Part shown: positions 1-64,000 of the stretch, piece after piece
Numbering within the stretch: the first letter of the stretch is position 1
Layout of the letters: each line of letters begins with the position of its first letter
Assembly: GCF_000365425.1 (NCBI RefSeq)
Contig: NZ_AQOV01000001.1
Coordinates: forward strand, 1,798,001-1,862,000
Origin: Methylomonas sp. MK1
GTDB taxonomy: Bacteria > Pseudomonadota > Gammaproteobacteria > Methylococcales > Methylomonadaceae
Length of the DNA: 64,000 nt
Direction: 5' to 3'
Position numbers and translations under genes: made by a program
Notes under the pieces: model-generated
Database searches by the model: none
Seen by the model: only the letters and a program-made list of their open reading frames with translations
Told to the model about the DNA's origin: nothing

Positions 1-3000
1 GCGGAGCGTTGCCGGCGATGCGCGAGTAATGCCCGGGTCTGCGGCAGGTATTCGGTCTGCACAAATAAATTGGAAAACACCGGATGAGCTATATCGGCCT
101 GCATCGTCGTCAAAACGATTTCTGCATAAGAGGTTACTTCAATTTCCCGCTCATGCATGCTGTTATTGGTCAAACTTAGCCGCCTGATTTCCGCATCGTC
201 TTCCGGCGATACCACAATTTCCAAAGTGGTCACTATCGAGCCGTCGGTACGGGTAATCCGCGCTCTATCTTCAACAAATACCACGTCATAGTGTTCGGGG
301 GTAGCCGTAGTTGGTTGATAGCCGGCCGACCAGACCTGGCCGCTATCGACATCCCGCAGATATAGATAACTACCCCAGGCATCGCGGGTAGTATCTTCCC
401 GCCAACGGGTGACCGCCAGGTTCCGCCACAGGCTATAACCCGAGCCGGCAGCGGTAATCATCACCGCGTATACCCCATTCGACAGCAGCAGCGTGGACGG
501 TACGGAGGACATCGGCGACGGTACTCGGCGCACCGGCGGTTGCACGGTTTCTTTTACATCGGATAGTTCTTGCAACAAGGGCAGTACACTGGTGTCCGCG
601 CCGTGCGGGATACGTTCTTGTAACAACAAGTCCGCCGACTGAATCAGCGCGGCGCGGTGAAAGCGATGCCGCATCGAACCGTCGTGCACCACATTCGCAA
701 ACGCCACCAGCGACATGCCTTGATGATGCGCCATATAACAGCGCACCATGGCGACGCGCTGACCTTCCGCCAATCGAATAGGCGTGAAATCCAGCGCTTC
801 ATAGAAGCCGTATCGCCCCAGTGCTCCCTCGAGTTCCAGACGGGCGAAGTTCTCTACGGCGGCATGCGGCAGATACATGGCCGCCAGGGCCGTGGCGTAT
901 GGCGCTATCACCAGCTCTTCGCCAAGTCCACGCTTCATGCCTAGTCCAGGCACGCCGAACGCGGAATATTGATAGGTAAAATACAAATCGCGGCCATTGA
1001 ACGCCGATTCGGACACGCCCCACGGTACGCCGCGTTCCTTGCCGTAGGCAATCTGCCGCTTTACCACCAAGCGGCAAGTCTGATCGAGCAGACTATAGCG
1101 CGGAGTAAAAGTCACCAACGACGGCATCAGGTATTCGAACATCGAACCGGACCAGGACAGCAATACCGTACCATGTGCAACGCGCGTCACCCGTCGGCCC
1201 AAATGAAACCAATGGCTGCTGGGTACATCCCGTTTGGCGATGGCGATAATACTGGACAGTCTGGCTTCGGAAGCCAGCAAATCGTAATAACTCGGATCGA
1301 TAGCCCCTTCCGCGACCCGGTAACCGATGGCAAACATATGCCGATTGGTGTCGTACAAAAACCGAAAATCCATGTCCCGGAACAAGCCTTCCAGCTGCTC
1401 AACCATAAACTCAACACGTTTGTGCAAAGCCTTGGCTTGTTCGCCGGCCCGACGTAACAGCACAATCAGGGCTTTTTTATCGGCTGTCGCTGCTTCCGGT
1501 TGTGAATATTCTTCGTGATTTGCCCAAATCGTGTAACTGCCGGGCAGATTGCATAGCGGCGTTTCCAAACCGAATTGTTGACTGAGTTCGGCACTTTGCG
1601 AACATAGTGACGGGTATTGCTCGGGAAAATGAATCCACGGTATCAACGTAGCCACATCGCGGGCATGCGAACGAATGTCGTCGCATAAAAAGGCTGCCCA
1701 GGCCAACACTTCGTTGTCCAGGCTATCGCCGCGTTCGACGGCATGCGCATTGGCCAGATCAAGTAAAGCATTAGCGCAAACGGTCAATTGCTGCCACAGC
1801 ACACTCCAGCCGGCCGTGTCGACGGGCCGACTTGCCAGCAGTTCGCCAAGGATGGTGATTTTTTGTCGTAGTTCTCGCAACGTAACAGTCACGATGCGGC
1901 GGTCATCGTTGATGTTGGCCAACGCGTTGAGCAATAAGCGATGCGTATCGGCCAGTCCAAGCAAAGCGTTGTTTAAATCCAGCGGCTTGCTGGCTATTTC
2001 CCGGCAGGCTTGCGCCAACGTCAGTAAATGGCCGGCCAGATTGCCGCTATCGACGGTGGACACGTAGCGCGGTTCCAGCATCTGCAAGTTGCGGGTGTCG
2101 TACCAATTGTAAAAATGCCCGTGCAGTTTAGGTAAGTCGGTCAGGGTGGCCAGCGTCGCTTCCAGACGCTCGACGGTATCGGTCAAGCCCAACCAACCGA
2201 AATCCCGCGCGGATACCACCGACAACAAATACAGGCCGAAATTGGTCGGTGAACTGCGGTGGGCAATCACCGCTTGCGGATCTTCCTGAAAATTATCCGG
2301 GGGCAGATAGTGTTCTTCGGCGGTGACAAAGGTGGTAAAAAACCGCCAGATGCGTCTGCCATACAAACGCAATTGTGCGCTATCGGCCGGCAACAATGCT
2401 TCGGCAATATCGATTTTGGGCGGCAGGCTCAAGGCCCGCGCCACCACCGGCGCCAGCCACCACAGCAGTAAAAACGGCGCGGCCGCGACTATCGCGTCCG
2501 GGTTGCACAGCACCACCAACGCGCCGGCACCAAACACCACCGAGGATGAATGGCTGAGCGGGCGGATCAAATTCTTCAACGCATACCCTGCCCCTGACTT
2601 GGCCTGCAACGCAGTCACCCACTTCAGCAGTTTGCGGCGGGTGATGAACAAGCGCACCAGTGTGGTAACGATAGCGTCGGTCATCAACCAGGCTTGTTGG
2701 GCCAGCATGGTCAACGCCACCAGACTATTGCACAAGGCCCAAGCTACGTCTTCTAAGGCGCCGCGCAGATGGGTCGCGACGGAAACCCCGCGCCGGGGTG
2801 CTGTGAAACCGGCAGTAAATGCCAAAACCGCCGGAAAAGCCAGCGCGGTCAGCACAAAGCCGACCAGAATCACTAGCGGCGCCTGCGGTATGGCCCAACT
2901 GACAACCAGCGCAGAAAACGCCGCCGGCGCCGACAAGGAGCGGCGCAGATTATCCAGCATTTTCCAGCGGCCTATCAGTGGCATGCCTTTACCGCGCGCG

Positions 3001-5363
3001 CCGAAAATCCACGGTATCAATTGCCAATCGCCACGCGCCCATCGATGGCCGCGCGAGTCTGCGACTTCGGTGTGCGATGGGAATTCTTCGAAAAACTCTA
3101 TGTCGCTGACCAGGCCGCAACGTACATAAACGCTCTCGAATAAATCGTGACTGAGCTGAGTGTTGTCCGGCACCCGCCCGGCCAGCGCAGCCTCGAAACT
3201 GTCGACATGATACAAGCCCTTGCCACTATAGGTGCCCAGCCCAAACAGATCCTGATACAACTCCGATACCGAACTGGAATAGGCATCGGTGCCGGAGGCC
3301 CCGGCGAAAATTTGATGAAACATCGAGCGTTCCTGGCGTTGCGGCAAGGTAGGAGTGACTCTGGGCTGCAAGATACCGTAACCGTCCACGATGGCCTGGC
3401 TGTCGGCATCGAACACCGGCTTATTCAGCGGATGTGCCGCCACCCCAACCAATTGCGCGACCACACCCATCGGCAGCTTGGTATCGGCATCCAGAGTGAT
3501 GACGTAGCACACGCCGGGCGGCGCGGCGGCAGGTTGACCAGCAATCGGCAGAAACGAGGTATCGGTGGCGCCGCGCAGCAGACGATTAAATTCCTGTAAC
3601 TTGCCGCGTTTACGCTCCCAGCCCATCCATTTGCCTTCACTGGCGTTCCACAAACGTTTACGGTGAAACACAAAAAAGCGCTGCTGAGCGTACTTGGCGT
3701 TCAAGGCATTGACCGCCCCAATCGCCACGCTCAACAGCTTATCGTCGTTAGCTTGAGTTTCCTGCTCGGCATCGGTCCAATCGGACAACAGCGCGAACCG
3801 CACCGCACCGTCCGGGTTGGCCAGATAGCGGATTTCCATTTGTTCGACTTGTTGTCTAACCCCTGCTTCGCTGACAAACATAGTCGGCACGACCACGAAG
3901 GTGCTCAAGGCTTCCGGCACACCCTCTTTAAGTTCCAGACGCGGTAAATGATTGGGCGGCAGGCCGGCCACAATGAAATGATTCAGCAGGCCAACGGCGA
4001 TATCCGATGCCGGAAATACCAAGACCAAAACCAGTAAGGCTAATTGAAAGCCGTTCAATCCGGCGGCGCTGGATAGGCTCAACGGCAAGGCCAATAAACA
4101 CAGCGTCATTAATCCCAGGCTGCCGACATAGGCCAGCCCGGCATGACTGACATAGGTGCGCAACAGCCTTTGTTTAAAAGGCGAACGGTAATGCACTTTT
4201 GCTTCGAACGCATAACGGCCGGCACCGATCAGATAGTATCCCGGCTCCATTTGCCGTTCGTCGCCACTGTCTTGATCTATGGCGATTTGCACTTCAGCGA
4301 TGGCCAATTGTGCAATCTCAACTTCGGATACTGGCGAGCGCTTGGCAAGTTCTTCTATGGCATGCCGGTAACGGTCGCGCGTCAGAAAGTCCATGGCCGC
4401 ATAGCCGTCATGCGCGCGTAAACAGGCATCCACCAGGCTGACGTCTTCGACAAACTGCGGCCAATCGAACGCGGAGATGGCGCGCATGCTGGTAATGATA
4501 TTGCGTACCGTCATGTTGTCGGCGATTTGCGCAGCGTGTTCCCGGTGCACAATATCGTCTAGGCTCAGGCCTTGCTCGCCGAGCCAATCGCTGAGGAATT
4601 TCAAAGACAAGGCAATCGCCGGATGCGGATCGTGCGAGCGCTGCAAAATCTGCACGGCATAGGCTTGGCGCAACTGTTCGGCCGGCAACACGCCAGCCGG
4701 AATGACTGGATCCGGACTATCGCTGCGGGCGACAACTTGTTCGACGTGATCGACAAACTGGTCCGCCAAGCGCCGGCCGTTTTGCGAACGCATGATGCTG
4801 ACCGCCAAGCGCCGGAGATTTTCGACCAGCAACACCCTCAGCGTAATCGGGATGGCCCATAGTTCGCCCAAGGTTAGCGGCTCGACGCTTTGATAGGCCT
4901 TGACGAACAGATTCAGCAAGTCCGGCGCGAAGCGGCTGTCGGTATGCGCCACCAAGGCCCAGGCGATGCCGTAAACGCGCGGATAGCCGGCCAACACGCC
5001 TTCGGCCAGTTTGGGTAGTTCGCGCGAATAGCTTTCCGGCAGATCGACATGAATATCGCTGACCTGCTCTTCGATGACATGAAAATTATCCAACAGCCAT
5101 TCCGCAGCGGGCGTGATGGCATGCTGCTCGCGTACTGCCTTGGCCACGGATTTATACGCTTCCAGCAAGACCAGGGCATTCTCGCGTACCCGAGGAATTA
5201 ACTTATGGCCCTTCTTCAGCGTGGTGATTTTTTGGGCTTTTGCCAGACTGACCGCATGCTGCTCCAAGCGCTCGGTATTGAATAATTCAAAACGAATCGG
5301 TGCTTCCTCGCCGCCCGGATGCTCGCTTCTAACATGCCGCCGTTGTTCTCGCCGCTTGGCCAT
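1..5363 (-). CDS. NdvB/ChvB-type cyclic beta-glucan synthase-like glycosyltransferase, partial (C-terminus off window)
   Basis: Large membrane glycosyltransferase/glycoside-phosphorylase fusion of the cyclic beta-1,2-glucan synthase type. The frame stays open for about 1787 codons from ATG 5363 to the left edge. The start has a GGAG ribosome site 9 bases upstream. Visible in order: a soluble N-terminal part; membrane segments around residues 420-450; a family-84-like glycosyltransferase domain with a DADTK motif near residue 624; a second membrane cluster around 820-1000; a glycoamylase (PF10091-like) domain around 1330-1560; and the beginning of a GH94-type beta-sandwich after about 1610. 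In the known family the protein makes periplasmic glucans at the inner membrane, using UDP-glucose. The glucan linkage here is inferred only. No partner gene is visible because the downstream side is off the window. Confidence 0.85.
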   Translation of the reverse strand, partial: MAKRREQRRHVRSEHPGGEEAPIRFELFNTERLEQHAVSLAKAQKITTLKKGHKLIPRVRENALVLLEAYKSVAKAVREQHAITPAAEWLLDNFHVIEEQVSDIHVDLPESYSRELPKLAEGVLAGYPRVYGIAWALVAHTDSRFAPDLLNLFVKAYQSVEPLTLGELWAIPITLRVLLVENLRRLAVSIMRSQNGRRLADQFVDHVEQVVARSDSPDPVIPAGVLPAEQLRQAYAVQILQRSHDPHPAIALSLKFLSDWLGEQGLSLDDIVHREHAAQIADNMTVRNIITSMRAISAFDWPQFVEDVSLVDACLRAHDGYAAMDFLTRDRYRHAIEELAKRSPVSEVEIAQLAIAEVQIAIDQDSGDERQMEPGYYLIGAGRYAFEAKVHYRSPFKQRLLRTYVSHAGLAYVGSLGLMTLCLLALPLSLSSAAGLNGFQLALLVLVLVFPASDIAVGLLNHFIVAGLPPNHLPRLELKEGVPEALSTFVVVPTMFVSEAGVRQQVEQMEIRYLANPDGAVRFALLSDWTDAEQETQANDDKLLSVAIGAVNALNAKYAQQRFFVFHRKRLWNASEGKWMGWERKRGKLQEFNRLLRGATDTSFLPIAGQPAAAPPGVCYVITLDADTKLPMGVVAQLVGVAAHPLNKPVFDADSQAIVDGYGILQPRVTPTLPQRQERSMFHQIFAGASGTDAYSSSVSELYQDLFGLGTYSGKGLYHVDSFEAALAGRVPDNTQLSHDLFESVYVRCGLVSDIEFFEEFPSHTEVADSRGHRWARGDWQLIPWIFGARGKGMPLIGRWKMLDNLRRSLSAPAAFSALVVSWAIPQAPLVILVGFVLTALAFPAVLAFTAGFTAPRRGVSVATHLRGALEDVAWALCNSLVALTMLAQQAWLMTDAIVTTLVRLFITRRKLLKWVTALQAKSGAGYALKNLIRPLSHSSSVVFGAGALVVLCNPDAIVAAAPFLLLWWLAPVVARALSLPPKIDIAEALLPADSAQLRLYGRRIWRFFTTFVTAEEHYLPPDNFQEDPQAVIAHRSSPTNFGLYLLSVVSARDFGWLGLTDTVERLEATLATLTDLPKLHGHFYNWYDTRNLQMLEPRYVSTVDSGNLAGHLLTLAQACREIASKPLDLNNALLGLADTHRLLLNALANINDDRRIVTVTLRELRQKITILGELLASRPVDTAGWSVLWQQLTVCANALLDLANAHAVERGDSLDNEVLAWAAFLCDDIRSHARDVATLIPWIHFPEQYPSLCSQSAELSQQFGLETPLCNLPGSYTIWANHEEYSQPEAATADKKALIVLLRRAGEQAKALHKRVEFMVEQLEGLFRDMDFRFLYDTNRHMFAIGYRVAEGAIDPSYYDLLASEARLSSIIAIAKRDVPSSHWFHLGRRVTRVAHGTVLLSWSGSMFEYLMPSLVTFTPRYSLLDQTCRLVVKRQIAYGKERGVPWGVSESAFNGRDLYFTYQYSAFGVPGLGMKRGLGEELVIAPYATALAAMYLPHAAVENFARLELEGALGRYGFYEALDFTPIRLAEGQRVAMVRCYMAHHQGMSLVAFANVVHDGSMRHRFHRAALIQSADLLLQERIPHGADTSVLPLLQELSDVKETVQPPVRRVPSPMSSVPSTLLLSNGVYAVMITAAGSGYSLWRNLAVTRWREDTTRDAWGSYLYLRDVDSGQVWSAGYQPTTATPEHYDVVFVEDRARITRTDGSIVTTLEIVVSPEDDAEIRRLSLTNNSMHEREIEVTSYAEIVLTTMQADIAHPVFSNLFVQTEYLPQTRALLAHRRQRS

Positions 5364-5501
5364 GGATTAGTGCTCCGTTCTGATGAATGTGGTGACAATC
5401 GCCTGTCGGCGAGGTTGATTGGGCCTCGCTGGGAGGCGGTTGGCAAAAAGACTGGTTGGGCCGAAGGGAATCGAGCCCAACGTTTCTTTGGAGAGGTGTA
5501 A

Positions 5502-5660
5502 CTAGATTCTGCCGAGTACCAGTAGAATCAATATGATGATCAACACCAAGCCTAAGCCGCCGCTGGGTCCATAGCCCCAAGATCGGCTGTGCGGCCAAAC
5601 CGGGATTACGCCCAGCAACATCAGGATCAGTATGATGAGTATCAGTGTGCTAAGTGACAT
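5502..5660 (-). CDS. DUF3309 family small membrane protein
   Basis: A 52-residue protein, almost entirely hydrophobic. It has two transmembrane stretches (about residues 5-22 and 36-50) joined by a polar turn with the motif WPHSRSWGYGPSGG, which is typical of DUF3309. A purine-rich AAGGAG site lies just upstream of the ATG. The function of the family is unknown. Members are common in proteobacteria and often sit near stress or envelope genes. It lies 139 bases upstream of the glycan synthase on the same strand and could share a transcript with it. Confidence 0.85.
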   Translation of the reverse strand: MSLSTLILIILILMLLGVIPVWPHSRSWGYGPSGGLGLVLIIILILLVLGRI

Positions 5661-5729
5661 GGTAGTGCTCCTTAAGGAGTGAGGACGTTAACGTGAAACT
5701 GTGCAGAACAGCTCGAACTAAGCATGCAC

Positions 5730-5861
5730 CTAGCGGTGTATCAACCCCAACACTCCCACGACAATCAAATAGACCGCCACGAAATAATTCAGAAACCGGG
5801 GCACGACTAAAATCAAAATGCCGATCACCAGCGCCAGTAAGGGTTCGATTGCCAGATTCAT
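5730..5861 (-). CDS. DUF3096 family small membrane protein
   Basis: A 43-residue hydrophobic peptide beginning MNLAIEPLLALVIG, with a VPRFLNYFVAVYLIVVG second half. This matches the DUF3096 pattern of two short transmembrane helices joined by PRxLNY. I chose the inner ATG because a GGAGG site sits 7 bases before it; the longer open frame upstream has no such site. Function unknown. It follows the same direction as the DUF3309 gene 69 bases downstream, and both may be stress-induced envelope peptides (inference). Confidence 0.8.
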   Translation of the reverse strand: MNLAIEPLLALVIGILILVVPRFLNYFVAVYLIVVGVLGLIHR

Positions 5862-6239
5862 GATAAACCTCCGCGAATAGTGGAGATCAGAGCTTAACCC
5901 GATGATCTGGCAGGGTCTGTACGCTATCGCACACACCTGTTTGGCGCCGCTCAGCGATGGGCATCATTCAACCTCGCAGGTATCGGCCCGCGTCTGGTTG
6001 TTCGTAAAATATCCCGATGCCAAGCATTCCCGCGAAACACCGAACGTCGTGAGTAATTAACGTTTGTGGTGTGATTAACTATATAATTTTTTTTAGCGCG
6101 CATACCTGAGGACGCAATGTTGTTGTCGATTGAGCAAGCAAGAATACATATATCCGGCAAAACCGAAGCGAACAAAAAGTCTCAGTTTGGTCAGTTTTTT
6201 ACGCCAGCCAAAACCGCAATTTTCATGGCTGGTCTTTTC
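5862..6239. other. Intergenic stretch left of the insertion sequence; no gene supported
   Basis: Short open frames on both strands here (for example 5951-6175 and 6130-6426) show no recognisable protein character. Some run straight across the insertion sequence boundary, so I do not call them. An AT-rich tract near 6080-6095 could hold a promoter for the small membrane genes on the minus strand. Confidence 0.5.
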
Positions 6240-7978
6240 CCGGCCCAGACCGTGTAAAAACGCACAAATTGAGATTGTTCGAGCATGGATAAGGGATTTT
6301 GGCGCTCTAAAGCTGACGCGGGCTGAAGGAGAGAGCTTAGCTCGAGACAAACAAGAATTTACCATTTCCAAAATGGAACCCTGGAAAGCCTTGTTGACAG
6401 ATGGGCTTTACACAACCGTACTCTGAAATAGCCACTAACCGGCTATGGCTGATTCACTAGGACGACACAATGCCATCTTGGCTTTTATACCGTCAATCAG
6501 CGCTTCAAGACCTATGATATTGATCACTCGCTTCAAATTATAGGCCAGCACATGCAGGCTCATTTCGGTGCGAACGTGCGCCAAGGTTTTCATCAAAAAA
6601 TGAGTGGCGCCCATCCAGGCTTTGAGCGTGCCAAAAGGATGTTCGACAGTTTGCCGGCGAATACGCATACTCTCAGGCGCTAGGTCCAGGCGAGTTTGCA
6701 TGGCGTCCAGAATACCCTCATGCTCCCAACGCTTGACACGCCGTTGTGGGCTGGGCGTACATTGTTCCTTGAGCGCACAGTTTTGGCAGGCCGAACTCCA
6801 GTAGCAATGTAATTTCAAGCCTTTCTCAATAGTGGAAAAGCGCCAAATCAAAGCCTCCCCAGCCGGACAGCGGTATTCGTTTTTCTCGGCATCAAAAATG
6901 AAATCCGCTTTGCCAAAACGGCCATCGGCTGTGGCGATTGATGTCACGGTCTTGGGCACAATCGCGGTAATGCAGGCTTCGTGGCAGGCGAGGATTTCTT
7001 CGCTTTTGAAATAACCGCGATCGGCGATGACGGTTAAATCGTCAACCCCCATGGCACTGCGGGCTTTTTTCGCCATGTTTGAAAGCTGACTACGGTCCAC
7101 ACCCTCATTGATCACCTCGTGCTCCACAATCAGATGATGCTTAGTGTCAACAGCGGTCTGAGCGTTATAACCCACGATGCCCGTCCCCCGCGTTTTCATG
7201 GAACGGGCATCAGGGTCGGTCAGGGAAATCTGTTTATCGGGTGTCTGATTAAGCTGAACCTCAATGTCTTTCAGGGCTTGCATCTGCGCTTTTAAGGCGG
7301 CGATTTTGTCTTGCAAACGCTCGGTTTTCGCCTGCGCTACAGAGGGTTCTTGACGGTCGGCGGTATCCAGCGCCGTTAAATAACGATTGATACTGGATTC
7401 GATTTCTTCCATACGTCGTTGCAATTTGGCGCTAGTGAAGTTGCGGTCGCGGTTATTAACCGCTTTGAACTTGCTGCCGTCTATGGCCACCAGGGCTTCT
7501 GAAAATAAACCCAGCTGCTGACAGAGCATGACAAATTGGCGGCAGACATTACGGATGGCTTTACCGTTCTCTTTGCGGAACGTGGCGATGGTTTTGAAAT
7601 CCGGCATCAAGCGTCCGGTTAACCACATCAACTCGATATTACGCTGCGTTTCTTTCTCCAAACGACGGCTGGATTGGATGCGATTGAGGTAGCCGTAGAT
7701 GTAAATCTTCAACAAAACGGCTGGATGATACGCGGGTCTGCCGGTAATGGCGGGTTGAACACCTTCGAAACCGAGTTGCTTAAGATCCAATTCATCCACA
7801 AAGACATCAACAACACGAAGGGGATTGGTCTCGACCACATAGTCATCCAGACTTTCCGGTAGCAAGGTAATTTGAGTACGGCATTCACCTTTAATGAATC
7901 GATTCATCGGCTGGCTCCCATCAATAAATCCTGAGCCAAATTATACCAAAGCTGGCGTTTTGACACAGTCTGGGCCGG
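6240..7978 (-). mobile_element. IS1182-family insertion sequence, copy type 1
   Basis: The transposase gene is bounded by imperfect inverted repeats. The left end reads CCGGCCCAGACCGTGT from 6240. The right end, read on the opposite strand from 7978, gives CCGGCCCAGACTGTGT, and the similarity continues through AAAACGC. Together this makes about 24 bp with two mismatches. I see no clear direct target duplication: the flanks are CTTTTC on the left and AAGTGG on the right. The right end abuts a methylase remnant, so the element probably inserted into, or deleted part of, a restriction-modification gene. Confidence 0.85.
6435..7907 (-). CDS. IS1182 family transposase
   Basis: A 490-residue DDE transposase. 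The N-terminal half has the DUF772-type segment (ITGRPAYHPAVLLKIYIYGY). The catalytic acidic residues lie in AIDGSKF, VIADRGYF and the final VEHPFGTLKAW motif, which is the usual D-D-E arrangement. A cysteine cluster (CQNCALKEQC) sits before the final E, as in the IS1182 group. The gene is full length with no internal stop, so the element may still be active. It is not closely related to the second IS1182-type transposase at 23879-25240. Confidence 0.93.
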   Translation of the reverse strand: MNRFIKGECRTQITLLPESLDDYVVETNPLRVVDVFVDELDLKQLGFEGVQPAITGRPAYHPAVLLKIYIYGYLNRIQSSRRLEKETQRNIELMWLTGRLMPDFKTIATFRKENGKAIRNVCRQFVMLCQQLGLFSEALVAIDGSKFKAVNNRDRNFTSAKLQRRMEEIESSINRYLTALDTADRQEPSVAQAKTERLQDKIAALKAQMQALKDIEVQLNQTPDKQISLTDPDARSMKTRGTGIVGYNAQTAVDTKHHLIVEHEVINEGVDRSQLSNMAKKARSAMGVDDLTVIADRGYFKSEEILACHEACITAIVPKTVTSIATADGRFGKADFIFDAEKNEYRCPAGEALIWRFSTIEKGLKLHCYWSSACQNCALKEQCTPSPQRRVKRWEHEGILDAMQTRLDLAPESMRIRRQTVEHPFGTLKAWMGATHFLMKTLAHVRTEMSLHVLAYNLKRVINIIGLEALIDGIKAKMALCRPSESAIAG

Positions 7979-7982
7979 AAGT

Positions 7983-8087
7983 GGCCATTGCCGTTTGCTC
8001 GATGCCGGAGCAGGCATTGGCTGCCTTTCTGATGCGTTTCTGGAAAGGTGGCGATCGGGCGGCTTTCAGTTCCAAAGTTTAGAATTC
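7983..8087 (+). pseudogene. Remnant of an N6-adenine DNA methyltransferase-like gene
   Basis: In one frame immediately right of the insertion sequence the translation reads CRLLDAGAGIGCLSDAFLER and continues with WRSGGFQFQSLEF before coherence is lost. The DAGAGIG core is the SAM-binding motif I seen in Eco57I/PglX-like adenine methylases. The fragment is only about 35 codons long. It is cut by the insertion sequence on the left and degenerates on the right. The assignment rests on that one motif, so it is tentative. Confidence 0.45.
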
Positions 8088-8256
8088 CCCCCGTGTCAGA
8101 ATAGTTGTCGTCTCAAATCAATGCATTCGTTCACACCAGTCCATTGCCCTATACATCCAGAGTGTTTAAGTCAGTAAGTGAGGCACGCAATTGGTGCAAG
8201 GGGCCAAAATTCAAAAACCCTTGACTAAACAACCTGGCTTAATTGGTCGACGCCGA

Positions 8257-8643
8257 TCAATTTAGGTTTCTGCTGATGTTAATGGCCGAGTTGATTCGGA
8301 TAATCAAATCTCGTGGCGAAAAAGGTTTCGTAATGTAATCATTGACGCCGACTTCAAACGCGCGAATCCGATCATTTCTTTCCGCGCGTGCCGTCAGAAG
8401 AATAACGGGTAGCGCAGTGAATTTCGGATCGTTTTTTAAGCGCCGCGTCATTTCGATACCACTTATTCCCGGCAACATCCAATCCAGAACCAGCAAATCT
8501 ACAGACATCTGTGCTAATGATTGCTGCGCCTCTTCGGCCGTTGCAACAGTGGTTACATTCATTCCGGCATTTTCCAGCACCATCAGTAGCATGTCCCTGA
8601 TGGATTCCTCGTCGTCAACGACAAGAATATTTAAAGTTGGCAT
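8257..8643 (-). CDS. Stand-alone response regulator receiver domain
   Basis: A 128-residue CheY/PhoB-like receiver. The acidic pair is D10-D11, the phosphorylation site is D54 (VLDWMLPG), with T84 and K106 (YITKPFSP) in the expected places. All catalytic residues are present. The receiver ends right after alpha-5 with no DNA-binding output domain, and no histidine kinase is nearby. It could be a diffusible phosphoacceptor or a PhoB-like regulator that lost its output domain. The sequence looks more PhoB-like than CheY-like in alpha-4/beta-5. Confidence 0.88.
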   Translation of the reverse strand: MPTLNILVVDDEESIRDMLLMVLENAGMNVTTVATAEEAQQSLAQMSVDLLVLDWMLPGISGIEMTRRLKNDPKFTALPVILLTARAERNDRIRAFEVGVNDYITKPFSPRDLIIRINSAINISRNLN

Positions 8644-9000
8644 GATCTTTCATCGTGAAGTTATTGCAGGTAGCCCAGAGTTTCTGGCTAGAACAATACA
8701 AACAAGTAATTGGATAAGGAGGGGCGAATTGATAGGTGTTTACAAAATTATGTTTCTGCCACTAATAGTCGCAGAGGGACGTATTCTTGAACCAACGCCG
8801 CTGCGATCATGTCAAGCATACGTCTAATATGTGACGATAATGTGACAATTCTGGCGTGCATTGGCAAACAGCTGAAACCCCCAACCATTAACGATTTGTG
8901 AATACGAATAGAACCCGACAATCACCATTACGGACACTAGATCACAGATTACCGGACAATAAAGATGTAATGTCAGCGTTTAAAATCATCAGGAAACGAC
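8644..9000. other. Intergenic region with no supported gene
   Basis: This stretch lies between the divergent receiver gene and the broken small gene. It carries AT-rich runs that may hold promoters for both. No ribosome site plus protein-like frame was found. The open frame at 8342-8827 on the plus strand is mostly the antisense of the receiver gene. Confidence 0.5.
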
Positions 9001-9001
9001 C

Positions 9002-9276
9002 ATGCCCCTAAAAAAACATATGACCCTGACCAACAGATTAATCACACCTTCTTGGCGCCGAAGGGTTACGACGGCTACCTCAATATGCAATCCCATGATG
9101 GTCAAGGGATTTACGATTCATACATTCGCCATAGCAAACACATTGCATCCGGCATCACCCAGCAAAACTTCCAAGTCAGTTTTGTCAGCAAATTCGACAG
9201 AGCCATTTGAGTGGCTCCATCCCCGGCTACCGCATTTTATAAAAGCTATTTCTTGATAGATGACATAACCGTCTAA
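9002..9276 (+). pseudogene. Small gene broken or frameshifted at an A7 tract, with an internal TGA
   Basis: A start codon at 9002 follows AGGAAACGACC and opens MPLKK. The original frame then becomes unprotein-like. Moving back one base at the A7 tract (9010-9016) gives a coherent sequence, including GYDGYLNMQSHDGQGIYDSY and GITQQNFQVSFVSKFDRAI. That frame stops at TGA 9208-9210, yet the same frame continues as VAPSPATAFYKSYFLIDDITV to TAA at 9274-9276. The simplest reading is a decayed gene with one indel and one nonsense change. Programmed minus-one slippage on A-AAA-AAA is an alternative. I do not recognise the family. Confidence 0.45.
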
Positions 9277-9354
9277 TAACTAGAATCTTTCTTAAGACAA
9301 TTTTAAGAAACGCCCTATAAAGTTAAGCTCTCTCAATTCCCCTACACGGCAGTA

Positions 9355-9546
9355 ATGGACACCACTCCCGCATACTTAGATCACCAATTCAAATCATCTA
9401 AGCACAATAAACGGCTGTACGTTGCGATAGATGGATCGATAAAGTCTTGCGTGACGGGGCCCTTGTTAGAGTTGCCCATCGACTTTAAAGAATGGCCTCA
9501 GTCGGACACCCGCAACGTCGTCTTGTTTGCCAGCAGAGCCGCCTAA
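9355..9546 (+). CDS. Hypothetical protein, doubtful
   Basis: A 63-codon open frame beginning MDTTPAYLDHQFKSSKHNKR and ending VVLFASRAA. A TATAAAGTT box lies about 40 bases upstream, but I see no good ribosome site and no family resemblance. Composition is ordinary. It is listed only because nothing else explains this interval; it may be non-coding. Confidence 0.25.
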   Translation: MDTTPAYLDHQFKSSKHNKRLYVAIDGSIKSCVTGPLLELPIDFKEWPQSDTRNVVLFASRAA

Positions 9547-9661
9547 TATCGAAGTTTTTTGCGATCACAGGGGGGCCAGAATGTTCGTCCGTAAATGGAC
9601 AATCGCAATCAGTCGACGCCGGCTTCAACGCGATGACATAGTCAATGTTCGGCGGGTATTC

Positions 9662-9862
9662 TCAGAATGTCCTGGTAAGAAATCCGGTGTGTTGGCGAAT
9701 ACTGTCAGCATATGCCATTAAATCATTAAATGCCTGAACACAATCTCGGTGATAGGGATGTCTGCTGTTATTTAGCGGATGGGTTCGGTCTTCCGTCAAA
9801 TCGTTTATCACCCGCTCAATCTCCGAAAGCTCTGTCGGCTTCTTGTAGAAAAATTCGTTCAT
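9662..9862 (-). CDS. Hypothetical protein, conserved-looking
   Basis: A 66-residue acidic/polar protein beginning MNEFFYKKPTELSEIERVIN, with a HPLNNSRHPYHRDCVQAFND middle. Its helix-forming composition and a heptad-like LxEIxxVI pattern suggest a small soluble helical protein. It has no signal peptide, membrane segment or catalytic motif that I recognise. The ribosome site is weak. I think it is real because the sequence is protein-like throughout and no other frame competes, but I can give no function. Confidence 0.55.
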   Translation of the reverse strand: MNEFFYKKPTELSEIERVINDLTEDRTHPLNNSRHPYHRDCVQAFNDLMAYADSIRQHTGFLTRTF

Positions 9863-10084
9863 TTTTGCTGACTCATATTTTCATTTGTTTAAAGCGTTAG
9901 CTTACAAATGCCCTATGACATCAATGTGACAAAAAGCCCTCACTGATTTGTTTGTTGGATGCCCGACCATAAATAACAGCAGAAAAGCCTTCGCGATTTA
10001 CACCCTAAGTGTGCCAGCGCACCGACTTTGACACAAAAAATCTCTAGGCTGGGTCAGTATCAGTCATCACTCGGAAAAATTGCC

Positions 10085-10216
10085 ATGAGTAAGTCCCCAA
10101 AAAGCAATAAAGAAGACAAGAAAAAACCAGCGCACACTCAGAAAGAAAAGAAGGCTATTAAGAAATCTAAACAAGATTCACATAACAGCAGCGGCGGGTT
10201 ATTGACGGGAAAATAA
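10085..10216 (+). CDS. Small lysine-rich protein
   Basis: A 43-residue protein starting MSKSPKSNKEDKKKPAHTQK, with about one third lysine and a GGLLTGK end. Very basic small proteins of this pattern (SKSPKSNKE...KKKPxxTxKEKKAxKKxK) occur widely in proteobacteria without a known role. I chose ATG 10085 over the upstream start at 10028 because the lysine-rich region begins there and the extra N-terminus looks unconserved. A nucleic-acid-binding role is possible from the charge but unproven. Confidence 0.55.
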   Translation: MSKSPKSNKEDKKKPAHTQKEKKAIKKSKQDSHNSSGGLLTGK

Positions 10217-10342
10217 TAACGGTTCCGAATTGTCATTCATGCCGAACCGGTGACTTCTGAAATTATCGTCAGTGGCGACCGCATTAGCCAACCCATTGAA
10301 ATCTTACGAAACCCAATACCGACCCGGAGACTCCCGTTCGGG

Positions 10343-10373
10343 CAAAAAAAAGCCCCACATTTGCATGTGAGGC
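10343..10373 (-). terminator. Rho-independent terminator of the tRNA-Asn gene
   Basis: Read on the minus strand, GCCTCACAT pairs with ATGTGGGGC around a four-base loop (one mismatch), followed by a run of eight T. It lies just downstream of the tRNA-Asn 3' fragment, so it marks the original chromosomal downstream side of that tRNA gene. Confidence 0.75.
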
Positions 10374-10384
10374 CTTAATTTATT

Positions 10385-10431
10385 TGGCTCCCCCGGACGG
10401 GCTCGAACCGCCGACCTAGTGATTAACAGTC
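10385..10431 (-). tRNA. tRNA-Asn 3' half, anticodon GTT; attachment-site fragment
   Basis: On the minus strand the sequence runs from the anticodon loop (CTGTTAA) through the variable loop and a canonical T-arm (GGTTCGAGCC) to the acceptor end GGGGGAGCCA. The D-arm and 5' acceptor strand are missing: upstream sequence does not pair with the acceptor stem. This is the pattern left when an element integrates into the 3' end of a tRNA gene, with the complete gene recreated at the other end. The integrase 150 bp away supports this. Confidence 0.8.
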
Positions 10432-10584
10432 GCTAAAGACCATGTTACCACGTATTTCTGCAGGTTGCAGAACATTCCTAAATGCCCGATTATATTGAAC
10501 TTTATCACATCTTCCGTTCATGGTTGTTTCATTCTGTGACCTTATGTTGCGGAATTCAAGTGACCACAAAGTGACCACGAAATT

Positions 10585-11781
10585 ATGTTTACTGACAAAT
10601 CGATCAAAGGACTTAAGGCAAAACCGTCGGCATATAGACTTTATGAAAAAGGGCCCGATAAAGGCTTTGGCGTCAAAGTGACGCCAGCTGGAAGCGTAAC
10701 CTTTTTTATTCAGTATGCAGGTCCAGATGGTAAACAAAAATTCGCAAGCCTGGGCCGGTATCCATCGATTAGTCTATCTGAGGCAAGAGATAAGTGTCGT
10801 GAACTGAGACGGGAGATCGATCGCGGAGTTGACCCACAATCCCGCATTGAGCTCAGACTTGGCAGCGTAGCTGATTTGTTTGATTACTACATCAAGCACA
10901 TGGTTGATTCAGGAAAGCGAACTTTTGAAAAAGTCGAGGCCGATCTTCATTACAACTGTAAAGACATTTTGGACTTACAAGCTAAAGACGTAACTCCAGC
11001 CCATATAAGGAAAATACTTTACACCATTATTTCGCGAGGCTCGAATGTTCAGGCTAATCGGATTCGGTCTTACTTAAGAAGAGCTTTTGAATTAGGGGTT
11101 TATCACGATAATGATCCAAAAAACCTATCAAATGATTTTACCTTTCAAATACAAACAAACCCTGTCGATGCAATTCCAAAAGACACAAGTGCCGAAGTCG
11201 CCGGAGAAAGAGCATTATCATTTTCAGAAATCAAAGTGCTTTGGAACGAAACATGCCTTCATGAGCAATTCCATCTAGCCACAAAACTACTGCTACTATA
11301 TGGCTGCCGTTCTTGGGAGCTCTGCGGCGCAATGAAACATGAGTTTGATTTTGAAGCCATGATTTGGAGCGCCCCACCAGAACGCGTGAAAAACGAACGC
11401 TGGCTGATATTGCCTATTACTCCATTAGCAAAAAAATTACTTGCTGAATTATGGCCATATTCTGGAAACTCTGACTATCTTTTTCCAAGCCGATATAATG
11501 AAGAAAAACCGATACACAAAACATCTTTGGCGCACGCAATCACTCGAATAAGCAGCATAGATACTTTTACACCGAGAGATTTAAGAAGAACAGTAAAAAC
11601 TCGTATGGGAGAAATTGGCATAGAAAAAAGCATCAGAGATAGGATACAAAATCATGCTCTAAATGACGTAAGCTCAAAACATTATGATAGATATGATTAT
11701 TTACAGGAAAAACGAAGCGCCTTATTAAAATGGGAAAAACATTTAATCGAGTTGAATGCTCATAAAAATACGTTCAGTTGA
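10585..11781 (+). CDS. Tyrosine recombinase, P4-type integrase of the element
   Basis: A 398-residue integrase with an N-terminal DUF4102 arm-binding domain (residues 1-90) and a C-terminal catalytic domain. Catalytic residues visible: R242 (GCRSWELCG), R334 in TPRDLRRT, H357 (NHAL) and nucleophile Y367 (SKHYDRYDY). The usual box II histidine is arginine (R331), a variation I believe occurs naturally in this subgroup. Direct repeats GTGACC and GTGACCAC lie upstream of the start (10536-10577) and may be arm or excisionase sites. It sits beside the tRNA-Asn fragment and is probably responsible for the integration there. GC content is lower than in the flanking genes. Confidence 0.93.
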   Translation: MFTDKSIKGLKAKPSAYRLYEKGPDKGFGVKVTPAGSVTFFIQYAGPDGKQKFASLGRYPSISLSEARDKCRELRREIDRGVDPQSRIELRLGSVADLFDYYIKHMVDSGKRTFEKVEADLHYNCKDILDLQAKDVTPAHIRKILYTIISRGSNVQANRIRSYLRRAFELGVYHDNDPKNLSNDFTFQIQTNPVDAIPKDTSAEVAGERALSFSEIKVLWNETCLHEQFHLATKLLLLYGCRSWELCGAMKHEFDFEAMIWSAPPERVKNERWLILPITPLAKKLLAELWPYSGNSDYLFPSRYNEEKPIHKTSLAHAITRISSIDTFTPRDLRRTVKTRMGEIGIEKSIRDRIQNHALNDVSSKHYDRYDYLQEKRSALLKWEKHLIELNAHKNTFS

Positions 11782-11831
11782 TTTTTATTAGATCGACAAT
11801 AAATTAGCCATTAATTATTTTTTGATTTAAT

Positions 11832-13238
11832 TCAATCAATGAGTTTTATTCCTTTTTCCTGCCATACCGAAAACTCCAGAGGACGCAAGCCGAAACGGAT
11901 AGCATTTCCTGCATGTAACGTTTTGAGTTCGGTTTGTATCAAAATAATGAATTTCTGCTTGTCTTCCTGGGACACAGAATTTGGAATGCCTGCCAAGATT
12001 GATGCTGCATCTGTCGCCAGTCCATCCCGGACAATGGCTCTTATAACCTCGGCCAGTTCGTTTCGGTAACGTAATCTAACGATGTCCGGCGGCACGAGCT
12101 GCTGTTGCACGGCGACGTATTGCTGACAGGAACGCTCGTAAGCCCAAATATAGACATCTCTCAACAATTCAATTCGATTCAGCTCATAGACACCGAGGAC
12201 CGCGTCCACGTAAGCCTGTTGAGGCACATCGATAAAGGACAGTGGACAAAGATTGTGTTGAATCAGCGGGATATTGGCCGCCAAGCGCGAAACCCGTTTG
12301 TTGACGTCTTCGAAAGGCTGCAAGTAGGGCAAATGCACCATCAGGAAAAACGATTGTTCAAACGGATCGGCGATTTCCGCCGCCATGGTCATGACAATCC
12401 CGAACAACTCTTCAATCCGTTGCGGCATCGCAATAGGCAAATATACACTACCCCCAATTTCGACCGCCCGATTACGCAGGCGACCACAACTCATTGGATC
12501 CGCCAACAAACCATCCGATAAAAAAGCATGTAAGGCAACGATGGTTTCGGCCGTAACACCGGCATGCTCGGTATCGCGTACCAAATATTCAATGGCCGAC
12601 TTATGATTGAGGATCATCTGGGTTTCCATGACATCCTTGCCTTCAGCCGCCTGACCGAACTCAATCAAGCGTTCAGTATCCAGTCGACTGTAGGTATTGC
12701 CTTCCAAGCGGGAAGAAGCCCAAGAAAGGTCGATGAGCAGGCGATTCAGAATGTCACGGGCAAACGTTCCTGCCGGGGTTTGCTCAGACGGCGACCTGCC
12801 CAAGGTATGTAATTGTTCGCGTAAACCAGCTGATAAGTAATAGGTGTGGTTTGGATAGTACTGCCCCAGGAAATCCGGTTGGTAGCTGACGGGAGGCCTT
12901 TGAGTTCGTGGTTGACGAATAAAGAACTTGATCTCTTCGCCTTCAAGCGAAATGGGAATGTAAACTTCGTCAACGCCATGCCGGTTTGAGTCATCCACAC
13001 CATCAACTGTGGCGATACCCGTACCAGGCTTTACGACTTTATACTTCAGTGCTCGTCCATCGCCTTCGCTAACAATGCGACGCTCTGCCACCAATGTGGC
13101 CAATCGACGTTGTAAAGTGCGGCCCTTAATTTCGAAATCTAGCCATTGCGCAATGTCTTTCGCGCCAATACCTTCGGGATATTGAGCAATCAGCTTTTCG
13201 ATTCGTTCCAGCTCTTCTGATGGGACTATTTTTGGCAT
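11832..13238 (-). CDS. Fic/DOC family protein with N-terminal winged-helix region
   Basis: 468 residues. The N-terminus (1-70) is a helix-turn-helix-like segment of the type fused to Fic domains. A DUF4172-like middle carries an inhibitory motif SSRLEGN (S175, E179, G180), which in class II Fic proteins blocks the ATP site. The Fic core is H302-L-P-Y-L-Q-P-F-E-D-V-N-K-R315: the catalytic His and terminal Arg are kept, but the usual G of GNGR is V312 and the following G is K314. Members normally transfer AMP to target proteins. This HxxxxxPFEDxNKR form is a recurrent subgroup, so activity is plausible. Convergent with the integrase and likely element cargo. Confidence 0.88.
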   Translation of the reverse strand: MPKIVPSEELERIEKLIAQYPEGIGAKDIAQWLDFEIKGRTLQRRLATLVAERRIVSEGDGRALKYKVVKPGTGIATVDGVDDSNRHGVDEVYIPISLEGEEIKFFIRQPRTQRPPVSYQPDFLGQYYPNHTYYLSAGLREQLHTLGRSPSEQTPAGTFARDILNRLLIDLSWASSRLEGNTYSRLDTERLIEFGQAAEGKDVMETQMILNHKSAIEYLVRDTEHAGVTAETIVALHAFLSDGLLADPMSCGRLRNRAVEIGGSVYLPIAMPQRIEELFGIVMTMAAEIADPFEQSFFLMVHLPYLQPFEDVNKRVSRLAANIPLIQHNLCPLSFIDVPQQAYVDAVLGVYELNRIELLRDVYIWAYERSCQQYVAVQQQLVPPDIVRLRYRNELAEVIRAIVRDGLATDAASILAGIPNSVSQEDKQKFIILIQTELKTLHAGNAIRFGLRPLEFSVWQEKGIKLID

Positions 13239-13417
13239 GATTTGATTTTTGGTGTCGCGATTAGTTTTAATGCGCCATTTAATATGTCATTAAACCAAAA
13301 ATCGCGCCATAAAAACATCCTGGTTGCACATTTAAACTTAATCCAACTTCAGTCCGCTCCAGTCATCACGCTCCGTACCGACCGCAAGATCAAGCAAGGC
13401 CAAATTCAGAGGACCAG

Positions 13418-13446
13418 CGAAAAACCGCGAAAAGAGCGGTTTTTCG
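13418..13446. terminator. Strong hairpin between fic and the transglycosylase gene
   Basis: An 11-bp perfect stem, CGAAAAACCGC and GCGGTTTTTCG, around a seven-base loop. The A- and T-rich arm bases could act as a terminator in either direction. It lies upstream of both divergent genes, so it may insulate them or be an operator-like structure. Confidence 0.45.
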
Positions 13447-13507
13447 AGCGTATAGAATCTTTGGCAACGTCGTAAACTCGCATCAAGACCATTACGGCGA
13501 GCTTGCG

Positions 13508-14155
13508 ATGTGCAATATTCCTTCAAAAAATCTTAAGCTTCAGTTTCCATTTCAAAATGTTGTTAAGCATTTTCGGATTGGCATGATTGTCGGCTTTTGC
13601 ATCATCAGCCAACCCATGGAATCAATGGCTAATGGAGCCATTCAAATAAACAGCAGCAACCAACAGTCTCCTGGTTCAAAAACCACATTACGGAACACGC
13701 TGTGGGGCCAAGTTGCTCGGAGACATGGCATTGACCCCTACATTCTCTATGCCGTTGCGCTCACCGAATCGCGAAAAAACGATGACCAGAATAAAGTCAT
13801 ACCCTCGCCCTGGGCCATCAATAACGCTGGCAACGCCTATATTCCTGGCAGCCAGCAGGAAGCCGAAGCATTGCTCAATCAATTGATGGATCAAGGTAAA
13901 CGCAATATCGACGTTGGCATGATGCAAGTCAATCTTCGGTGGCATGGCCACCGTGTTGCGAAACCAGAGCAACTCTTGATACCAAGCACCAATCTCGAAA
14001 TCGGTGCAAGTGTACTCTCCGAGGCCATCCAATCAGTGCCTGGCAATCTTGCACATGGCATAGGCCGATATTTCAGTTGGAAAAATGAGCCGGCAGCCAT
14101 CCAGTACGGACGGAAAGTTATTGCCCTGGCAAATCAAATTCGCGCAATTCTTTAG
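13508..14155 (+). CDS. Lytic transglycosylase (SLT domain) of the conjugative element
   Basis: 215 residues with an export signal near the N-terminus (hydrophobic MIVGFCIISQ, then ESMANG) and a soluble-lytic-transglycosylase fold. WGQVARRHGIDPYILYAVAL leads to the catalytic glutamate in LTESRK, followed by NIDVGMMQVNLRWH. Such enzymes open the peptidoglycan for the mating channel. The start could instead be the internal ATG at 13583. The stop lies 18 bases before the FlhD-like gene. In SXT/R391 elements a transglycosylase gene likewise precedes setD-setC (from memory of that family), so the three genes probably form one operon. Confidence 0.85.
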   Translation: MCNIPSKNLKLQFPFQNVVKHFRIGMIVGFCIISQPMESMANGAIQINSSNQQSPGSKTTLRNTLWGQVARRHGIDPYILYAVALTESRKNDDQNKVIPSPWAINNAGNAYIPGSQQEAEALLNQLMDQGKRNIDVGMMQVNLRWHGHRVAKPEQLLIPSTNLEIGASVLSEAIQSVPGNLAHGIGRYFSWKNEPAAIQYGRKVIALANQIRAIL

Positions 14156-14173
14156 CCAATCGAGGATTGCAGA

Positions 14174-14485
14174 ATGGATGAGAATCTCTACAAACTCAAT
14201 CTCGACTACCTCATTGTCGCTCAATCCTTAATTTTTTCCGGCAGCGAACAGAAAGCCATGTTCTGCTTAGGCTTAACGAACGAAGCGGTTTCGTTACTCC
14301 GAAAGATGCCACTCGCACAATTAAAAAGCTTGGCTAGAAGTGATTGCCTGACCTTTGTCCCCCGTTTCAATCCCCATAAATGGAGCAAATTTCTAAACGT
14401 CGAAAAAAATGAAGATCCCAATGCACTCGACGCACGAACCATCGATCTTCTGATGCTCTTGTCTGCCCACCCGCCTGAGTCATGA
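14174..14485 (+). CDS. FlhD-like transcriptional co-activator (SetD/AcaD-type)
   Basis: 103 residues aligning with flagellar FlhD across its length: YKLNLDYLIVAQSLIFSG at the start, KAMFCLGL, and SLARSDCLTFVPRFNP. FlhD forms a hetero-oligomer with FlhC to activate promoters. On SXT/R391 and IncA/C elements the homologous pairs SetDC and AcaDC switch on the transfer genes. Its stop overlaps the FlhC-like start by ATGA, so the two are made together. The conjugative neighbourhood argues for control of transfer, not motility. The targets are inferred; see the palindromes upstream of traF and traI. Confidence 0.82.
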   Translation: MDENLYKLNLDYLIVAQSLIFSGSEQKAMFCLGLTNEAVSLLRKMPLAQLKSLARSDCLTFVPRFNPHKWSKFLNVEKNEDPNALDARTIDLLMLLSAHPPES

Positions 14486-15030
14486 GCAACCATTGCCCAT
14501 TTGCTACTCGGCTTAAAGATCAGTATTGGGCTTATCAATTGCTGAAACGAAGATTACGCACAAAATTTGCCGGCCGGGTCATCAAAACCCTTCGACAGAA
14601 AGACTTATGTAATCTCTACTTTTCCCTACACGGAGAAAGTCCGGTTGCTGGCCTAGTCCCTAGCATCCTAGCTATGCCACAGTCACGTGAGTCGTTTCTT
14701 TACATGGCGCTATTTGCATCAATCTATCGAAGCGCTTGCTCAAGTGCTATCTCCGCCGAAATGGACCTAAACGCCCTAGTGTTTGCCTGGGATACTTTTT
14801 GTGCATTCTATCCAAGCCATATCCAAGAACGCCGACCGTTTGGCCGCATACGGCCAGCAAATTTCGATGAAGCCTGGATTATCGCCGAAGCACTGAGAGA
14901 CGGACTTGCAGAATTGCCTTACTGTACGACCTGTCATACCCCCTATCTGATCATTCATGGCTGCAAATACCAGCAGGTCTGTCAAATGTGCGTGCTAAAC
15001 CAAATCCCTAAGACCAGAATGATTACCTAA
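14482..15030 (+). CDS. FlhC-like transcriptional activator (SetC/AcaC-type)
   Basis: 182 residues with the FlhC pattern: an N-terminal helical half, then a C-terminal zinc site with C148, C151, C167 and C170 (PYCTTC and VCQMC). The final basic tail KTRMIT is short compared with enterobacterial FlhC. FlhC gives the DNA-binding activity in the FlhD-FlhC complex. It overlaps the FlhD-like gene by four bases. In SXT-type elements this pair is the master activator of conjugation. Whether it also affects the host flagellar regulon, or the orphan flgK at 59.7-61.3 kb, is unknown. Confidence 0.82.
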   Translation: MSNHCPFATRLKDQYWAYQLLKRRLRTKFAGRVIKTLRQKDLCNLYFSLHGESPVAGLVPSILAMPQSRESFLYMALFASIYRSACSSAISAEMDLNALVFAWDTFCAFYPSHIQERRPFGRIRPANFDEAWIIAEALRDGLAELPYCTTCHTPYLIIHGCKYQQVCQMCVLNQIPKTRMIT

Positions 15031-15178
15031 GAATTGATCCTAAAAAGAGCGTTGTCGTGGCCGCATTGGGGGCGATTCATTATCCGGGCAACTCATCATC
15101 CAGGGAGATAACTTTATGCACCCATTTCAATTCAGAGGACTATAATCCACCCATTCAATCTTCCTATGTAATCAGGCT

Positions 15179-15523
15179 ATGAAAACAGTGAATGTCAGCG
15201 GTCTAAAGAACAACCCTAGCGAAGCGTTGCGTATGGCTCACGAGGATATGGTCCTGGTCATGAATCGAAACGAACCGGACGCGTTGATGGTCGGCCTCAA
15301 ATCCACCAAAATCATTGGTATGCCGGGTGTGCGCAAAGCCTTGGCGACAGCCTTATTCAAAGACGGAAACTTATCCCTTGCTCGCTCCGCCAAACTGGCC
15401 GATATGCCTTTGGCCAACTTTATCGCGCACGTCTCGCGTCTGGGCATTCCTGTCATCGATCAAACGGCCGATGAAATTGAGGACGATTTGGATACTCTGG
15501 ACCAGTGGCTCAACCAAGCCTGA
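15179..15523 (+). CDS. UPF0175-type antitoxin
   Basis: 114 residues. The N-terminus (KTVNVSGLKNNPSEALRMAH) resembles a Phd/YefM-like antitoxin strand-helix. The rest (KALATALFKDGNLSLARSAKLADMPLANFI) is the UPF0175 helix-turn-helix pattern. The acidic tail EIEDDLDTLDQWL likely wraps the toxin. It ends six bases before the PIN-domain gene, the normal order for this toxin-antitoxin pair. It probably neutralises the toxin and represses its own promoter. Such modules stabilise integrated elements and plasmids. Confidence 0.8.
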   Translation: MKTVNVSGLKNNPSEALRMAHEDMVLVMNRNEPDALMVGLKSTKIIGMPGVRKALATALFKDGNLSLARSAKLADMPLANFIAHVSRLGIPVIDQTADEIEDDLDTLDQWLNQA

Positions 15524-15529
15524 TTTCCA

Positions 15530-16018
15530 ATGACCAAGAAAGTAATTGTCGATGCCAGTCCATTGATCGGACTGGCGTTGGTGGAGGGTTTAATCTGGCT
15601 GCCCCAGTTATTTCGTCAGGTTTTCGTACCCGAATCGGTTAAACAAGAAGTTTTACCCGGCAAATCGGCACCTGGTGAACAATCGCTGGCTCACGCATTC
15701 GATTCAGGTTGGTTAACGGTATGGCATGAATCCATCACGCCTTGTTTGGACATTGATCTGGACGCTGGTGAAACGGATTGCATCAACATCGCGCTATCGT
15801 CACCCGAAAACTATTTGCTGATCATGGACGAACGTGCCGGCCGGGCAGTGGCCAAAGAATATCAACTGCAGGTCGTCGGTACGGCCGCCGTTATTGGCCT
15901 AGCCAAGAAACGAGGTTTGATTTCGTCTGCTCGAGCCGCGTTTGAAGTCCTGCATCGATCGGATTTTCGAATTTCGGCTACGGTAATCAACAAAATTCTG
16001 GCGAGTGTTGACGAGTAA
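15530..16018 (+). CDS. PIN-domain toxin, DUF3368 family
   Basis: 162 residues. The first acidic residue of the PIN nuclease site is in VIVDASPLIGL. Further acidic residues are E in DAGETDCIN and D in LIMDERAGR, giving the Mg-binding set typical of DUF3368 ribonuclease toxins. Translated just after the UPF0175 antitoxin with a six-base gap. Likely an RNA-cleaving toxin held inactive by its partner. Length is normal for the family. Confidence 0.85.
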   Translation: MTKKVIVDASPLIGLALVEGLIWLPQLFRQVFVPESVKQEVLPGKSAPGEQSLAHAFDSGWLTVWHESITPCLDIDLDAGETDCINIALSSPENYLLIMDERAGRAVAKEYQLQVVGTAAVIGLAKKRGLISSARAAFEVLHRSDFRISATVINKILASVDE

Positions 16019-16055
16019 TTGAATCAATATCCAGGCTAATTTTCTTTTCATTATT

Positions 16056-16170
16056 GATCCGGCCCCGTGATGATTGAAGTCTCTCGGCTTACTTTTGGCT
16101 ATAAGCCTTGTTACAGAAGGACTTCATCAAAGCCAACCCAGTAAAAGTTAAAACTTTAGAGGGCCGGATC
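16056..16170. repeat. Nested palindromic MITE-like element, 115 bp
   Basis: Perfect 10-bp terminal inverted repeats, GATCCGGCCC at 16056-16065 and GGGCCGGATC at 16161-16170. Inside are TGAAGTC (16075-16081) with GACTTCA (16120-16126), and GGCTTA (16086-16091) with TAAGCC (16102-16107). The whole unit could fold as nested hairpins. It fills the gap between the toxin gene and the membrane-protein gene. It could be a mini transposable repeat or a structured RNA. I saw no second copy in the window. Confidence 0.5.
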
Positions 16171-16262
16171 TATATGGAAATGGCTTTGATATAAAAAACC
16201 GACTTGGAACGTTAGTTCATTCGCGATAGGATTATCAAAACGCTTTAAGCATGGAGAATACT

Positions 16263-16862
16263 ATGCCGACACAGTCATCACTCTCAGATCGGTTCAAACA
16301 CCCCAGCCAGTCGATTCAATCTCGATCCAATCACTCAATGTTTAATGGCCGTCATGGAACTGTCGATTGCCCCGAATGCCATCGAATCATGGTGCCGCGC
16401 GTCATTACCTATTATGGACAACCAACAAAATCGATTTGCCCATTTTGCGGCGCAACGTTTGCGCGGTTTCCGAGTGGATTACAGAAGTTTTTGCAGCGTT
16501 TTCATACCCGCACATTAACTACAAAGCACTTTAATTTTTTTAGCTTGGCAGCTGGATTATTTGGATTAACATTCATGGGCAGTTCAAAAGACATGCTGCC
16601 TGAAACACTTTCTACATTTGCCCTTTTTGGTTTCGTTACTTTTACTGCTCTAGCATTAGCAGAATTAGTTTTTCAGTGTATTGAACAATTGGCAAATCGT
16701 CTTTCCCATGAAAGTAATTACTATTGGGCTACCTTAGTGTTTGTAGCCTGGGTACTGGGGAGTATTAACAATGAACTTACCGTACCAATTATTATGCTCT
16801 CATTTGCCATGATTCTGCGAGGGCTTATTGTTGGTTTTGGACAAATTCTTCGCAACAAATAA
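16263..16862 (+). CDS. Zinc-ribbon membrane protein next to traG; candidate exclusion protein
   Basis: 199 residues from ATG 16263, which has GGAG seven bases before it; the ATG at 16251 has no site. The N-terminal cytosolic part holds a four-cysteine zinc ribbon (CPEC at the start, CPFC about 26 residues later). About four hydrophobic helices follow (from roughly residue 85 to the end). Unrecognised family. It is convergent with traG, 10 bases from its end. In SXT/IncA/C elements the gene after traG is the exclusion factor eex, so a role in surface or entry exclusion is possible but purely positional. Confidence 0.6.
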   Translation: MPTQSSLSDRFKHPSQSIQSRSNHSMFNGRHGTVDCPECHRIMVPRVITYYGQPTKSICPFCGATFARFPSGLQKFLQRFHTRTLTTKHFNFFSLAAGLFGLTFMGSSKDMLPETLSTFALFGFVTFTALALAELVFQCIEQLANRLSHESNYYWATLVFVAWVLGSINNELTVPIIMLSFAMILRGLIVGFGQILRNK

Positions 16863-16872
16863 TTCATGGTTC

Positions 16873-19800
16873 TTAATAATTAATTAGTCCTCTAGCTCGA
16901 TTAAAGCTACTAATCTGATCTATGAGATCCATGCGATTTTGGCCGGCTGCACTCATCAATAACTTTGAAATATTGTTGCCATCAATGTCTCCTTCCTCTT
17001 TGATCAATTGTTGTTTTGCTGCGGCCAAATTTCCGCTATATCCTCCACCAACTGATATTCCAGCGAATGCTTCAAACATTGCTGCTCGGTAATATGTTTT
17101 TTGACTTGGCGTTAATTTGTCACCGATTTCATTAATTCTTTGGTCTGCCCAAGCCTGGGTAGTTTGAATAAAACCGGAGTAAGATTTAGAGGCTCCGTAT
17201 TTTACGGAATCCCAAAAGCTTGCTCCGTTCGAGTAAGCTTCTGTAGTATTTGAAGTAAATTCTTTAATGCTTTCAGCACCAGAAGAACCCACGGCTTCGA
17301 TATTCTTGGCGGTATTATAAATACTCCCTCCCAGGTAATCGTATGTTGCCTCCGCTACCGAAGGCGTGTCATTGGCCGCTGCCGCAATCGATTGCCTAAA
17401 GTGCTCCGCTTTGACATTCGCCAATTGACCGAAACCTTCTCTTGAATTTTGTTCACGCTCTGCCAAATTACGATCATGTTGTGCGTCGATATGGGCTTCG
17501 CCGCCGGCAATTTTTTCCGTCGCTGAACCAATATGCGCCTGAGCACGCTGATTTAGCGATTCGGTTTCAGCGCGTGGGTCTTTGAGATTGGCCTGTTCGA
17601 CTGATGCCTGAACCCTGCCAGCTTCCGGAGCGCTGGCTTTCAGGGATTCATTCCGGCTGGCATTCCAGCTTTGATCGGCTTGCGGCGCATTAAAAGCATC
17701 GCCGAGCAGTTGATAACCCGAGAGTTGCGCCTGGTGCGATTGCTGATCGTCCAGCGTGCGGTAACTGGGTGAGGAGAAGCCGGTCAATAACGACATGCCG
17801 GCGGCGGCATAGGCCTGATCGGCATCGCTAATCCAACCGGCGGCTTTCCATTGCGAGGCCAATCGCTGTGTATCGCCTCGCAAGCCGTATTGATCCAGCG
17901 TGCGATCCAGACGTTCCATCAAGCCAGAATCATGCGCGATTTTGTATCCCGTTTCCGCCGCACCGAAACTGGCTTGTGTTCCGAATCGTTGTTGGGCCGA
18001 TAGGGTTTGTTGATAGGATTCGCTGGCGGATACCGCATCAGTTGCGTTGTGTTGCAACGAGGACAACGATTGATTTTGCAGTCCCATTGAGGCGACGTTT
18101 CGGGTACCGGTTTGTGCATCCATCGCCAGGCTTTTGGCTAAGCCGGCTTGGTAGCCTTGGCTGTCGTTGACCGTTTGGCTGATGTCCGCGGCAATCGCAT
18201 CGGACTTGTCCTGACTGACTTTGAAATCGTTCTGCAAGCGGCCAGATATTGCGCCGCTGAGTTGGTCGCTACCCAGCTTGGCCCCAGCATTGGCACTGCC
18301 GGCCACCAACGCCGAGAATTGATCGGCCGATACACCGGTATCGGCATGCTTCTTGGCGAAGGCTTCACCGAACTGACGGTTATAGGCATCGGTATAACTG
18401 GAACTGCTGGCGATTTGATTGCCCAGCGACCGACTGTCAAAGGCATCGCTGGTGATGCTGGCCGATTTCGAGGCCGTGGATGACACGCTGTGCATGAAGC
18501 TGCTGGTGGCTTGTTCCGATGCGGAATAGGCCGACGACACTGCCGTACTCATATCCTTGCCGGCGGTAAAGGCCGGCAGGACCTTGTCGACTCCGGTTTG
18601 GGTGACCGCCGACAACGGACTGTATTGATGTTGCGCCTGGGCATTCAAGACTGGCGCCGGGCTGATCACATCCGGCGTGGCGATTTTTTCGTTCACGTAA
18701 TCGCCGCCATCCATTCGTCCCAGGAAATGGGTGGCAGTCACTGCCCCGCGATAAATCAGCATCAAGGTAATGGCCGGCGTCGATGCGGCCAACATGCCGC
18801 CAATCGACAGCCATTGCTGCAACTCCATGTCCAGTTGGTAGATACCCATCATTGACGGTAGGTTGTAGGTGGCCGTGGTCAGCGCCGCCATTTTACCGGC
18901 GGCCGACATCTGGATGAACAGATTGATTACCGCCAGAATCGGCATCCACAACTGGATCCACAGCAACATCGAGAAGTAACCGATATTCATCCGAATGCCA
19001 ACATTGCCCAGCATCACCACAAACGCCATGATCGGCGCGATGGCATAACTTAGCCCTTCGATGAACGCCATCATCGGCCGGACGATCTTGGCAAACAGCG
19101 TTTGTTCGGCAGCCCATTGGGTATTGCGTTGCTGAATGGCTTGCTCGACCATCGCCGCTTTGTTCCAATGCAAGCCGTCTTCATGCCGGCCGATGACGCC
19201 TTTCTCGAACATTGGCATGATGGCCGACATCAGCATGTAATCGGCGGCATCGACTACACCTGGCCCCGCCAGGGCATCGAAGGCGTCCTGAATTTTCGGC
19301 ACCGTGTCGGCTGCCGCCGGCACACCAAGTGAGGGCTGCAGTAAACCTTCCAGCGCCGTCGCGAAATTACCGGTGGCCACCCCACTCAAGTCGGCCCAGG
19401 CATCCGTGCAGGTTTTGGTTTGCGGTTGGCCGCCGACATAGATTTGCGTCATGTAAATGTCGGAATCAAACCTGATCGCATTCAACGGATCAGCATCGCG
19501 TAAGATGGCGTCCACCGATTTTTGATTCAGATCGACACCGGTCAACGTGCATTCGCGCACGTAATTGGCGAACGAGGTTTCCATATCGCTGCTGGCATTC
19601 GGTACGTTAGCCGCGCCTAGATTCACCCGCGACAATAGATTCTTCCGTACCGCGGTCAAGGTCTGCAAACTGTCGGCAAAACCATTGCCGGTCATCGACG
19701 GTGTGCCAAAGCCTTGTTCGAACAAGCGTGTCGTGCGATAGCCCATGTTTGACATCACGCTACCGACAACCGCTGGCCCCAACGGAACATTGTCGACCAC

Positions 19801-20070
19801 TACAACGCTGCCGGTATACGCATCCTCGATCGACACCCGCACCGACGGCGCATAGAGCATCAGCCACAACACGTAGGCCAATAATAAATCTTGGTAACGA
19901 ATGCCGCGACCATCCCATTGCAACAACGCCCGCAGCATGACGATGATGACGCCGATCAAACCACCCACGGCTGCGGCAGTACGGTAATCGCCGGTACCGG
20001 AAATCATCGCAATGGCATTCAGTACGGCTTGCAGATAGGCGGAATCGCCCACGGAAAAGATTTCAAACAT
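16873..20070 (-). CDS. traG: Conjugative transfer protein TraG (mating-pair stabilisation)
   Basis: 1065 residues. The N-terminal TraG_N domain carries membrane segments around 30-75 and 330-450 (for example IAPIMAFVVMLGNVGIRMNI and LLWIQLWMPILAVINLFIQM). A long C-terminal region, rich in Ala/Ser/Gln and predicted coiled-coil, follows from about 480 and would be periplasmic. In F-type systems TraG anchors the inner-membrane pilus assembly and its C-terminus stabilises mating pairs and recognises the exclusion protein. Last gene of traF-traH-traG. Codon use at the 3' end is AT-richer than in the rest, hinting at exchange of the C-terminal specificity region. Confidence 0.88.
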   Translation of the reverse strand: MFEIFSVGDSAYLQAVLNAIAMISGTGDYRTAAAVGGLIGVIIVMLRALLQWDGRGIRYQDLLLAYVLWLMLYAPSVRVSIEDAYTGSVVVVDNVPLGPAVVGSVMSNMGYRTTRLFEQGFGTPSMTGNGFADSLQTLTAVRKNLLSRVNLGAANVPNASSDMETSFANYVRECTLTGVDLNQKSVDAILRDADPLNAIRFDSDIYMTQIYVGGQPQTKTCTDAWADLSGVATGNFATALEGLLQPSLGVPAAADTVPKIQDAFDALAGPGVVDAADYMLMSAIMPMFEKGVIGRHEDGLHWNKAAMVEQAIQQRNTQWAAEQTLFAKIVRPMMAFIEGLSYAIAPIMAFVVMLGNVGIRMNIGYFSMLLWIQLWMPILAVINLFIQMSAAGKMAALTTATYNLPSMMGIYQLDMELQQWLSIGGMLAASTPAITLMLIYRGAVTATHFLGRMDGGDYVNEKIATPDVISPAPVLNAQAQHQYSPLSAVTQTGVDKVLPAFTAGKDMSTAVSSAYSASEQATSSFMHSVSSTASKSASITSDAFDSRSLGNQIASSSSYTDAYNRQFGEAFAKKHADTGVSADQFSALVAGSANAGAKLGSDQLSGAISGRLQNDFKVSQDKSDAIAADISQTVNDSQGYQAGLAKSLAMDAQTGTRNVASMGLQNQSLSSLQHNATDAVSASESYQQTLSAQQRFGTQASFGAAETGYKIAHDSGLMERLDRTLDQYGLRGDTQRLASQWKAAGWISDADQAYAAAGMSLLTGFSSPSYRTLDDQQSHQAQLSGYQLLGDAFNAPQADQSWNASRNESLKASAPEAGRVQASVEQANLKDPRAETESLNQRAQAHIGSATEKIAGGEAHIDAQHDRNLAEREQNSREGFGQLANVKAEHFRQSIAAAANDTPSVAEATYDYLGGSIYNTAKNIEAVGSSGAESIKEFTSNTTEAYSNGASFWDSVKYGASKSYSGFIQTTQAWADQRINEIGDKLTPSQKTYYRAAMFEAFAGISVGGGYSGNLAAAKQQLIKEEGDIDGNNISKLLMSAAGQNRMDLIDQISSFNRARGLINY

Positions 20071-20186
20071 GGCCGATTGCCTTTAAAGAAATAGGATAAA
20101 ACCAAGACACGCCTACGATTGATAGAAAGCACTGGTAAGCGAGTCTTGTAGTGCTATTCGGACAGAGCCTCATGCGGTTGACTCCA

Positions 20187-21638
20187 TTAAGGCGTTGGCC
20201 AAGCGGTGCCAGACGCCGGCAATTGGGCCACGGTGCCGTAGTGTTTAGGCTTCACGGTGGTCATCAACTGCTGGTAAAACGCCATCAAGGTTTGCGGATT
20301 GCCGTAGCGGCCGGCGATGGTGACGTATTCATCCTGGATTTGCTCCCTTGCATCCTTCAAGGCATCCATCAGCAATTTGGCGTAGGCGTGGTCGTTCATG
20401 TGCGCGGCGGTTTGCACGGCATTGAGCAAATCGTTGACGATCAGTTGCGCCAGTTCCAAGGCAATCACCGGTGCCGCTTCTTCGGCCCACAGTTTGGCAA
20501 TGCCGGCGTCTTCCCGCGCCAGGTTATGAATCATGCCGCCGATGGCATCCGGCACGGTTTGCATGAAGGCTTTTTCACTGTCGGTGATTTGGCCGCTGTT
20601 GGTCGAGAATTTGTAGATCAGGCCGTTGCCGCTATTGGCCGATCCCAACAGGATGTCCATGACCCGTTGCTTCAAGCCGATCAGGTTGACGTTCTGGACA
20701 ATGGGTTTGAGACACTGATCGGCATCGTGGCCATCCGAACAGGTGTACATCCTTACAGTTTGATAGCTGTTACCAGCGTCATTGCCGTACATCAAATCCT
20801 TAATCCGCAACACCGGCGGCGGTGCGCTGATGGCATTGTTTTCGCCTTTGCCATCGGGTGCGGCCTGGGGCGCATCGACGATCACCGTACCGGATATGCT
20901 CATCGCCGCTTCCAGCAAACTATTGCCGCCGAACCGGAACCAGCCGCCGGCGTTCTGATTGACCAAGGCTCGCCAGACCAGATTGCCCTGGATCACCTTG
21001 GTCATGTCGGTAGGATCGTTCTGCTTGATTTGCTGTACCGGATCGCCCAAGGTGCTGGTATTGGTCCAACTGGAAAACACATCTGAAATGCCCTGGGTAA
21101 ACGCGGCATTGGACAGATTGGTTTTGCTTTGCAGATCGAAGGCTTTGACCGTATCGTTGACCAAGCCCTGCGCCAACCGACAGGAGTTGCTGAACATCTG
21201 GTTCATTTCCTGGATTTTCTTTTGCAGGTCGGTCATCACCGACGCACACCAGGGACACATGGCGCCGACCGCCAGTTGAAAGGCATAGCCTGAAGCATTG
21301 GCGGCCACGTTACGCATCAATTGCACGAATTGGTTGAAGTTGATGAAACTGAAACTACCGGCGAACAAATCGATACCACCACAACCGGCACTGAACGACG
21401 GCGGTACGAACGAGACCAGATTGGTGTTGGTGATGCCATTGCGCGCCACCAAACTGCCGCCGGTTATTACGCCACGGCGTTGCCCCAGATGCGCAGTCGG
21501 TGCCGAGTAGTTGGTCATTGTGCCGAACATGCTGTCCATTTCCTGTTGCAGGTCGGCGTAAGCTGGAACTGAACTCTCAACCAACAAAATCAATACAACG
21601 ACTTGTCGATAGCGTAATCGAAACGAAAATGACGTCAT
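20187..21638 (-). CDS. traH: Conjugative transfer protein TraH (pilus assembly)
   Basis: 483 residues from ATG 21638, chosen because it overlaps the traF stop by ATGA and opens a signal peptide (MTSFSFRLRYRQVVVLILLV, cleaved near AYA-DLQQEM). Typical TraH features: GRRGVITGGSLVARN-like start, GCGGIDLFAGSFSFINFNQF, and ALGAMCPWCASVMTDLQKKI-like Cys pair, then a helical C-terminus. TraH is a periplasmic/outer-membrane component for F-pilus extension and acts with TraF. It sits 116 bases before traG in the same direction. Confidence 0.9.
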   Translation of the reverse strand: MTSFSFRLRYRQVVVLILLVESSVPAYADLQQEMDSMFGTMTNYSAPTAHLGQRRGVITGGSLVARNGITNTNLVSFVPPSFSAGCGGIDLFAGSFSFINFNQFVQLMRNVAANASGYAFQLAVGAMCPWCASVMTDLQKKIQEMNQMFSNSCRLAQGLVNDTVKAFDLQSKTNLSNAAFTQGISDVFSSWTNTSTLGDPVQQIKQNDPTDMTKVIQGNLVWRALVNQNAGGWFRFGGNSLLEAAMSISGTVIVDAPQAAPDGKGENNAISAPPPVLRIKDLMYGNDAGNSYQTVRMYTCSDGHDADQCLKPIVQNVNLIGLKQRVMDILLGSANSGNGLIYKFSTNSGQITDSEKAFMQTVPDAIGGMIHNLAREDAGIAKLWAEEAAPVIALELAQLIVNDLLNAVQTAAHMNDHAYAKLLMDALKDAREQIQDEYVTIAGRYGNPQTLMAFYQQLMTTVKPKHYGTVAQLPASGTAWPTP

Positions 21639-22645
21639 GGTGTACTCCCCAAATGCGCACTGCGTTGCAGTGCCTGGATCAGTGACAGTGGATCTTGAGT
21701 GACCGCAGGGCTGATACTGCCAGCCGTTGGTAACAGCATCGGCGTATTGCGAATACCCTGAGTGGTTTGATATTGCGAAGCATCGATCCAACCCGCTTCC
21801 TTGGCGGCTAGCAGAATCCGACCGGTGATTTCTTCCAGCGACAATGCGCCTTGCGCCAACGGTACAATTTGCTTGGGCGGTTTCATCAGAAACAGCGCCG
21901 GGGTTTGCTCAACCCCCAACATCGCAGCCTGACCGTTATCACGTTTGAACTGACTGAAAAAGCCGTTCGGCATCGGTAAACCATCGAGCGACACGGGATA
22001 GATTTTGAAACCGTAGGCGTTTTCCAGCATGGCCAGAATCGGCGCCTGCACATGGCAATAAGGGCAATCGGACCGGAAGAAAAACAAAATACCGGCTTGG
22101 GCGGCAATCGCTTTCAAAGCCTGTTCGGCGACCACACTGGCTTTATGATTGGCTTCGTTAGCCGCATAGGTCGCTACCGGACGGCGCACCGTTTCATCGA
22201 GTTGCGGATCGGACATCACCACGTAACGGGCCGCGTTGGTAAAACGCTCTGCTTTGTCCATCATCACACGCTGCAGGTAATAAAACGCCGCTACATTCTC
22301 GGGACTGGGATCGTCGATAGCCTGGTTCAGGTAATGCTCCAGGTTTTGCTTCAACCAGGCCGAGGACATTGGTTGGGGTTCTGCAGAGGGCTTGGCTTGT
22401 GTTTTTGGTTCAATTTCAGCCTGAACGACGCTGGGCGGTTTGATGTCAGGTTTGGGCTTTTGCTGATCGTCTTGAATTTCGGGTTGGGCATTTTTAACCG
22501 GCTCAGGCAACACCTCATACCAAAACCAGCCGCGCTGCTTGTCGACGAAATAGGAAACTTCGGACGTGTCGTCCTTACCCATCGCCAGAGAGGCTCTGAG
22601 ACACAAGCTCAAGATGATCGGTAAAGAAATGGCATTTCGGTTCAT
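21635..22645 (-). CDS. traF: Conjugative transfer protein TraF (thioredoxin-like)
   Basis: 336 residues from ATG 22645. The start was chosen because a signal peptide begins there (MNRNAISLPIILSLCLRASL) and the upstream extension overlaps a palindrome. A proline/lysine-rich linker is followed by a TraF/TrbB domain with a thioredoxin-like fold. The CPYC redox motif lies in FFFRSDCPYCHVQAP and the cis-proline in EQTPALFL. TraF helps fold disulfide-containing pilus proteins such as TraH. First gene of the traF-traH-traG operon. A 34-bp palindrome lies 34 bases before the start and is shared with traI. Confidence 0.9.
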   Translation of the reverse strand: MNRNAISLPIILSLCLRASLAMGKDDTSEVSYFVDKQRGWFWYEVLPEPVKNAQPEIQDDQQKPKPDIKPPSVVQAEIEPKTQAKPSAEPQPMSSAWLKQNLEHYLNQAIDDPSPENVAAFYYLQRVMMDKAERFTNAARYVVMSDPQLDETVRRPVATYAANEANHKASVVAEQALKAIAAQAGILFFFRSDCPYCHVQAPILAMLENAYGFKIYPVSLDGLPMPNGFFSQFKRDNGQAAMLGVEQTPALFLMKPPKQIVPLAQGALSLEEITGRILLAAKEAGWIDASQYQTTQGIRNTPMLLPTAGSISPAVTQDPLSLIQALQRSAHLGSTP

Positions 22646-22679
22646 CGCGCCATTGTCCGTCAGATCTTCCCAGCGACTT

Positions 22680-22713
22680 TTGCAGCTGACGACGAAAACG
22701 CCATCAGCTGCAA
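22680..22713. promoter_or_regulatory. Palindromic operator candidate upstream of traF (copy 1)
   Basis: Inverted repeat TTGCAGCTGA / TCAGCTGCAA at 22680-22689 and 22704-22713. Across the full span it matches the traI copy (52634-52667) at all but about five positions in the centre. It lies 34 bases from the traF start codon, almost the same distance as in the traI copy. Best explained as a shared regulator site, with the FlhDC-like pair the obvious candidate. A hairpin in the leader RNA is the alternative. Confidence 0.7.
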
Positions 22714-22795
22714 GATGGTTCGAAAAGCTATCGCAGAATCCCACCGTAACGGCAGACGATCGCAAATTCGGCGTCAACTGCAATCGGCATCCCAT

Positions 22796-23133
22796 GTCGG
22801 TTGCCTAAAATGCCGGCGTTATTGCGAACGGGCGATGACCCGTAAATCCCAACAGGAAATCGACTTTCGATTTGCCTACGCTAGTAGGGAAACGAGGCAA
22901 CGGTAATCGGCCTGAAAGCCGAAGTTATTTCCTAGGTAGGCATGAATCACGCCGTTTTGCCAAGGCAATGCCTAAATGAACCATCGGGAAAATGACAGTG
23001 AAATGCCTACTGCGGTAGGGATTCAATGTGCATATGGCTATGCAGTAAGGCGCTTTCCAAGGTTCGCAATGAACAGAAAACTCCATTAGGCATTGTCCAT
23101 GTCTATCCCTACAGTTAAGTAATAGGAAAATTC
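22796..23133. other. Candidate oriT / repeat-rich leader upstream of the MobI-like gene
   Basis: No gene is supported here. Two copies of an 18-bp dyad, TGCCTAC-N4-GTAGGGA, lie at 22873-22890 and 23004-23021. Half-sites occur at 22936-22942 (GTAGGCA) and 23106-23112 (TCCCTAC). The last one sits just before the MobI-like start. In SXT and IncA/C elements oriT lies next to mobI, so the position and repeats suit an origin of transfer. They could equally be repressor sites for the gene at 23134. No nic site can be identified by eye. Confidence 0.45.
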
Positions 23134-23619
23134 ATGTCCAGCGAACGACCCGTCAACGCTCAGTCCACTCTCACCGAACAAGACATATTGCATTGGATCG
23201 AAACCCGGTGCGATCATCTCCAGGCGCAAGCCAAAGTATTGGTCGATGATTATTGGCGCCAATTGAAAAGCCAGCGCCAGAAACACAGCAAAAGCGAATC
23301 GGGCCGAATCGGCGTCCGCATCCGCTGCCGGGAAAACCAACGCGCTTTCAGCATTGAGTGGTACCGCATGGCCACGTTGCGGCAAAAGGGTCAAACCAAG
23401 CCCATTGCGCAGTACGTTAAGAAAGGCCGTGGCTATCGTTATCAGCTTGGCAATCTGCTGAAGGGCGAACCCACCTGGGAAGCGGAATTAGTTGAAGAAC
23501 TGGAAACCGAGTTTGCCCATATCCGGCAACAGCTCGATCGATTGGGAAAAATTCGAGATGCGGTGCAACGTTATTGCAGGGTAATTGAAGCCGAAGCCAA
23601 TAACAAATTCATCGGTTGA
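23134..23619 (+). CDS. MobI-like auxiliary transfer protein
   Basis: 161 residues, soluble and charged. It starts with helical SERPVNAQSTLTEQDILHWI, has a beta-rich middle IGVRIRCRENQRAFSIEWYR and a helical C-terminus LVEELETEFAHIRQQLDRLG. This layout (helix, an IRIEWYR-like strand block, a basic GRGYRY loop, long helix) resembles MobI of SXT/R391 and IncA/C elements as I remember it. MobI is needed with TraI to start transfer from the adjacent oriT. The assignment is by pattern and context only. Divergent from the traF operon, with a 488-base repeat-rich gap. Confidence 0.55.
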   Translation: MSSERPVNAQSTLTEQDILHWIETRCDHLQAQAKVLVDDYWRQLKSQRQKHSKSESGRIGVRIRCRENQRAFSIEWYRMATLRQKGQTKPIAQYVKKGRGYRYQLGNLLKGEPTWEAELVEELETEFAHIRQQLDRLGKIRDAVQRYCRVIEAEANNKFIG

Positions 23620-23791
23620 GATTGCAAGATTACGAGCATTGTTCCAATGGGCTTGCTAGAAAGATAGACCCCGATACGGCGATTACCTGTCGGTCGGGAT
23701 GGCCATTCAATTTCAACGATTAATACATCCTGTAATCCATTCGAATGTCCGGAATTCGGCGAGCAAATTGAAATTATCACTGTGTCATAAC

Positions 23792-25372
23792 GGCCGATTC
23801 TGTTGAAAAAGTCCCCTGATATACGGTTCCTAAAGTAGTAAAATACAGCGAACAGCCACGCAATCATGAGGTGACGCCATGATGGGACAACAATCCGGGA
23901 TTCAGGAGCAGTTGTTTTTCTGTTTCAGTCTCGAAAACCACATTCCCAAAGATCATCTGCTGCGAGGCATTAACCATTTTCTGGACTTGGGTGATTTTCG
24001 TCAGCAATTGGCAGAGTATTACAGCCCCATCGGTCGGCCATCGATTGCTCCCGAACTCATGATCCGCATGTTAATCCTCGGTTATTGTTTTGGCATTCGT
24101 TCCGAACGTCGCCTGTGTGAAGAAGTACATGTCAACTTGGCTTACCGTTGGTTTTGCAAACTGGATTTAGACGATCCGGTGCCGGATCATTCCACCTTTT
24201 CCAAGAATCGCCTGGGCCGTTTCCGGGACAGTCAGGCTTTTCGGCTCGTATTTGAAACGGTCTTGAAACGATGCATGGCGGAAGGCTTGGTGCGTGGCGA
24301 GGGTTTTGCCACCGACGCCAGCATCATCAAAGCCGATGCACAACGGCAGCGTCGAGTAGAAAATGGTGACGACATTGACTGGGGCGATCCCGCTCAAGCA
24401 GAACGTCCGGTCCGTGAATATCTCGCGGCACTAGAAGAAACGAATAACCCCAAAGAGCCCACCCGGACGCTTTCACTGACTGATCCAGCGGCTACCTGGA
24501 CGGCGGCACCCGGTGGCCCCGCATTCTTTGCCTATTCAACCAATTACTTGATCGACTTGGAAGCCGGCATCATCCTCGACGTAGAAGCCTCAGCGGTTAA
24601 TAAAGCCGCCGAAGTGGAGGCGACTCGGACCATGATTGATCGGGTAGAAGAGACGTTTGGTCTGAAGCCCGAACGTTTGGTGGGCGATACCAATTATGGT
24701 TCAGCTGCCATGCTCGGATGGTTAGTCGATGAAAAAGATATAGCACCACATGTACCCGTATTCGATAAGTCAGAACGCACTGATGGCACCTTCGGCCGCT
24801 CTGACTTTACTTATGAGGCGGACAATAATCAGTATATCTGTCCAGCGGGTAAGTGTCTGAAACCCGCTTGGCGTAGCAAACAGAAAAACCCTTATCGCTA
24901 TCGCGCCAGCCAATTGGATTGCCAAGCCTGTCCGCTCAAATCGCAGTGTTGTCCTAACATGGCTAATCGTCAAATCGATCGAAGCCCCCATGAATCAGCC
25001 CGTGATGTCGCTCGAGCCATTACCAAAACCGATGCTTATAAGCAGTCACGCAAGGAGCGCAAGAAGGTGGAAATGCTGTTTGCCCATCTCAAGCGCATAT
25101 TGAAGATGGACAAACTACGTTTACGAGGCTTCAGTAATGCCAAAGATGAGTTCCTACTGGCAGCGACTGCCCAAAATCTAAGGCGAATGGCGAAGAGGTT
25201 GGCCATCAATGAGCCAGTACCCCAATTAATACCAGCATAACGGCAATATAAGCCGTATTTACGCACCAGAAAGCAAAAAACTCACCTGCCAGCTTCTGCA
25301 AAACTACGGCAATCAATCAAAACGCCCTTCCGGCTCACACTCAAATAACCGCCTTTTTCAACACAATCGGCC
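23792..25372 (+). mobile_element. IS1182-family insertion sequence, copy type 2
   Basis: Bounded by a 22-bp inverted repeat with two mismatches: GGCCGATTCTGTTGAAAAAG at the left (23792 on) and, on the opposite strand from 25372, GGCCGATTGTGTTGAAAAAG. Contains one complete transposase gene. Flanking bases (ATAAC and AAAAC) are similar but not a clean duplication. It sits at the border between the tra/mobI block and the cargo, so it may have helped bring the cargo in. Confidence 0.88.
23879..25240 (+). CDS. IS1182 family transposase
   Basis: 453-residue DDE transposase, full length. The N-terminal DUF772 region (GRPSIAPELMIRMLILGYCF) is followed by the first D in GFATDASIIKAD, the second in RLVGDTNYGSAAML and the E in KVEMLFAHLKRIL. 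The cysteine-rich insert CQACPLKSQC is typical of this family. Start ATG 23879 follows an AGGTG ribosome site. Distinct from the transposase at 6435-7907, and with different terminal repeats. Confidence 0.93.
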   Translation: MMGQQSGIQEQLFFCFSLENHIPKDHLLRGINHFLDLGDFRQQLAEYYSPIGRPSIAPELMIRMLILGYCFGIRSERRLCEEVHVNLAYRWFCKLDLDDPVPDHSTFSKNRLGRFRDSQAFRLVFETVLKRCMAEGLVRGEGFATDASIIKADAQRQRRVENGDDIDWGDPAQAERPVREYLAALEETNNPKEPTRTLSLTDPAATWTAAPGGPAFFAYSTNYLIDLEAGIILDVEASAVNKAAEVEATRTMIDRVEETFGLKPERLVGDTNYGSAAMLGWLVDEKDIAPHVPVFDKSERTDGTFGRSDFTYEADNNQYICPAGKCLKPAWRSKQKNPYRYRASQLDCQACPLKSQCCPNMANRQIDRSPHESARDVARAITKTDAYKQSRKERKKVEMLFAHLKRILKMDKLRLRGFSNAKDEFLLAATAQNLRRMAKRLAINEPVPQLIPA

Positions 25373-25474
25373 AAAACCAGACATCCAGAATAATGAAGAA
25401 TCAATCTGTTGAATGGCCGCTTGTGATCTAAGTTCGGACTTTCAAGAATTTACCCTCCCATATCAGACAAATTT

Positions 25475-26350
25475 CTAAACGCGTCTAAAGGCACCAGGTG
25501 CTACCCCAATATGGCGTTTGAAGGCTTTGCTGAACGCAGGCACCGACTCGTAGCCGCTCCTTTCCGCTACGCGCTCTACGGTCATGTTCGGCTCCATTAA
25601 CCAGTGCGCAGCGATTTGCAAGCGCCATATCGTTAGATATTCGATGGGCGAATGGCCAATCAAGGCGGCAAATTTCTCCGACAACACTGACTTGGAAACA
25701 CCAGCCTGGGTGCATAATGTGTTGAGCGTCCATGCTTGCCAAGGCTGCTCGTGAATCAAGCTCAGCGCTTTGGCTAGGCGCTTGTCCTGCATGGCGGCAA
25801 ACACACCCTCGCGCACCCAGTCTTGCTCGATACAATGCCGAATTGCCAAGACGAACAAACTATCACATAAGCGCTCCACGACCGAATCGCTGCCAAACCG
25901 CGGTGTTGACGCTTCAGCTATTACTAGTTCGAGCAATCGCGTCAGGATCGCTCCAGCTTGGCTTTGCCGTATGACTATTTCGGCCGGCAGCGCCTGCCAC
26001 AACAGGGATTTTGGCGCGGCCAGTTGAATTTCGCCACAGACGAACCCCACGTCACCCTCAGCCCAAGGCGCCATTCGGGTGTCGCAATCGTTATCCGGCA
26101 AATCTTCGGCGCTATACGACAGAAAATGCCGCGCGGCATGCGGCAAAAACAGAATCAGATCACCCACATCCAGCGATAAGGGTGCAGCCCAGTGCGGCGA
26201 GTGGACAAAGCCGCGTCCCTTACTGACTAAATGAAACCACACCGAGGTTTCCGAGTTATGGTCCATCAACCAACGCCCGCACACCCCACCGGAATAGACC
26301 AATTTGGCGTGCAGATTCAATCCATTAATCAACGGGGTCAAGGCATCCAT
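25475..26350 (-). CDS. AraC family transcriptional regulator with cupin-type sensor
   Basis: 291 residues. The N-terminal AraC_binding/cupin_6 domain (about 5-180) has SVWFHLVSKGRGFV and DVGDLILFLPHAARHFL. The C-terminal double helix-turn-helix (about 190-291) has WTLNTLCTQAGVSKSVLSEK and MTVERVAERSGYESVPAFSK, ending with the AraC signature FKRHIGVAPGAFRRV. Divergent from the carboxymuconolactone-decarboxylase-like operon starting at 26490, which it most likely controls. Ligand unknown; related cupin_6 regulators often sense reactive or xenobiotic compounds next to oxidoreductase genes. Confidence 0.9.
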   Translation of the reverse strand: MDALTPLINGLNLHAKLVYSGGVCGRWLMDHNSETSVWFHLVSKGRGFVHSPHWAAPLSLDVGDLILFLPHAARHFLSYSAEDLPDNDCDTRMAPWAEGDVGFVCGEIQLAAPKSLLWQALPAEIVIRQSQAGAILTRLLELVIAEASTPRFGSDSVVERLCDSLFVLAIRHCIEQDWVREGVFAAMQDKRLAKALSLIHEQPWQAWTLNTLCTQAGVSKSVLSEKFAALIGHSPIEYLTIWRLQIAAHWLMEPNMTVERVAERSGYESVPAFSKAFKRHIGVAPGAFRRV

Positions 26351-26489
26351 CGTTTACTCCCGGAATATCGGACAAGTACGCCGGAAGTGTGCGCATGGGA
26401 TGAAGCAATGGTTTTTCTTAACCTATCCCCGTCGAAACGAATTCGCATCGGCATTACACCTCATGTTTTTAAATTAAAGGAGAGACATC

Positions 26490-27071
26490 ATGTCCCAATT
26501 TCAAATTCATTCCATCCTGACCGCCAATGCCACGGCAAAACCTTTACTGGAAGGCTCGCTAAAAAAATACGGCTTCGTGCCCAATTTGCACGGCGGTTTG
26601 GCCGAAGCGCCGGCGGCTCTGAAAGCTTACATCGAGTTGACGGCTTTGTTTGACCAAACGTCGTTTAGCCCGACCGAACAGCAAGTCATTTTGCTGGCCA
26701 TTAGCGCCGAGAATAATTGCACTTATTGTGTCGCCGCGCATTCGATGATCGCTAAACAGATGGTCAAAGCCGATTCGGCTATCGTCGAAGCCCTGCGCAA
26801 CGGTAAACCGCTGCCTGACAGCAAATTGGAGGCATTGGCTGGATTTGCCCGTGCAGTGGTGAAAAACCGTGGCGTAGTTTGCGGTCAAACCTTAGACAAA
26901 TTTATCACGGCAGGCTACAGCCGGGCGCAGGTTTTGGAAGTGGTGTTGGGCGTGGCATTCAAAACCCTCAGCAACTACACCAACCACATTATCAATATCC
27001 CATTGGACACCGCATTCCAGGCCGAAGCTTGGGACGAACCAGCGCAATGCAACAGTCGGCAGTGTGCTTGA
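26490..27071 (+). CDS. Carboxymuconolactone decarboxylase family protein (AhpD-like)
   Basis: 193 residues, helical. The redox motif C77-T-Y-C80-V-A-A-H84 is the AhpD-like CxxC-x3-H site, so a peroxidase or disulfide-reductase role is more likely than true decarboxylation. A strong AAAGGAGAG site precedes the ATG. First gene of a probable three-gene operon (this, cysteine hydrolase, tautomerase) divergent from an AraC regulator. A relative with the same motif positions is at 48896-49441. Confidence 0.88.
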   Translation: MSQFQIHSILTANATAKPLLEGSLKKYGFVPNLHGGLAEAPAALKAYIELTALFDQTSFSPTEQQVILLAISAENNCTYCVAAHSMIAKQMVKADSAIVEALRNGKPLPDSKLEALAGFARAVVKNRGVVCGQTLDKFITAGYSRAQVLEVVLGVAFKTLSNYTNHIINIPLDTAFQAEAWDEPAQCNSRQCA

Positions 27072-27099
27072 TCGATTGACTCATCAATAGGTAAACACC

Positions 27100-27702
27100 A
27101 TGAAAGTAAAACAAACCGCAGTGGTTTTATTGGAACTGCAAAACGACTTTCTCACAGAAGGCGGCAAACTATACCCGTTATTGAAGCCGGTATTGGAAAC
27201 CTACGATGTCAAAGCCCACCAAAACGAGTTGATCCGGGCGGCACGGGCTAGCGGTATGCTGATCGTGCATGTGCCTATCGGCTTCTCGGCCGATTATCGG
27301 GAAATGGGCGATGAGCCATACGGCATTCTGCAAGCGGTAAAAAATGCCGGTGCGTTAATCAAAGGTACCTGGGGCAGTGCCCTTGCCGAAGGCATCGACA
27401 TTCAAGCCGACGATATTGTCGTTGAGGGTAAATCAGGCATCGATGCCTTCGCCGGCACACATCTGGATTTTGTTTTGCGATCACATGGCATCACCACCAT
27501 TGCCCTGGCAGGACAGTTAACCAACATTTGTATCGAATCCACGATGCGCGCTGCTTACGACAAAGGCTATCGCGTGTTCGGAATTACCGATGCCAGCGCC
27601 ACTATCGGCTTAGAGCAGTACGACGCTTCAATCGAACACAACTGGCCAATGTTCAGCGAGCCTATGACCTATAACGTATTCCTGGATCGAGCGGCAGCAT
27701 AA
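27100..27702 (+). CDS. Isochorismatase-family cysteine hydrolase
   Basis: 200 residues with the catalytic triad D16 (LELQNDFL), K111 (VVEGKSGIDAF) and C144 (LTNICIEST), and the usual cis-peptide region before the cysteine. The alpha/beta hydrolase-like Rossmann core is complete. Family members hydrolyse amides or vinyl ethers; the substrate cannot be read here. It starts 28 bases after the AhpD-like gene, so it is probably co-transcribed. Confidence 0.88.
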   Translation: MKVKQTAVVLLELQNDFLTEGGKLYPLLKPVLETYDVKAHQNELIRAARASGMLIVHVPIGFSADYREMGDEPYGILQAVKNAGALIKGTWGSALAEGIDIQADDIVVEGKSGIDAFAGTHLDFVLRSHGITTIALAGQLTNICIESTMRAAYDKGYRVFGITDASATIGLEQYDASIEHNWPMFSEPMTYNVFLDRAAA

Positions 27703-27784
27703 GCGGATACCAGGGGATGCGTCACTTCTTTCGAGTTGGCGCATCGTAGTTTTTATACTCAATCATTAAATCAGGAGTAACACT

Positions 27785-28006
27785 ATGCCACTTGTACAGA
27801 TTAAAGGCATTAGCGGCTATTTGTCGCTAGAACAAAAACAGGCCATCATCAGCAAAGTCACCGATGCTATTGTCTCGGTGGAAGGCGAAGGCCTGCGCCC
27901 GGTCACCTGGGTATTGATCGAAGATGTCGCGTCAGGCGAATGGGGCGTTGGCGGACAACCCGTGACCACCGACGCCTTAAGGTCAATGAGTCGAGGTAAT
28001 CCGTAA
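27785..28006 (+). CDS. 4-oxalocrotonate tautomerase family protein
   Basis: 73 residues. After removal of Met the N-terminus is Pro (PLVQIKGISGYLS), the catalytic base of this family. The C-terminal VEGEGLRPVTWVLIEDVASG forms the second strand-helix unit. A GGAGTAACACT site precedes the ATG. Third gene of the AraC-linked operon. Likely a small hexameric or trimeric tautomerase acting on a keto-enol intermediate. Confidence 0.85.
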   Translation: MPLVQIKGISGYLSLEQKQAIISKVTDAIVSVEGEGLRPVTWVLIEDVASGEWGVGGQPVTTDALRSMSRGNP

Positions 28007-28043
28007 ATTCAAGGTTTTGGGCGCGGCGGAGTCTTCTGCCGCC

Positions 28044-28670
28044 TCAGCCATTTACCAACAGTAAGTAGCGTTGCCAATCTTGGTAAATATCTACGTCCCA
28101 CTGACTGTCCAGTTCGCCAAGGTTCAAGCCGATGTCCTTGGCCCGGCGACGGGTGGCCGACATGACCTGGTCATGACCCCAGCTCATGTCGCCAAACAGT
28201 CCCGGTTGCACCTGGTTTAAGCCGATCATGACGTAACCGCCATCGTCAGCGGGTGCAATGACCGCATCGTGTCCTTGGTTTAACGCCGTCAGTGCCCAAC
28301 GCAGGTCGTCACCGGAAAGACTAGGACAATCGCAACCCATCAGCAATGCATGCCGGTGTCGGCCCAATGCATCTTCGAAGGCTTGCTGCATGCGTTCCCC
28401 TAAATCGGAACCGTGCTGAGTCCTGAGTGTGACCGGGTAGCGGCATGCACAATCTTGAAAGAAGGCATGGCTGGTATCCGGCGCACAATGAAGTTCGACT
28501 GGACACAAAGACTGCTGAAAGGCCCGATCCAGGGTCATATAAGTGAGCTGCCGATGGGCTTTAGCCGCCTTTTCTGCGCTCAAGGCCGGTTGTAGCCGGG
28601 TTTTGACTTGGCCGGGAATCGGTGCTTTGCAAAAAATTAGCAGGACGCTGTCGGGAAATTGATAAACCAT
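28044..28670 (-). CDS. TIGR04282 family arsenosugar biosynthesis glycosyltransferase (DUF2064)
   Basis: 208 residues, a GT-A-like nucleotidyl/glycosyl transferase. Signature pieces are LLIFCKAPIPGQVKTRL near the start, LMGCDCPSLSGDDL in the middle and APADDGGYVMIGLNQVQP. These are hallmarks of DUF2064/TIGR04282, found next to arsenosugar genes. Last gene of an operon with a sterol-desaturase-like protein, a TIGR04283 glycosyltransferase and a TVP38-reductase fusion, with a gap of only three bases to the previous gene. Probably adds or activates the sugar moiety. Confidence 0.88.
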   Translation of the reverse strand: MVYQFPDSVLLIFCKAPIPGQVKTRLQPALSAEKAAKAHRQLTYMTLDRAFQQSLCPVELHCAPDTSHAFFQDCACRYPVTLRTQHGSDLGERMQQAFEDALGRHRHALLMGCDCPSLSGDDLRWALTALNQGHDAVIAPADDGGYVMIGLNQVQPGLFGDMSWGHDQVMSATRRRAKDIGLNLGELDSQWDVDIYQDWQRYLLLVNG

Positions 28671-28673
28671 AGA

Positions 28674-29465
28674 TCAGCGCTTCCGCAAAGGTCGAAACGG
28701 CATGGCTAATAACTGGAAGAAACCCAGCTCTTGTCGGTCTTGAAATCCGTTCAAGCCAATAGTCATTTCGGTTTGCGGTTGCTGTGATCGATGACAGTAG
28801 GTCTTGAACAGGCGGTCCCAGCACGACAAGGAAAAGCCAAAATTGCTGTCGGTTTCCTGTTGCCGGGCGGAATGATGAATCCGGTGCATGCCCGGCGTAA
28901 CCAACAGATAACGCAGCATCCGCTCGAAAAGCGGCGGCAGGCTGACATTACCGTGATTGAACAATGCGCAGCCATTCAGGATGATTTCGAACGCGATGAC
29001 GGCCAGAGGATCGGCACCGAGTGCAATCACCAGCAATACTTTGTAAGCCATGGACAGCATGATCTCTAAGGGATGAAAGCGCACGGCGGTGGTGGTGTCG
29101 AAATCAAGGTCGCTGTGATGGACTTGATGCAGACGCCAGAACCATTGCCAACGATGGGCCGCGACATGTTGCGCGTAAATCGCCAAATCCAGTAAAAGCA
29201 GGCTTAGCGAAATGTTTAGCCAATCAGGTACGGGTAAGTTGTTAAACAGGCCAAGCTGTTGGTCGACGGCCCAGTTCGCTGCCAGCCAGGCCGCCGCACC
29301 GATGCTGATGCGCATCACACCCGCATTCAAGGCCGCCAAACCAAGATTGATGCTCCAGCGTTGACGGCGTGGGATGCTTAAATACCGAGTAGGACTTAGC
29401 AATTCCCAACTCGCCATCAACACTAAAATACCGATAAACACGCCAAAGCGCAGCATGGCTTCCAT
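28674..29465 (-). CDS. Sterol desaturase family / fatty acid hydroxylase-like membrane protein
   Basis: 263 residues from ATG 29465, which has GGAG six bases before it and overlaps the previous stop as TGATG; a GTG at 29468 is the alternative. Four hydrophobic segments and the three histidine clusters of a di-iron hydroxylase are visible: HVAAHRW, HQVHHSDLD and HRIHHS. This indicates a membrane di-iron oxygenase acting on a lipid-like substrate. Its place between two arsenosugar glycosyltransferases suggests a role in an arsenolipid or a related membrane product (inference). Confidence 0.88.
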   Translation of the reverse strand: MEAMLRFGVFIGILVLMASWELLSPTRYLSIPRRQRWSINLGLAALNAGVMRISIGAAAWLAANWAVDQQLGLFNNLPVPDWLNISLSLLLLDLAIYAQHVAAHRWQWFWRLHQVHHSDLDFDTTTAVRFHPLEIMLSMAYKVLLVIALGADPLAVIAFEIILNGCALFNHGNVSLPPLFERMLRYLLVTPGMHRIHHSARQQETDSNFGFSLSCWDRLFKTYCHRSQQPQTEMTIGLNGFQDRQELGFFQLLAMPFRPLRKR

Positions 29466-30148
29466 CACCGTCTCCCGTCATAACACATGGCCAGATCATT
29501 GGGATCGGCACCAAAAAAATACGCCAAGCGTAGCCACCACATCAGTAGGATGGTTTTGAATAGTCCATGTTGTTGCCAGCGCCGTGCCGAAGTCAGCACC
29601 TTGGCCTTTAAACTACAGGGTTTACCGAGTATTTTCAGCTTGCCGCTGATGGCAATATCTTCCATCAGGGCAATCTCCGGAAAGCCGCCCGCCGCTGCAA
29701 ATGCTGAGTGGGTTATAAACAAAGCTTGGTCACCGGTGGCAATGCTGGTCAACCGTGAGCGCTGGTTCATCATGAAGGCTATCAGTTTGAAGATAGGTTT
29801 AGGGCTGTCGAAGGCCACATCGAAACGACCCCACTGAAAACCTTCGGCCATGGCCTGGTTGATCAAATCAATCGCATTGTCAGGCAACCGAGTATCGGCA
29901 TGCAGAAACAGCAATACCTCGGCTTCAGCTTGCGAAGCGCCTGCATTCATTTGTATGGCACGACCGCGAGAACCGAGTATGACCTTATCGACCAGAGGCT
30001 TGGCAATTTCCGGGCTATCATCGTGACTGCCGCCATCAACCAGCAGCAGCTGGCAACGATCACGCAGACCTTGCAAGGCATGTAATTTAGCAGGGAGTTG
30101 TCCGGCCTCGTTGAGAACTGGGATGACGATACTAAGCTGGTAAGTCAT
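29465..30148 (-). CDS. TIGR04283 family arsenosugar biosynthesis glycosyltransferase (GT2)
   Basis: 227 residues from ATG 30148, where the GT-A core starts at once (MTYQLSIVIPVLNEAGQLPA); the longer frame overlaps the upstream gene. Contains the DGGSHDD motif, the HADTRLP divalent-metal motif and the GDQALFI segment of GT2 enzymes. TIGR04283 proteins pair with TIGR04282 in arsenosugar loci, as here. Starts 16 bases after the TVP38-reductase fusion and overlaps the desaturase gene, so translation is probably coupled. Confidence 0.88.
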   Translation of the reverse strand: MTYQLSIVIPVLNEAGQLPAKLHALQGLRDRCQLLLVDGGSHDDSPEIAKPLVDKVILGSRGRAIQMNAGASQAEAEVLLFLHADTRLPDNAIDLINQAMAEGFQWGRFDVAFDSPKPIFKLIAFMMNQRSRLTSIATGDQALFITHSAFAAAGGFPEIALMEDIAISGKLKILGKPCSLKAKVLTSARRWQQHGLFKTILLMWWLRLAYFFGADPNDLAMCYDGRR

Positions 30149-30164
30149 GTCTTGAATTTGTCCC

Positions 30165-32315
30165 TCAAGCCTTGCGCCGCCAAGCATGATAACGGCCCAG
30201 CCATTCCAGCAATACCATGGGCGCGTGATTGCGTTTCCAGACGCCCGCTACATATTTATTAGCTTCCGCCATGGTTGGATAGATGTGAATAGTGCCTAAA
30301 ATCTTATTCAGACCAATGTTGTGTTTCATCGCCAGCACACATTCAGCCAGTAAGTCGCCAGCATGTTCGCCGACGATGGTGACGCCGAGTATTTTGTCCT
30401 TGCCCGGCACAGTCAGCACTTTAACGAAGCCATGCGCTTCGCCGTCGGCAATCGCCCGGTCCAGATCGGCTATTCCGTAGGTCGATACTTCATAAGCGAT
30501 ATTCTGCGCTTGCGCTTCCTGTTCATTCAGACCGACGCGAGCGACTTCCGGGTCGGTAAAGGTCGACCAGGGGATCACCGAATAATCGGTACGAAACTTC
30601 TTAAAGTGTCCGAATAAGGCGTTGACCGCTGCGTACCAAGCCTGATGCGCGGCGGTGTGAGTAAACTGATACGGTCCCGCGACGTCGCCGACGGCGAAAA
30701 TATTCGGATAGTTGGTTTCCTGAAAGGCGTTGGTTTCCAGGGTAAGGCGCGGTGACAAGGCAATGCCCAGCTCCTCGACACCATAGCCTTGCACATTGGC
30801 GGTGCGGCCAATGGCGATAATCACTTTGTCGAACAGGATTCTGACGATTTGCCCGTCAGTTTCCGCCAGCAAAATGTGTTCGCCGTTTTCGACGACGAAC
30901 TCCTTGGCAGTGTGATTGACGCGTACATCTACGCCTTCTGCGCGGAAACGGGCCTGGACGATGTCCGACACTTCGGCATCTTCCCGCAGCATCAGACGCG
31001 GCGCCATTTCCACCTGTGTGACCTGGCTGCCCAAGCGGGCGAAGGTTTGCGTCAATTCGCAGCCTATCGGGCCGCCGCCCAGCACCAGCAGGCGCTTGGG
31101 TAATTCGCGCAAGTTCCAGATATTATCCGAGGTCAGATAATCGATGTTTTTCAGTCCGGGAATCGGCGGTACGAAAGGCCGGGCGCCGGCGGCGATGACT
31201 ATCGAACGCGTAGTGATGGTTTTCACACCTTCGGCGGTAGCCACTTCCACCGCCCAGGGCGAGACGATTTTGGCCGAGCCTTCGATGACCTCCACGCCCA
31301 GCTCGGTATATCGTTCGACGGAATCGTGCGGCGCCACAGTTTTGATCACCTGTTGCACCCGCTCCATCACGTCCGCAAAATCAAATTCAACCTCGGCTTT
31401 GGCGATGCCGAACTCGGGCGCGCGTTTGATATGCGACAACAACTTGGCCGAACGAATCAGCGCCTTGGAGGGTACGCAACCGGTGTTCAGGCAGTCGCCG
31501 CCCGTTTTGTGCTTTTCGATCAAGGTCACTTTAGCTTTCACGGCAGCAGCTATATAGGCCGACACTAAACCACCTGAGCCGGCACCGATCACGATTAGAT
31601 TGTTGTCGAAACGGTCGGGTTTAGGCCAGTTCGCGTAAATTTTGCGTTGCTTGAAAAATTCGAGCATGTGTTTGGCCACCCAAGGAAATACACCGAGCAA
31701 GGCAAACGAACCCAGCAAGCTTGGAGACAGAATAGCGGAGAGTGAATCGATTTTCGCCAACTGGGTACCGGCATTGACATAAACCACAGTACCGGCCAGC
31801 ATGCCGACCTGGCTAACCCAGTAAAACGTCCTGGTCTTGATCGGCGTCAAACCCATCGCTAGATTGATCATGAAAAACGGAAACAACGGCACCAGACGTA
31901 AGGTAAACAAATAAAAAGCGCCGTCGCGACTCACGCCCTCATCTATGGCCTGCAAGCGGGCGCTAAACCGAGATTTGACCCAGTCGCGCAACAAAAACCG
32001 TGCGGCCAGAAACGCCAGGGTTGCGCCGATGCTGGAAGCAAACGAGACGATCAAGGTACCCCATAACAATCCGAATACCGCGCCGCCAGCCAGGGTCAAT
32101 ATCGTCGCCCCCGGTAATGACAGCGCAGTGACCGCGATGTACAACGCGGCATAGAGTGCCATAGCCAGTACTGGGTGAGCCTGACGGTAATCGGCGTTAC
32201 TGGTCTGCTGTGCCTTCAAGTTATCCAGCGTCAGATAGTGCTGCAAGTCCAAGGCAAAAAATGTTGCCACCAATGCGGCAATACCCAGCAATAACAAAAG
32301 TCTGGAGGTTTTCAT
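30165..32315 (-). CDS. TVP38/TMEM64 membrane domain fused to a mercuric-reductase-like FAD oxidoreductase
   Basis: 716 residues in two parts. Residues 1-225 are a TVP38/TMEM64 (DedA-like) membrane domain with about five helices (LPGATILTLAGGAVFGLLWG and FTLRLVPLFPFFMINLAMGL). Residues 238-716 are a class I pyridine-nucleotide-disulfide oxidoreductase: FAD motif VIGAGSGGL, redox pair C275-LNTG-C280, NAD motif LGGGPIGCELTQ, second FAD motif VGDVAGPYQFTH and dimer domain. It lacks the extra C-terminal cysteines of MerA. First gene of the arsenosugar operon. It may reduce a thiol or metal(loid) substrate at the membrane; the substrate is unknown. Confidence 0.9.
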   Translation of the reverse strand: MKTSRLLLLLGIAALVATFFALDLQHYLTLDNLKAQQTSNADYRQAHPVLAMALYAALYIAVTALSLPGATILTLAGGAVFGLLWGTLIVSFASSIGATLAFLAARFLLRDWVKSRFSARLQAIDEGVSRDGAFYLFTLRLVPLFPFFMINLAMGLTPIKTRTFYWVSQVGMLAGTVVYVNAGTQLAKIDSLSAILSPSLLGSFALLGVFPWVAKHMLEFFKQRKIYANWPKPDRFDNNLIVIGAGSGGLVSAYIAAAVKAKVTLIEKHKTGGDCLNTGCVPSKALIRSAKLLSHIKRAPEFGIAKAEVEFDFADVMERVQQVIKTVAPHDSVERYTELGVEVIEGSAKIVSPWAVEVATAEGVKTITTRSIVIAAGARPFVPPIPGLKNIDYLTSDNIWNLRELPKRLLVLGGGPIGCELTQTFARLGSQVTQVEMAPRLMLREDAEVSDIVQARFRAEGVDVRVNHTAKEFVVENGEHILLAETDGQIVRILFDKVIIAIGRTANVQGYGVEELGIALSPRLTLETNAFQETNYPNIFAVGDVAGPYQFTHTAAHQAWYAAVNALFGHFKKFRTDYSVIPWSTFTDPEVARVGLNEQEAQAQNIAYEVSTYGIADLDRAIADGEAHGFVKVLTVPGKDKILGVTIVGEHAGDLLAECVLAMKHNIGLNKILGTIHIYPTMAEANKYVAGVWKRNHAPMVLLEWLGRYHAWRRKA

Positions 32316-32595
32316 GCCGACCTACCAATTCTGAGTGGGCTAGGCTTCGAAGGGTGTTGGCGGTTTGTCTGGCTAAACATTTATGTTCCTTAAGTACTAT
32401 TGGGCTTGCCTGTTAGTCGTGTTTGCCAGTCATTCCTGACAACTATCTCGGCAAATTTAATTTCACTGGTTTAATAGACATCATCGCCACTTAGTAGATC
32501 AAGATTCTTTCAGGCACTCCTGATAGGCAAAATTTGTGTTCGGTTAGTGCAATACCTACACTATGTGACGTCTACCTTATATTTTGTCACCCATT

Positions 32596-33090
32596 ATGCG
32601 CCTGCCGCCTAAACACCAGCGCGATGTTCTTAAAATCGGTGAATTGGCCGATGAACTTGGCACCACGCCAAGAACCATTCGGCTTTACGAGGAACTTGGA
32701 CTGATCGCTCCTGACCGCACCGAGGGCGGCACCCGTCTTTATGCCCGGAAAGATTTGAAGCGCATGGCTATCGCGTTGCAGCTTGGTCGGGTCGGCATCG
32801 AGCTGGAATCGGTGCAAAAACTCGCTCAAACCCGACAGCGATGTGCTTCCGGCAAAGCAGCATCAGCCGCGATGAGGCCGATCCTGCATGACTTGCGCAC
32901 CAGAATCCGGGGCTTGCTGGAGGATTTGGAAGAACTGGATCGCGATCTGGAACGGGCGGATATGCTGATCCGCCAATGCGGGAATTGTCAGAATCGCCCC
33001 AATCGCCAGGATTGCCCGGACTGTCCGGTGAATAAAAACGTCGATTTGACCAACATAGGGCGCCTGGTTTGGGATCCAAGTTGTCCGTGA
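32596..33090 (+). CDS. MerR family regulator, cysteine-rich C-terminus
   Basis: 164 residues from ATG 32596 (a TTG at 32584 is an alternative; neither has a clear ribosome site). The winged helix-turn-helix is at residues 10-80 (LKIGELADELGTTPRTIRLY). A long dimer helix follows, then a cysteine cluster CGNCQNRPNRQDCPDCPVN that could bind a metal(loid). Divergent from the TVP38-reductase/arsenosugar operon 281 bases away, so a likely regulator of it. A short dyad TAGTG-N9-CACTA lies at 32545-32563 in front of the gene and could be its operator. Confidence 0.85.
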   Translation: MRLPPKHQRDVLKIGELADELGTTPRTIRLYEELGLIAPDRTEGGTRLYARKDLKRMAIALQLGRVGIELESVQKLAQTRQRCASGKAASAAMRPILHDLRTRIRGLLEDLEELDRDLERADMLIRQCGNCQNRPNRQDCPDCPVNKNVDLTNIGRLVWDPSCP

Positions 33091-33267
33091 CCAAGTTGCC
33101 GGGCCATTTCAAATATTACGTTAATGGCATTTATTGCTGTAGAGCGTAATACGAAGGAACTCAATTGTCGTAGCCTTATTCCGCCGTATGGATTCGTTTA
33201 ACATTCGGTGCATTACCCCTTAGCCATTACGCTTTGTGGCCCGTTCGAACCGCAAATCGCACCGCAT

Positions 33268-34332
33268 TCAGCTATTCAACACCTTGGTAGCCATTTCCGT
33301 ACCAATGACGCGGGCTTTGATTTTGGCGAATGCCGTGTCCCGCCCGGTCGAGGTGTCGTCTTCGAAAGGCGAAAAACCGCAGTCGTCGGTGGTGCCGAGC
33401 TGATGCAGCGGGATGTATTCGGCTGCGCGCAATACACGATCTCGCACTAATTCCGGTGCTTCCACGTCGGGGTTCAGCACGTCGATAACGCCAACAAACA
33501 CCCGTTGGTTAGGACGAATATTGTCCTTGATGATGGCTAAAACATGTTCCGGATCAGGTTCGCTGGCCATTTGCATATAGAAATTACCAGAATCGAGCTG
33601 GAACAAACTCGGCAGCAGGTCGGCGTAATCGACATCGGCGCTGTGTGTGGAATCATGGTCGCCGCCGGGACAGGTATGCACGCCGATGCGTTGGCGTTGT
33701 TCCGGGGTAAAGTGTGCCAATACCCGGTTGTTCAGGTCGATAAAGTTCCGCAGCAATTGCTTGGACGGATCGAGTTTGACCGACAAGCGGCCTTCGGTGA
33801 AATCGATTTGCACATGGTGTGCGCCTTGGTCCAAACAACCGCGAATATCCGCCACCGTTTCCTTGATCAAGTCATCGATAAAAGCGTCCCGCGAGTAGCC
33901 GTCTATGCCTTGTTGCGGATAAAGCAGGCTCAAGGCGGAAGCCGAAATCACCGCCTGCTTGAGTGGGCGCGTGGTGTAGCGTTTGGCGGCCTGCACAAAT
34001 GCGCCGGCATAGACGCCGTAGCGAAACGGTCCTGCGGTTAATCTGGGTAGTTGCCGGGTGTGGCCGTCGGCAAAAGGAATCACGATGCCGTCCTCGGCGA
34101 TGTTGTGCAAACCTTGTAATGGGTAGGTGGCGAAGCTGGACTTGGTCTGTTCGCCATCGGAGATCACCGGTGAACCCGTGTCCGCAAGACGTTGCAATGT
34201 GTCGCGTACCGCTTCGTCGTAGCAGGCATCGAGACGTTGTTGCGATAGGCTGCCCGCGCGAAAATCCCGCAGTGCTTCGAGCAATTGCGGCGGACGGGGA
34301 ATACTGCCTATGGATTCGGTGGGTATGGACAT
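33268..34332 (-). CDS. Cobalamin-independent methionine synthase (MetE C-domain-like) family protein
   Basis: 354 residues resembling the catalytic C-terminal barrel of MetE. It begins TESIGSIPRPPQLLEALRDF, has VISDGEQTKSSFATYP, then the zinc-site-like GVHTCPGGDHDSTHSAD, and ends LGTTDDCGFSPFEDD. It lacks the N-terminal half of MetE, so it belongs to the short methyltransferase group. It lies downstream of the NrtS-like gene on the same strand. In the arsenic context it could recycle or move methyl groups (inference). A CAGGAACGCGAC ribosome region precedes the start. Confidence 0.85.
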   Translation of the reverse strand: MSIPTESIGSIPRPPQLLEALRDFRAGSLSQQRLDACYDEAVRDTLQRLADTGSPVISDGEQTKSSFATYPLQGLHNIAEDGIVIPFADGHTRQLPRLTAGPFRYGVYAGAFVQAAKRYTTRPLKQAVISASALSLLYPQQGIDGYSRDAFIDDLIKETVADIRGCLDQGAHHVQIDFTEGRLSVKLDPSKQLLRNFIDLNNRVLAHFTPEQRQRIGVHTCPGGDHDSTHSADVDYADLLPSLFQLDSGNFYMQMASEPDPEHVLAIIKDNIRPNQRVFVGVIDVLNPDVEAPELVRDRVLRAAEYIPLHQLGTTDDCGFSPFEDDTSTGRDTAFAKIKARVIGTEMATKVLNS

Positions 34333-34398
34333 GTCGCGTTCCTGTATGGCGTTAAGGGAATGGGGCTAGGTAAAGTGAAGTGAAGTGAATGGTTGGCT

Positions 34399-34698
34399 TT
34401 ACGGGTCTGTCCGCTGATGAGCAATTGCGGTTAAAGCGCCGTAAGTGGCCACCAGAAAAGGCACGCTATAGGTTAATAGCGCCTTGACCACATCGAGTCT
34501 TTGCATCGCCGGGTAATCCAAACACAGCAGGCCGAACACTGCTTGCGGTTGGTTGATCAAATTCAACAGGGTGCCGACGACTAAGGCGACCTTGCCGGAG
34601 CGGCGGTATATGCCTAGCCGGGTGGCAGTTCGGTGCAGATCAAGTAATTTTGCAAAGCAACTTCCTACTGCGTCATTGCAACCCATCCACTTAAACAT
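34399..34698 (-). CDS. NrtS-like small membrane transport protein
   Basis: 99 residues with two hydrophobic helices, KVALVVGTLLNLINQPQAVF and VVKALLTYSVPFLVATYGAL. This is the pattern of the small nitrate/nitrite transporter NrtS. An AGGTGA site six bases before the ATG supports the start. The N-terminal 30 residues are an extension with no clear homologue. Only 66 bases separate it from the MetE-like gene downstream. The substrate is uncertain; the family name comes from cyanobacterial and bacterial nitrate genes, and no nitrogen genes are nearby. Confidence 0.65.
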   Translation of the reverse strand: MFKWMGCNDAVGSCFAKLLDLHRTATRLGIYRRSGKVALVVGTLLNLINQPQAVFGLLCLDYPAMQRLDVVKALLTYSVPFLVATYGALTAIAHQRTDP

Positions 34699-34928
34699 CC
34701 AGGATCACCTCTAACAAAAATGTAGATTTTGAGCGCGCTGTACGGCAAAAATCAATGCGCATAAAGCCATGCAATTAAACGCTCTCGACAAAAACGCTAA
34801 GTCACGCTCTTTGTTCAAAATATATCATTAAGGTTATATTTTGTAAATTCTCGCACGTTTCATTCAATGCACAAAACCATCCAAGCAGGCGCTTTTAATT
34901 GCTTGCTTAAGCCCGGATAAGGCCAAAC

Positions 34929-35891
34929 TCAGAGCAAAGCTCCGCCGCAGCTGCTGCCTTGGCCGGCGGTGCAACCGTAACAATGGGCGGCGGTGGCTAT
35001 CGGTGCGTTTTGCAGTTGTGCGAGGGACAACTCGCTGATATGTAGTTTGGGTTTGGCTGCGGCGCCCAACGGTAAATCCAGCATCTGATTGAAATCGCAA
35101 TCGTAGACAGTGCCTTGCCAGTCAATACTGAGGGTATTCAGGCACATCAGGTTTTCAAGGTTGTCGGCGCGAAAGCTGTCTTTTAGTAAAGTCAGATACG
35201 ATTCGAAGCGACCATGGCTGATCAATGTGCTGCCGAAGCGCTGAATCGGCATGTTGGCGATGGCAAACAGGCGGTTGAAGACGATGCCGTAATGGTGTTG
35301 CAAGTGCTGTTTGTAAGCTTGTTCCAGTTGCTGCTGGTCGGGCGGCAACACAGCATCTTGCGGGTTGAAAACCAAATTAAGCTGTAAGGCGCTGTCCGGT
35401 TGACCATAACCCAAGCGGTTCAGGCGCTGTAAGGCTGCCAGACTGTCTTTGAACACGCCTTTGCCGCGTTGTTTGTCGACATTTTCCTGCAAATAACACG
35501 GTAAGGAAGCAACGATCTCTACCTCATGTTCCGCTAGAAAATCGGCCAAAAATCGATAACGTGGGTCTTCCAAAATGGTCAGATTGCATCTGTCTATGAC
35601 TTTAATACCCAATCGGCGCGCAGAACGAACCAGATACAAAAACTGCGGATGCATTTCCGGCGCACCGCCGGTCAAATCCAGCGCGTGAATGTTGGAGGCT
35701 TCGGCCAAAGCCAGCACCTGATCAACGGTTTCCCGACTCATCATCTCGGTACGCTTGGGGCCGGCGTTGACATGGCAGTGCACGCAACTCAAATTGCACA
35801 GGTAGCCGAGATTGATTTGCAACACTTCCAACGGCTTGCGGAATAGGGCCGGAAAGTCGCTGTCGATCAGCAGAGGTTTGGTGTCGTGCAT
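34929..35891 (-). CDS. arsS: Arsenosugar biosynthesis radical SAM protein ArsS
   Basis: 320 residues, TIGR04167 type. The radical SAM cluster is C32-NLS-C36-VH-C39 in INLGYLCNLSCVHCHVNAGP. It continues with HALDLTGGAPEMHP and the C-terminal DUF3641 domain with CLNTLSIDWQGTVYDCDFNQ and a glycine/cysteine tail CYGCTAGQGSSCGG. Some relatives carry selenocysteine in the tail; all positions here are ordinary Cys codons. Known role: transfer of a deoxyadenosyl group to methylated arsenic on the way to arsenosugars. Last gene of the bufferin-type operon, two bases after the DUF3047 gene, which is an unusual partnership. Confidence 0.92.
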   Translation of the reverse strand: MHDTKPLLIDSDFPALFRKPLEVLQINLGYLCNLSCVHCHVNAGPKRTEMMSRETVDQVLALAEASNIHALDLTGGAPEMHPQFLYLVRSARRLGIKVIDRCNLTILEDPRYRFLADFLAEHEVEIVASLPCYLQENVDKQRGKGVFKDSLAALQRLNRLGYGQPDSALQLNLVFNPQDAVLPPDQQQLEQAYKQHLQHHYGIVFNRLFAIANMPIQRFGSTLISHGRFESYLTLLKDSFRADNLENLMCLNTLSIDWQGTVYDCDFNQMLDLPLGAAAKPKLHISELSLAQLQNAPIATAAHCYGCTAGQGSSCGGALL

Positions 35892-35893
35892 GC

Positions 35894-36541
35894 TTAATCC
35901 TTGGAAAACCAGATGTCGCCGTAAGCGGCGCTAGCCTGTCCGCCGCTGTTGTCAGTATCGGTCATGATGGCGACGGCATCGATAGTGCTGATGTCTTCAC
36001 CGAATAGTTTCTTGAAATCGGCCCGGATATTACGCTTTTCGGTTTGCCAAACATTCAGTGAGGCTTCCGGCCCACGTAAAGCCAACATCATCGCATGATC
36101 ACCGGCAAAGGCATTGGGCCAGACGGTATCCTTTTTCGTGTTGCCGGCCCAGACATAATTGATGGCCTTGGTTTGCCAAAACGCCAGACCGCCTTTGACT
36201 ACCACATACACCCGCGCCGCGTAATCGTCGCCGGGTTTGCTTTGTTCGTTCAAGCCAGCCAAACGCTTGCCGATGCGCCACGACCAGTTCAGGAACGGGG
36301 TTTGTTCCAGATCGATATGCTGCTCTTTGAACATGCCGGAACCGGCGGCACGACTATCGGCCGTCAATACCGTCACGCCATCGATTGCTTGCAGACGGTA
36401 TAGGGTTTCGCCTTTGAAACTTTTATGCTCCCAACCCTCCAGGCGATTTTGGCTAAATTCGCCGATAGGCAGTTTATTATCGGCAACCGCCGCGTGATTC
36501 ATCGGTAGCATCGTTAAAAATATCCAGCAGAATTTTTTCAT
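35894..36541 (-). CDS. DUF3047 family exported protein
   Basis: 215 residues from ATG 36541, where a signal peptide starts (MKKFCWIFLTMLPMNHAAVA, cleaved near ADN). The rest is a beta-sandwich-like DUF3047 fold: IGEFSQNRLEGWEHKSFKGE, WSWRIGKRL, and AINYVWAGN, ending AAYGDIWFSKD. Predicted periplasmic. It begins right after the DoxX stop and ends two bases before arsS, so it is translated as part of the same operon. Function unknown; the fold could bind a ligand or carbohydrate. Confidence 0.82.
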   Translation of the reverse strand: MKKFCWIFLTMLPMNHAAVADNKLPIGEFSQNRLEGWEHKSFKGETLYRLQAIDGVTVLTADSRAAGSGMFKEQHIDLEQTPFLNWSWRIGKRLAGLNEQSKPGDDYAARVYVVVKGGLAFWQTKAINYVWAGNTKKDTVWPNAFAGDHAMMLALRGPEASLNVWQTEKRNIRADFKKLFGEDISTIDAVAIMTDTDNSGGQASAAYGDIWFSKD

Positions 36542-36543
36542 GT

Positions 36544-37098
36544 TTAAGCTGCTGTGCGTTGTTTCAACCAAGTATCAATAGCCAAGCCGCCACTGCCACT
36601 CAACAGCAGCGAACCGAGCATGAACAAATAAACCAACGGCAATTTGTAATTTCCATAACCTTGATCGGTAATAGCATAGCCTTTCCATAATTCGGCCAAT
36701 GTGTGCCATTCGGCGGGCCAATGTACGGCCGCGATGGCCACCACGGTCAACACCATTAGCGCCGCGCTAAAAAAGCGGGTCATGAATCCCAATATCAACG
36801 CAATCGGGGCGATGATCTCCAAGCCGGTGGCCAAGGTCCAGCTAAAATCCGTGGGCAATAAGCTGAACGGAAATGGGAAGCTCACATCGGCAAACCAGTT
36901 ATCGCCATGGAGTTTTTCCAGGCCGGCTTCGCCGAACTCGTAAGCCAACAACAGACGTAGAAAAATTGGCGCCAAGCCCTGTAAATTACTGTCGAAACAG
37001 CGAGAAAGCAGGCTGGGCATAGTGCATAGCCGCTCGATGCAGGAAGGAATCAGACAAGCTGTACAAGGATCTTGGGCGGATTTAGCGAGGTCGTTCAT
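36544..37098 (-). CDS. DoxX-family membrane protein of the bufferin operon (BufD-like)
   Basis: 184 residues from ATG 37098, preferred because GGAG lies eight bases upstream (the frame could start at 37119). After a short cysteine-containing N-terminus (DPCTACLIPSCIERLC) come four transmembrane helices of DoxX type, with LLAYEFGEAGLEKLHGDNWF in the first loop. DoxX proteins commonly sit beside DUF692 and DUF2063 genes; a redox or quinone-linked role is assumed for the family. The N-terminal Cys-x2-Cys pattern is unusual and might bind metal. Confidence 0.82.
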   Translation of the reverse strand: MNDLAKSAQDPCTACLIPSCIERLCTMPSLLSRCFDSNLQGLAPIFLRLLLAYEFGEAGLEKLHGDNWFADVSFPFPFSLLPTDFSWTLATGLEIIAPIALILGFMTRFFSAALMVLTVVAIAAVHWPAEWHTLAELWKGYAITDQGYGNYKLPLVYLFMLGSLLLSGSGGLAIDTWLKQRTAA

Positions 37099-37115
37099 CA
37101 GTGAGGCTCCAAAGT

Positions 37116-37877
37116 TCAAACCGGGCGAATATCGATGATCGCGCCCTGGCTATGTAGATCGGCCAGAATCTGCTGACCGAATTGGGTGAGTTCTAAAAAT
37201 TGCGCATCAGGGAGTTCGCTGCCTCTCATTGCTTGCAAGGCCTGTTGCCCAGTCAAGCCGTTATTTAACAGCAGGATCAGCTTGGCCGTGGCCAGATTCA
37301 GGGTTACAAACTGCACTTGATCCTCGCTATCGCGAAACCCAAGGACATGGGTAGCTGTTTCGGGCGGTTCACTCGGCAAAAAGTTTGGACCGATGTCCTG
37401 CACAGGCCAGTGGTAATGCAGCAATTGCATGACCGGTGCAAACACAGGCACATTGGCCAGCAATTCGGCATCAGACAACTGCTTTCGCGTGACCAGCTCG
37501 GCCTCGGCAATTGACAACTGTAATTCGATCCATTCGAACTGCGCCAGTTCGGCCAGAAACGGCCAATCATCGGGATGCTCACGTTCCTGTTGAAGATACT
37601 GCAAAAATTCGTCGGGAATCTGCCGGTAATAGGGTGTCAGGCAGCGATGTTTTGCAATGAAATCCAGCAGCAACGCCCGCCAGTCATCTTTGGATAAGAT
37701 GCTGTGAATCACCGGAAAACAGGCCGTCAGGCTCTCGTCGAATTTGTTGTAGAGCAGGTCGACATACACGGCCAGCCGCTCAGGGGCGAAGCCCACAGGT
37801 AGCTGCGCTGTTTGCGGTTGCCGCAAGTAATGCAGAAACTGCCGTTGCTGTTGTTGAAATGCGGGTGGCTGGCTCAT
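37116..37877 (-). CDS. DUF2063 partner protein of the MNIO enzyme (BufC-like)
   Basis: 253 residues. The N-terminal DUF2063 helical domain (FLHYLRQPQ, PERLAVYVDLLYNKFDESL, CFPVIHSIL) is followed by a smaller C-terminal domain with the HYHWPVQD pattern. Partner proteins of this type help DUF692 enzymes recognise their precursor peptide. Its start overlaps the MNIO gene by four bases, indicating a complex made in equal amounts. It ends 17 bases before the DoxX gene. Confidence 0.88.
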   Translation of the reverse strand: MSQPPAFQQQQRQFLHYLRQPQTAQLPVGFAPERLAVYVDLLYNKFDESLTACFPVIHSILSKDDWRALLLDFIAKHRCLTPYYRQIPDEFLQYLQQEREHPDDWPFLAELAQFEWIELQLSIAEAELVTRKQLSDAELLANVPVFAPVMQLLHYHWPVQDIGPNFLPSEPPETATHVLGFRDSEDQVQFVTLNLATAKLILLLNNGLTGQQALQAMRGSELPDAQFLELTQFGQQILADLHSQGAIIDIRPV

Positions 37878-38746
37878 GCCGCTACCTCGCTGATGCCTTG
37901 TGCGCTTCGGCCATGCCGATGGTTTTTTTGCAAGGCACGAATTCGTTCCACTTCGGTCAGTAACTCGGCCAATGGCGGAATGTTACTGTCGCGTTCCACC
38001 AAGGTCGGAAACTCGCCAAAGCGTCGATAGGCCTCGGCCAGCAACTCCCAAACAGGTTCGATGGTGTTCTGGCCGTGGGTGTCAATGATCAAGCCCGAAG
38101 GTTCCAGGTCGTGACCGGCCACATGCCCATAAACGATGCGCTCGCCGGGCAAACCGCGTAAAAACGCCACCGGATCGTAGCCATGGTTGACGCTGTTGAC
38201 GTAGATGTTGTTGACATCCAGATGCAAATAACAGTCGGCTTCGCTCAATACCGCATTGATAAAGCTTAGTTCGTCCATTTCCGCCTGCGGCGGCTGCACA
38301 TAGTAAGAAGCGTTTTCCAAAGCAATAGGCCGTTCCAGAATATCCTGAGTCTGGCGGATACGTCCGGCGACATGCCTGACCGCCTGCTCGGTAAGAGGGA
38401 TCGGATATAAGTCATAAAAGTGTCCCTCGTCACTGCAAAAGCTCAAATGCTCGGTGTACAGGGCAAAATCATGATGATCGAGAAACTGTTTCAGCTCGGC
38501 TAAAAATACGGTATCGAGCGGCGCGGGACCACCCAGCGACAAGGCCAAACCGTGCGCCACGAAACGGTGACGCTCGGTCAGGCTGCGAAACTGCTTACCG
38601 AGATGACCACCGACGCCCACCCAGTTTTCCGGCGAAACTTCGAAAAAATCTATACTGTCCGGTACGCCGGTTTGCAACGCGGGCAACAGCGCGCGCCGCA
38701 AACCTAAACCGGAACCTATAAGACCGAAAGGATTGGAAGTGGTCAT
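37874..38746 (-). CDS. MNIO family (DUF692) multinuclear iron peptide-modifying enzyme (BufB-like)
   Basis: 290 residues from ATG 38746, following GAGGGACC; the longer frame runs through the precursor gene. A TIM barrel with GLGLRRALLPALQTGVPDSI, DFFEVSPENW, YTEHLSFCSDEGHFYDL, IALENASYYV, YLHLDVNNIYVNSVNHGYDP and VERDSNIP, which hold the His/Asp/Glu iron ligands of the family. In characterised bufferin systems this enzyme converts precursor cysteines to thiooxazoles that bind copper. Lies 16 bases after the precursor gene and overlaps the DUF2063 gene. Confidence 0.92.
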   Translation of the reverse strand: MTTSNPFGLIGSGLGLRRALLPALQTGVPDSIDFFEVSPENWVGVGGHLGKQFRSLTERHRFVAHGLALSLGGPAPLDTVFLAELKQFLDHHDFALYTEHLSFCSDEGHFYDLYPIPLTEQAVRHVAGRIRQTQDILERPIALENASYYVQPPQAEMDELSFINAVLSEADCYLHLDVNNIYVNSVNHGYDPVAFLRGLPGERIVYGHVAGHDLEPSGLIIDTHGQNTIEPVWELLAEAYRRFGEFPTLVERDSNIPPLAELLTEVERIRALQKNHRHGRSAQGISEVAA

Positions 38747-38762
38747 TGGCGGTCCCTCTGGC

Positions 38763-39089
38763 TTATTTTGCGGTTTTACCGCTGCAACCACCTTCAGGCA
38801 TCTTGGCGCTACAGCCACCTTCAGGCATTTTGGCACTGCAACCGCCTTCGGCGCCTTTCATGTCCTTCATTTTGTTGGCACCGCATTTACCTTCGCCGCA
38901 TTTACCTTCCTTCATCTTGGCGCTGCAACCCCCTTCAGCAGATTTGCCGTCCGCCGCCGCCAATTGTTGGGCAGGATGGATACTGGACATGGCAAACGGA
39001 TTTTCGCCGGCTTGAATGATGGGGGCCGCGCTCAGTAAAGTCGAAGCCAAAGCACTGCTCAAAGTCAAAGATAAGGTTTTTTTGTTCAT
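38763..39089 (-). CDS. Bufferin-type RiPP precursor (BufA2-like), cysteine repeat protein
   Basis: 108 residues. The signal peptide (1-27, ending APIIQA) is followed by a linker and a repeat tail with six cysteines: two in EGKCG and four in EGGCS contexts, separated by lysine/methionine spacers (AKMPEGGCSAK). EGKCG is the modified motif of known bufferins; EGGCS is a variant. No other cysteines are present. GGAG lies before the start. Expected fate: modification by the MNIO enzyme, then export to the periplasm, where it would chelate copper or another thiophilic metal. An ECF-type promoter lies about 62 bases upstream. Confidence 0.88.
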   Translation of the reverse strand: MNKKTLSLTLSSALASTLLSAAPIIQAGENPFAMSSIHPAQQLAAADGKSAEGGCSAKMKEGKCGEGKCGANKMKDMKGAEGGCSAKMPEGGCSAKMPEGGCSGKTAK

Positions 39090-39150
39090 GGTGTTCTCTC
39101 CAGTGGATTAATGAATAATGAGGACAAGCAACAATGCCTTCCTGCTCCAT

Positions 39151-39178
39151 CAGTCGGAGTCAGTTTGAATTCCTTACA
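39151..39178 (-). promoter_or_regulatory. ECF sigma promoter candidate for the bufferin-arsS operon
   Basis: Read on the minus strand: TGTAAGG (39178-39172), 15-base spacer, CGACTG (39156-39151), followed by ATGG. The same pair of boxes precedes three other transcription units in this window. It is about 62 bases before the bufA start. Confidence 0.7.
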
Positions 39179-39197
39179 AATTTTTTTCGATGCTTTC

Positions 39198-40499
39198 TTA
39201 GCATAATGCCCGTGCCAAGAACCCCATGCCCGGCGTAGGCTTGCCAAACTCGTGCCTGATGTTTGTCTCGTGTTCCCGTAGTAGCATGAACCCGTTTGCA
39301 TTTAGTAAGTCTGTGAGATAGCGGTTACTGTGACTGTAACGGCCACTGGTATTGAGTTGATAACCGAGTGGGACCTCAACCGAGCTAGTCTGTTCGACGG
39401 TGAAGCAAAACGTCCCTAACGGCGACAATGCCTGTCGGACCAATACGAAAATCTCGCTTAGGTCGCCAAAATAAACCAGGGTGTCGGCCATTGTTATCAA
39501 ATCAAACGCTTGCTGTTTCCTTGTCAGATAACCCGTCAGTTCCGACTCTACCAAATCGTCGTAAAGCGCTCTTTCCGCCGCCTTGCCAAGCATGCGCGAC
39601 GAAATATCTACGCCCGTGAGCAGACGTGCGTAAGGTTTTAATACTGGCGCGCACAGCCCCGTACCGCAGCCACCGTCGAGCACCGACAGATTTGCATTCG
39701 CCATCAAGCAGTCATTCAGCAAGCTACAGACCATATCGGGACCGCAATACCCGAGATTACCGACCAGTTTGCTATCGAAATTTTCAGCTATGTCGTCAAA
39801 TAGACTGATCAGATAACGATCCGAGGCTTTAGTCGGGATGTCTTGACCGGTGCATGCGACAAGGTGATGTCTGGCCAACGGATTGTCGGGTTCGGCATCC
39901 AACCAGCTTCGATAACAGTCGGCGGCTTCGGCGACAAGTCCCAGCCGATAGTAAGCAATGCCTAGCATCTTCAAGGGTTTGTCGGTCAGAGGTGGCTGCA
40001 CATATGCTCGGCAAGCGAAAAAAGAAGACTCTTCCACTTTGTTTTGTTCCGCCAGCAGCGCAGCCAAGTTGTTTAGCGCGGGCACGAAATTCGGACTATG
40101 ACTGACTGCATGTCGATAAGCTGTTTCCGCCTCGGGCAACTCATTTAGCCGGTGCAGCACCGACCCCAAATTGTTCCAGAGATTGGCATCGGTAGCGTTC
40201 AATTCAAGCGCGGCGGAAAACGCTTGGCGCGCCTCGGCGAAACGTCCGTTTTCCGTGAGAATGTTCCCCAGATCGTTGTAACGTTCCGGGCTGGATGCAT
40301 CTAGTTGCAGGGCACGCAAAATCATCTCGATAGATTCCGCTGTATTTCCCTGCTGATGCAAGACTACGCCGAGATAGTGCAAAGCTTCTACATGATCCGG
40401 GTCGGCGGCAAGCATTTCACGGTAAGCGATGGCGGCATCGACAATTTCACCGGCCACGTGCTTTGCCAATGCTAAATCAAAGACTGTTTGATTTTTCAA
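39198..40499 (-). CDS. TPR-repeat SAM-dependent methyltransferase
   Basis: 433 residues. Residues 1-215 form about six tetratricopeptide repeats (ALHYLGVVLHQQGNTAESIE, NDLGNILTENGRFAEARQAF, NNLGSVLHRLNELPEAETAY). Residues 220-433 are a class I methyltransferase domain with motif I LSVLDGGCGTGL, D in LTGVDISSRML and LITMADTLVYFG. The TPR part should bind a protein or peptide partner. An ECF-type promoter shared with the bufferin operon lies upstream. The target could be a peptide or an arsenic compound, but nothing in the sequence decides. Confidence 0.87.
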   Translation of the reverse strand: MKNQTVFDLALAKHVAGEIVDAAIAYREMLAADPDHVEALHYLGVVLHQQGNTAESIEMILRALQLDASSPERYNDLGNILTENGRFAEARQAFSAALELNATDANLWNNLGSVLHRLNELPEAETAYRHAVSHSPNFVPALNNLAALLAEQNKVEESSFFACRAYVQPPLTDKPLKMLGIAYYRLGLVAEAADCYRSWLDAEPDNPLARHHLVACTGQDIPTKASDRYLISLFDDIAENFDSKLVGNLGYCGPDMVCSLLNDCLMANANLSVLDGGCGTGLCAPVLKPYARLLTGVDISSRMLGKAAERALYDDLVESELTGYLTRKQQAFDLITMADTLVYFGDLSEIFVLVRQALSPLGTFCFTVEQTSSVEVPLGYQLNTSGRYSHSNRYLTDLLNANGFMLLREHETNIRHEFGKPTPGMGFLARALC

Positions 40500-40590
40500 G
40501 AGACTTCACCCAAGTTTGATGCGCTATTAATAAAAGAAGTAATCCTATCGCTGGAGGTTTAACGGATTAAGTTAGCAACAGGGCATCTAT

Positions 40591-40618
40591 CAGTCGCATC
40601 CCGGTCAAAATCCTTACA
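40591..40618 (-). promoter_or_regulatory. ECF sigma promoter candidate for the TPR-methyltransferase
   Basis: Minus strand: TGTAAGG (40618-40612), 15-base spacer, CGACTG (40596-40591), followed by ATAG. Nearly identical to the bufA promoter, including spacing and the bases after CGACTG. Confidence 0.7.
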
Positions 40619-40643
40619 CAGGTCGTATAAAACCTGTGTAAGG
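40612..40643. promoter_or_regulatory. Palindrome joining two divergent ECF -35 boxes
   Basis: Perfect 12-bp arms CCTTACACAGGT and ACCTGTGTAAGG around the loop CGTATAAA. Each arm carries one TGTAAGG box, one facing left and one facing right, so the dyad symmetry is created by, and extends beyond, the two promoters. A regulator site for a second factor is possible. Confidence 0.6.
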
Positions 40644-40663
40644 AAATCATCCATTCTCACGAC
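40637..40663 (+). promoter_or_regulatory. ECF sigma promoter candidate for the HD-GYP gene
   Basis: Plus strand: TGTAAGG (40637-40643), 16-base spacer, CGAC (40660-40663), 45 bases before the ATG at 40709. Diverges from the TPR-methyltransferase promoter. Confidence 0.65.
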
Positions 40664-40708
40664 AAAGAAAAATTTACTGAATACAGTATTGCCAAACAGG
40701 AGATGCCG

Positions 40709-41617
40709 ATGAAATCAATACAAAATGCAAGTCACACTCAAAATTTGCTGCACACCTTGTATAGCATGGCGTTTCTGGTGGAAGCCCGCGATCCTTATAC
40801 CGGCGGGCATTTATGGCGGGTGTCGCAGTATTCGACGCGATTGGCATTGGCGTGCGGGTTTTCCAAACAGGACGCTGTGGTTGCTGGGTTGGGCGGCTTT
40901 TTACATGATTTGGGCAAAGTCGGCGTGCCGGACAGTATTCTTAATAATCCCGGCAAGCTTACCGATGCGGAATATGCCGTGATGAAAACCCATCCGGCCT
41001 TGGGCGCTCAAGTGTTAGAGGGGCATCCTTTGGCGCCGTTGGCAATGGATGCGGTGCTAAGTCATCATGAGCGCGTTGATGGCCGGGGCTATCCGTCCGG
41101 TTTAGGCGGTAGAAAGATTCCTGAATCCGCGCGTATCGTTGGGATTGCAGATGCCTTTGACGCGATGACCAGCACCCGGCCTTATCGGAAGGGTATGCCG
41201 GTGACAGCTGCCATCGAGCAGATCGAGATGAATTTGGACCAACAATTTGATCTGCATTTCGGTCGCCATTTCATCGAGTTGGCAAAATCCAATGAGCTGG
41301 ATGGCATTATCGGACATAGCGATAGCGGTATTCCGATGCGCGAATGCCCGGTGTGCGGACCGGTTGTAGTGGTGCATAAACACCAGAAAGCTGGTGACCA
41401 GGTGTTTTGCCGGGTATGTGGTAACGGCTTTGCTCTGGAAAAGCAGCAAGGCAAACTGACACTAAAACCAACGATGCAAAAAGGCAGTGCAGCGGATTTA
41501 CAAGCGCTGATTGATCATGATTTGCTGGCAAGACTACTGGATGAATCGCTGCCGTATTTGCCGGTCGATATTGGCAACGGCAAAAGCTGGCTGCGGCGGT
41601 TACGTGATCGGTTTTGA
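40709..41617 (+). CDS. HD-GYP domain phosphodiesterase with C-terminal zinc ribbon
   Basis: 302 residues from ATG 40709, which has AGGAG six bases upstream; the ATG at 40703 overlaps that site. The HD-GYP core has H66-D67 (GFLHDLGKVGVPD), H119-H120 and the GYP triplet at 127-129 (HHERVDGRGYP), so it should be an active cyclic-di-GMP phosphodiesterase. After the catalytic domain comes a four-cysteine zinc ribbon (CPVC and CRVC, near residues 210-238), then a short tail. No sensory input domain is seen. Probable member of the local ECF regulon. Confidence 0.88.
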   Translation: MKSIQNASHTQNLLHTLYSMAFLVEARDPYTGGHLWRVSQYSTRLALACGFSKQDAVVAGLGGFLHDLGKVGVPDSILNNPGKLTDAEYAVMKTHPALGAQVLEGHPLAPLAMDAVLSHHERVDGRGYPSGLGGRKIPESARIVGIADAFDAMTSTRPYRKGMPVTAAIEQIEMNLDQQFDLHFGRHFIELAKSNELDGIIGHSDSGIPMRECPVCGPVVVVHKHQKAGDQVFCRVCGNGFALEKQQGKLTLKPTMQKGSAADLQALIDHDLLARLLDESLPYLPVDIGNGKSWLRRLRDRF

Positions 41618-41629
41618 ATGAGGTCAGGA

Positions 41630-41851
41630 TCAGCCACAACACCCGGCCTGCTTGCCGTGCAACTGTATCGGCGGACAAGGGACGTCCCCATAGGAACAAA
41701 ATACGCAACAATCGCCGGGCTTAGGTTTTAACAGGCTATGACAGCCCTGGCATTCGTAAAACCACTGGCAGGCATCGCTGGGCATGACTTCGGTTTTGTG
41801 ATGTCCGCATTCCGGGCAGGTTAAAGTGGATTCCCAAATAACGTTATTCAT
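41630..41851 (-). CDS. Small cysteine-rich protein of the mer operon
   Basis: 73 residues with a CPECGHH zinc-ribbon start, CQWFYECQGC, and the signature GDCCVFCSYGDVPCPPIQ, ending CCG. This GDCCVFCSYG protein is often found as a hypothetical gene with mer-type transport genes. Eleven cysteines suggest metal binding. It overlaps the merP stop by ATGA, so it is the third gene of merT-merP. Function unknown; a mercury chaperone or scavenger is plausible. Confidence 0.78.
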   Translation of the reverse strand: MNNVIWESTLTCPECGHHKTEVMPSDACQWFYECQGCHSLLKPKPGDCCVFCSYGDVPCPPIQLHGKQAGCCG

Positions 41852-42135
41852 GGTCTTAACTCTTTGAGTGTGGCGGGATAGCCCGCATCGTCGGCGACGC
41901 GTAGCAACACTTCGACAGTGGTTTTAGCCGCGTCGAAATGCACAATGGCCTGACGACTATCGACGTTGAATGTCATGCCTGTGACGCCCGTGATCCGATT
42001 CAGCGCCATTTTTATCGTGACCGGACAGGCTGCACAGCTCATGCCGGGGATTGTGAGTACGGCGGTACGAGATTCGGCACAAACCGGTTGGATAACAGCG
42101 ACAGCCATCATCAACATAGCAAAGTATCGTTTCAT
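41848..42135 (-). CDS. merP: Periplasmic mercury-binding protein MerP
   Basis: 95 residues with a signal peptide (MKRYFAMLMMAVAVIQPVCA) and an HMA domain carrying GMSC34-AAC37-P, the mercury-binding pair, plus VDSRQAIVHFD and DAGYPATLKE. Length and order match MerP. It follows merT by nine bases and overlaps the cysteine-rich gene. MerP passes Hg(II) to MerT in the inner membrane. Confidence 0.88.
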   Translation of the reverse strand: MKRYFAMLMMAVAVIQPVCAESRTAVLTIPGMSCAACPVTIKMALNRITGVTGMTFNVDSRQAIVHFDAAKTTVEVLLRVADDAGYPATLKELRP

Positions 42136-42144
42136 GATGGTTGC

Positions 42145-42495
42145 CTAATAAAACCAGGGAAGAAGATAAGGAAAAATCAACGCCAGCAGAATCAACGTCG
42201 ATACGACCCAAAACAGGACAATGCTCTGTTTATGTTGTGGCGATTGAGAGCAGGATTCGCTGGCCTGGCAAGCGGGCATCGACCGGAAGATGCGTTGTCC
42301 TGCAAACAAAAGGGCAAGCAACGAAAGACCGATAAAAAAGGGCCGATAGGGTTCCAGCACCGTCAGATTGGCTAACCAAGCACCGCTGAAACCCAGTGCC
42401 ACTAACAATAGCGGTCCCAGGCAACACAGAGACGCCAGCGCGGCACCCAGTCCGCTAACGAACAAAAAGTAACGGCTGTAGGGCGATTCGGGCAT
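42145..42495 (-). CDS. merT: Mercury transport protein MerT
   Basis: 116 residues from ATG 42495, after a CAGGAAAATCC site; the longer frame would cross the mer promoter. Three hydrophobic helices, the first with C24-C25 (SLCCLGPLL), and a second cysteine pair in the loop (MPACQASESC). These are the MerT hallmarks. Controlled by the mer promoter upstream. No merA is present in the operon, so mercury taken in would need a reductase from elsewhere. Confidence 0.9.
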   Translation of the reverse strand: MPESPYSRYFLFVSGLGAALASLCCLGPLLLVALGFSGAWLANLTVLEPYRPFFIGLSLLALLFAGQRIFRSMPACQASESCSQSPQHKQSIVLFWVVSTLILLALIFPYLLPWFY

Positions 42496-42524
42496 GGATT
42501 TTCCTGGTTGATGAAACTGGGGTA

Positions 42525-42555
42525 AGCTTATTCCCGTAGTCAAGTACGGAGTCAA
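42525..42555 (-). promoter_or_regulatory. mer operator-promoter
   Basis: On the minus strand: -35 TTGACT (42555-42550), a 19-base spacer holding the dyad CCGTACTTGACTACGG (42549-42534), and -10 TAAGCT (42530-42525). The long 19-base spacer and the CCGTA/TACGG dyad are the classic MerR-activated arrangement. Confidence 0.9.
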
Positions 42556-42560
42556 TAGTA

Positions 42561-42974
42561 ATGAACAAAACTCTGGACAGTCTGACAATTGGCGGATTAG
42601 CCAAAGCGACGAGGATTGGTGTGGAAACGATACGCTTTTATCAGCGTCGGGGATTGTTGTCGGAACCAGATAGGCCGTTGGGCGGTATCCGGCGTTATGG
42701 TGCGACGGACGTTCAGCGGATCGTTTTCATCAAATCCGCGCAACGGTTGGGGTTCAGTCTTGAAGAAGTGGCCGACTTGCTAAAACTGGCGGACAGCCAA
42801 CATTGCGACGAGGCACGTACACTGGCAGAGCATAAACTCGAAGATGTCCAACAGCGCATCGCCGAGTTACGCCGTATGGAAATGGCCTTGCAGGATTTGA
42901 TCGGACGTTGCCAAACCAATCGGAACGAGGTGAGTTGTCCGTTGATTGCGGCGTTGCAAGTAAAGTACTACTGA
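42561..42974 (+). CDS. merR: Mercury-responsive regulator MerR
   Basis: 137 residues, very close to the MerR pattern. The helix-turn-helix is [20 protein letters not shown], then [19 protein letters not shown]. All three mercury ligands are present at the canonical positions C82 (SQHCDEA), C117 (GRCQTN) and C126 (VSCPLI). Divergent from merT, with the mer operator between them and overlapping its own leader, so it should repress and, with Hg(II), activate merTP. Confidence 0.93.
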
Positions 42975-43026
42975 GACGCGGCATAGCATCTATTCAGCGA
43001 CCATCATTCAAGCCTGAATGTGACAC

Positions 43027-43227
43027 TCAGTTTTTTTTATCCAAGCGCTTTTGCAATTGCACCGTATAACCAAGCGCGGCTTTGCGGATGAACTGGGATT
43101 GACTCTGGAAGTTACGGCAGCGGGAACACATCATCACATGCACTCCAATCGCCAGGCGTTCGCTAACGCTGAGTTTCTTGTCCAAGCCCTGTGACACTAG
43201 GGCGGTAATATCGCGACAACTACGCAT
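43027..43227 (-). CDS. Zinc-binding anti-sigma factor (zf-HC2)
   Basis: 66 residues from ATG 43227, with AAGGAG upstream; the start overlaps the sigma gene by eight bases. It carries the H-x3-C-x2-C zinc motif (HVMMCSRC) after a helical segment DITALVSQGLDKKLSVSERL. There is no membrane helix, so it is a soluble zinc anti-sigma of the ZAS type. Partner of the sigma factor directly upstream. Confidence 0.85.
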   Translation of the reverse strand: MRSCRDITALVSQGLDKKLSVSERLAIGVHVMMCSRCRNFQSQSQFIRKAALGYTVQLQKRLDKKN

Positions 43228-43819
43228 GATTATTCTCCTTTTTTGACTGATTGAACCAGCGAACTTCCAGGCATTCACGCAGCCGCAATCGGGCTCTATG
43301 CATGGTGACCCAATAATTGGCGTCGCTTAAGCCGGTTTCTCCGCAGACTTCGGATGCTTCCAGACCGACCAACTCGCGCAACATGAATACCTTGGCCATT
43401 TTCGGCGGTAGATTGTTTTGACAAGTTTCATAGATGGCCCAGAACTCCTGTTGCTTGAGGGCCGCCTCGGGATCGTTCCAGGTGGTCGGGCCACCAATCC
43501 AATGCCCATTACTCATGAAAAAATCGTCTTCGTCGACTTCATCTGCGTCGTTATCTATTTGATCGAACTCAGCGGTGACGACTTCACGTGCACTGCGCCG
43601 CCAGTGATCGGCGATCTTGTGTTTCAAAATGCCGATGAGCCAGGTGCGTAAGCCAGCCTTGCCTTCAAAATTGGCAGACGCTTGCCAAGCGGCCAGCAAG
43701 GTTTCTTGCACGGCGTCATCAGCCAGTTCAGTATCTTTTAGTTGCAGCAAGGCATAGCGATATAGCACCGGCCGATGTTCGGCCAATAATGCTTCGCTCA
43801 ATTGATTGGATGTGTTCAT
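43220..43819 (-). CDS. ECF-type RNA polymerase sigma factor
   Basis: 199 residues from ATG 43819, eight bases after the arsM stop. Region 2 is LYRYALLQLKDTELADDAVQETLLAAWQ with the WLIGILKHKIADHWRR core. An acidic linker (DNDADEVDEDDFF) follows, then region 4 LPPKMAKVFMLRELVGLEAS with GLSDANYWVTMHRARLRLRE. It likely recognises TGTAAGG-N15/16-CGAC, the motif before four units here including its own operon. Co-transcribed with arsM, the PiT transporter and its anti-sigma. The arsenic/copper context suggests a metal(loid) or oxidative signal. Confidence 0.9.
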   Translation of the reverse strand: MNTSNQLSEALLAEHRPVLYRYALLQLKDTELADDAVQETLLAAWQASANFEGKAGLRTWLIGILKHKIADHWRRSAREVVTAEFDQIDNDADEVDEDDFFMSNGHWIGGPTTWNDPEAALKQQEFWAIYETCQNNLPPKMAKVFMLRELVGLEASEVCGETGLSDANYWVTMHRARLRLRECLEVRWFNQSKKENNHA

Positions 43820-43827
43820 CTCGGCGC

Positions 43828-44871
43828 TCAGCAACATGCGCTATCAGCCTTGGCCGATTCGCTGCCGGGTCTGGGCGAGCAATCGAACAGTCCGAAATGC
43901 CGGGATTTGTCGCCCAACACTTGGAAGTGATCGCCATAGCGGCTGCCTGCCAGCATGTCGGCGGTGTTGCCGCACACCCTTAGTGGCCGGCCGGTCTCGA
44001 AATGATGATGATCGTCCAGATCGAAACTGTGCGGGTGTAGGTCGATAGTGCCCAAATAGACGGCGACTTGGCCGAAGTCTTCGCAACGATCTTCCAGAGG
44101 CATTCTAAAGGCGCGCACCGTGACTGAATCGAAGTTGACCATGCCGATTTTGGCGAACACCTCGGGGTCGTCGATGCTGATGGGATTTTGCTTGACCTTG
44201 CGGACATCGGGGCAGCCTAAGTCCTGCAAGATGCGCCGGAAGTCTTCCCAGTACAAAGCCCCGCCCAAACACTCGCCTAACAATACAGGGTCTTGGCGCA
44301 ATTCAATCGGGATACGGCGGTCGGCAAACACGTCGGAGAAATACAATTCGCCGCCCGGTTTTAACACTCGGAAGATTTCCGTCAACACTCTAGGCTTTTC
44401 CGGCGACAGATTAATGACGCAGTTAGAGACCACCACATCGATACTGTTATCGGCGATACCGACCGTGTGCAGGTTTTCGATATGACCATGTAAAAATTCA
44501 ACGTTGGCAAACCCGAAGCGCTCGGCGTGCCAGTCGCGATGACGCACAGCGACTTCCAACTGCTCGGGCGTCATATCCACGCCGATTACCCGGCCTGTCG
44601 GTCCGACCAGTTTCGACAGCAGATAACAGTCGCGGCCGGTGCCGCAGCCCAAATCCAGCACGGTCTTACCTTCCAGGGCCGGCGGCAACGGCGAACCACA
44701 ACCGTAAAACCGTTCCAATACTTCCGGATGCAGGCCGGCCAGCAAGGCTTTTAAATAGCTTGGCATGGCGTCGATACTGCAACAGGCGCTGGTTTTCAGG
44801 TCGTCGCTGGATTGCAGTACCTGACCGTAATAATGGCGAACCGATTCGCTGATTTCGATACTGGTAGTCAT
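43828..44871 (-). CDS. arsM: Arsenite S-adenosylmethionine methyltransferase ArsM
   Basis: 347 residues from ATG 44871 (MTTSIEISESVRHYYGQVLQ). SAM motif I TVLDLGCGTGRD and post-motif VIGVDMTPEQL are present. Conserved cysteines occur in KTSACCSID, FYGCGSP, VVSNCVINLS and LGECLGGALYW, and the protein ends SACC. It methylates As(III) stepwise to mono-, di- and trimethyl forms and feeds arsenosugar synthesis via ArsS. It lies between the PiT transporter (20-base gap) and the sigma factor, in an operon with an ECF-type promoter. Confidence 0.92.
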   Translation of the reverse strand: MTTSIEISESVRHYYGQVLQSSDDLKTSACCSIDAMPSYLKALLAGLHPEVLERFYGCGSPLPPALEGKTVLDLGCGTGRDCYLLSKLVGPTGRVIGVDMTPEQLEVAVRHRDWHAERFGFANVEFLHGHIENLHTVGIADNSIDVVVSNCVINLSPEKPRVLTEIFRVLKPGGELYFSDVFADRRIPIELRQDPVLLGECLGGALYWEDFRRILQDLGCPDVRKVKQNPISIDDPEVFAKIGMVNFDSVTVRAFRMPLEDRCEDFGQVAVYLGTIDLHPHSFDLDDHHHFETGRPLRVCGNTADMLAGSRYGDHFQVLGDKSRHFGLFDCSPRPGSESAKADSACC

Positions 44872-44891
44872 GAGAGCTCTCGTATTATTTA

Positions 44892-46016
44892 TTATTGAAG
44901 ATAGGCGCTTAGGTAGTATGAGATTGCGGCGGAACAGACAGCCGCACACGGCAAGGTCAACAGCCAGGATAAGGCAATCGACGTGATCACGCCTGAATTG
45001 GCCTTGCCGCTGACCAAACCAATGCCGAATAATGAACCTACCGAAACATGGGTAGTGGAGACTGGCATGCCAAGCTTGCTGGCAAAAATGACTAACAGTG
45101 CGGTGACCAGATTTGCCGATAAACCCTGTTCATGCGTAATGGTGGTGATTTTATGACTCATGGTTTCCGCCACCCGCCGCGCATTGAGCACGCCGCCGAG
45201 CAGCATGGCCAACGCCACCAGGATGATGATCCATTGCAAATCAAAACCGGGGGCCAGCAATAACAAGGCGGCAATTTTCGGCGTGTCGTTCAGGCCTCGA
45301 GCAAAGCAAACCGCGCCGGCGCTGCAAAAATGGAGTCCGTCTCGCAGGCGCTCAAGATTAAAGCCCAAAACCAGGCTAGATTGTCGCTCGGCGCAAGCCT
45401 CTTGACGATCAAGCGTTAGAGACGGGACGATTGCCGAATTGATTGCCAGGGTCATATTGACGTTACTGGCCAGCGCCAGACTTTCCGGGTTTTCAATGCA
45501 TAAACACAGGTTGTTAGTTAGTTGCCTATGGTTACGCCACATACTCAGACCTCGATACAACAAGCCGGCCAATAATAACGCCACAAACGGACTCAATAGC
45601 AATGGCAGCACGAAGTTGCTCAGCAACGGTGCCAGACTGATATTGCCGGATGTCGCTAATAAGGTGCTACCCGCCATCGCGCCTAGTAAAGCGTGGGTCG
45701 TGGAAATCGGAAAGCCATAACGCGTCGCCAGAATCACCGTCATTCCAGCACCACCCGCGACGGCAATCATGAATGGCAGAGAATGTATCAATTCGTCCGG
45801 CGTCAAGCCTTTGCCGGAAAATTTAACGAGCAAAGTCTGAGCTAAGAACAGGGCAGTAAGCGAACCGGCCAATGTCGTTAGCGTCGCCCAGGTCAGTGCT
45901 TGCCGAAAGTTCGCGGTGCCGCTACCGAACAAACTCGCCACACCCTTGAAGTTATCATTGGCACCGTTGGCATAGGCCAGAAAGCAAACGCTGATGAATA
46001 AAATACTGGTGAGCAT
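44892..46016 (-). CDS. PiT family inorganic phosphate (arsenate) transporter
   Basis: 374 residues with the two PiT repeats: GANDNFKGVASLFGSG and PISTTHALLGAMAGS in the first, ARGLNDTPKIAALLLL and PVSTTHVSVGSLFGIG in the second. About ten transmembrane helices and a soluble loop near residue 180-220. An AGGAGG site precedes the ATG. PiT carriers take up metal-phosphate and usually arsenate too. First gene of the PiT-arsM-sigma-anti-sigma operon. Its coupling to arsM suggests deliberate arsenate/phosphate handling, but direction and substrate are inferred. Confidence 0.88.
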   Translation of the reverse strand: MLTSILFISVCFLAYANGANDNFKGVASLFGSGTANFRQALTWATLTTLAGSLTALFLAQTLLVKFSGKGLTPDELIHSLPFMIAVAGGAGMTVILATRYGFPISTTHALLGAMAGSTLLATSGNISLAPLLSNFVLPLLLSPFVALLLAGLLYRGLSMWRNHRQLTNNLCLCIENPESLALASNVNMTLAINSAIVPSLTLDRQEACAERQSSLVLGFNLERLRDGLHFCSAGAVCFARGLNDTPKIAALLLLAPGFDLQWIIILVALAMLLGGVLNARRVAETMSHKITTITHEQGLSANLVTALLVIFASKLGMPVSTTHVSVGSLFGIGLVSGKANSGVITSIALSWLLTLPCAAVCSAAISYYLSAYLQ

Positions 46017-46053
46017 GAAAAACCTCCTGGATTACGTCGACTAGTTGATCTAA

Positions 46054-46080
46054 GTCGTTAGGAGAGGATCAAACCTTACA
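46054..46080 (-). promoter_or_regulatory. ECF sigma promoter candidate for the PiT-arsM-sigma operon
   Basis: Minus strand: TGTAAGG (46080-46074), 16-base spacer, CGAC (46057-46054), followed by TTAG, 37 bases before the PiT start. Implies that the sigma factor activates its own operon. Confidence 0.68.
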
Positions 46081-46339
46081 AAAAATATTCTGTAATCGAG
46101 AAATCAATGATATGTCCTGATGATCAATAACATCGTTGGTTGCATGATGGGTTGGCATTTTCCGAAATTGGCTAGACCTCGCCAATGAACGGCGTTACCG
46201 ATCTACTGGTAACAATGCCCCCAACTGTCCGGTTTCAAGGCCCTAAGCACGTTAAATCTTAGTTTCGCCCGCGAGCAATCGGTTTACGAATGTCGCAGGC
46301 AATCTTGCAAGGATTTTTACAAGGACTCCAAACTGTTGG

Positions 46340-46813
46340 TTACAACCCTAAATCACTCAAACTAGCATGATCGTCGGGTCGGCGGCCCAGTGGCCAGTAG
46401 AACAAACGCTGTTCTAACTTGATCGGCAGATCGTTGATGCTGGCAAAGCGCCGCTGCATGAAGCCTTGTGGGTTGAATTCCCAGTTCTCGTTGCCGTAAC
46501 TGCGGAACCACTGGCCGGAATCGTCACGCCATTCGTAGGCAAAGCGCACGGCAATGCGGTGATCGGTAAACGCCCACAATTCCTTGATCAAGCGATAGTC
46601 CAATTCTTTGGCCCATTTGCGTTGCAAGAACTGACGTACTTGTTCGCGGCCTTGTGGAAACTCGGCGCGGTTACGCCAGAGCGTGTCTTCGGTATAGACC
46701 AAGGCGACGCGGTCCGGATCGCGCGAGTTCCAGGCGTCTTCGGCCATGCGCACTTTTTGCGCGGCGGTTTCAGCGGTAAAGGGCGGGACGGGGGCTTTGA
46801 TTTCTTGAGTCAT
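46340..46813 (-). CDS. DUF1348 / SnoaL-like (NTF2 fold) protein
   Basis: 157 residues from ATG 46813, which has GGAG seven bases before it. The sequence has the DUF1348 pattern [35 protein letters not shown], and [23 protein letters not shown]2-like cone fold; small-ligand binding or an enzyme of unknown substrate. Last gene of the LysR-linked operon, 29 bases after the glutathione transferase gene. Confidence 0.85.
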
Positions 46814-46842
46814 ACGATTTCTCCGTGATGAGGGTGATTGAG

Positions 46843-47448
46843 TTAAGCCTGCCACATGCCGGGCATGGTCACGTAACCGGGCAATGCGCGAATGCGTTGG
46901 AACCAGGCGATGATGTTGGGGAAGGCCCCGATGTCCAAACCGCCTTCCGGCGCCAACGCCAAATAGGGGTAGACAGCGATGTCGGCAATGGATACCGAAT
47001 CGCCGACCAGCCAGTCTTGGTTTTGCAGATGGCGGTCGGTAATGTCCAGCACCTTGTCGGCGGTTAGTTGCGCCGCTGCCGTATCGATAGGACTACCGAA
47101 TTTATGGTGTACGCGCAGTTTGGCAGGACCGTTGGCAATTTCGTTGGCGGCGGTCGATAACCAGGCGGCAATCTGCGCCAGTGGGTAGGCATCGTCCGGC
47201 CACCACTGTTCCCCGCCGTAACGTTTGGCCAGATACACCAAAATGGCCTGGCTGTCGCGGATGATAAGGCCGTCGTCATCCAACACTGGGACTTGGCCGA
47301 AGGGGTTGCGTTGCAAATGGGCTGGGCCGCGCTGCTCACCGCCGCGTAAATCCACGGCTTGGATTTGATAGGGCAAATCCAGCAAACTCAATAGTAAGCG
47401 AACTTTGTGGCAGTTGCCTGATAGTGGTATGTCGTACAGGGTGATCAT
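46843..47448 (-). CDS. Glutathione S-transferase family protein
   Basis: 201 residues. The N-terminal thioredoxin-like domain has [40 protein letters not shown] (the cis-Pro and ES/DS glutathione-binding region) and a helical C-terminal domain with [20 protein letters not shown]. Ribosome site AAGGAG. Probably conjugates glutathione to electrophiles. Operon with the PNPOx-reductase fusion (15-base gap) and DUF1348 gene, under the divergent LysR regulator. Confidence 0.88.
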
Positions 47449-47463
47449 GTTGGACTCCTTCGG

Positions 47464-48750
47464 TTAACTGAAACTTTCAAATTGCACCCGTTCGTCGGCA
47501 ATGCCGAGCCTGCGGGCGGTTTGGCGTACGCTGTCGATCAGGCGGGTTGGACCGCAGACATAAATGACGGTATCGGCTGTTGCATTACCCAGTAAGCCTG
47601 GAACGTCCAATCGGGTTGGGTTTTGCACTTGGCTGAAATAAAATCGGCAACGCTCGGGAAACTGCCTTTGCAAGTCTTTAACAAAAGCCATGTCTTGCGG
47701 CGCTCGGCCGGTGTAATGCAGTTGAAAATCCGCACCCCGTGCAGCCAAGGTTTCGGCCATGGCTTTGATGGGTGTGATGCCGATACCCCCGGCAATTAAC
47801 AACGCAGGGCGGTCGTCATCGTGCAATGGAAAATAGTTTTCCGGCGCTTCGACGTTGATGCGGGTACCCACTTGCCAGTCGTCGTGCAATGCAAGAGATC
47901 CTCCGTCGCCGTCTTCCACTCGCAACACCGCGATACGGTAGCAATCCGGATCGTTCAGTACAGTGGTAAGAGAATAGGCCCGGCTGGTGATCGTGCCGTC
48001 GGGCAGCGTGATTGGCACACGCAGATGCGCCCCAACCTGGTGAGGCGGCAGCGATTCACCATCGGCGTGGCGTAATTCGTAAGCGCGAATGCGCGGCGTC
48101 AACTGGCGAATGCCGCTGATGGTCAAAGGCAACATGCCATTTCCCAGCGCGGCGGGCACGTGTGTTGTGTTCACCACCGGTTCTAGTTGACGAGCCTGAG
48201 CCAATAGCGCTTCGACTTCGCGTTGGCTGTAACGTGGTGTGATGTACTTGGGACAATTCCAATCAAAGGCTTCGACTCGGATCACGATGCCGCGCTCGAC
48301 TGGGCCGCGAAAGTCCGTCGGTTCCAGCTTGGCCAGTAATTCCGGCTCGCTACGTTCGTTGACCACCCGTGCCCGGCCCCAGATTTTTAAGCGTTGCCGC
48401 CCTGGATAGTCCATCAGCAGTAAGCTCACCCGATCGTCTCCGCGTAAATTGCCCACTGAAATGTATTGGCGATTACCGCTGAAATCGGCGTAACCGATGG
48501 TTTGTTCATCCAATATTTTCAGGAATCCTGCCGGGCCGCCGCGATGTTGGACATAAGGCCAACCGGATTGGCTCACGGTGGCTTGATAAAAGCTGTCGCG
48601 TTCGGCGATGAAGGCTTGTTCGAACTCGCTCAACGCCACCGTTTCGGTGTCGCCCAGTTCGACTGTCCGATAGGCCGTGCGACTGCCCATTTCGGCTTGT
48701 ACCGCTTGGACGTTGGGGGTGAAGCTGATCTTGGCAAACGCACGGGCCAT
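47464..48750 (-). CDS. Pyridoxamine-phosphate-oxidase-like domain fused to ferredoxin reductase-like domain
   Basis: 428 residues. The N-terminal half (about 20-190) is a split-barrel flavin-binding PNPOx-like domain: ERDSFYQATVSQSGWPYVQH, GPAGFLKILDEQTIGYADFS, SLLLMDYPGRQRLKIWGRAR. The C-terminal half (about 205-428) is an FNR-type reductase with FAD motif SRAYSLTTV, the NAD(P) segment LLIAGGIGITPIKAMAETL and YVCGPTRLIDSV. No C-terminal 2Fe-2S domain follows, though relatives often have one. Likely a flavin-dependent electron-transfer enzyme acting on small oxidants. In the LysR-linked operon. Confidence 0.86.
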   Translation of the reverse strand: MARAFAKISFTPNVQAVQAEMGSRTAYRTVELGDTETVALSEFEQAFIAERDSFYQATVSQSGWPYVQHRGGPAGFLKILDEQTIGYADFSGNRQYISVGNLRGDDRVSLLLMDYPGRQRLKIWGRARVVNERSEPELLAKLEPTDFRGPVERGIVIRVEAFDWNCPKYITPRYSQREVEALLAQARQLEPVVNTTHVPAALGNGMLPLTISGIRQLTPRIRAYELRHADGESLPPHQVGAHLRVPITLPDGTITSRAYSLTTVLNDPDCYRIAVLRVEDGDGGSLALHDDWQVGTRINVEAPENYFPLHDDDRPALLIAGGIGITPIKAMAETLAARGADFQLHYTGRAPQDMAFVKDLQRQFPERCRFYFSQVQNPTRLDVPGLLGNATADTVIYVCGPTRLIDSVRQTARRLGIADERVQFESFS

Positions 48751-48895
48751 GGTCTTTACTCCGGATGGTGAAATGTGGATGGCTACTCTGGCACAATCAT
48801 CAGCTCTGCTGAATAGTCATAATTTGCAATACCTTATCCCACTCAGCGCAATAAGCCGGGCCAAACGCCATCTCTGCGCTTCGCCCGGTTAGGCT

Positions 48896-49441
48896 TTAAG
48901 CGGCTTGTTTTAACTCGACTTTCGGGAAGTCAATGTCGACCCGGCTGGCTTTGCCCAAGATATTAGTCAGGATATTCATGCCGACATGGGTGATCACCTC
49001 GACGATGTCAGCCTCGTTGAAGCCGGCGTCGCGCATCGCTTGCAGTTCGGTATTGGTCACCTCGCCTTTATGCTCGACCAGGGCGCGGGCGAAATGGACC
49101 GCGACTGCCGCTTTGGCGTCGTGGCTGGTGCCGGCCCGGTTGGCTTCGATTTCCGCGCCATTCAAACCGGTTTCGCGGCCGATGGCGGTATGGGCGGATA
49201 GGCAGTATGCGCATTGGTTCTGCTGTGCCAGCGCCAATGCGATCCGTTCGCGGGTACTGGCATCCAGCGAGCCGTGATTGGCGATGTGATGCAAGCCGAG
49301 GAAGGCTTTTAGCGCGTCCGGCGAGTGGGCGAATACACGCAGAAAATTGGGTATCATACCCAATTGACCTTGGATGGCTTCAAACAGGGCACGTTGTTCG
49401 ATATTAGCGGTTTCGTTGCTGACAGTAGTAATACGGCTCAT
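48896..49441 (-). CDS. Carboxymuconolactone decarboxylase family protein (AhpD-like)
   Basis: 181 residues, helical, with C77-A-Y-C80-L-S-A-H84 redox motif at the same positions as the relative at 26490-27071. A GGAGAACACTC site precedes the start. First gene of the operon divergent from the LysR regulator, followed after 145 bases by the PNPOx-reductase gene. Likely a peroxidase-like antioxidant function; no substrate is evident. Confidence 0.88.
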   Translation of the reverse strand: MSRITTVSNETANIEQRALFEAIQGQLGMIPNFLRVFAHSPDALKAFLGLHHIANHGSLDASTRERIALALAQQNQCAYCLSAHTAIGRETGLNGAEIEANRAGTSHDAKAAVAVHFARALVEHKGEVTNTELQAMRDAGFNEADIVEVITHVGMNILTNILGKASRVDIDFPKVELKQAA

Positions 49442-49577
49442 GAGTGTTCTCCAAATAATGAAAGGGGTTTTCGTACGCCTGAATGAAATTCACCAGGCGG
49501 GTACAGTGTGATCTATTGCGAAAAAATAAAGAATACCTAAAATATTCAATTAACTATTCCGATCAGTGGAATTACAA

Positions 49578-50477
49578 ATGGACCGATTACATTTAATGAG
49601 CGTCTATGTAGCGGTGGTCGAAGCCGAAGGCTTTGCCGGCGGCGCGCGCAAGTTGCAGATGTCGCCACCCGCCGTGACGCGGGCGGTAGCGGCATTGGAG
49701 GAGCGCTTGGGCGTTAAATTATTGAACCGCACCACCCGCTACGTGCGTATGACCGAAGCCGGGCAGAAGTATTACGAAGACGCCAAACGCATCATTGCCC
49801 TAGCCGATGAAGCGGACGACGCTGCACTGGGCGTCAACGCCGAACCGCGCGGCCAACTCACGGTGACCGCCTCGGTATTGTTTGGGCGTTTGTTCATCAT
49901 GCCGGGCATTGTCGAGTATTTACGCCGCTATCCAGTGGTGGAAGTGAATGCGTTGTTTGTCGACAGGGTCGTCAATATGCTGGAAGAAGGTGTGGACGTG
50001 GCAATTCGCATCGCCGATTTGCCCGATTCGTCGTACCGAGCACTGCGGGTCGGCTCGGTGCGGCGGGTATTGTGTGCCTCGCCGGAGTATCTGGCCGAAC
50101 ACGGCATACCGCAAACGCCGGATGACTTAACCGAACATCGCATCATTCTGGCACGCGGCCTAAATCCGCACAACGAAATGCGCTTTCAGTACGATGGGCA
50201 GACGCAGACGATCAAATTGCAACCGGCATTGAGTGTCAGCGACAACGACTCGGCGGCCAGCGCGGCCATGGCCGGTTTGGGCATCACCCGCTTGCTGAAT
50301 TATCAAATCGCCGCGCCGTTACAAAGCGGCAAACTAAAAATCGTGCTCGGCGAATACGAAAGCCCATCGGTTCCGGTGCATATCCTGCACCGCGAAGGCC
50401 GCCACTCGTCGGCGAAAATTCGTTCGTTCGTCGATCTGATGGCTACCCGTTTAAGGGCCGAATTGTCGCTGAATTAA
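49578..50477 (+). CDS. LysR family transcriptional regulator
   Basis: 299 residues from ATG 49578 (a GTG at 49566 would add four residues). The N-terminal winged helix has MDRLHLMSVYVAVVEAEGFA and SPPAVTRAVAALEERLGVKL; the C-terminal substrate-binding domain runs from about residue 90. The subtype is the one that controls neighbouring oxidoreductase or electrophile-response genes. Divergent from the AhpD-like/PNPOx/GST/DUF1348 operon, 136 bases away, and its presumed regulator. Confidence 0.9.
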   Translation: MDRLHLMSVYVAVVEAEGFAGGARKLQMSPPAVTRAVAALEERLGVKLLNRTTRYVRMTEAGQKYYEDAKRIIALADEADDAALGVNAEPRGQLTVTASVLFGRLFIMPGIVEYLRRYPVVEVNALFVDRVVNMLEEGVDVAIRIADLPDSSYRALRVGSVRRVLCASPEYLAEHGIPQTPDDLTEHRIILARGLNPHNEMRFQYDGQTQTIKLQPALSVSDNDSAASAAMAGLGITRLLNYQIAAPLQSGKLKIVLGEYESPSVPVHILHREGRHSSAKIRSFVDLMATRLRAELSLN

Positions 50478-51027
50478 TCAACAGAATCACTACCATATCA
50501 CGATACCTGAGCAGGTAAAGCAGGATGATCCCGTTAATGGGTTTGATCGAACTGAATCGGCCATACAAAGCTGGGCTTGTAGCCAGAGCTACTGAGTTTA
50601 ATCGGCGATGGCAATACCGCTGGGACTAATTAGCCATTTGCAAAATTCCCAGAATGTCAGCTTTGGCAAGTTCTTGAGACATTCGACTTGGTGCAGAGCT
50701 TGTGACGGCTTAGGGTCGTTCTGATACGGTCGCCAAGGACTGCTTTGTAGGCAGCCCGTTCCAAGAATCTGGTTTTGGCCGACTGGCCGGAGAAACGCGA
50801 CAGTCAGATATGATCGTCACAAGACAACCAAGGCGATTCCATATAAGCCCAGTGACAAACGCCTCACTAGCATTCGTTTCAAAAACGAAATTTTTGCTAC
50901 CACCAGTCCCTTTATATAGATTAAATAAAGATTATATATAGATTAGCACCCTCGATTTTCAGTCTAAAATAATCGCTGAAGCCAACGAATATCAAGGCCT
51001 GCAGCGATTTTACAATTTGCTCTAAGC
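50478..51027. other. Non-coding stretch before the iteron array; AT-rich core at 50920-50945
   Basis: No supported gene. An AT-rich segment around 50918-50945 (repeated TATATAGATT) lies about 90 bases from the first iteron. It could be the melting region of the replication origin. The rest shows no strong structure. Confidence 0.5.
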
Positions 51028-51221
51028 GTCGGTCTAATGCCGTGTCAAACGTCGGCCTAATGCCGTGCTTTTTGTCGGTCTAATGCCGTGCCCGTCGGTC
51101 TAATGCCGTTACCTTGTCGGCCGAATGCCGTGCCTCCGTCGGTCTAATGCCGTATCCGCGTCGGCCTAATGCCGTATCGAGAGGCTTCGACCGACCCAAA
51201 ATAGCGTCGGTCTAATGCCGT
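51028..51221 (+). repeat. Iteron array, candidate replication origin (oriV)
   Basis: Eight copies of GTCGGYCTAATGCCGT start at 51028, 51051, 51074, 51094, 51116 (one base variant), 51138, 51160 and 51206. Spacing is 20-23 bases, about two helical turns; the last gap is 46, exactly two units. This matches iterons bound by TrfA/RepA-type initiators. The array lies six bases beyond the 3' end of the TrfA-type gene. Confidence 0.88.
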
Positions 51222-51227
51222 GCTTTT

Positions 51228-52097
51228 TTAGTGTTGTTTATCTTCCAAAAAACGTTGCTGACTGGGCGTCGGTTGGCGTTTGATCTTCACCATATCGTCA
51301 GCGAATTCAAAGCTAGCCAAAGTGCCAATACTTACCAAGGCTTCCAACGCTTTACCCAGCCGATATTTGAAATCGCGCAGGGTTTTTGAGCCACTACCGC
51401 TGAGTCGGTGAATGGTGGTAATTTTCATCGGAAACGGGGCCGCATGGGACGACAAGAAGCCGTGCAACCACAAGGCCAAGGGTTGCTTGCGCAATTTCTG
51501 CCGCTGTTCGAATTCAATGTAGGTGTAGCCCTCTTCGAACAGGCGCAGCATGGATTCGGTCAATTCCACTACGTAACGCTGCGTCCGTTCATCACGGTAA
51601 TAACGCAAGAAGCCTTTTTCACCAAAAGCATCCCGGCCGTGAAAGGTGATTTCGACAAAGGCGCCTCCCAGGCGGGCCATAGCTTCTTTCAACCATTCAT
51701 GTTGGCTTCTACCACTGCCGCGCCCCAATGCCGTCAACAGGGCATGGGCGCTGAAGGTCACGCTAAATCCCGGTAATTGTTGCCGGGACAAATGCACGAT
51801 CTGCATCCAGACATCGAGGTCCGATTGATTGAGCTGTATGCCGAGGTAACGAACCTCAATGCCATCGACCGCAGCCAACAATGTTCGTTTTTTGTAGGCA
51901 ATGCGCTCCTTGCCTTGGATGCCGGCGAACAATGCGCTCCGTAAGCAAGCATTGGGCGTACCGCGTATCGCCGACGGCCAATTGGGTAGTGAAGTCATGG
52001 GTTCGACGACCCGCAATTTGGCCTTTTTCCGCTCCGTCAGAGATTGAAAACGTTCGGTGAGATTATCGAGCGAATGGTTGGTGGTATTTCTGTCCAT
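51228..52097 (-). CDS. TrfA-type plasmid replication initiator
   Basis: 289 residues from ATG 52097, preceded by GAGGTGG. The TrfA pattern is clear: SLPNWPSAIRGTPNACLRSA, LFAGIQGKERIAYKKR, QLNQSDLDVWMQIVHLSRQQ and FSAHALLTALGRGSGRSQHE, then winged-helix segments FRLSGSGSKTLRDFK-like near the C-terminus. Such proteins bind iterons and start replication. Its own gene ends next to the iterons. Its presence beside an integrase means the element can probably replicate when excised, or that a plasmid has been integrated. Confidence 0.88.
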   Translation of the reverse strand: MDRNTTNHSLDNLTERFQSLTERKKAKLRVVEPMTSLPNWPSAIRGTPNACLRSALFAGIQGKERIAYKKRTLLAAVDGIEVRYLGIQLNQSDLDVWMQIVHLSRQQLPGFSVTFSAHALLTALGRGSGRSQHEWLKEAMARLGGAFVEITFHGRDAFGEKGFLRYYRDERTQRYVVELTESMLRLFEEGYTYIEFEQRQKLRKQPLALWLHGFLSSHAAPFPMKITTIHRLSGSGSKTLRDFKYRLGKALEALVSIGTLASFEFADDMVKIKRQPTPSQQRFLEDKQH

Positions 52098-52107
52098 GAC
52101 AACCACC

Positions 52108-52572
52108 TCACTTCTTCAAGCTGCCTGGATGACAACCATGACTCAGAACGTTGTGCGGAATTGGCATGGTTTTGACTAACGCCTGCTCCTCCGATGTCAT
52201 ATCGAGCTGATGATGGCAATATTTTCGCCAAGCACGTTCTATGACCAGTGTATCGTCATCCTGGCGATCGGGAATGTGCGACGCGCTGACATCGAGAACT
52301 CGATCCGATGAGTCGTCACTGGCCACGTAAACGCCAAGCGGCTGATCGACTTGCCTGACAACGTGTTCAATCGATGCAGACCGTAATACCGAACCGCCCA
52401 ATCCTCCTGTCTGCCAAGCATTATCCAGGCGCCAGGGTTGTTCGGGTTGAACCGTCACAATCGATTCGATAACGGTCTCGCTTACGGCAGCATCGGGATG
52501 AATTAGCGAAGTACATGCCGTACCGCACACTGCGGACACAAGACACTGGATTACGAGCGATTTGGATTTCAT
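52108..52572 (-). CDS. Exported or lipoprotein-like hypothetical protein
   Basis: 154 residues with a hydrophobic N-terminus and lipobox-like cysteines (VSAVCGTACTSL), then a mature part with VQPEQPWRLDNAWQTGGLGG and a histidine/cysteine end. Unrecognised family. It ends 10 bases before the TrfA-type start and lies divergent from traI, with the palindrome between, so it may be regulated with transfer. The signal looks like an inner- or outer-membrane lipoprotein; function unknown. Confidence 0.6.
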   Translation of the reverse strand: MKSKSLVIQCLVSAVCGTACTSLIHPDAAVSETVIESIVTVQPEQPWRLDNAWQTGGLGGSVLRSASIEHVVRQVDQPLGVYVASDDSSDRVLDVSASHIPDRQDDDTLVIERAWRKYCHHQLDMTSEEQALVKTMPIPHNVLSHGCHPGSLKK

Positions 52573-52632
52573 GAGAGCTCCAGGGGTACTTAAAGGGAGC
52601 TCGTTACACTAAACACTCTTTTGCGAAGCCTG

Positions 52633-52668
52633 CTTGCAGCTGACGTCGAATTCGTCGTCAGCTGCAAG
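52633..52668. promoter_or_regulatory. Palindromic operator candidate upstream of traI (copy 2)
   Basis: A 36-bp palindrome with 13-bp perfect arms CTTGCAGCTGACG / CGTCAGCTGCAAG and only one mismatched pair in the centre. Thirty-five bases separate it from the traI start. The traF copy at 22680-22713 has the same arms and the same centre spacing. Confidence 0.75.
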
Positions 52669-52703
52669 CGACGATTGAGAAATTCGCGGCAAGATGCGGC
52701 GTT

Positions 52704-55106
52704 ATGGAAAATACGCCTTCGACTCTCATTGCTCGCATCCGCCAACGTCTGTTTGGCGTCGAGTCCGCGCCTGTCGGTTCGGTTGCGACAACGATGGATG
52801 AGGACGTGCCGCGTTATCCGCCGTTCATGAAGGGTCTGCCGGCTGCACCTGTGGAACGCATCCTGTCCAGTCAAACGGAGTTGATTGCGGCCATCGAACA
52901 GGCGCTGGCCATGCCGGATAGTCTGTATCAAACCATAGCTGCGCCGGTCATACGCCGTTATGCCGGCTTCAGCCACTTATTGCCGGCTTCGGAATCTCAT
53001 CATCATCGTGGCGCCGGCGGCTTATTTCGGCACGGATTGGAAGTCGCCCATTGGGCGACCTTGGCATCCCAAGGCAGTTTATTTGCCACGTCAGCATCAC
53101 CCAAGGAACGAAAAGCACAAGAATTACGCTGGCGTCTGGCGGTCTGTTTTGCCGGGCTGTTGCATGACATCGGCAAACCGGTCGCCGACATGGCTGTGGT
53201 CGATGCACAGGGGCAACATACCTGGAACCCTTGCGATGAAAACATCACCGACTGGGCTATGCGACATCAGATCGACCGATACTTTCTGCGCTGGCGGGAT
53301 AACCGCCATAAACGCCATGAACAGTTTTCTGCCTTGGTGATCGAGCGCGTCCTGACCCGCGAAGCCCGCACATTCATTCTGGAGTCCGGCCCCGACATCA
53401 TGCAGGCCATGCTGGAAACCATTAACGGTTTGGACCGCGGCTCCAAAGTTTACGCACTGGTGATAACCGCCGACTGCAAAAGCGTGGAACGGGATTTGAA
53501 GGCGCACTACCAAAACATCGACTCGGCCTTGGGCATGCCGGTGGAAAAGTACTTGTTCGACGCCATGCGCCGATTGGTCAAGTCCGGACAATGGACCGTC
53601 AACGAAAAAGGCGCTCGGCTATGGCGTTTTGAGGATGGCCTGCATATCGTCTGGCGTGCCGGTGCGCAAGACATCGTCACATTACTGGCCAAGGACAAAG
53701 TTCCCGGCATTCCGCGTGACGAAGACACCTTGGCGGACATTCTGATCGAACGCGGCTTGGCAATCCCTAAGTCCTGGCCGGATGGCCGGCAATACCGTTA
53801 TTGGCAAATGCAGCCTGAAGGCTTGGACAATCCGCTGTACCTGTTGCGTTTGAAATCCGCGGAACTCATTTTTAGTGGCGAACATCCGCTCGTGGTCACA
53901 GCCCGCGAAGTCAACGAATCGGATGCGACCATCGTAAAAACCGAACCCGTTACCAATCCGGTACAACAAATCAGCAAACCGGCAAAAACCAAGAGTGTCG
54001 CGGCTCTGAAGCAATCCCAACGCACTGATAATCCTGCGTCAGTTTTGCCGGAATCAGCCTCATCAGAACCCGCGCTTTACCCAATCGCCCTACCCGACCC
54101 GCTGTTAACCGAATCAGCACCAGGCATTTCAAATTCCTTGCCATCAGATCCCGATCAAGGACTGTCGCAATCCAAATCAACCGATGACGCCTCTTCGTTG
54201 TGTCAGACAAAACAACCGAAAAACAAAACGCCAGCCAAAACGCCCATCACAGAAAAATCTGATTCAGCGGCAAAACCCGATCTCGCCACGACGGATACGA
54301 AAAGCATTTCTAATCCGGTCGACAGCGCCAAGTGCTGGTTCGAAAGCCACGCCGATGCCGGCCAATGGCTAATGGACATCGCCAGCATGCTCAATCAAGG
54401 CCAATGGCAGTTAGGCAGCGATCTATTGGAAGTCCAGGATAAATATTTGCTCCCGTTTCCGGCGACGGCTGAAAAACTCGCCATCGATCCACCTCAGTTC
54501 ATCAAAATCCTGGAGGACAAAGGTTGGCTGGTGACCGACGTCCTGTCGCCGATGCGCAAGGTACAAACCATCCAATCGGTTCGCGGCGTCCTGCTGGCAT
54601 TGGAACCGAGTTTGGCTTTGAAGGCATTATTGAAATTCCAAGCCAAAGCCACGCTTACAGCGTCATCTCCGCAATCTCCTAGTAGCAATACTGACAAGAC
54701 CGGAGATCAACTTAAGGCTTCTCAGTCTCAAGACGCGACGCCTCTGGAGACTAAGCCTGTCCAGCCCAAATCAAAAGCGATCGGCAAGCAAAAATCAATC
54801 AGCGGCAAGGCGTCAGACAGTTCGGTCAATTCCGAACCTGATAAGGCAAGCGCTCCCCTAACAACCCCACCGGCAAAACCCGGAACAATCGACTTGCTGA
54901 TAACACATGTGCGGCAACAAAACATTCCGCCCAATGAATCATCGCCAGACGGTCACTGGCACACAGTGTCCAATACCGCGCTGGAACAATTTCTAACGCA
55001 ACATCCTACGATCAAGCGCACTCGCCTGATGCTGGATATTGCCAACCATCCAGATTGCCGCTCGGTGAGTGCCACAGAAGGCATCCAGGTTCGGTTACAC
55101 CCATGA
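52704..55106 (+). CDS. traI: MOB-H family relaxase TraI
   Basis: 800 residues. The N-terminal TraI_2 domain carries H99-H100-H101-RGAGGLFRHGLEVAHW and the HD-like pair H154-D155 (GLLHDIGKP), the metal-binding set of MOB-H relaxases. A long proline/serine/lysine linker follows (about 410-555). The C-terminal TraI_2_C domain starts with KCWFESHADAGQWLMDIASM. It nicks oriT and leads the strand into the recipient. Its stop overlaps the traD start by ATGA. A palindrome shared with traF lies 35 bases upstream. Confidence 0.9.
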   Translation: MENTPSTLIARIRQRLFGVESAPVGSVATTMDEDVPRYPPFMKGLPAAPVERILSSQTELIAAIEQALAMPDSLYQTIAAPVIRRYAGFSHLLPASESHHHRGAGGLFRHGLEVAHWATLASQGSLFATSASPKERKAQELRWRLAVCFAGLLHDIGKPVADMAVVDAQGQHTWNPCDENITDWAMRHQIDRYFLRWRDNRHKRHEQFSALVIERVLTREARTFILESGPDIMQAMLETINGLDRGSKVYALVITADCKSVERDLKAHYQNIDSALGMPVEKYLFDAMRRLVKSGQWTVNEKGARLWRFEDGLHIVWRAGAQDIVTLLAKDKVPGIPRDEDTLADILIERGLAIPKSWPDGRQYRYWQMQPEGLDNPLYLLRLKSAELIFSGEHPLVVTAREVNESDATIVKTEPVTNPVQQISKPAKTKSVAALKQSQRTDNPASVLPESASSEPALYPIALPDPLLTESAPGISNSLPSDPDQGLSQSKSTDDASSLCQTKQPKNKTPAKTPITEKSDSAAKPDLATTDTKSISNPVDSAKCWFESHADAGQWLMDIASMLNQGQWQLGSDLLEVQDKYLLPFPATAEKLAIDPPQFIKILEDKGWLVTDVLSPMRKVQTIQSVRGVLLALEPSLALKALLKFQAKATLTASSPQSPSSNTDKTGDQLKASQSQDATPLETKPVQPKSKAIGKQKSISGKASDSSVNSEPDKASAPLTTPPAKPGTIDLLITHVRQQNIPPNESSPDGHWHTVSNTALEQFLTQHPTIKRTRLMLDIANHPDCRSVSATEGIQVRLHP

Positions 55107-56935
55107 AATCCGATTACGACTACCAGTTTCCCTGGCGGCCAATATTCGAGGTGTATGCCATATCGGGCTGGCTAGGCGGTGCCGGATTGGCGCATTTCAC
55201 CAGTCGCTGGTCGGGCTTGCCGAGTGAACCCTTCGATTGGCTGATGACGGCATGTGGAGTCATGGCGTGTTGGCGATTGTCGCCGGCATTGAGTCTCTGG
55301 TACCGCAAACGCCGGTTGCGTCAGTTTCGGTTCCAATACCTGGATGCCGAAAAGCTTGTAACCCTGGTGAAGCATCATCCCGAGGCCTTGTGGTTTGGCT
55401 GGGGATTCGATTGGGTGCAAAAGCATGCGCAATTGGCCTATGAGATTTTGAAACGGGATGTTTCTACACTGATTCCCAGCGATCATCAACGCATGGGCTC
55501 GGCCTGGATACACGGCCTGGAAGTCTCCGAAAACGACATTCGTCAGCCTTTGCAACATACCGCCGGCCATACGCTGCTGGTCGGTACCACTGGTGCCGGC
55601 AAAACCCGCGCTTTTGACGTGTTGGTGACGCAAGCTGTGTTGCGGGGCGAAGCGGTGATCATCATCGATCCTAAAGGTGACAAGGATTTGATGGCCTGCG
55701 CCAAACGGGCTTGCGCTTTGGCAAAGAGGCCGGATCGATTCGTGTATTTCCACCCGGCGTTTCCCGAAGACAGCGTGCGACTCGACCCCTTGCACAATTT
55801 CAACCGGCCTTCGGAAATCGCCAGCCGCATCAGCGCCATTTCGCCCAGCGAAAGCAGTAACGATCCGTTCAAGGCATTCGGCCAAAAGTCGCTGGATAAC
55901 GTGATTCAGGGCTTGATGGTGATCGAGGAACGGCCAACGCTGGTCAAATTACGCCGTTACCTGGAAGGCGGACCATCGACGCTGGTGATTCAGGCCTTGG
56001 AACGCTATTTCGACAACAACCTGGGCCACTGGCGGCAAGAGGCGCGGCCTTACCTGAAAAACGCCAAGGACATTGATTCCAAGGCGGTGGGTCTGGTGCG
56101 ATTTTACCGGGAGGTCGTGCAGTATCAATTACCGAATTTGGATTTGGAAGGCCTGTTGTCTTTGTTCGAGCATGACCGAGCCCACTTCAGCAAGATGGTC
56201 GCCTCGCTGATTCCGATCATGAACATGCTGACCTCGGGTTCCTTGGGGCCTTTGCTGTCACCGAATCCGCATGACGTGGATGACTTGCGTCCCATCACCA
56301 ATACCGGCCACATCATTGAAAAAGCCCAGGTCGCTTACATTGGCCTGGACTCCTTATCGGATGGCATGGTGGGCAGTGCCATTGGCTCGATTCTATTGGC
56401 CGACTTAGCCGCCGTCGCTGGCGATCGCTACAACTACGGTGTCTCGGACCGACCGGTGAATGTGTTTGTCGATGAGGCCGCTGAAGTCATCAACGATCCT
56501 TTCATTCAGGTATTGAACAAAGGCCGGGGCGCCAAGATTCGTCTGTTCATCGCCACCCAGACCTTTGCCGATTTTGCGGCCCGCACGGGTTCTCAGGACA
56601 AAGCCCGCCAAGTACTGGGCAACGTCAACAACCTGATCGCGCTGAGGATCATGGACAGCGAGACCCAACAGTACATCACCGACAATCTGCCGAAAACCCG
56701 TTTGAAGTACATCATGCGCACCCAGGGCGTGGCCACCAGTGCGACCAATCCCACGGTGTTTTCCGGCAATATCGGCGAGCGCTTGATGGAAGAAGAAGGC
56801 GATTTGTTTGCACCGCAGCTACTCGGACAACTGCCGGACTTGCATTACATCGCCAAGTTATCCGGCGGCCGGATCGTCAAAGGTCGCTTGCCGATACTGC
56901 GATTAGCACAAGATTGCCAAGTCGCCGGCTCATGA
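55103..56935 (+). CDS. traD: Conjugative coupling ATPase TraD
   Basis: 610 residues from ATG 55103, which overlaps the traI stop; the longer frame is discounted. Membrane segments around 15-35 and 45-65, then the Walker A motif at 161-168 (GTTGAGKT) and Walker B in PVNVFVDEAAEV, with the TraG/TraD-like C-terminal part. Type IV coupling protein that hands the relaxosome to the secretion channel. Middle gene of traI-traD-DUF4400, with ATGA overlaps on both sides. Confidence 0.9.
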   Translation: MKSDYDYQFPWRPIFEVYAISGWLGGAGLAHFTSRWSGLPSEPFDWLMTACGVMACWRLSPALSLWYRKRRLRQFRFQYLDAEKLVTLVKHHPEALWFGWGFDWVQKHAQLAYEILKRDVSTLIPSDHQRMGSAWIHGLEVSENDIRQPLQHTAGHTLLVGTTGAGKTRAFDVLVTQAVLRGEAVIIIDPKGDKDLMACAKRACALAKRPDRFVYFHPAFPEDSVRLDPLHNFNRPSEIASRISAISPSESSNDPFKAFGQKSLDNVIQGLMVIEERPTLVKLRRYLEGGPSTLVIQALERYFDNNLGHWRQEARPYLKNAKDIDSKAVGLVRFYREVVQYQLPNLDLEGLLSLFEHDRAHFSKMVASLIPIMNMLTSGSLGPLLSPNPHDVDDLRPITNTGHIIEKAQVAYIGLDSLSDGMVGSAIGSILLADLAAVAGDRYNYGVSDRPVNVFVDEAAEVINDPFIQVLNKGRGAKIRLFIATQTFADFAARTGSQDKARQVLGNVNNLIALRIMDSETQQYITDNLPKTRLKYIMRTQGVATSATNPTVFSGNIGERLMEEEGDLFAPQLLGQLPDLHYIAKLSGGRIVKGRLPILRLAQDCQVAGS

Positions 56936-57564
56936 CGCGCAATTTGTTGTTCAGTCTGATGCTTTGGTTACTGGAAGTGATACTGGTGGCCAGTTTTGTG
57001 TCTGATCGGTGGACGCGCGAACTGCAGCGCGCCGAAGATCAAATGATGATCGGCTATTTTGGCGCCGATAAAGAATCACAGATCAGCAAAACTGCAAAAC
57101 GCTGGTTTGATCGCTTGTTCGTCACCACCGGCATCCGAGAAAGCGTGTTTCGTTATTTCATCCCGACCGAGCGCGAACGGCAGATGTCCAAAGGCTTTGA
57201 GGATGTTGGGCGCAACGATGTGTTTCCCTTCATCGAAAGCCGGCTCAACGTGCTGTGGGACACGATTTTTCAAATGATCAAGCGCCTGACCACCGCCTGC
57301 ATCTGGTTGCCGTACCTGGCAGCCGCCTTGCTGCCGTTTGTCGTCGACGGACTGGTGCGGCGCAAAATCAGCCAGACCAACTTTGATTACCCCAGCCCCA
57401 TGGCGCATCGCTACAGCCTCTACCTGATTTTGGGCGCACTGTATCTGCTGCTGGTCAGTTTGACCTTACCGTTTCCGATTCCGCCGCAATCCGTCCCGGT
57501 AGGCGTCTTTGTCGTCGCCTACGCAGTCAACGTGCTGTTGGCCAATACGCAAAAGCGGGTTTAG
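56932..57564 (+). CDS. DUF4400 membrane protein (traJ-like)
   Basis: 210 residues from ATG 56932, overlapping the traD stop by ATGA. One N-terminal helix (LLFSLMLWLLEVILVASFV), a periplasmic or cytosolic middle, and three helices in the second half (LPYLAAALLPFVVDGLV, LYLILGALYLLLVSLTLPF, VGVFVVAYAVNVLLA). In IncA/C and SXT-type elements a DUF4400 protein follows TraD in the same way (TraJ). Probably a partner of TraD. This is the last transfer gene of this block in the window. Confidence 0.85.
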   Translation: MTRNLLFSLMLWLLEVILVASFVSDRWTRELQRAEDQMMIGYFGADKESQISKTAKRWFDRLFVTTGIRESVFRYFIPTERERQMSKGFEDVGRNDVFPFIESRLNVLWDTIFQMIKRLTTACIWLPYLAAALLPFVVDGLVRRKISQTNFDYPSPMAHRYSLYLILGALYLLLVSLTLPFPIPPQSVPVGVFVVAYAVNVLLANTQKRV

Positions 57565-57860
57565 CCATGCCAAACTGACATTCAAAACCGCTTCATCTAA
57601 GCCCCGTGACAAGCTCTCAAAGCGCAATTGTTAAAACGGACTCGAATGCTGTTATCAGTTATTATCTACACAACTTTTCAACATGTGACCAAGAAGGTGC
57701 AACGTCTAATACAGGCATCAACTTCCCGGCATCCAGTAGAAAACTAATGATGCACAAATTTAGTCTGGCAGTGCAATTTCCCAGGGAGTTTTAATCCGAG
57801 AAGACAAGACAGGGAACCTTACAATTAAAGGCAAACCCACAAAAAACAATTAAAAATCTG
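57565..57860. other. Spacer between traJ-like gene and the IS5 element
   Basis: No supported gene. The short open frame 57606-57794 has no ribosome site or protein character. The sequence becomes AT-rich toward the insertion site. Confidence 0.5.
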
Positions 57861-57864
57861 TTAA

Positions 57865-59060
57865 GGAACCTCTGATTAATACTCCGCGAGCAATATAATT
57901 CAGCAATAGCATTGTTTTCGAGATGACGCGCATGGAACAGTATCAACAGCTCAGTTTTGCCGATGTGGAATACGCCAATAAAGGCAAACTCACACGGTGG
58001 GAAAAGTTTCTGAACCAACTCGAAGAACTTCTGCCGTGGTCGGTCATGCGAGCGGTGATTGAGCCGTATTATGCATCCGGCAAAGGGTGCGGCCGCAAGC
58101 CGTTTGCCTTGAATGCCATGCTGCATGTGCACGTAGCGCAGATTGTCTACAACTACTCCGATCCCAGCATGGAAGACGCGCTGTACGAGATTGAGTCGCT
58201 GCGGCGTTTTTGCAGTATCCGCCTGGAGGCGGTGCCCGACGAGAGCACGATTTTGCAGTTTCGGCATTTGCTGGAGCAGCACAGTTTGACCGAGCAAATC
58301 TTCCAAGCCATCAACCAATCGCTGAGTGAACGCGGGCTATTTTTAAAAGCCGGCACCATCGTCGATGCCAGCCTGATTGCCGCGCCGACCTCGACCAAAA
58401 ACCAAAGCCAGTCACGTGACCCGGAAATGCATGCCAGCAAGAAAGGCAATCAATGGTTTTTCGGCAGCAAATTTCACATCGGCGTCTACCATAAAACCGG
58501 CTTGGTGCATACGCTCAAAGTCACGGCCGGGAACGTGAGCGACGTGGCTGAAGCCGGCAATTTGCTGCACGGTGAAGAGCAATTCGTGCACGGTGACGCC
58601 GGCTATCAAGGCTTGGACCAACGTCCCGTGATGCCGACCGAAAATCCACCCGCGTGCGTTATTGCGATGCGTCCAGGCAAGCTGACCAAGTTGACCCAAG
58701 ACGAGAGCGCAGAGGCCAAAATACTGCGTGAAGCCGCCAGAGAACTGGCAAGCCGCCGAGCCAAGGTCGAACACGTGTTTCGGGATATTAAAATCCGCTT
58801 TGGTTATGCCAAGAATCGCTATCGCGGTTTAGCCAAAAACGCCGCCCGATTAACCTTTCTGACCGCAATCGCTAATGTGCTTCGCGGTGATGCGTATGAG
58901 CGTCGATGCCTCATTGCGTCTTAAATTTGAAAATAGACCCAGAAAAGGGCTTGTTTTCGAAAGCAACCGGCTGTTTTGATAAAAAAACGGTCGATTATTG
59001 TAATCTTTGACCAATCTTAGAAATTACTGTTGCTCAAAACAGCAGTTTTTCAGAGGTTCC
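57865..59060 (+). mobile_element. IS5-family insertion sequence with TTAA target duplication
   Basis: Ends GGAACCTCTGA (57865 on) and, on the opposite strand, GGAACCTCTGA from 59060. The 4-bp duplicates TTAA at 57861-57864 and 59061-59064 are the usual IS5-family target. Total 1196 bp with one intact transposase gene. It landed right at the stop codon of the next gene, which remains intact because TTAA restores TAA. Confidence 0.92.
57932..58924 (+). CDS. IS5 family transposase
   Basis: 330 residues from ATG 57932 (the ATG at 57923 gives three more). The N-terminal DUF772 region reads SFADVEYANKGKLTRWEKFL. Catalytic D in TIVDASLIAAPTS, D in FVHGDAGYQGLDQR and E in RAKVEHVFRDIKIRFGY give the DDE triad. 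Full length, no stop inside, so potentially active. Confidence 0.93.
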   Translation: MEQYQQLSFADVEYANKGKLTRWEKFLNQLEELLPWSVMRAVIEPYYASGKGCGRKPFALNAMLHVHVAQIVYNYSDPSMEDALYEIESLRRFCSIRLEAVPDESTILQFRHLLEQHSLTEQIFQAINQSLSERGLFLKAGTIVDASLIAAPTSTKNQSQSRDPEMHASKKGNQWFFGSKFHIGVYHKTGLVHTLKVTAGNVSDVAEAGNLLHGEEQFVHGDAGYQGLDQRPVMPTENPPACVIAMRPGKLTKLTQDESAEAKILREAARELASRRAKVEHVFRDIKIRFGYAKNRYRGLAKNAARLTFLTAIANVLRGDAYERRCLIAS

Positions 59061-59567
59061 TTAACGCCCCGCTGATTCAATTAAGGTTTCAATTTTATTC
59101 ACTATTTGTGAAATACCCGCAGGTTGATTATCAATAACTGAAACGCACTTCTTATATTCACGTAGTTGCACACAAACCTTTTTACTATCTGTAGCAGCAA
59201 GCTCTTTATTGACAATAGTAGTTACAATTCCATTATCCTTGAGTACTGCCTTTTTTTTAATATGAAAAGTATCAGGAATCTCAAAAAAATGCACCGAATA
59301 GAAGTCATTTAGCAGTTCAATCAAAGTATCGGTTGAAATTTTTAATGGTTGATTTTCATTGTTTTTAGCTAAAAAACTGTTTCCATTTCCCTTTAATGAG
59401 ACATGATAGATATCTGCATTTCCACTAGTAGATTGACTAGAAACTGTTATTAAAATTTTCTTGACTGGAAACTGCGCCGGCAATATCGACGAATAAGGCT
59501 TAGCCAGAACATTATTACTAGCAAAAACGCCTAACAAAATTGAGAAAATCAATAAATTAACTTTCAT
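59061..59567 (-). CDS. Exported protein, DUF6438-like
   Basis: 168 residues with a signal peptide (MKVNLLIFSILLGVFASNNV, cleaved near LAK). The mature part has DIYHVSLKGNGNS, TDTLIELLNDFYSVHFFEIP, which resembles the DUF6438 core, and two cysteines in VCVQLREYKKCV that may form a disulfide. Periplasmic, function unknown. AT-rich compared with its neighbours. Its stop codon coincides with the TTAA duplication of the IS5 element but the reading frame is not broken. Confidence 0.65.
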   Translation of the reverse strand: MKVNLLIFSILLGVFASNNVLAKPYSSILPAQFPVKKILITVSSQSTSGNADIYHVSLKGNGNSFLAKNNENQPLKISTDTLIELLNDFYSVHFFEIPDTFHIKKKAVLKDNGIVTTIVNKELAATDSKKVCVQLREYKKCVSVIDNQPAGISQIVNKIETLIESAGR

Positions 59568-59666
59568 AACATTATCCTCTGTTTTTTAAAAATTCGGCTA
59601 GGCAATAATTTTTCAAACAAAATCCTCAGGATTTGCTGAATCCCGAGTTTGAAGCAGTTTTTTAAA

Positions 59667-61331
59667 CTACCGAACCGCTTGTATTAAAGTATCAAAAAGA
59701 CTTTTAGCAATCGAAACCACATGAGCTGCAGCCTGGTAGGAATGCTGATACTTAATGAGGTCTGCAGCCTCTTCGTCTAAATTCACGCCTGACGCACTTT
59801 CTCGAGCGCCTTTCGCTCTCTGAAACAAGACATGTTGAGCATCGCGGTTTAATTGGGCCGAATGCGTTGTTGTACCAATATCCGCAACCAATTGACCGTA
59901 TAGCTGAGTAAAAGTCGCCTTGCCATTTTGCATGATTGACTGTGTCTCAAGCTTTGCTAATTTCAGAGCATTTCTATTATCCCCTGAAAACCCCGCCATA
60001 TCAGCCGCTGCGACTTGTTTCGGACTGGTAATGGCATTATTGATACGAAGTGTGCGGGCTGCATCGATAGCTGGGTCGATCTTAAAACTATCCCCAGCAT
60101 TTAACACGCCACTTGGAAAGCTAATACTAAATCCGGCAGCTGCGGTCGCATTTGCCAATGTGATGTTATTCAAATCATTGATCGAAGTGCCATCGAATAG
60201 ATTGGTCAAATTGTATGTGACGTCGGGAACCGTGGCAGATACATCTAAACGATAGGATGCAATATTTGCCGCTGACGGCGGGGCTGAAAAACTCGCTGTA
60301 ACCGTCAGGTTTGAATCCTTCGCAACACTTTTGACGCCTATGCTAGGTGAGCCCAAATCAAACAGCGCTAGCCCAGGGTTACCGTTCAGGTCGAAACCGC
60401 TCTGATGAATAGCATTAAATTCGATAGCTATTCCCATCGCCAGAGAACCTAATTGCTGTTGAGCAACATCCAGTACCTGATCGCGAAAATGCAGATTGCC
60501 ATAGAGCTCACCACTGGTTATTTGCGGTGATATATCTTGCCCGTTAAGCAAAATTGATTTGTGTGTAGTATCCGTTTTAGACGATTGCACCGAAAGACTG
60601 GAAGCATAACCACCCAATACCAGTGGTTGGCCTTGACCAATAAAAACACTGACGGCTCCATCCGCCTGATTAATGACCGATACATCGACTTTCTGGGCAA
60701 TATTGCTTAATAGCCAATCGCGTTGATCCAACAATTCATTCGGCATTTGCTTGCCGGCTGAACGCCCCATATCGCTCACAATTTTGTCATTCAACTTGGC
60801 AAGAGCATTGGCAAAGTTGTTTAGATCACCCACGATAGTATCGAGTTGACTATTGACCTGTTTACCCATTTCATTAAAACGGGAACCCAAATTGTTAAAT
60901 TGTTTCGCCATGGAATCGGCTTCAGCCAACATCACTTGTCTGGCAGGCACTGAGCTAGGATCATTTGCAACGTTGTTAACCGCGTTGAAGAACGATTTGA
61001 TAACAGGCGATAATCCTGTGGCTTCATTAGCCAATAAATTGTCGACTTGCGAACTCAATTTCTGATAAGTATCTGCAGCTGCAAAAGCAGAGGTGCTGAA
61101 ACGTAACTGATCGGTTAAAAACTGATCGTAGCTACGAACGATATTGACGGCATCAACCCCGCTACCTATATATCCAGAACCGGTGTATTGTTCCGATCGA
61201 GTCGCTAACTCTACTCGCTGGCGGCTATATCCTTCCGTGTTGACATTGCTGATGTTATTGCTGGTTGTTTCAAGCGCCCGTCGAGAGGCTGCCAGTCCCG
61301 ATAATGCCGAGTTCATAATATCCATAGTCAT
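59667..61331 (-). CDS. flgK: Flagellar hook-associated protein FlgK, orphan
   Basis: 554 residues. The N-terminal D0 segment (MNSALSGLAASRRALETTSN and NNISNVNTEGYSRQRVEL) and the C-terminal NLDEEAADLIKYQHSYQAAA helix are the conserved flagellin-like ends. The central domain holds repeated Ala/Ser-rich modules. FlgK joins hook and filament. A GGAAG site precedes ATG 61331. The usual partner flgL is missing (an unrelated exported protein follows) and no other flagellar gene is seen here, so this is an isolated copy. Confidence 0.92.
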   Translation of the reverse strand: MTMDIMNSALSGLAASRRALETTSNNISNVNTEGYSRQRVELATRSEQYTGSGYIGSGVDAVNIVRSYDQFLTDQLRFSTSAFAAADTYQKLSSQVDNLLANEATGLSPVIKSFFNAVNNVANDPSSVPARQVMLAEADSMAKQFNNLGSRFNEMGKQVNSQLDTIVGDLNNFANALAKLNDKIVSDMGRSAGKQMPNELLDQRDWLLSNIAQKVDVSVINQADGAVSVFIGQGQPLVLGGYASSLSVQSSKTDTTHKSILLNGQDISPQITSGELYGNLHFRDQVLDVAQQQLGSLAMGIAIEFNAIHQSGFDLNGNPGLALFDLGSPSIGVKSVAKDSNLTVTASFSAPPSAANIASYRLDVSATVPDVTYNLTNLFDGTSINDLNNITLANATAAAGFSISFPSGVLNAGDSFKIDPAIDAARTLRINNAITSPKQVAAADMAGFSGDNRNALKLAKLETQSIMQNGKATFTQLYGQLVADIGTTTHSAQLNRDAQHVLFQRAKGARESASGVNLDEEAADLIKYQHSYQAAAHVVSIAKSLFDTLIQAVR

Positions 61332-61481
61332 TACGATCTTCCGCTAATAGAGGTAGTTATCAACAGGCGGCAAACCTTTGCCGCCGAAAATGCCCACAAG
61401 GGTAAATTTCTTGCTCAAATAAGCATCTTCCCCAATAATCAAATCTTTCATTAGCTTGGAAAGCAAAAATTGCACCTAACG

Positions 61482-62789
61482 TTATTGGGTTGCCCCAGAG
61501 TCGACAGTGTTTGTCAGCAAACCGGCTACTTTCAGAATGTCCAGTTCAGCCTCAATTTCCGCCTGCATCAAATCCAAATGTGTCAATTCAGTTTCGGTCC
61601 TAGAACGTGAGGCATCGAGAAGTTCCAGCAAACTACCTTTACCAAGTTGATAGCTAGCTTCCCCCATCTCTTTAAGATCAACCAGTTTTCCCATCACCTC
61701 CTGTTCAAATTTGATGCGTGTAGCTCGGCGTTTGCTCAATTGATCCACTGCACGTTCCAAGGCGCTACGAGTTCTGGCATTCGCCAGGCCTCGCGCTAGG
61801 ATAGCCGCTTGTTTTTCGGCATTCGCGCGAGCCACGCCACCTTGGCCTCTATCGAAAATCGGCAGATCGACGGATACGCCGGCAAAACTGGTGTTGCCGT
61901 AGGGTTTGTCGGTGAAAACCGAACCGACTTGCAGCGACGGAATTGGCCAACGTTCTCGCTCGGCACGTTCCAGCCCCGCATCTGCCGCTATTTCGCCTCG
62001 CCTTGCTGCCTCAAGCTCGGGATTCAGACTGATGGCATCCATCCACAATTTTTCAATATCGGTCGGTACATTGAGGTAATCCAATTTACCCGCCGCTTGT
62101 GGTTTCCAGCCGGATAAGCCCAGCAAAATGCCTAAGTCGCCAGCGGTTGACGAGAGATCATTGCTGACTGTTTCGAGCCGGGTTTGCACTGCCTTGGTTT
62201 CGATTTCGATGCGCAGTAGATCGTAGCGACTGGCATTGCCGGCCCGAGCGCGTCCCAACACGATGTTGGCCAGATGTCCCATATATTGAGTGGTTTCATC
62301 TAGCACCGCGATTCGTTGTTTATCCGCCAATTGTTTGACGAACAAGCTCCATTCTTGATGAATCAAATCGGCAACCTCGGCGTCAATGTCAGCGGCAGTC
62401 ACTTCACGACTCTTTTCCGCAGCATCGACGCGGGCACCACGCTGCCCCGCTATCAAAACCGGCACCTCCAAGGTGACTTGTTGCTGAATATTGCCGTCGT
62501 ACATGGTGTTCTGTTGCGTCAACAAGTCGTATCGGCCGTAGCTGATTCTGGGATTGGGCAAGACTCCAGCCGCCACCACTTCGGCATTGGCGGATTCGAT
62601 ACGTTGCCTCAAGGTGGCAAAGCGGGGGCTTTTTTCCCGAGTAATCTCCATTAACTGCTGGATAGTGACTGTCTCAGGAAGCAACGTCGAATCCTCGGCA
62701 AGCACGATTGAAGAACTCGAAACACCACTCACAAAGCAAAAATAGATTATTGGTAGGACAAGGTGATTTTTCCAAGCTGTGTTTTTCAT
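61482..62789 (-). CDS. TolC/CzcC-family outer membrane efflux protein
   Basis: 435 residues with a signal peptide (MKNTAWKNHLVLPIIYFCFV to VLAED) and two TolC-type repeats, including LRQRIESANAEVVAAGVLPN and ISYGRYDLLTQQNTMYDGNI. Helical coiled-coil halves dominate. It forms the outer-membrane duct of a three-part efflux pump. Its start overlaps the stop of the RND pump gene by ATGA, which is the gene before it on the minus strand. The metal type is inferred from the pump. Confidence 0.88.
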   Translation of the reverse strand: MKNTAWKNHLVLPIIYFCFVSGVSSSSIVLAEDSTLLPETVTIQQLMEITREKSPRFATLRQRIESANAEVVAAGVLPNPRISYGRYDLLTQQNTMYDGNIQQQVTLEVPVLIAGQRGARVDAAEKSREVTAADIDAEVADLIHQEWSLFVKQLADKQRIAVLDETTQYMGHLANIVLGRARAGNASRYDLLRIEIETKAVQTRLETVSNDLSSTAGDLGILLGLSGWKPQAAGKLDYLNVPTDIEKLWMDAISLNPELEAARRGEIAADAGLERAERERWPIPSLQVGSVFTDKPYGNTSFAGVSVDLPIFDRGQGGVARANAEKQAAILARGLANARTRSALERAVDQLSKRRATRIKFEQEVMGKLVDLKEMGEASYQLGKGSLLELLDASRSRTETELTHLDLMQAEIEAELDILKVAGLLTNTVDSGATQ

Positions 62790-64000
62790 ACCGTTTCCTC
62801 CGTGAGTTCGTCCGCTTCTTCCGGAGTAATCAGCCGTTCGGGGGTGATGTAAGAATAAATGACCGGCAACACCAGCATCGCGATCAAAAACGTAGTGAAC
62901 ATGCCGCCGACAATGACCACGGCAAAAGGTTGTTGGGTTTCGCTGCCAATGCCTGTCGAGACAGCCATCGGCAACAAGCCCAGTAACGCCAGCATCGAGG
63001 CCATGAGTACCGGCCGCAAGCGGTCGGTGGCACCGTTCAGAATCGCATCCATGACAGACATTCCCTGATGCCTACGTTCTTCGGTCGCGCTGAGCACCAG
63101 CAGTCCCATCAAGGATACTTGCCCCAATAGGGCGATAAAGCCAATGGCCGCGCTGACCGATAAGGGAATGCCGGACAGCAGCAACACGAATAGACCGCCC
63201 GTCATCGCAAACGGTGCGCACAATAAAATCGCCAGCGCACTACGCGCCGACTGCAAGGCGCCGTACAACAAACCCAGTACGATCAATACCGCGATGGGCA
63301 CCACCACGCCGAGCCGGGCCATTGCCCGTTGCTGGTTCTCGAACTCGCCGCCCCACACTAAAAAATGGCCATCGGGCAGTTCGATTTTGCCTTCCACCGC
63401 GTCCATCGCATCATGCACTACGGAACCCAGGTCGCGATCCTCCACATTAAATTTAAGCGCCAGAAAACGGCGGTTGGCTTCGCGTTCAATCGAGGTTCTG
63501 CCGCGTTCGGTCGGCAGCGTAGCCACTTCTCGCAAGGGGATACGCGCTCCGGCCGGGGTCGGCAGCATTAGATTGGCAATTTGTTCAGTATCGCTGTGCT
63601 CGATACTCGGCAGGGTGACCCGCAACGGTACCGGCCGTTCATCCTGCCAGAGTTCGGTAACCACCTTGCCGGCCAGGCCAGTTTCGATGGTATCCTGGGC
63701 AGCATCGACGGTGATGCCTTGCCGTGCCAGCGCGGCACGATTCAGTTTGATTTGTAATTGTGGGACGATGGATTCACGGTACAAATCCAGGTCGATGACG
63801 CCGGGAATGTCTTTCAGCTTGACTTTTGCCTGCTCCAGAACCGCGCGCATTTTTTCCAGATCGGTGCCATAGATTTTCAATACCACCTTGCCGCGCACCC
63901 CGCTAACCGCTTCCTCGACATTGTCCTTGATGGGCTGGGAGAAATTGAACCGCACGCCGGGAATGGCTGCCAAAGACTCACGCATGGCTTCCACCAGTTT
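62786..64000 (-). CDS. Heavy-metal RND efflux pump CzcA/CusA-like, partial (N-terminus off window)
   Basis: C-terminal about 404 residues, running off the right edge. Recognisable pieces are the periplasmic docking part SGVRGKVVLKIYGTDLEKMR, QITVDAAQDTIETGL-like strands, EIANLMLPTPAGARIPLREV-like loop, and the transmembrane end with MGLLVLSATEERRHQGMSVM and AVVIVGGMFTTFLIAMLVLP. It belongs to the HME-RND group that exports divalent or monovalent metals. The methionine/charged residues that would separate Cu from Zn/Co/Cd are off the window. Next to the TolC gene in one operon. Confidence 0.88.
   Translation of the reverse strand, partial: KLVEAMRESLAAIPGVRFNFSQPIKDNVEEAVSGVRGKVVLKIYGTDLEKMRAVLEQAKVKLKDIPGVIDLDLYRESIVPQLQIKLNRAALARQGITVDAAQDTIETGLAGKVVTELWQDERPVPLRVTLPSIEHSDTEQIANLMLPTPAGARIPLREVATLPTERGRTSIEREANRRFLALKFNVEDRDLGSVVHDAMDAVEGKIELPDGHFLVWGGEFENQQRAMARLGVVVPIAVLIVLGLLYGALQSARSALAILLCAPFAMTGGLFVLLLSGIPLSVSAAIGFIALLGQVSLMGLLVLSATEERRHQGMSVMDAILNGATDRLRPVLMASMLALLGLLPMAVSTGIGSETQQPFAVVIVGGMFTTFLIAMLVLPVIYSYITPERLITPEEADELTEETV

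Follow-up and report, generated by a model that had tools for sequence, protein, structure and literature searches.

A putative ECF sigma regulon in Methylomonas sp. MK1, predicted to link copper-peptide, arsenic and phosphate transport genes

Systems comparable to the locus described here are known from Neisseria, Haemophilus and Caulobacter. According to the covered parts of the published accounts, the sigmaE (NMB2144) operon of Neisseria meningitidis is autoregulated and includes the DoxX-like NMB2140, the sigmaE promoter has the consensus GTMAGBWTT-N12/13-CGTCTAAH (PMC2893595), and NGO1945, from a gonococcal operon with the same gene order, is termed an MNIO partner (PMC12452194). Haemophilus influenzae RpoE2 is described as most similar to neisserial SigE; it is inhibited by HrsE in reporter tests and its gene is expressed more strongly with hypochlorite or H2O2, and the covered parts of that account mention no arsenic genes (PMC7907618). 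The covered parts of the paper on Caulobacter crescentus SigF contain both the terms MNIO (DUF692) and DUF2282 and no arsenic genes (PMC3511200), and sigma and NrsF genes have been reported in Buf1 clusters (PMC12452194, in the part covered). The oxazolin/captophorin peptides are described, in the covered parts of two papers, as Cu-associated thiooxazoles with evidence for copper detoxification; a search for "arsen" returned 0 matches in the main texts of both (PMC13097082; PMC12452194).

The window analyzed here is the whole 64,000-nucleotide stretch of Methylomonas sp. MK1 DNA, and the features of interest are collected in Table 1.

Table 1. Genes and predicted sigma promoters of the window, with the basis of each assignment.
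Feature	Positions	Strand	Basis
arsS, arsenosugar biosynthesis radical SAM enzyme, last of the hvf run	34929..35891	-	TIGR04167 462.5, cutoff 300
DUF3047 protein, overlaps hvfX	35894..36571	-	PF11249
hvfX, DoxX-type maturation protein	36544..37119	-	NF050144 126, cutoff 80
hvfC, RRE partner protein with NGO1945_C domain	37116..37877	-	NF050145 249.5, cutoff 142; PF22106 70.7 bits
hvfB, MNIO maturase	37874..38746	-	NF003818 403 bits, cutoff 360; start 38746 inferred, ORF open to 38836
hvfA, Cys-rich RiPP precursor, EGKCG/oxazolin type	38763..39089	-	NF050137 24.0 bits, cutoff 19.5
Predicted sigma promoter, hvfA operon	39152..39178	-	TGTAAGG-N15-CGACTGAT; pattern search
TPR-repeat SAM methyltransferase, substrate unassigned	39198..40499	-	Pfam search
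Predicted sigma promoter, TPR-methyltransferase gene	40592..40618	-	TGTAAGG-N15-CGACT; pattern search
Predicted sigma promoter, HD-GYP gene	40637..40663	+	TGTAAGG-N16-CGACA; pattern search
HD-GYP type c-di-GMP phosphodiesterase	40703..41617	+	PF13487 110 bits; HDLGK and HHERVDGRGYP in translation
66-aa zinc anti-sigma	43027..43227	-	NF052368 77, cutoff 50; Cys4, His30, Cys34, Cys37
ECF sigma factor, TIGR02943 family	43220..43837	-	220.7 bits, cutoff 162.2
arsM, arsenite methyltransferase	43828..44871	-	PDB 5evj arsenite methyltransferase, E 1e-111 (best PDB match); start 44871 inferred, ORF open to 44949
PiT family phosphate transporter	44892..46016	-	PF01384 215 bits
Predicted sigma promoter, PiT-arsM-sigma operon	46053..46080	-	TGTAAGG-N16-CGACTTA; pattern search

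The hvf run contains the complete HvfA/oxazolin (captophorin) set, with HvfA, HvfB, HvfC and HvfX all exceeding their NCBIfam cutoffs, and the hvfA product probably carries a signal peptide. The sequence-only reading of this DNA had named the precursor gene bufA. As no Pfam match, DUF2282 included, was found on 38763-39089 and NF050137 was over its cutoff instead, a DUF2282 bufferin identity was excluded and the precursor assigned to the HvfA/oxazolin type. An operon of the MNIO (DUF692)/DUF2282 type is reportedly a target of Caulobacter SigF. An arsenosugar gene had also been placed in the circuit; arsS is indeed present, at the end of the hvf run and not in the PiT operon. The DUF3047 gene comes after the sigma/anti-sigma pair in two relatives (L064 and L068), and in a third (G009, L151) a DUF3047 relative, judged by sequence, stands behind its own motif site.

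A sigma factor with a zinc anti-sigma had been proposed for the PiT-arsM operon, and both could be assigned to families, TIGR02943 and NF052368. The anti-sigma ORF directly follows the sigma gene with an 8-nt overlap and carries the ZAS motif C-X25-H-X3-C-X2-C. This sigma gene is the only one over the TIGR02943 cutoff in the whole genome, with ten further weaker matches, and neisserial sigmaE itself, like Haemophilus RpoE2, we take to be of the TIGR02943 type. The window ArsM scored under the cutoffs of the NCBIfam arsM models, and the HD-GYP protein shows zinc-ribbon-like cysteines at its C-terminus.

A pattern search recovered all four predicted TGTAAGG-N15/16-CGAC sites and no others in the window, each preceding a gene, against a mean of 0.08 matches in 100 dinucleotide shuffles of the window, none of which reached four. 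On the minus strand the matches span 39153-39178, 40593-40618 and 46054-46080, on the plus strand 40637-40663. The -10 details given earlier were likewise correct, the continuation CGACT occurring in three of the four sites and CGACTGAT being common to two, and a simple scan found no sigma-70 site ahead of the four genes. Across the 5.23-Mb genome, the motif gave 8 matches against 6 for a backward-read control (12 against 9 with N14-17 spacing), so the raw count is not clearly above background and genome-wide enrichment by raw count was dropped as an argument. The sequence-only reading had named a motif no commoner here than elsewhere as evidence against itself; by raw count this is what was found, by position it is not. 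Four of the eight sites sit within 7 kb, all in the window cluster, and these four are the only ones of the genome that head genes. By simple ORF calls, no plausible gene was found after any of the other four: three lie antisense within ORFs of 238-568 aa and the fourth has only a 60-aa ORF downstream. The stricter form GTAAGG-N15/16-CGWCTNA returned 4 genome matches (control 3), three in the window cluster and one antisense within a 305-aa ORF; the HD-GYP site, where T is absent after CGAC, misses this form because it reads CGACA.

Conservation of the sites was evaluated in 19 genomes, namely our own and 18 of the same genus with a sigma orthologue of at least 67% identity, and the search for the motif ahead of orthologous operons was strongly positive. 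In 17 of the 19, a site stands at the head of the operon with the sigma gene, in front of PiT in 13, arsM in 2 and the sigma gene in 2 (one of the 17, G025, spanning a contig break), and in the other two it lies between the anti-sigma gene and hvfA. Own genes included, a site precedes 13/13 PiT genes located in the sequence stretches retrieved, 6/6 genus orthologues of the HD-GYP gene and 10/10 type-A hvfB operons, against 0/33 operons of the type-B hvfB paralogue (3 more without locus) and 0/6 remote hvfB operons. The TPR-methyltransferase site occurred in only two genomes among the loci examined, our own (G000) and G026, which makes this gene the weakest of the predicted regulon members. In L212, a Methylobacter MAG and thus another genus, sites stand on each of the phosphate-type transport, arsM-sigma, HD-GYP and hvfABCX units.

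After overlapping-locus repeats had been dropped, 47 distinct sites remained; 6 without a query-set gene downstream were set aside, leaving 41, including one within coding sequence of L212. TGTAAGG is followed by two A/T bases in 41/41, and CGAC is followed directly by T in 36/41 and at the third position by A in 40/41, CGAC itself being fixed by the search pattern. At PiT genes, CGAC lies 35-41 nt from the start codon. Three loci with a more divergent sigma of 49-52% identity (L072, L073 and L166) all have TGTAACA-N15-CGACTGAT as the hvfA site, and in L166 an HD-GYP relative (60%) was observed between hvfC and hvfX. HD-GYP orthologues (E 1e-60) were present in 6 of 21 sigma-bearing genomes and in none of 16 sigma-less ones (own genome as positive control), and PiT (E 1e-20) was found in 0/16 sigma-less genomes by a search without positive control. 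Co-occurrence of PiT and HD-GYP with the sigma is weak evidence because the genes are linked, and may reflect one travelling gene cluster instead of regulation.

In 80 relatives' loci, 55 CGAC-type matches were obtained, with a single match for the reversed-pattern control and a single site of the CGTC type. As 21 of the 55 lie within the sigma gene, the blanket reading of all motif matches near sigma genes as promoters was abandoned. Many sister genes contain TGTAAGG-N15-CGAC in sense orientation within their region-4 helix-turn-helix codons, some 100 bases from the stop and just upstream of the anti-sigma and often also of the hvf operon (in a 22-match intragenic set one match, L233, lies elsewhere in the gene; in a fresh set of six, two are identical in sequence). 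Coding coincidence was rejected as an explanation, its null having failed and a DNA-level constraint being seen in a test that ignores gene kinship. The base after CGAC in intragenic sites is mostly C (33/40), while T, at 4 with 5.7 expected, is not enriched; this differs from the external sites and argues against a functional intragenic promoter. We lean towards the reading that the recognition element of the sigma family is written in its own gene, and that the window lineage lost this intragenic site and shifted the sigma pair to a PiT-arsM operon, with a promoter ahead of each unit. If so, the anti-sigma and target genes would be inducible separately from the sigma, and a direct response of the zinc anti-sigma to Cu(I)/As(III) may make it a single thiol sensor of both copper and arsenic.

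Since the sites recur before orthologues, the sigma and anti-sigma belong to recognized families and the published neisserial consensus matches (PMC2893595, in the part covered), the claim of a single regulon is well supported by comparison. On this sequence-level evidence, the four sites are very probably promoters of the one TIGR02943 ECF sigma, and a whole switch can be proposed. In the unstressed cell, the 66-residue zinc anti-sigma would hold the sigma factor. Attack on its Cys/His zinc site, with Cu(I), As(III) and oxidants (hypochlorite, for example) as possible agents, would release the sigma, which would then start transcription from four places: its own PiT-arsM-sigma-anti-sigma operon, giving a positive loop with a built-in brake; hvfABCX-DUF3047-arsS, for a predicted copper-binding thiooxazole peptide and an arsenosugar radical SAM enzyme; the HD-GYP c-di-GMP phosphodiesterase; and the TPR-methyltransferase, the latter here and in one relative.

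It is improbable that true membership is limited to the hvf and PiT-arsM-sigma operons and that the sites of HD-GYP and the TPR-methyltransferase arose as by-products of a duplicated divergent promoter. The restriction of the TPR-methyltransferase site to G000 and G026 fits such an origin, as do the CGACA -10 of the HD-GYP site in both genomes and the perfect 13-bp inverted repeat of G000 (40611-40623 / 40632-40644), whose arms hold the two divergent -35 elements; however, in four clusters with no TPR gene detected, the HD-GYP gene has its own, different site (4/4), the same is true of L212, and the HD-GYP relative of L166 sits inside the hvf run. That same repeat and the ten weaker sigma-model matches could also point to another regulator, an activator, a repressor or a different ECF sigma, which uses the motif while the TIGR02943 sigma merely co-travels. 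This is very improbable given the two-block form, the 15/16 spacing, the fixed orientation and the 35-41 nt distance to the PiT start codon, the match to the sigmaE consensus (PMC2893595, in the part covered), the change of the -35 element together with sigma divergence and the constrained motif inside sister sigma genes. A functionless chance cluster or copied segment, for which the raw genome count near control might speak, has negligible probability, chance being ruled out by the shuffles and by the sites kept before orthologues in 19 genomes and another genus, and spacers varying among sites around constant -35 and -10 blocks.

The preferred reading, one sigma acting at the four sites, predicts a single switch that co-induces the enzymes for arsenic methylation and arsenosugars with a copper-binding peptide, a signalling enzyme and a phosphate transporter, and would provide a defined regulon, open to testing, for a copper metallophore peptide. 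The sigma of this peptide is recurrently linked, in several lineages, with arsenic methylation/arsenosugar genes and phosphate or phosphate-type transport; through this link, the trigger of the sigma family (oxidant, copper or arsenic) becomes testable in a free-living bacterium, with a route toward asking what purpose bacterial arsenosugars serve.

A regulon of such make-up, or an intragenic sigma promoter in the TIGR02943 family, was not found in the open-access literature searched. The earlier statement that no such regulon had been described holds for ArsM/ArsS, phosphate transport and HD-GYP, whereas sigma control of an operon of the hvf type is known in Neisseria (PMC2893595, in the part covered). 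The proposed link to the Neisseria and Haemophilus sigma factors is drawn from promoter sequence, zinc-site residues of the anti-sigma, gene neighbourhood and general background. Within the covered parts of the respective accounts, C. crescentus SigF/NrsF resembles the window in pairing an ECF sigma with its own regulator over a small metal-stress regulon, and differs in its anti-sigma NrsF (cysteines C131 and C181) and in its bufferin-type precursor (PMC3511200). H. influenzae also has an ECF sigma with a short zinc anti-sigma (HrsE, 67 aa, cytoplasmic), but RpoE2 controls msrAB and a DMT transporter and shows very limited autoregulation (PMC7907618). The oxazolin/captophorin clusters share the HvfA-type precursor, MNIO, RRE partner and DoxX with the window (PMC13097082; PMC12452194). 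In N. meningitidis, sigmaE promoters have the same -35 and spacing as the window sites, with CGTC (CGTCTAA) in place of CGAC at -10, and the MseR protein (NMB2145) carries Cys4, His30, Cys34 and Cys37 at positions identical to those of the window anti-sigma (PMC2893595). There the sigma gene lies inside the hvf-type operon and msrAB is a target, as is classic for Neisseria and Haemophilus; in the window the sigma lies in the PiT-arsM operon. By simple ORF calls, msrAB was not noted behind any of the 8 genome motif sites. Relative to the neisserial sigmaE regulon, as the covered part of its description gives it, ArsM, ArsS, PiT and HD-GYP are additions in the predicted window regulon.

The sequence-only reading had placed four TGTAAGG-N15/16-CGAC sites, predicted promoters of an ECF sigma factor, before four genes or operons, and a pattern scan confirmed these sites and found no fifth match in the window. 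In 100 shuffles of the window the mean count was 0.08 and none reached 4. The whole genome (5.23 Mb, N15-16) returned 8 matches against 6 in the backward control, four of the 8 being the window sites. The raw count is thus background-like, and genome-wide frequency does not support the regulon; its signal lies in the location of the four sites, which all head genes within 7 kb. Three of the remaining matches are antisense inside ORFs of 238-568 aa and one precedes merely a 60-aa ORF. Three A/T bases after TGTAAGG, a feature outside the search pattern, occurred among the 8 genome matches only in the window's four, and a simple scan found no sigma-70-type site before the four genes.

Features of the window, and sister sigma genes carrying an intragenic motif
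Feature	Position	Strand	Content
hvf run	begins 39178	minus	one run: hvfA, hvfB, hvfC, hvfX, DUF3047, arsS
Second run	begins 46080	minus	PiT, arsM, sigma factor, 66-aa anti-sigma
Divergent site	40618	minus	serves TPR-methyltransferase
Divergent site	40637	plus	serves HD-GYP protein
Inverted repeat	40611-40644		perfect, 13 bp, spacer 8 bp: TCCTTACACAGGT / ACCTGTGTAAGGA
Mer-like genes	41848-42974	minus; plus	MerP/MerT-like (minus); MerR-like regulator (plus, named from sequence)
Meth_synt_2 gene	33268-34332	minus	methionine-synthase-like protein
NrtS-like gene	34399-34698	minus	small protein
Sigma-70-like site	34847		precedes the Meth_synt_2/NrtS-like pair
Intragenic motif, relatives			sigma genes of loci L074, L075, L168, L169, L172, L174, L177, L180, L182-L184, L187, L189, L191, L195, L196, L199, L203, L212, L228, L241, L255, L258, L262, L264, L270, L272

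The promoter-like sites, the operons and the sigma/anti-sigma pair are evident from the sequence. In the hvf run, which would produce an MNIO peptide, hvfA, hvfB, hvfC and hvfX all scored above the cutoffs of their NCBIfam models, gene ends overlap or abut from hvfB onward, and the arsenosugar enzyme gene arsS matched TIGR04167 (462.5, cutoff 300). The arsM product matched the arsenite methyltransferase 5evj (PDB, E 1e-111) and fell below the cutoff of the NCBIfam arsM models. The sigma factor (TIGR02943, 220.7, cutoff 162.2) is the only one of its family above cutoff in the genome, besides ten weaker matches, and the anti-sigma matched NF052368. The arms of the inverted repeat hold the -35 elements of the divergent promoters. 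The Mer-like genes, placed between the HD-GYP and anti-sigma genes, lack the motif; a MerP relative (64%) adjoins HD-GYP in one other genome (G026), and none was seen in the other HD-GYP-bearing clusters. The Meth_synt_2/NrtS-like pair lies downstream of arsS; loci L063, L180 and L212 too have a Meth_synt_2 relative close to sigma.

Orthologues were searched in 61 genomes, 37 of them of the genus (own included); of these 37, 19 carried a sigma orthologue of at least 67% identity, two a diverged one (49 and 51%) and 16 none at that level. The search for the motif before orthologous operons proposed with the original reading, carried out on 26 fetched clusters and further stretches, gave a positive result. 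In 17/19 genomes, own included, the sigma-bearing operon has the site at its head: 13 times before PiT (for G025, over a contig break), twice before arsM and twice before sigma itself; in the other two genomes it lies between anti-sigma and hvfA. It precedes all six HD-GYP orthologues of the genus and, 410-439 bases upstream of the match, all ten type-A hvfB genes (82-100% identity, own included). Exact sites were absent from the 33 type-B hvfB loci examined (54-59%; three further matches had no locus) and from six remote ones (33-38%). Since type B was found in both sigma-bearing and sigma-less genomes, it provides a within-genome negative control. Two intermediate hvfB genes (68, 72%) are preceded by TGTAACA-N15-CGACTGAT, and the altered -35 accompanies the diverged sigma in 3/3 loci (L072, L073, L166). 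A gene could be assigned to 41 sites, including a coding site in L212. Directly behind TGTAAGG, positions one and two hold A/T in all 41 and position three in 40; CGAC is followed by T in 36, and the third base after it is A in 40.

Phosphate-type transport, arsenic methylation or arsenosugar genes and an MNIO peptide recur, in varying make-up, under the predicted control of one sigma; this speaks for function over inheritance of a single block. In G014 and G008 the site heads arsM, with no PiT found in the fetched cluster; it is likewise present before a VTT-domain pyridine-nucleotide oxidoreductase and before a PstS-like phosphate-binding protein, which scored 194 bits with TIGR02136, under the cutoff of 206.6. 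The G008 copies L148/L150 were assigned from N-terminal sequence. L212 is a Methylobacter MAG with a sigma of only 39% identity. There the motif stands in front of an oxidoreductase-PstS-like-permease-permease-ATPase run, of arsM with sigma and anti-sigma behind it, of an HD-GYP gene and of hvfABCX. L174 reads sigma, anti-sigma, PiT-like, arsS, arsM, and arsS lies at most about 2 kb downstream of sigma in L076, L185, L186 and L190 (assignment backed by TIGR04167 for L076 and L174). Judged by sequence, a DUF3047 relative in G009 and a DoxX-like protein in G015 follow a site. In G039, from another family, sites precede arsS (L079) and a DUF2282 bufferin with its BufB (L156). At L156:8791-9057 in this genome, a site is followed by a peptide that looks secreted and contains NPCAxx repeats, possibly another MNIO-type precursor, whose gene adjoins a DUF6969 protein and a DUF2282 bufferin operon. 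The G039 sigma gene seems split into two overlapping frames (L079, G039:C1:2296687-2297246), perhaps by frameshift or assembly error; promoter-like sites remain.

In relatives' loci, 21/55 CGAC matches fall within the sigma gene, nearly all on the region-4 codons for C-K-E-x-x-I-x-x-T-N; the window's own sigma gene has no internal copy by window scan. A coding coincidence should disappear under synonymous codon shuffling, and this null failed in tests that treated related genes as independent: the motif occurred in 22/104 genes, where local codon usage predicts 1.1 (highest of 200,000 simulations, 8) and within-gene permutation of the same genes 2.7 (highest 10), and in 6/29 genes of a fresh set against 0.63, two of the six being identical in sequence. 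The synonymous spellings TGCAAGG, TGTAAAG and TGCAAAG with the same -10 were found in 2, 1 and 0 genes. The peptide motif is encoded by 40 distinct genes out of 133; of these, 38 spell Cys as TGT (14.5 expected), 38 use AAG for Lys (18.2) and all 40 have G as the last base of codon 8 (11.1), and T is not in excess in the Thr codon (4 against 5.7). The GC fraction of motif-bearing sigma loci ranges from 0.38 to 0.69. In nine loci (L074, L169, L172, L177, L180, L183, L189, L191, L228) hvfA follows about 0.4 kb after the intragenic motif, with no further exact site between. Being under strong synonymous-codon constraint, the element is likely a promoter or sigma-binding site preceding the anti-sigma gene.

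By analogy with relatives, the zinc anti-sigma would inhibit the sigma factor; such inhibition was tested for MseR of N. meningitidis (PMC2893595) and HrsE of H. influenzae (PMC7907618). Expression of H. influenzae rpoE2 increases with hypochlorite and H2O2 (PMC7907618); meningococcal sigmaE expression was not altered by oxidants. Our preferred guess, held at somewhat less than even chances, is that Cu(I) or As(III) attacks the Cys/His zinc site of the anti-sigma, because the targets comprise a Cu-binding peptide, arsenite methylation, an arsenosugar step and phosphate uptake. The latter would compete with arsenate, and HD-GYP would lower c-di-GMP, favouring dispersal.

A limited open-access literature search found no earlier description of an intragenic sigma element or of a regulon joining ArsM/ArsS with phosphate transport and HD-GYP. 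Earlier work has already described the zinc anti-sigma and an hvf-type operon under sigma control. Cys4, His30, Cys34 and Cys37 of the window anti-sigma occupy the positions given for MseR in PMC2893595. The same source gives the neisserial sigmaE consensus as GTMAGBWTT-N12/13-CGTCTAAH; comparing promoters rather than sigma proteins, the window type is identical in -35 and spacing and differs by one base in the -10.
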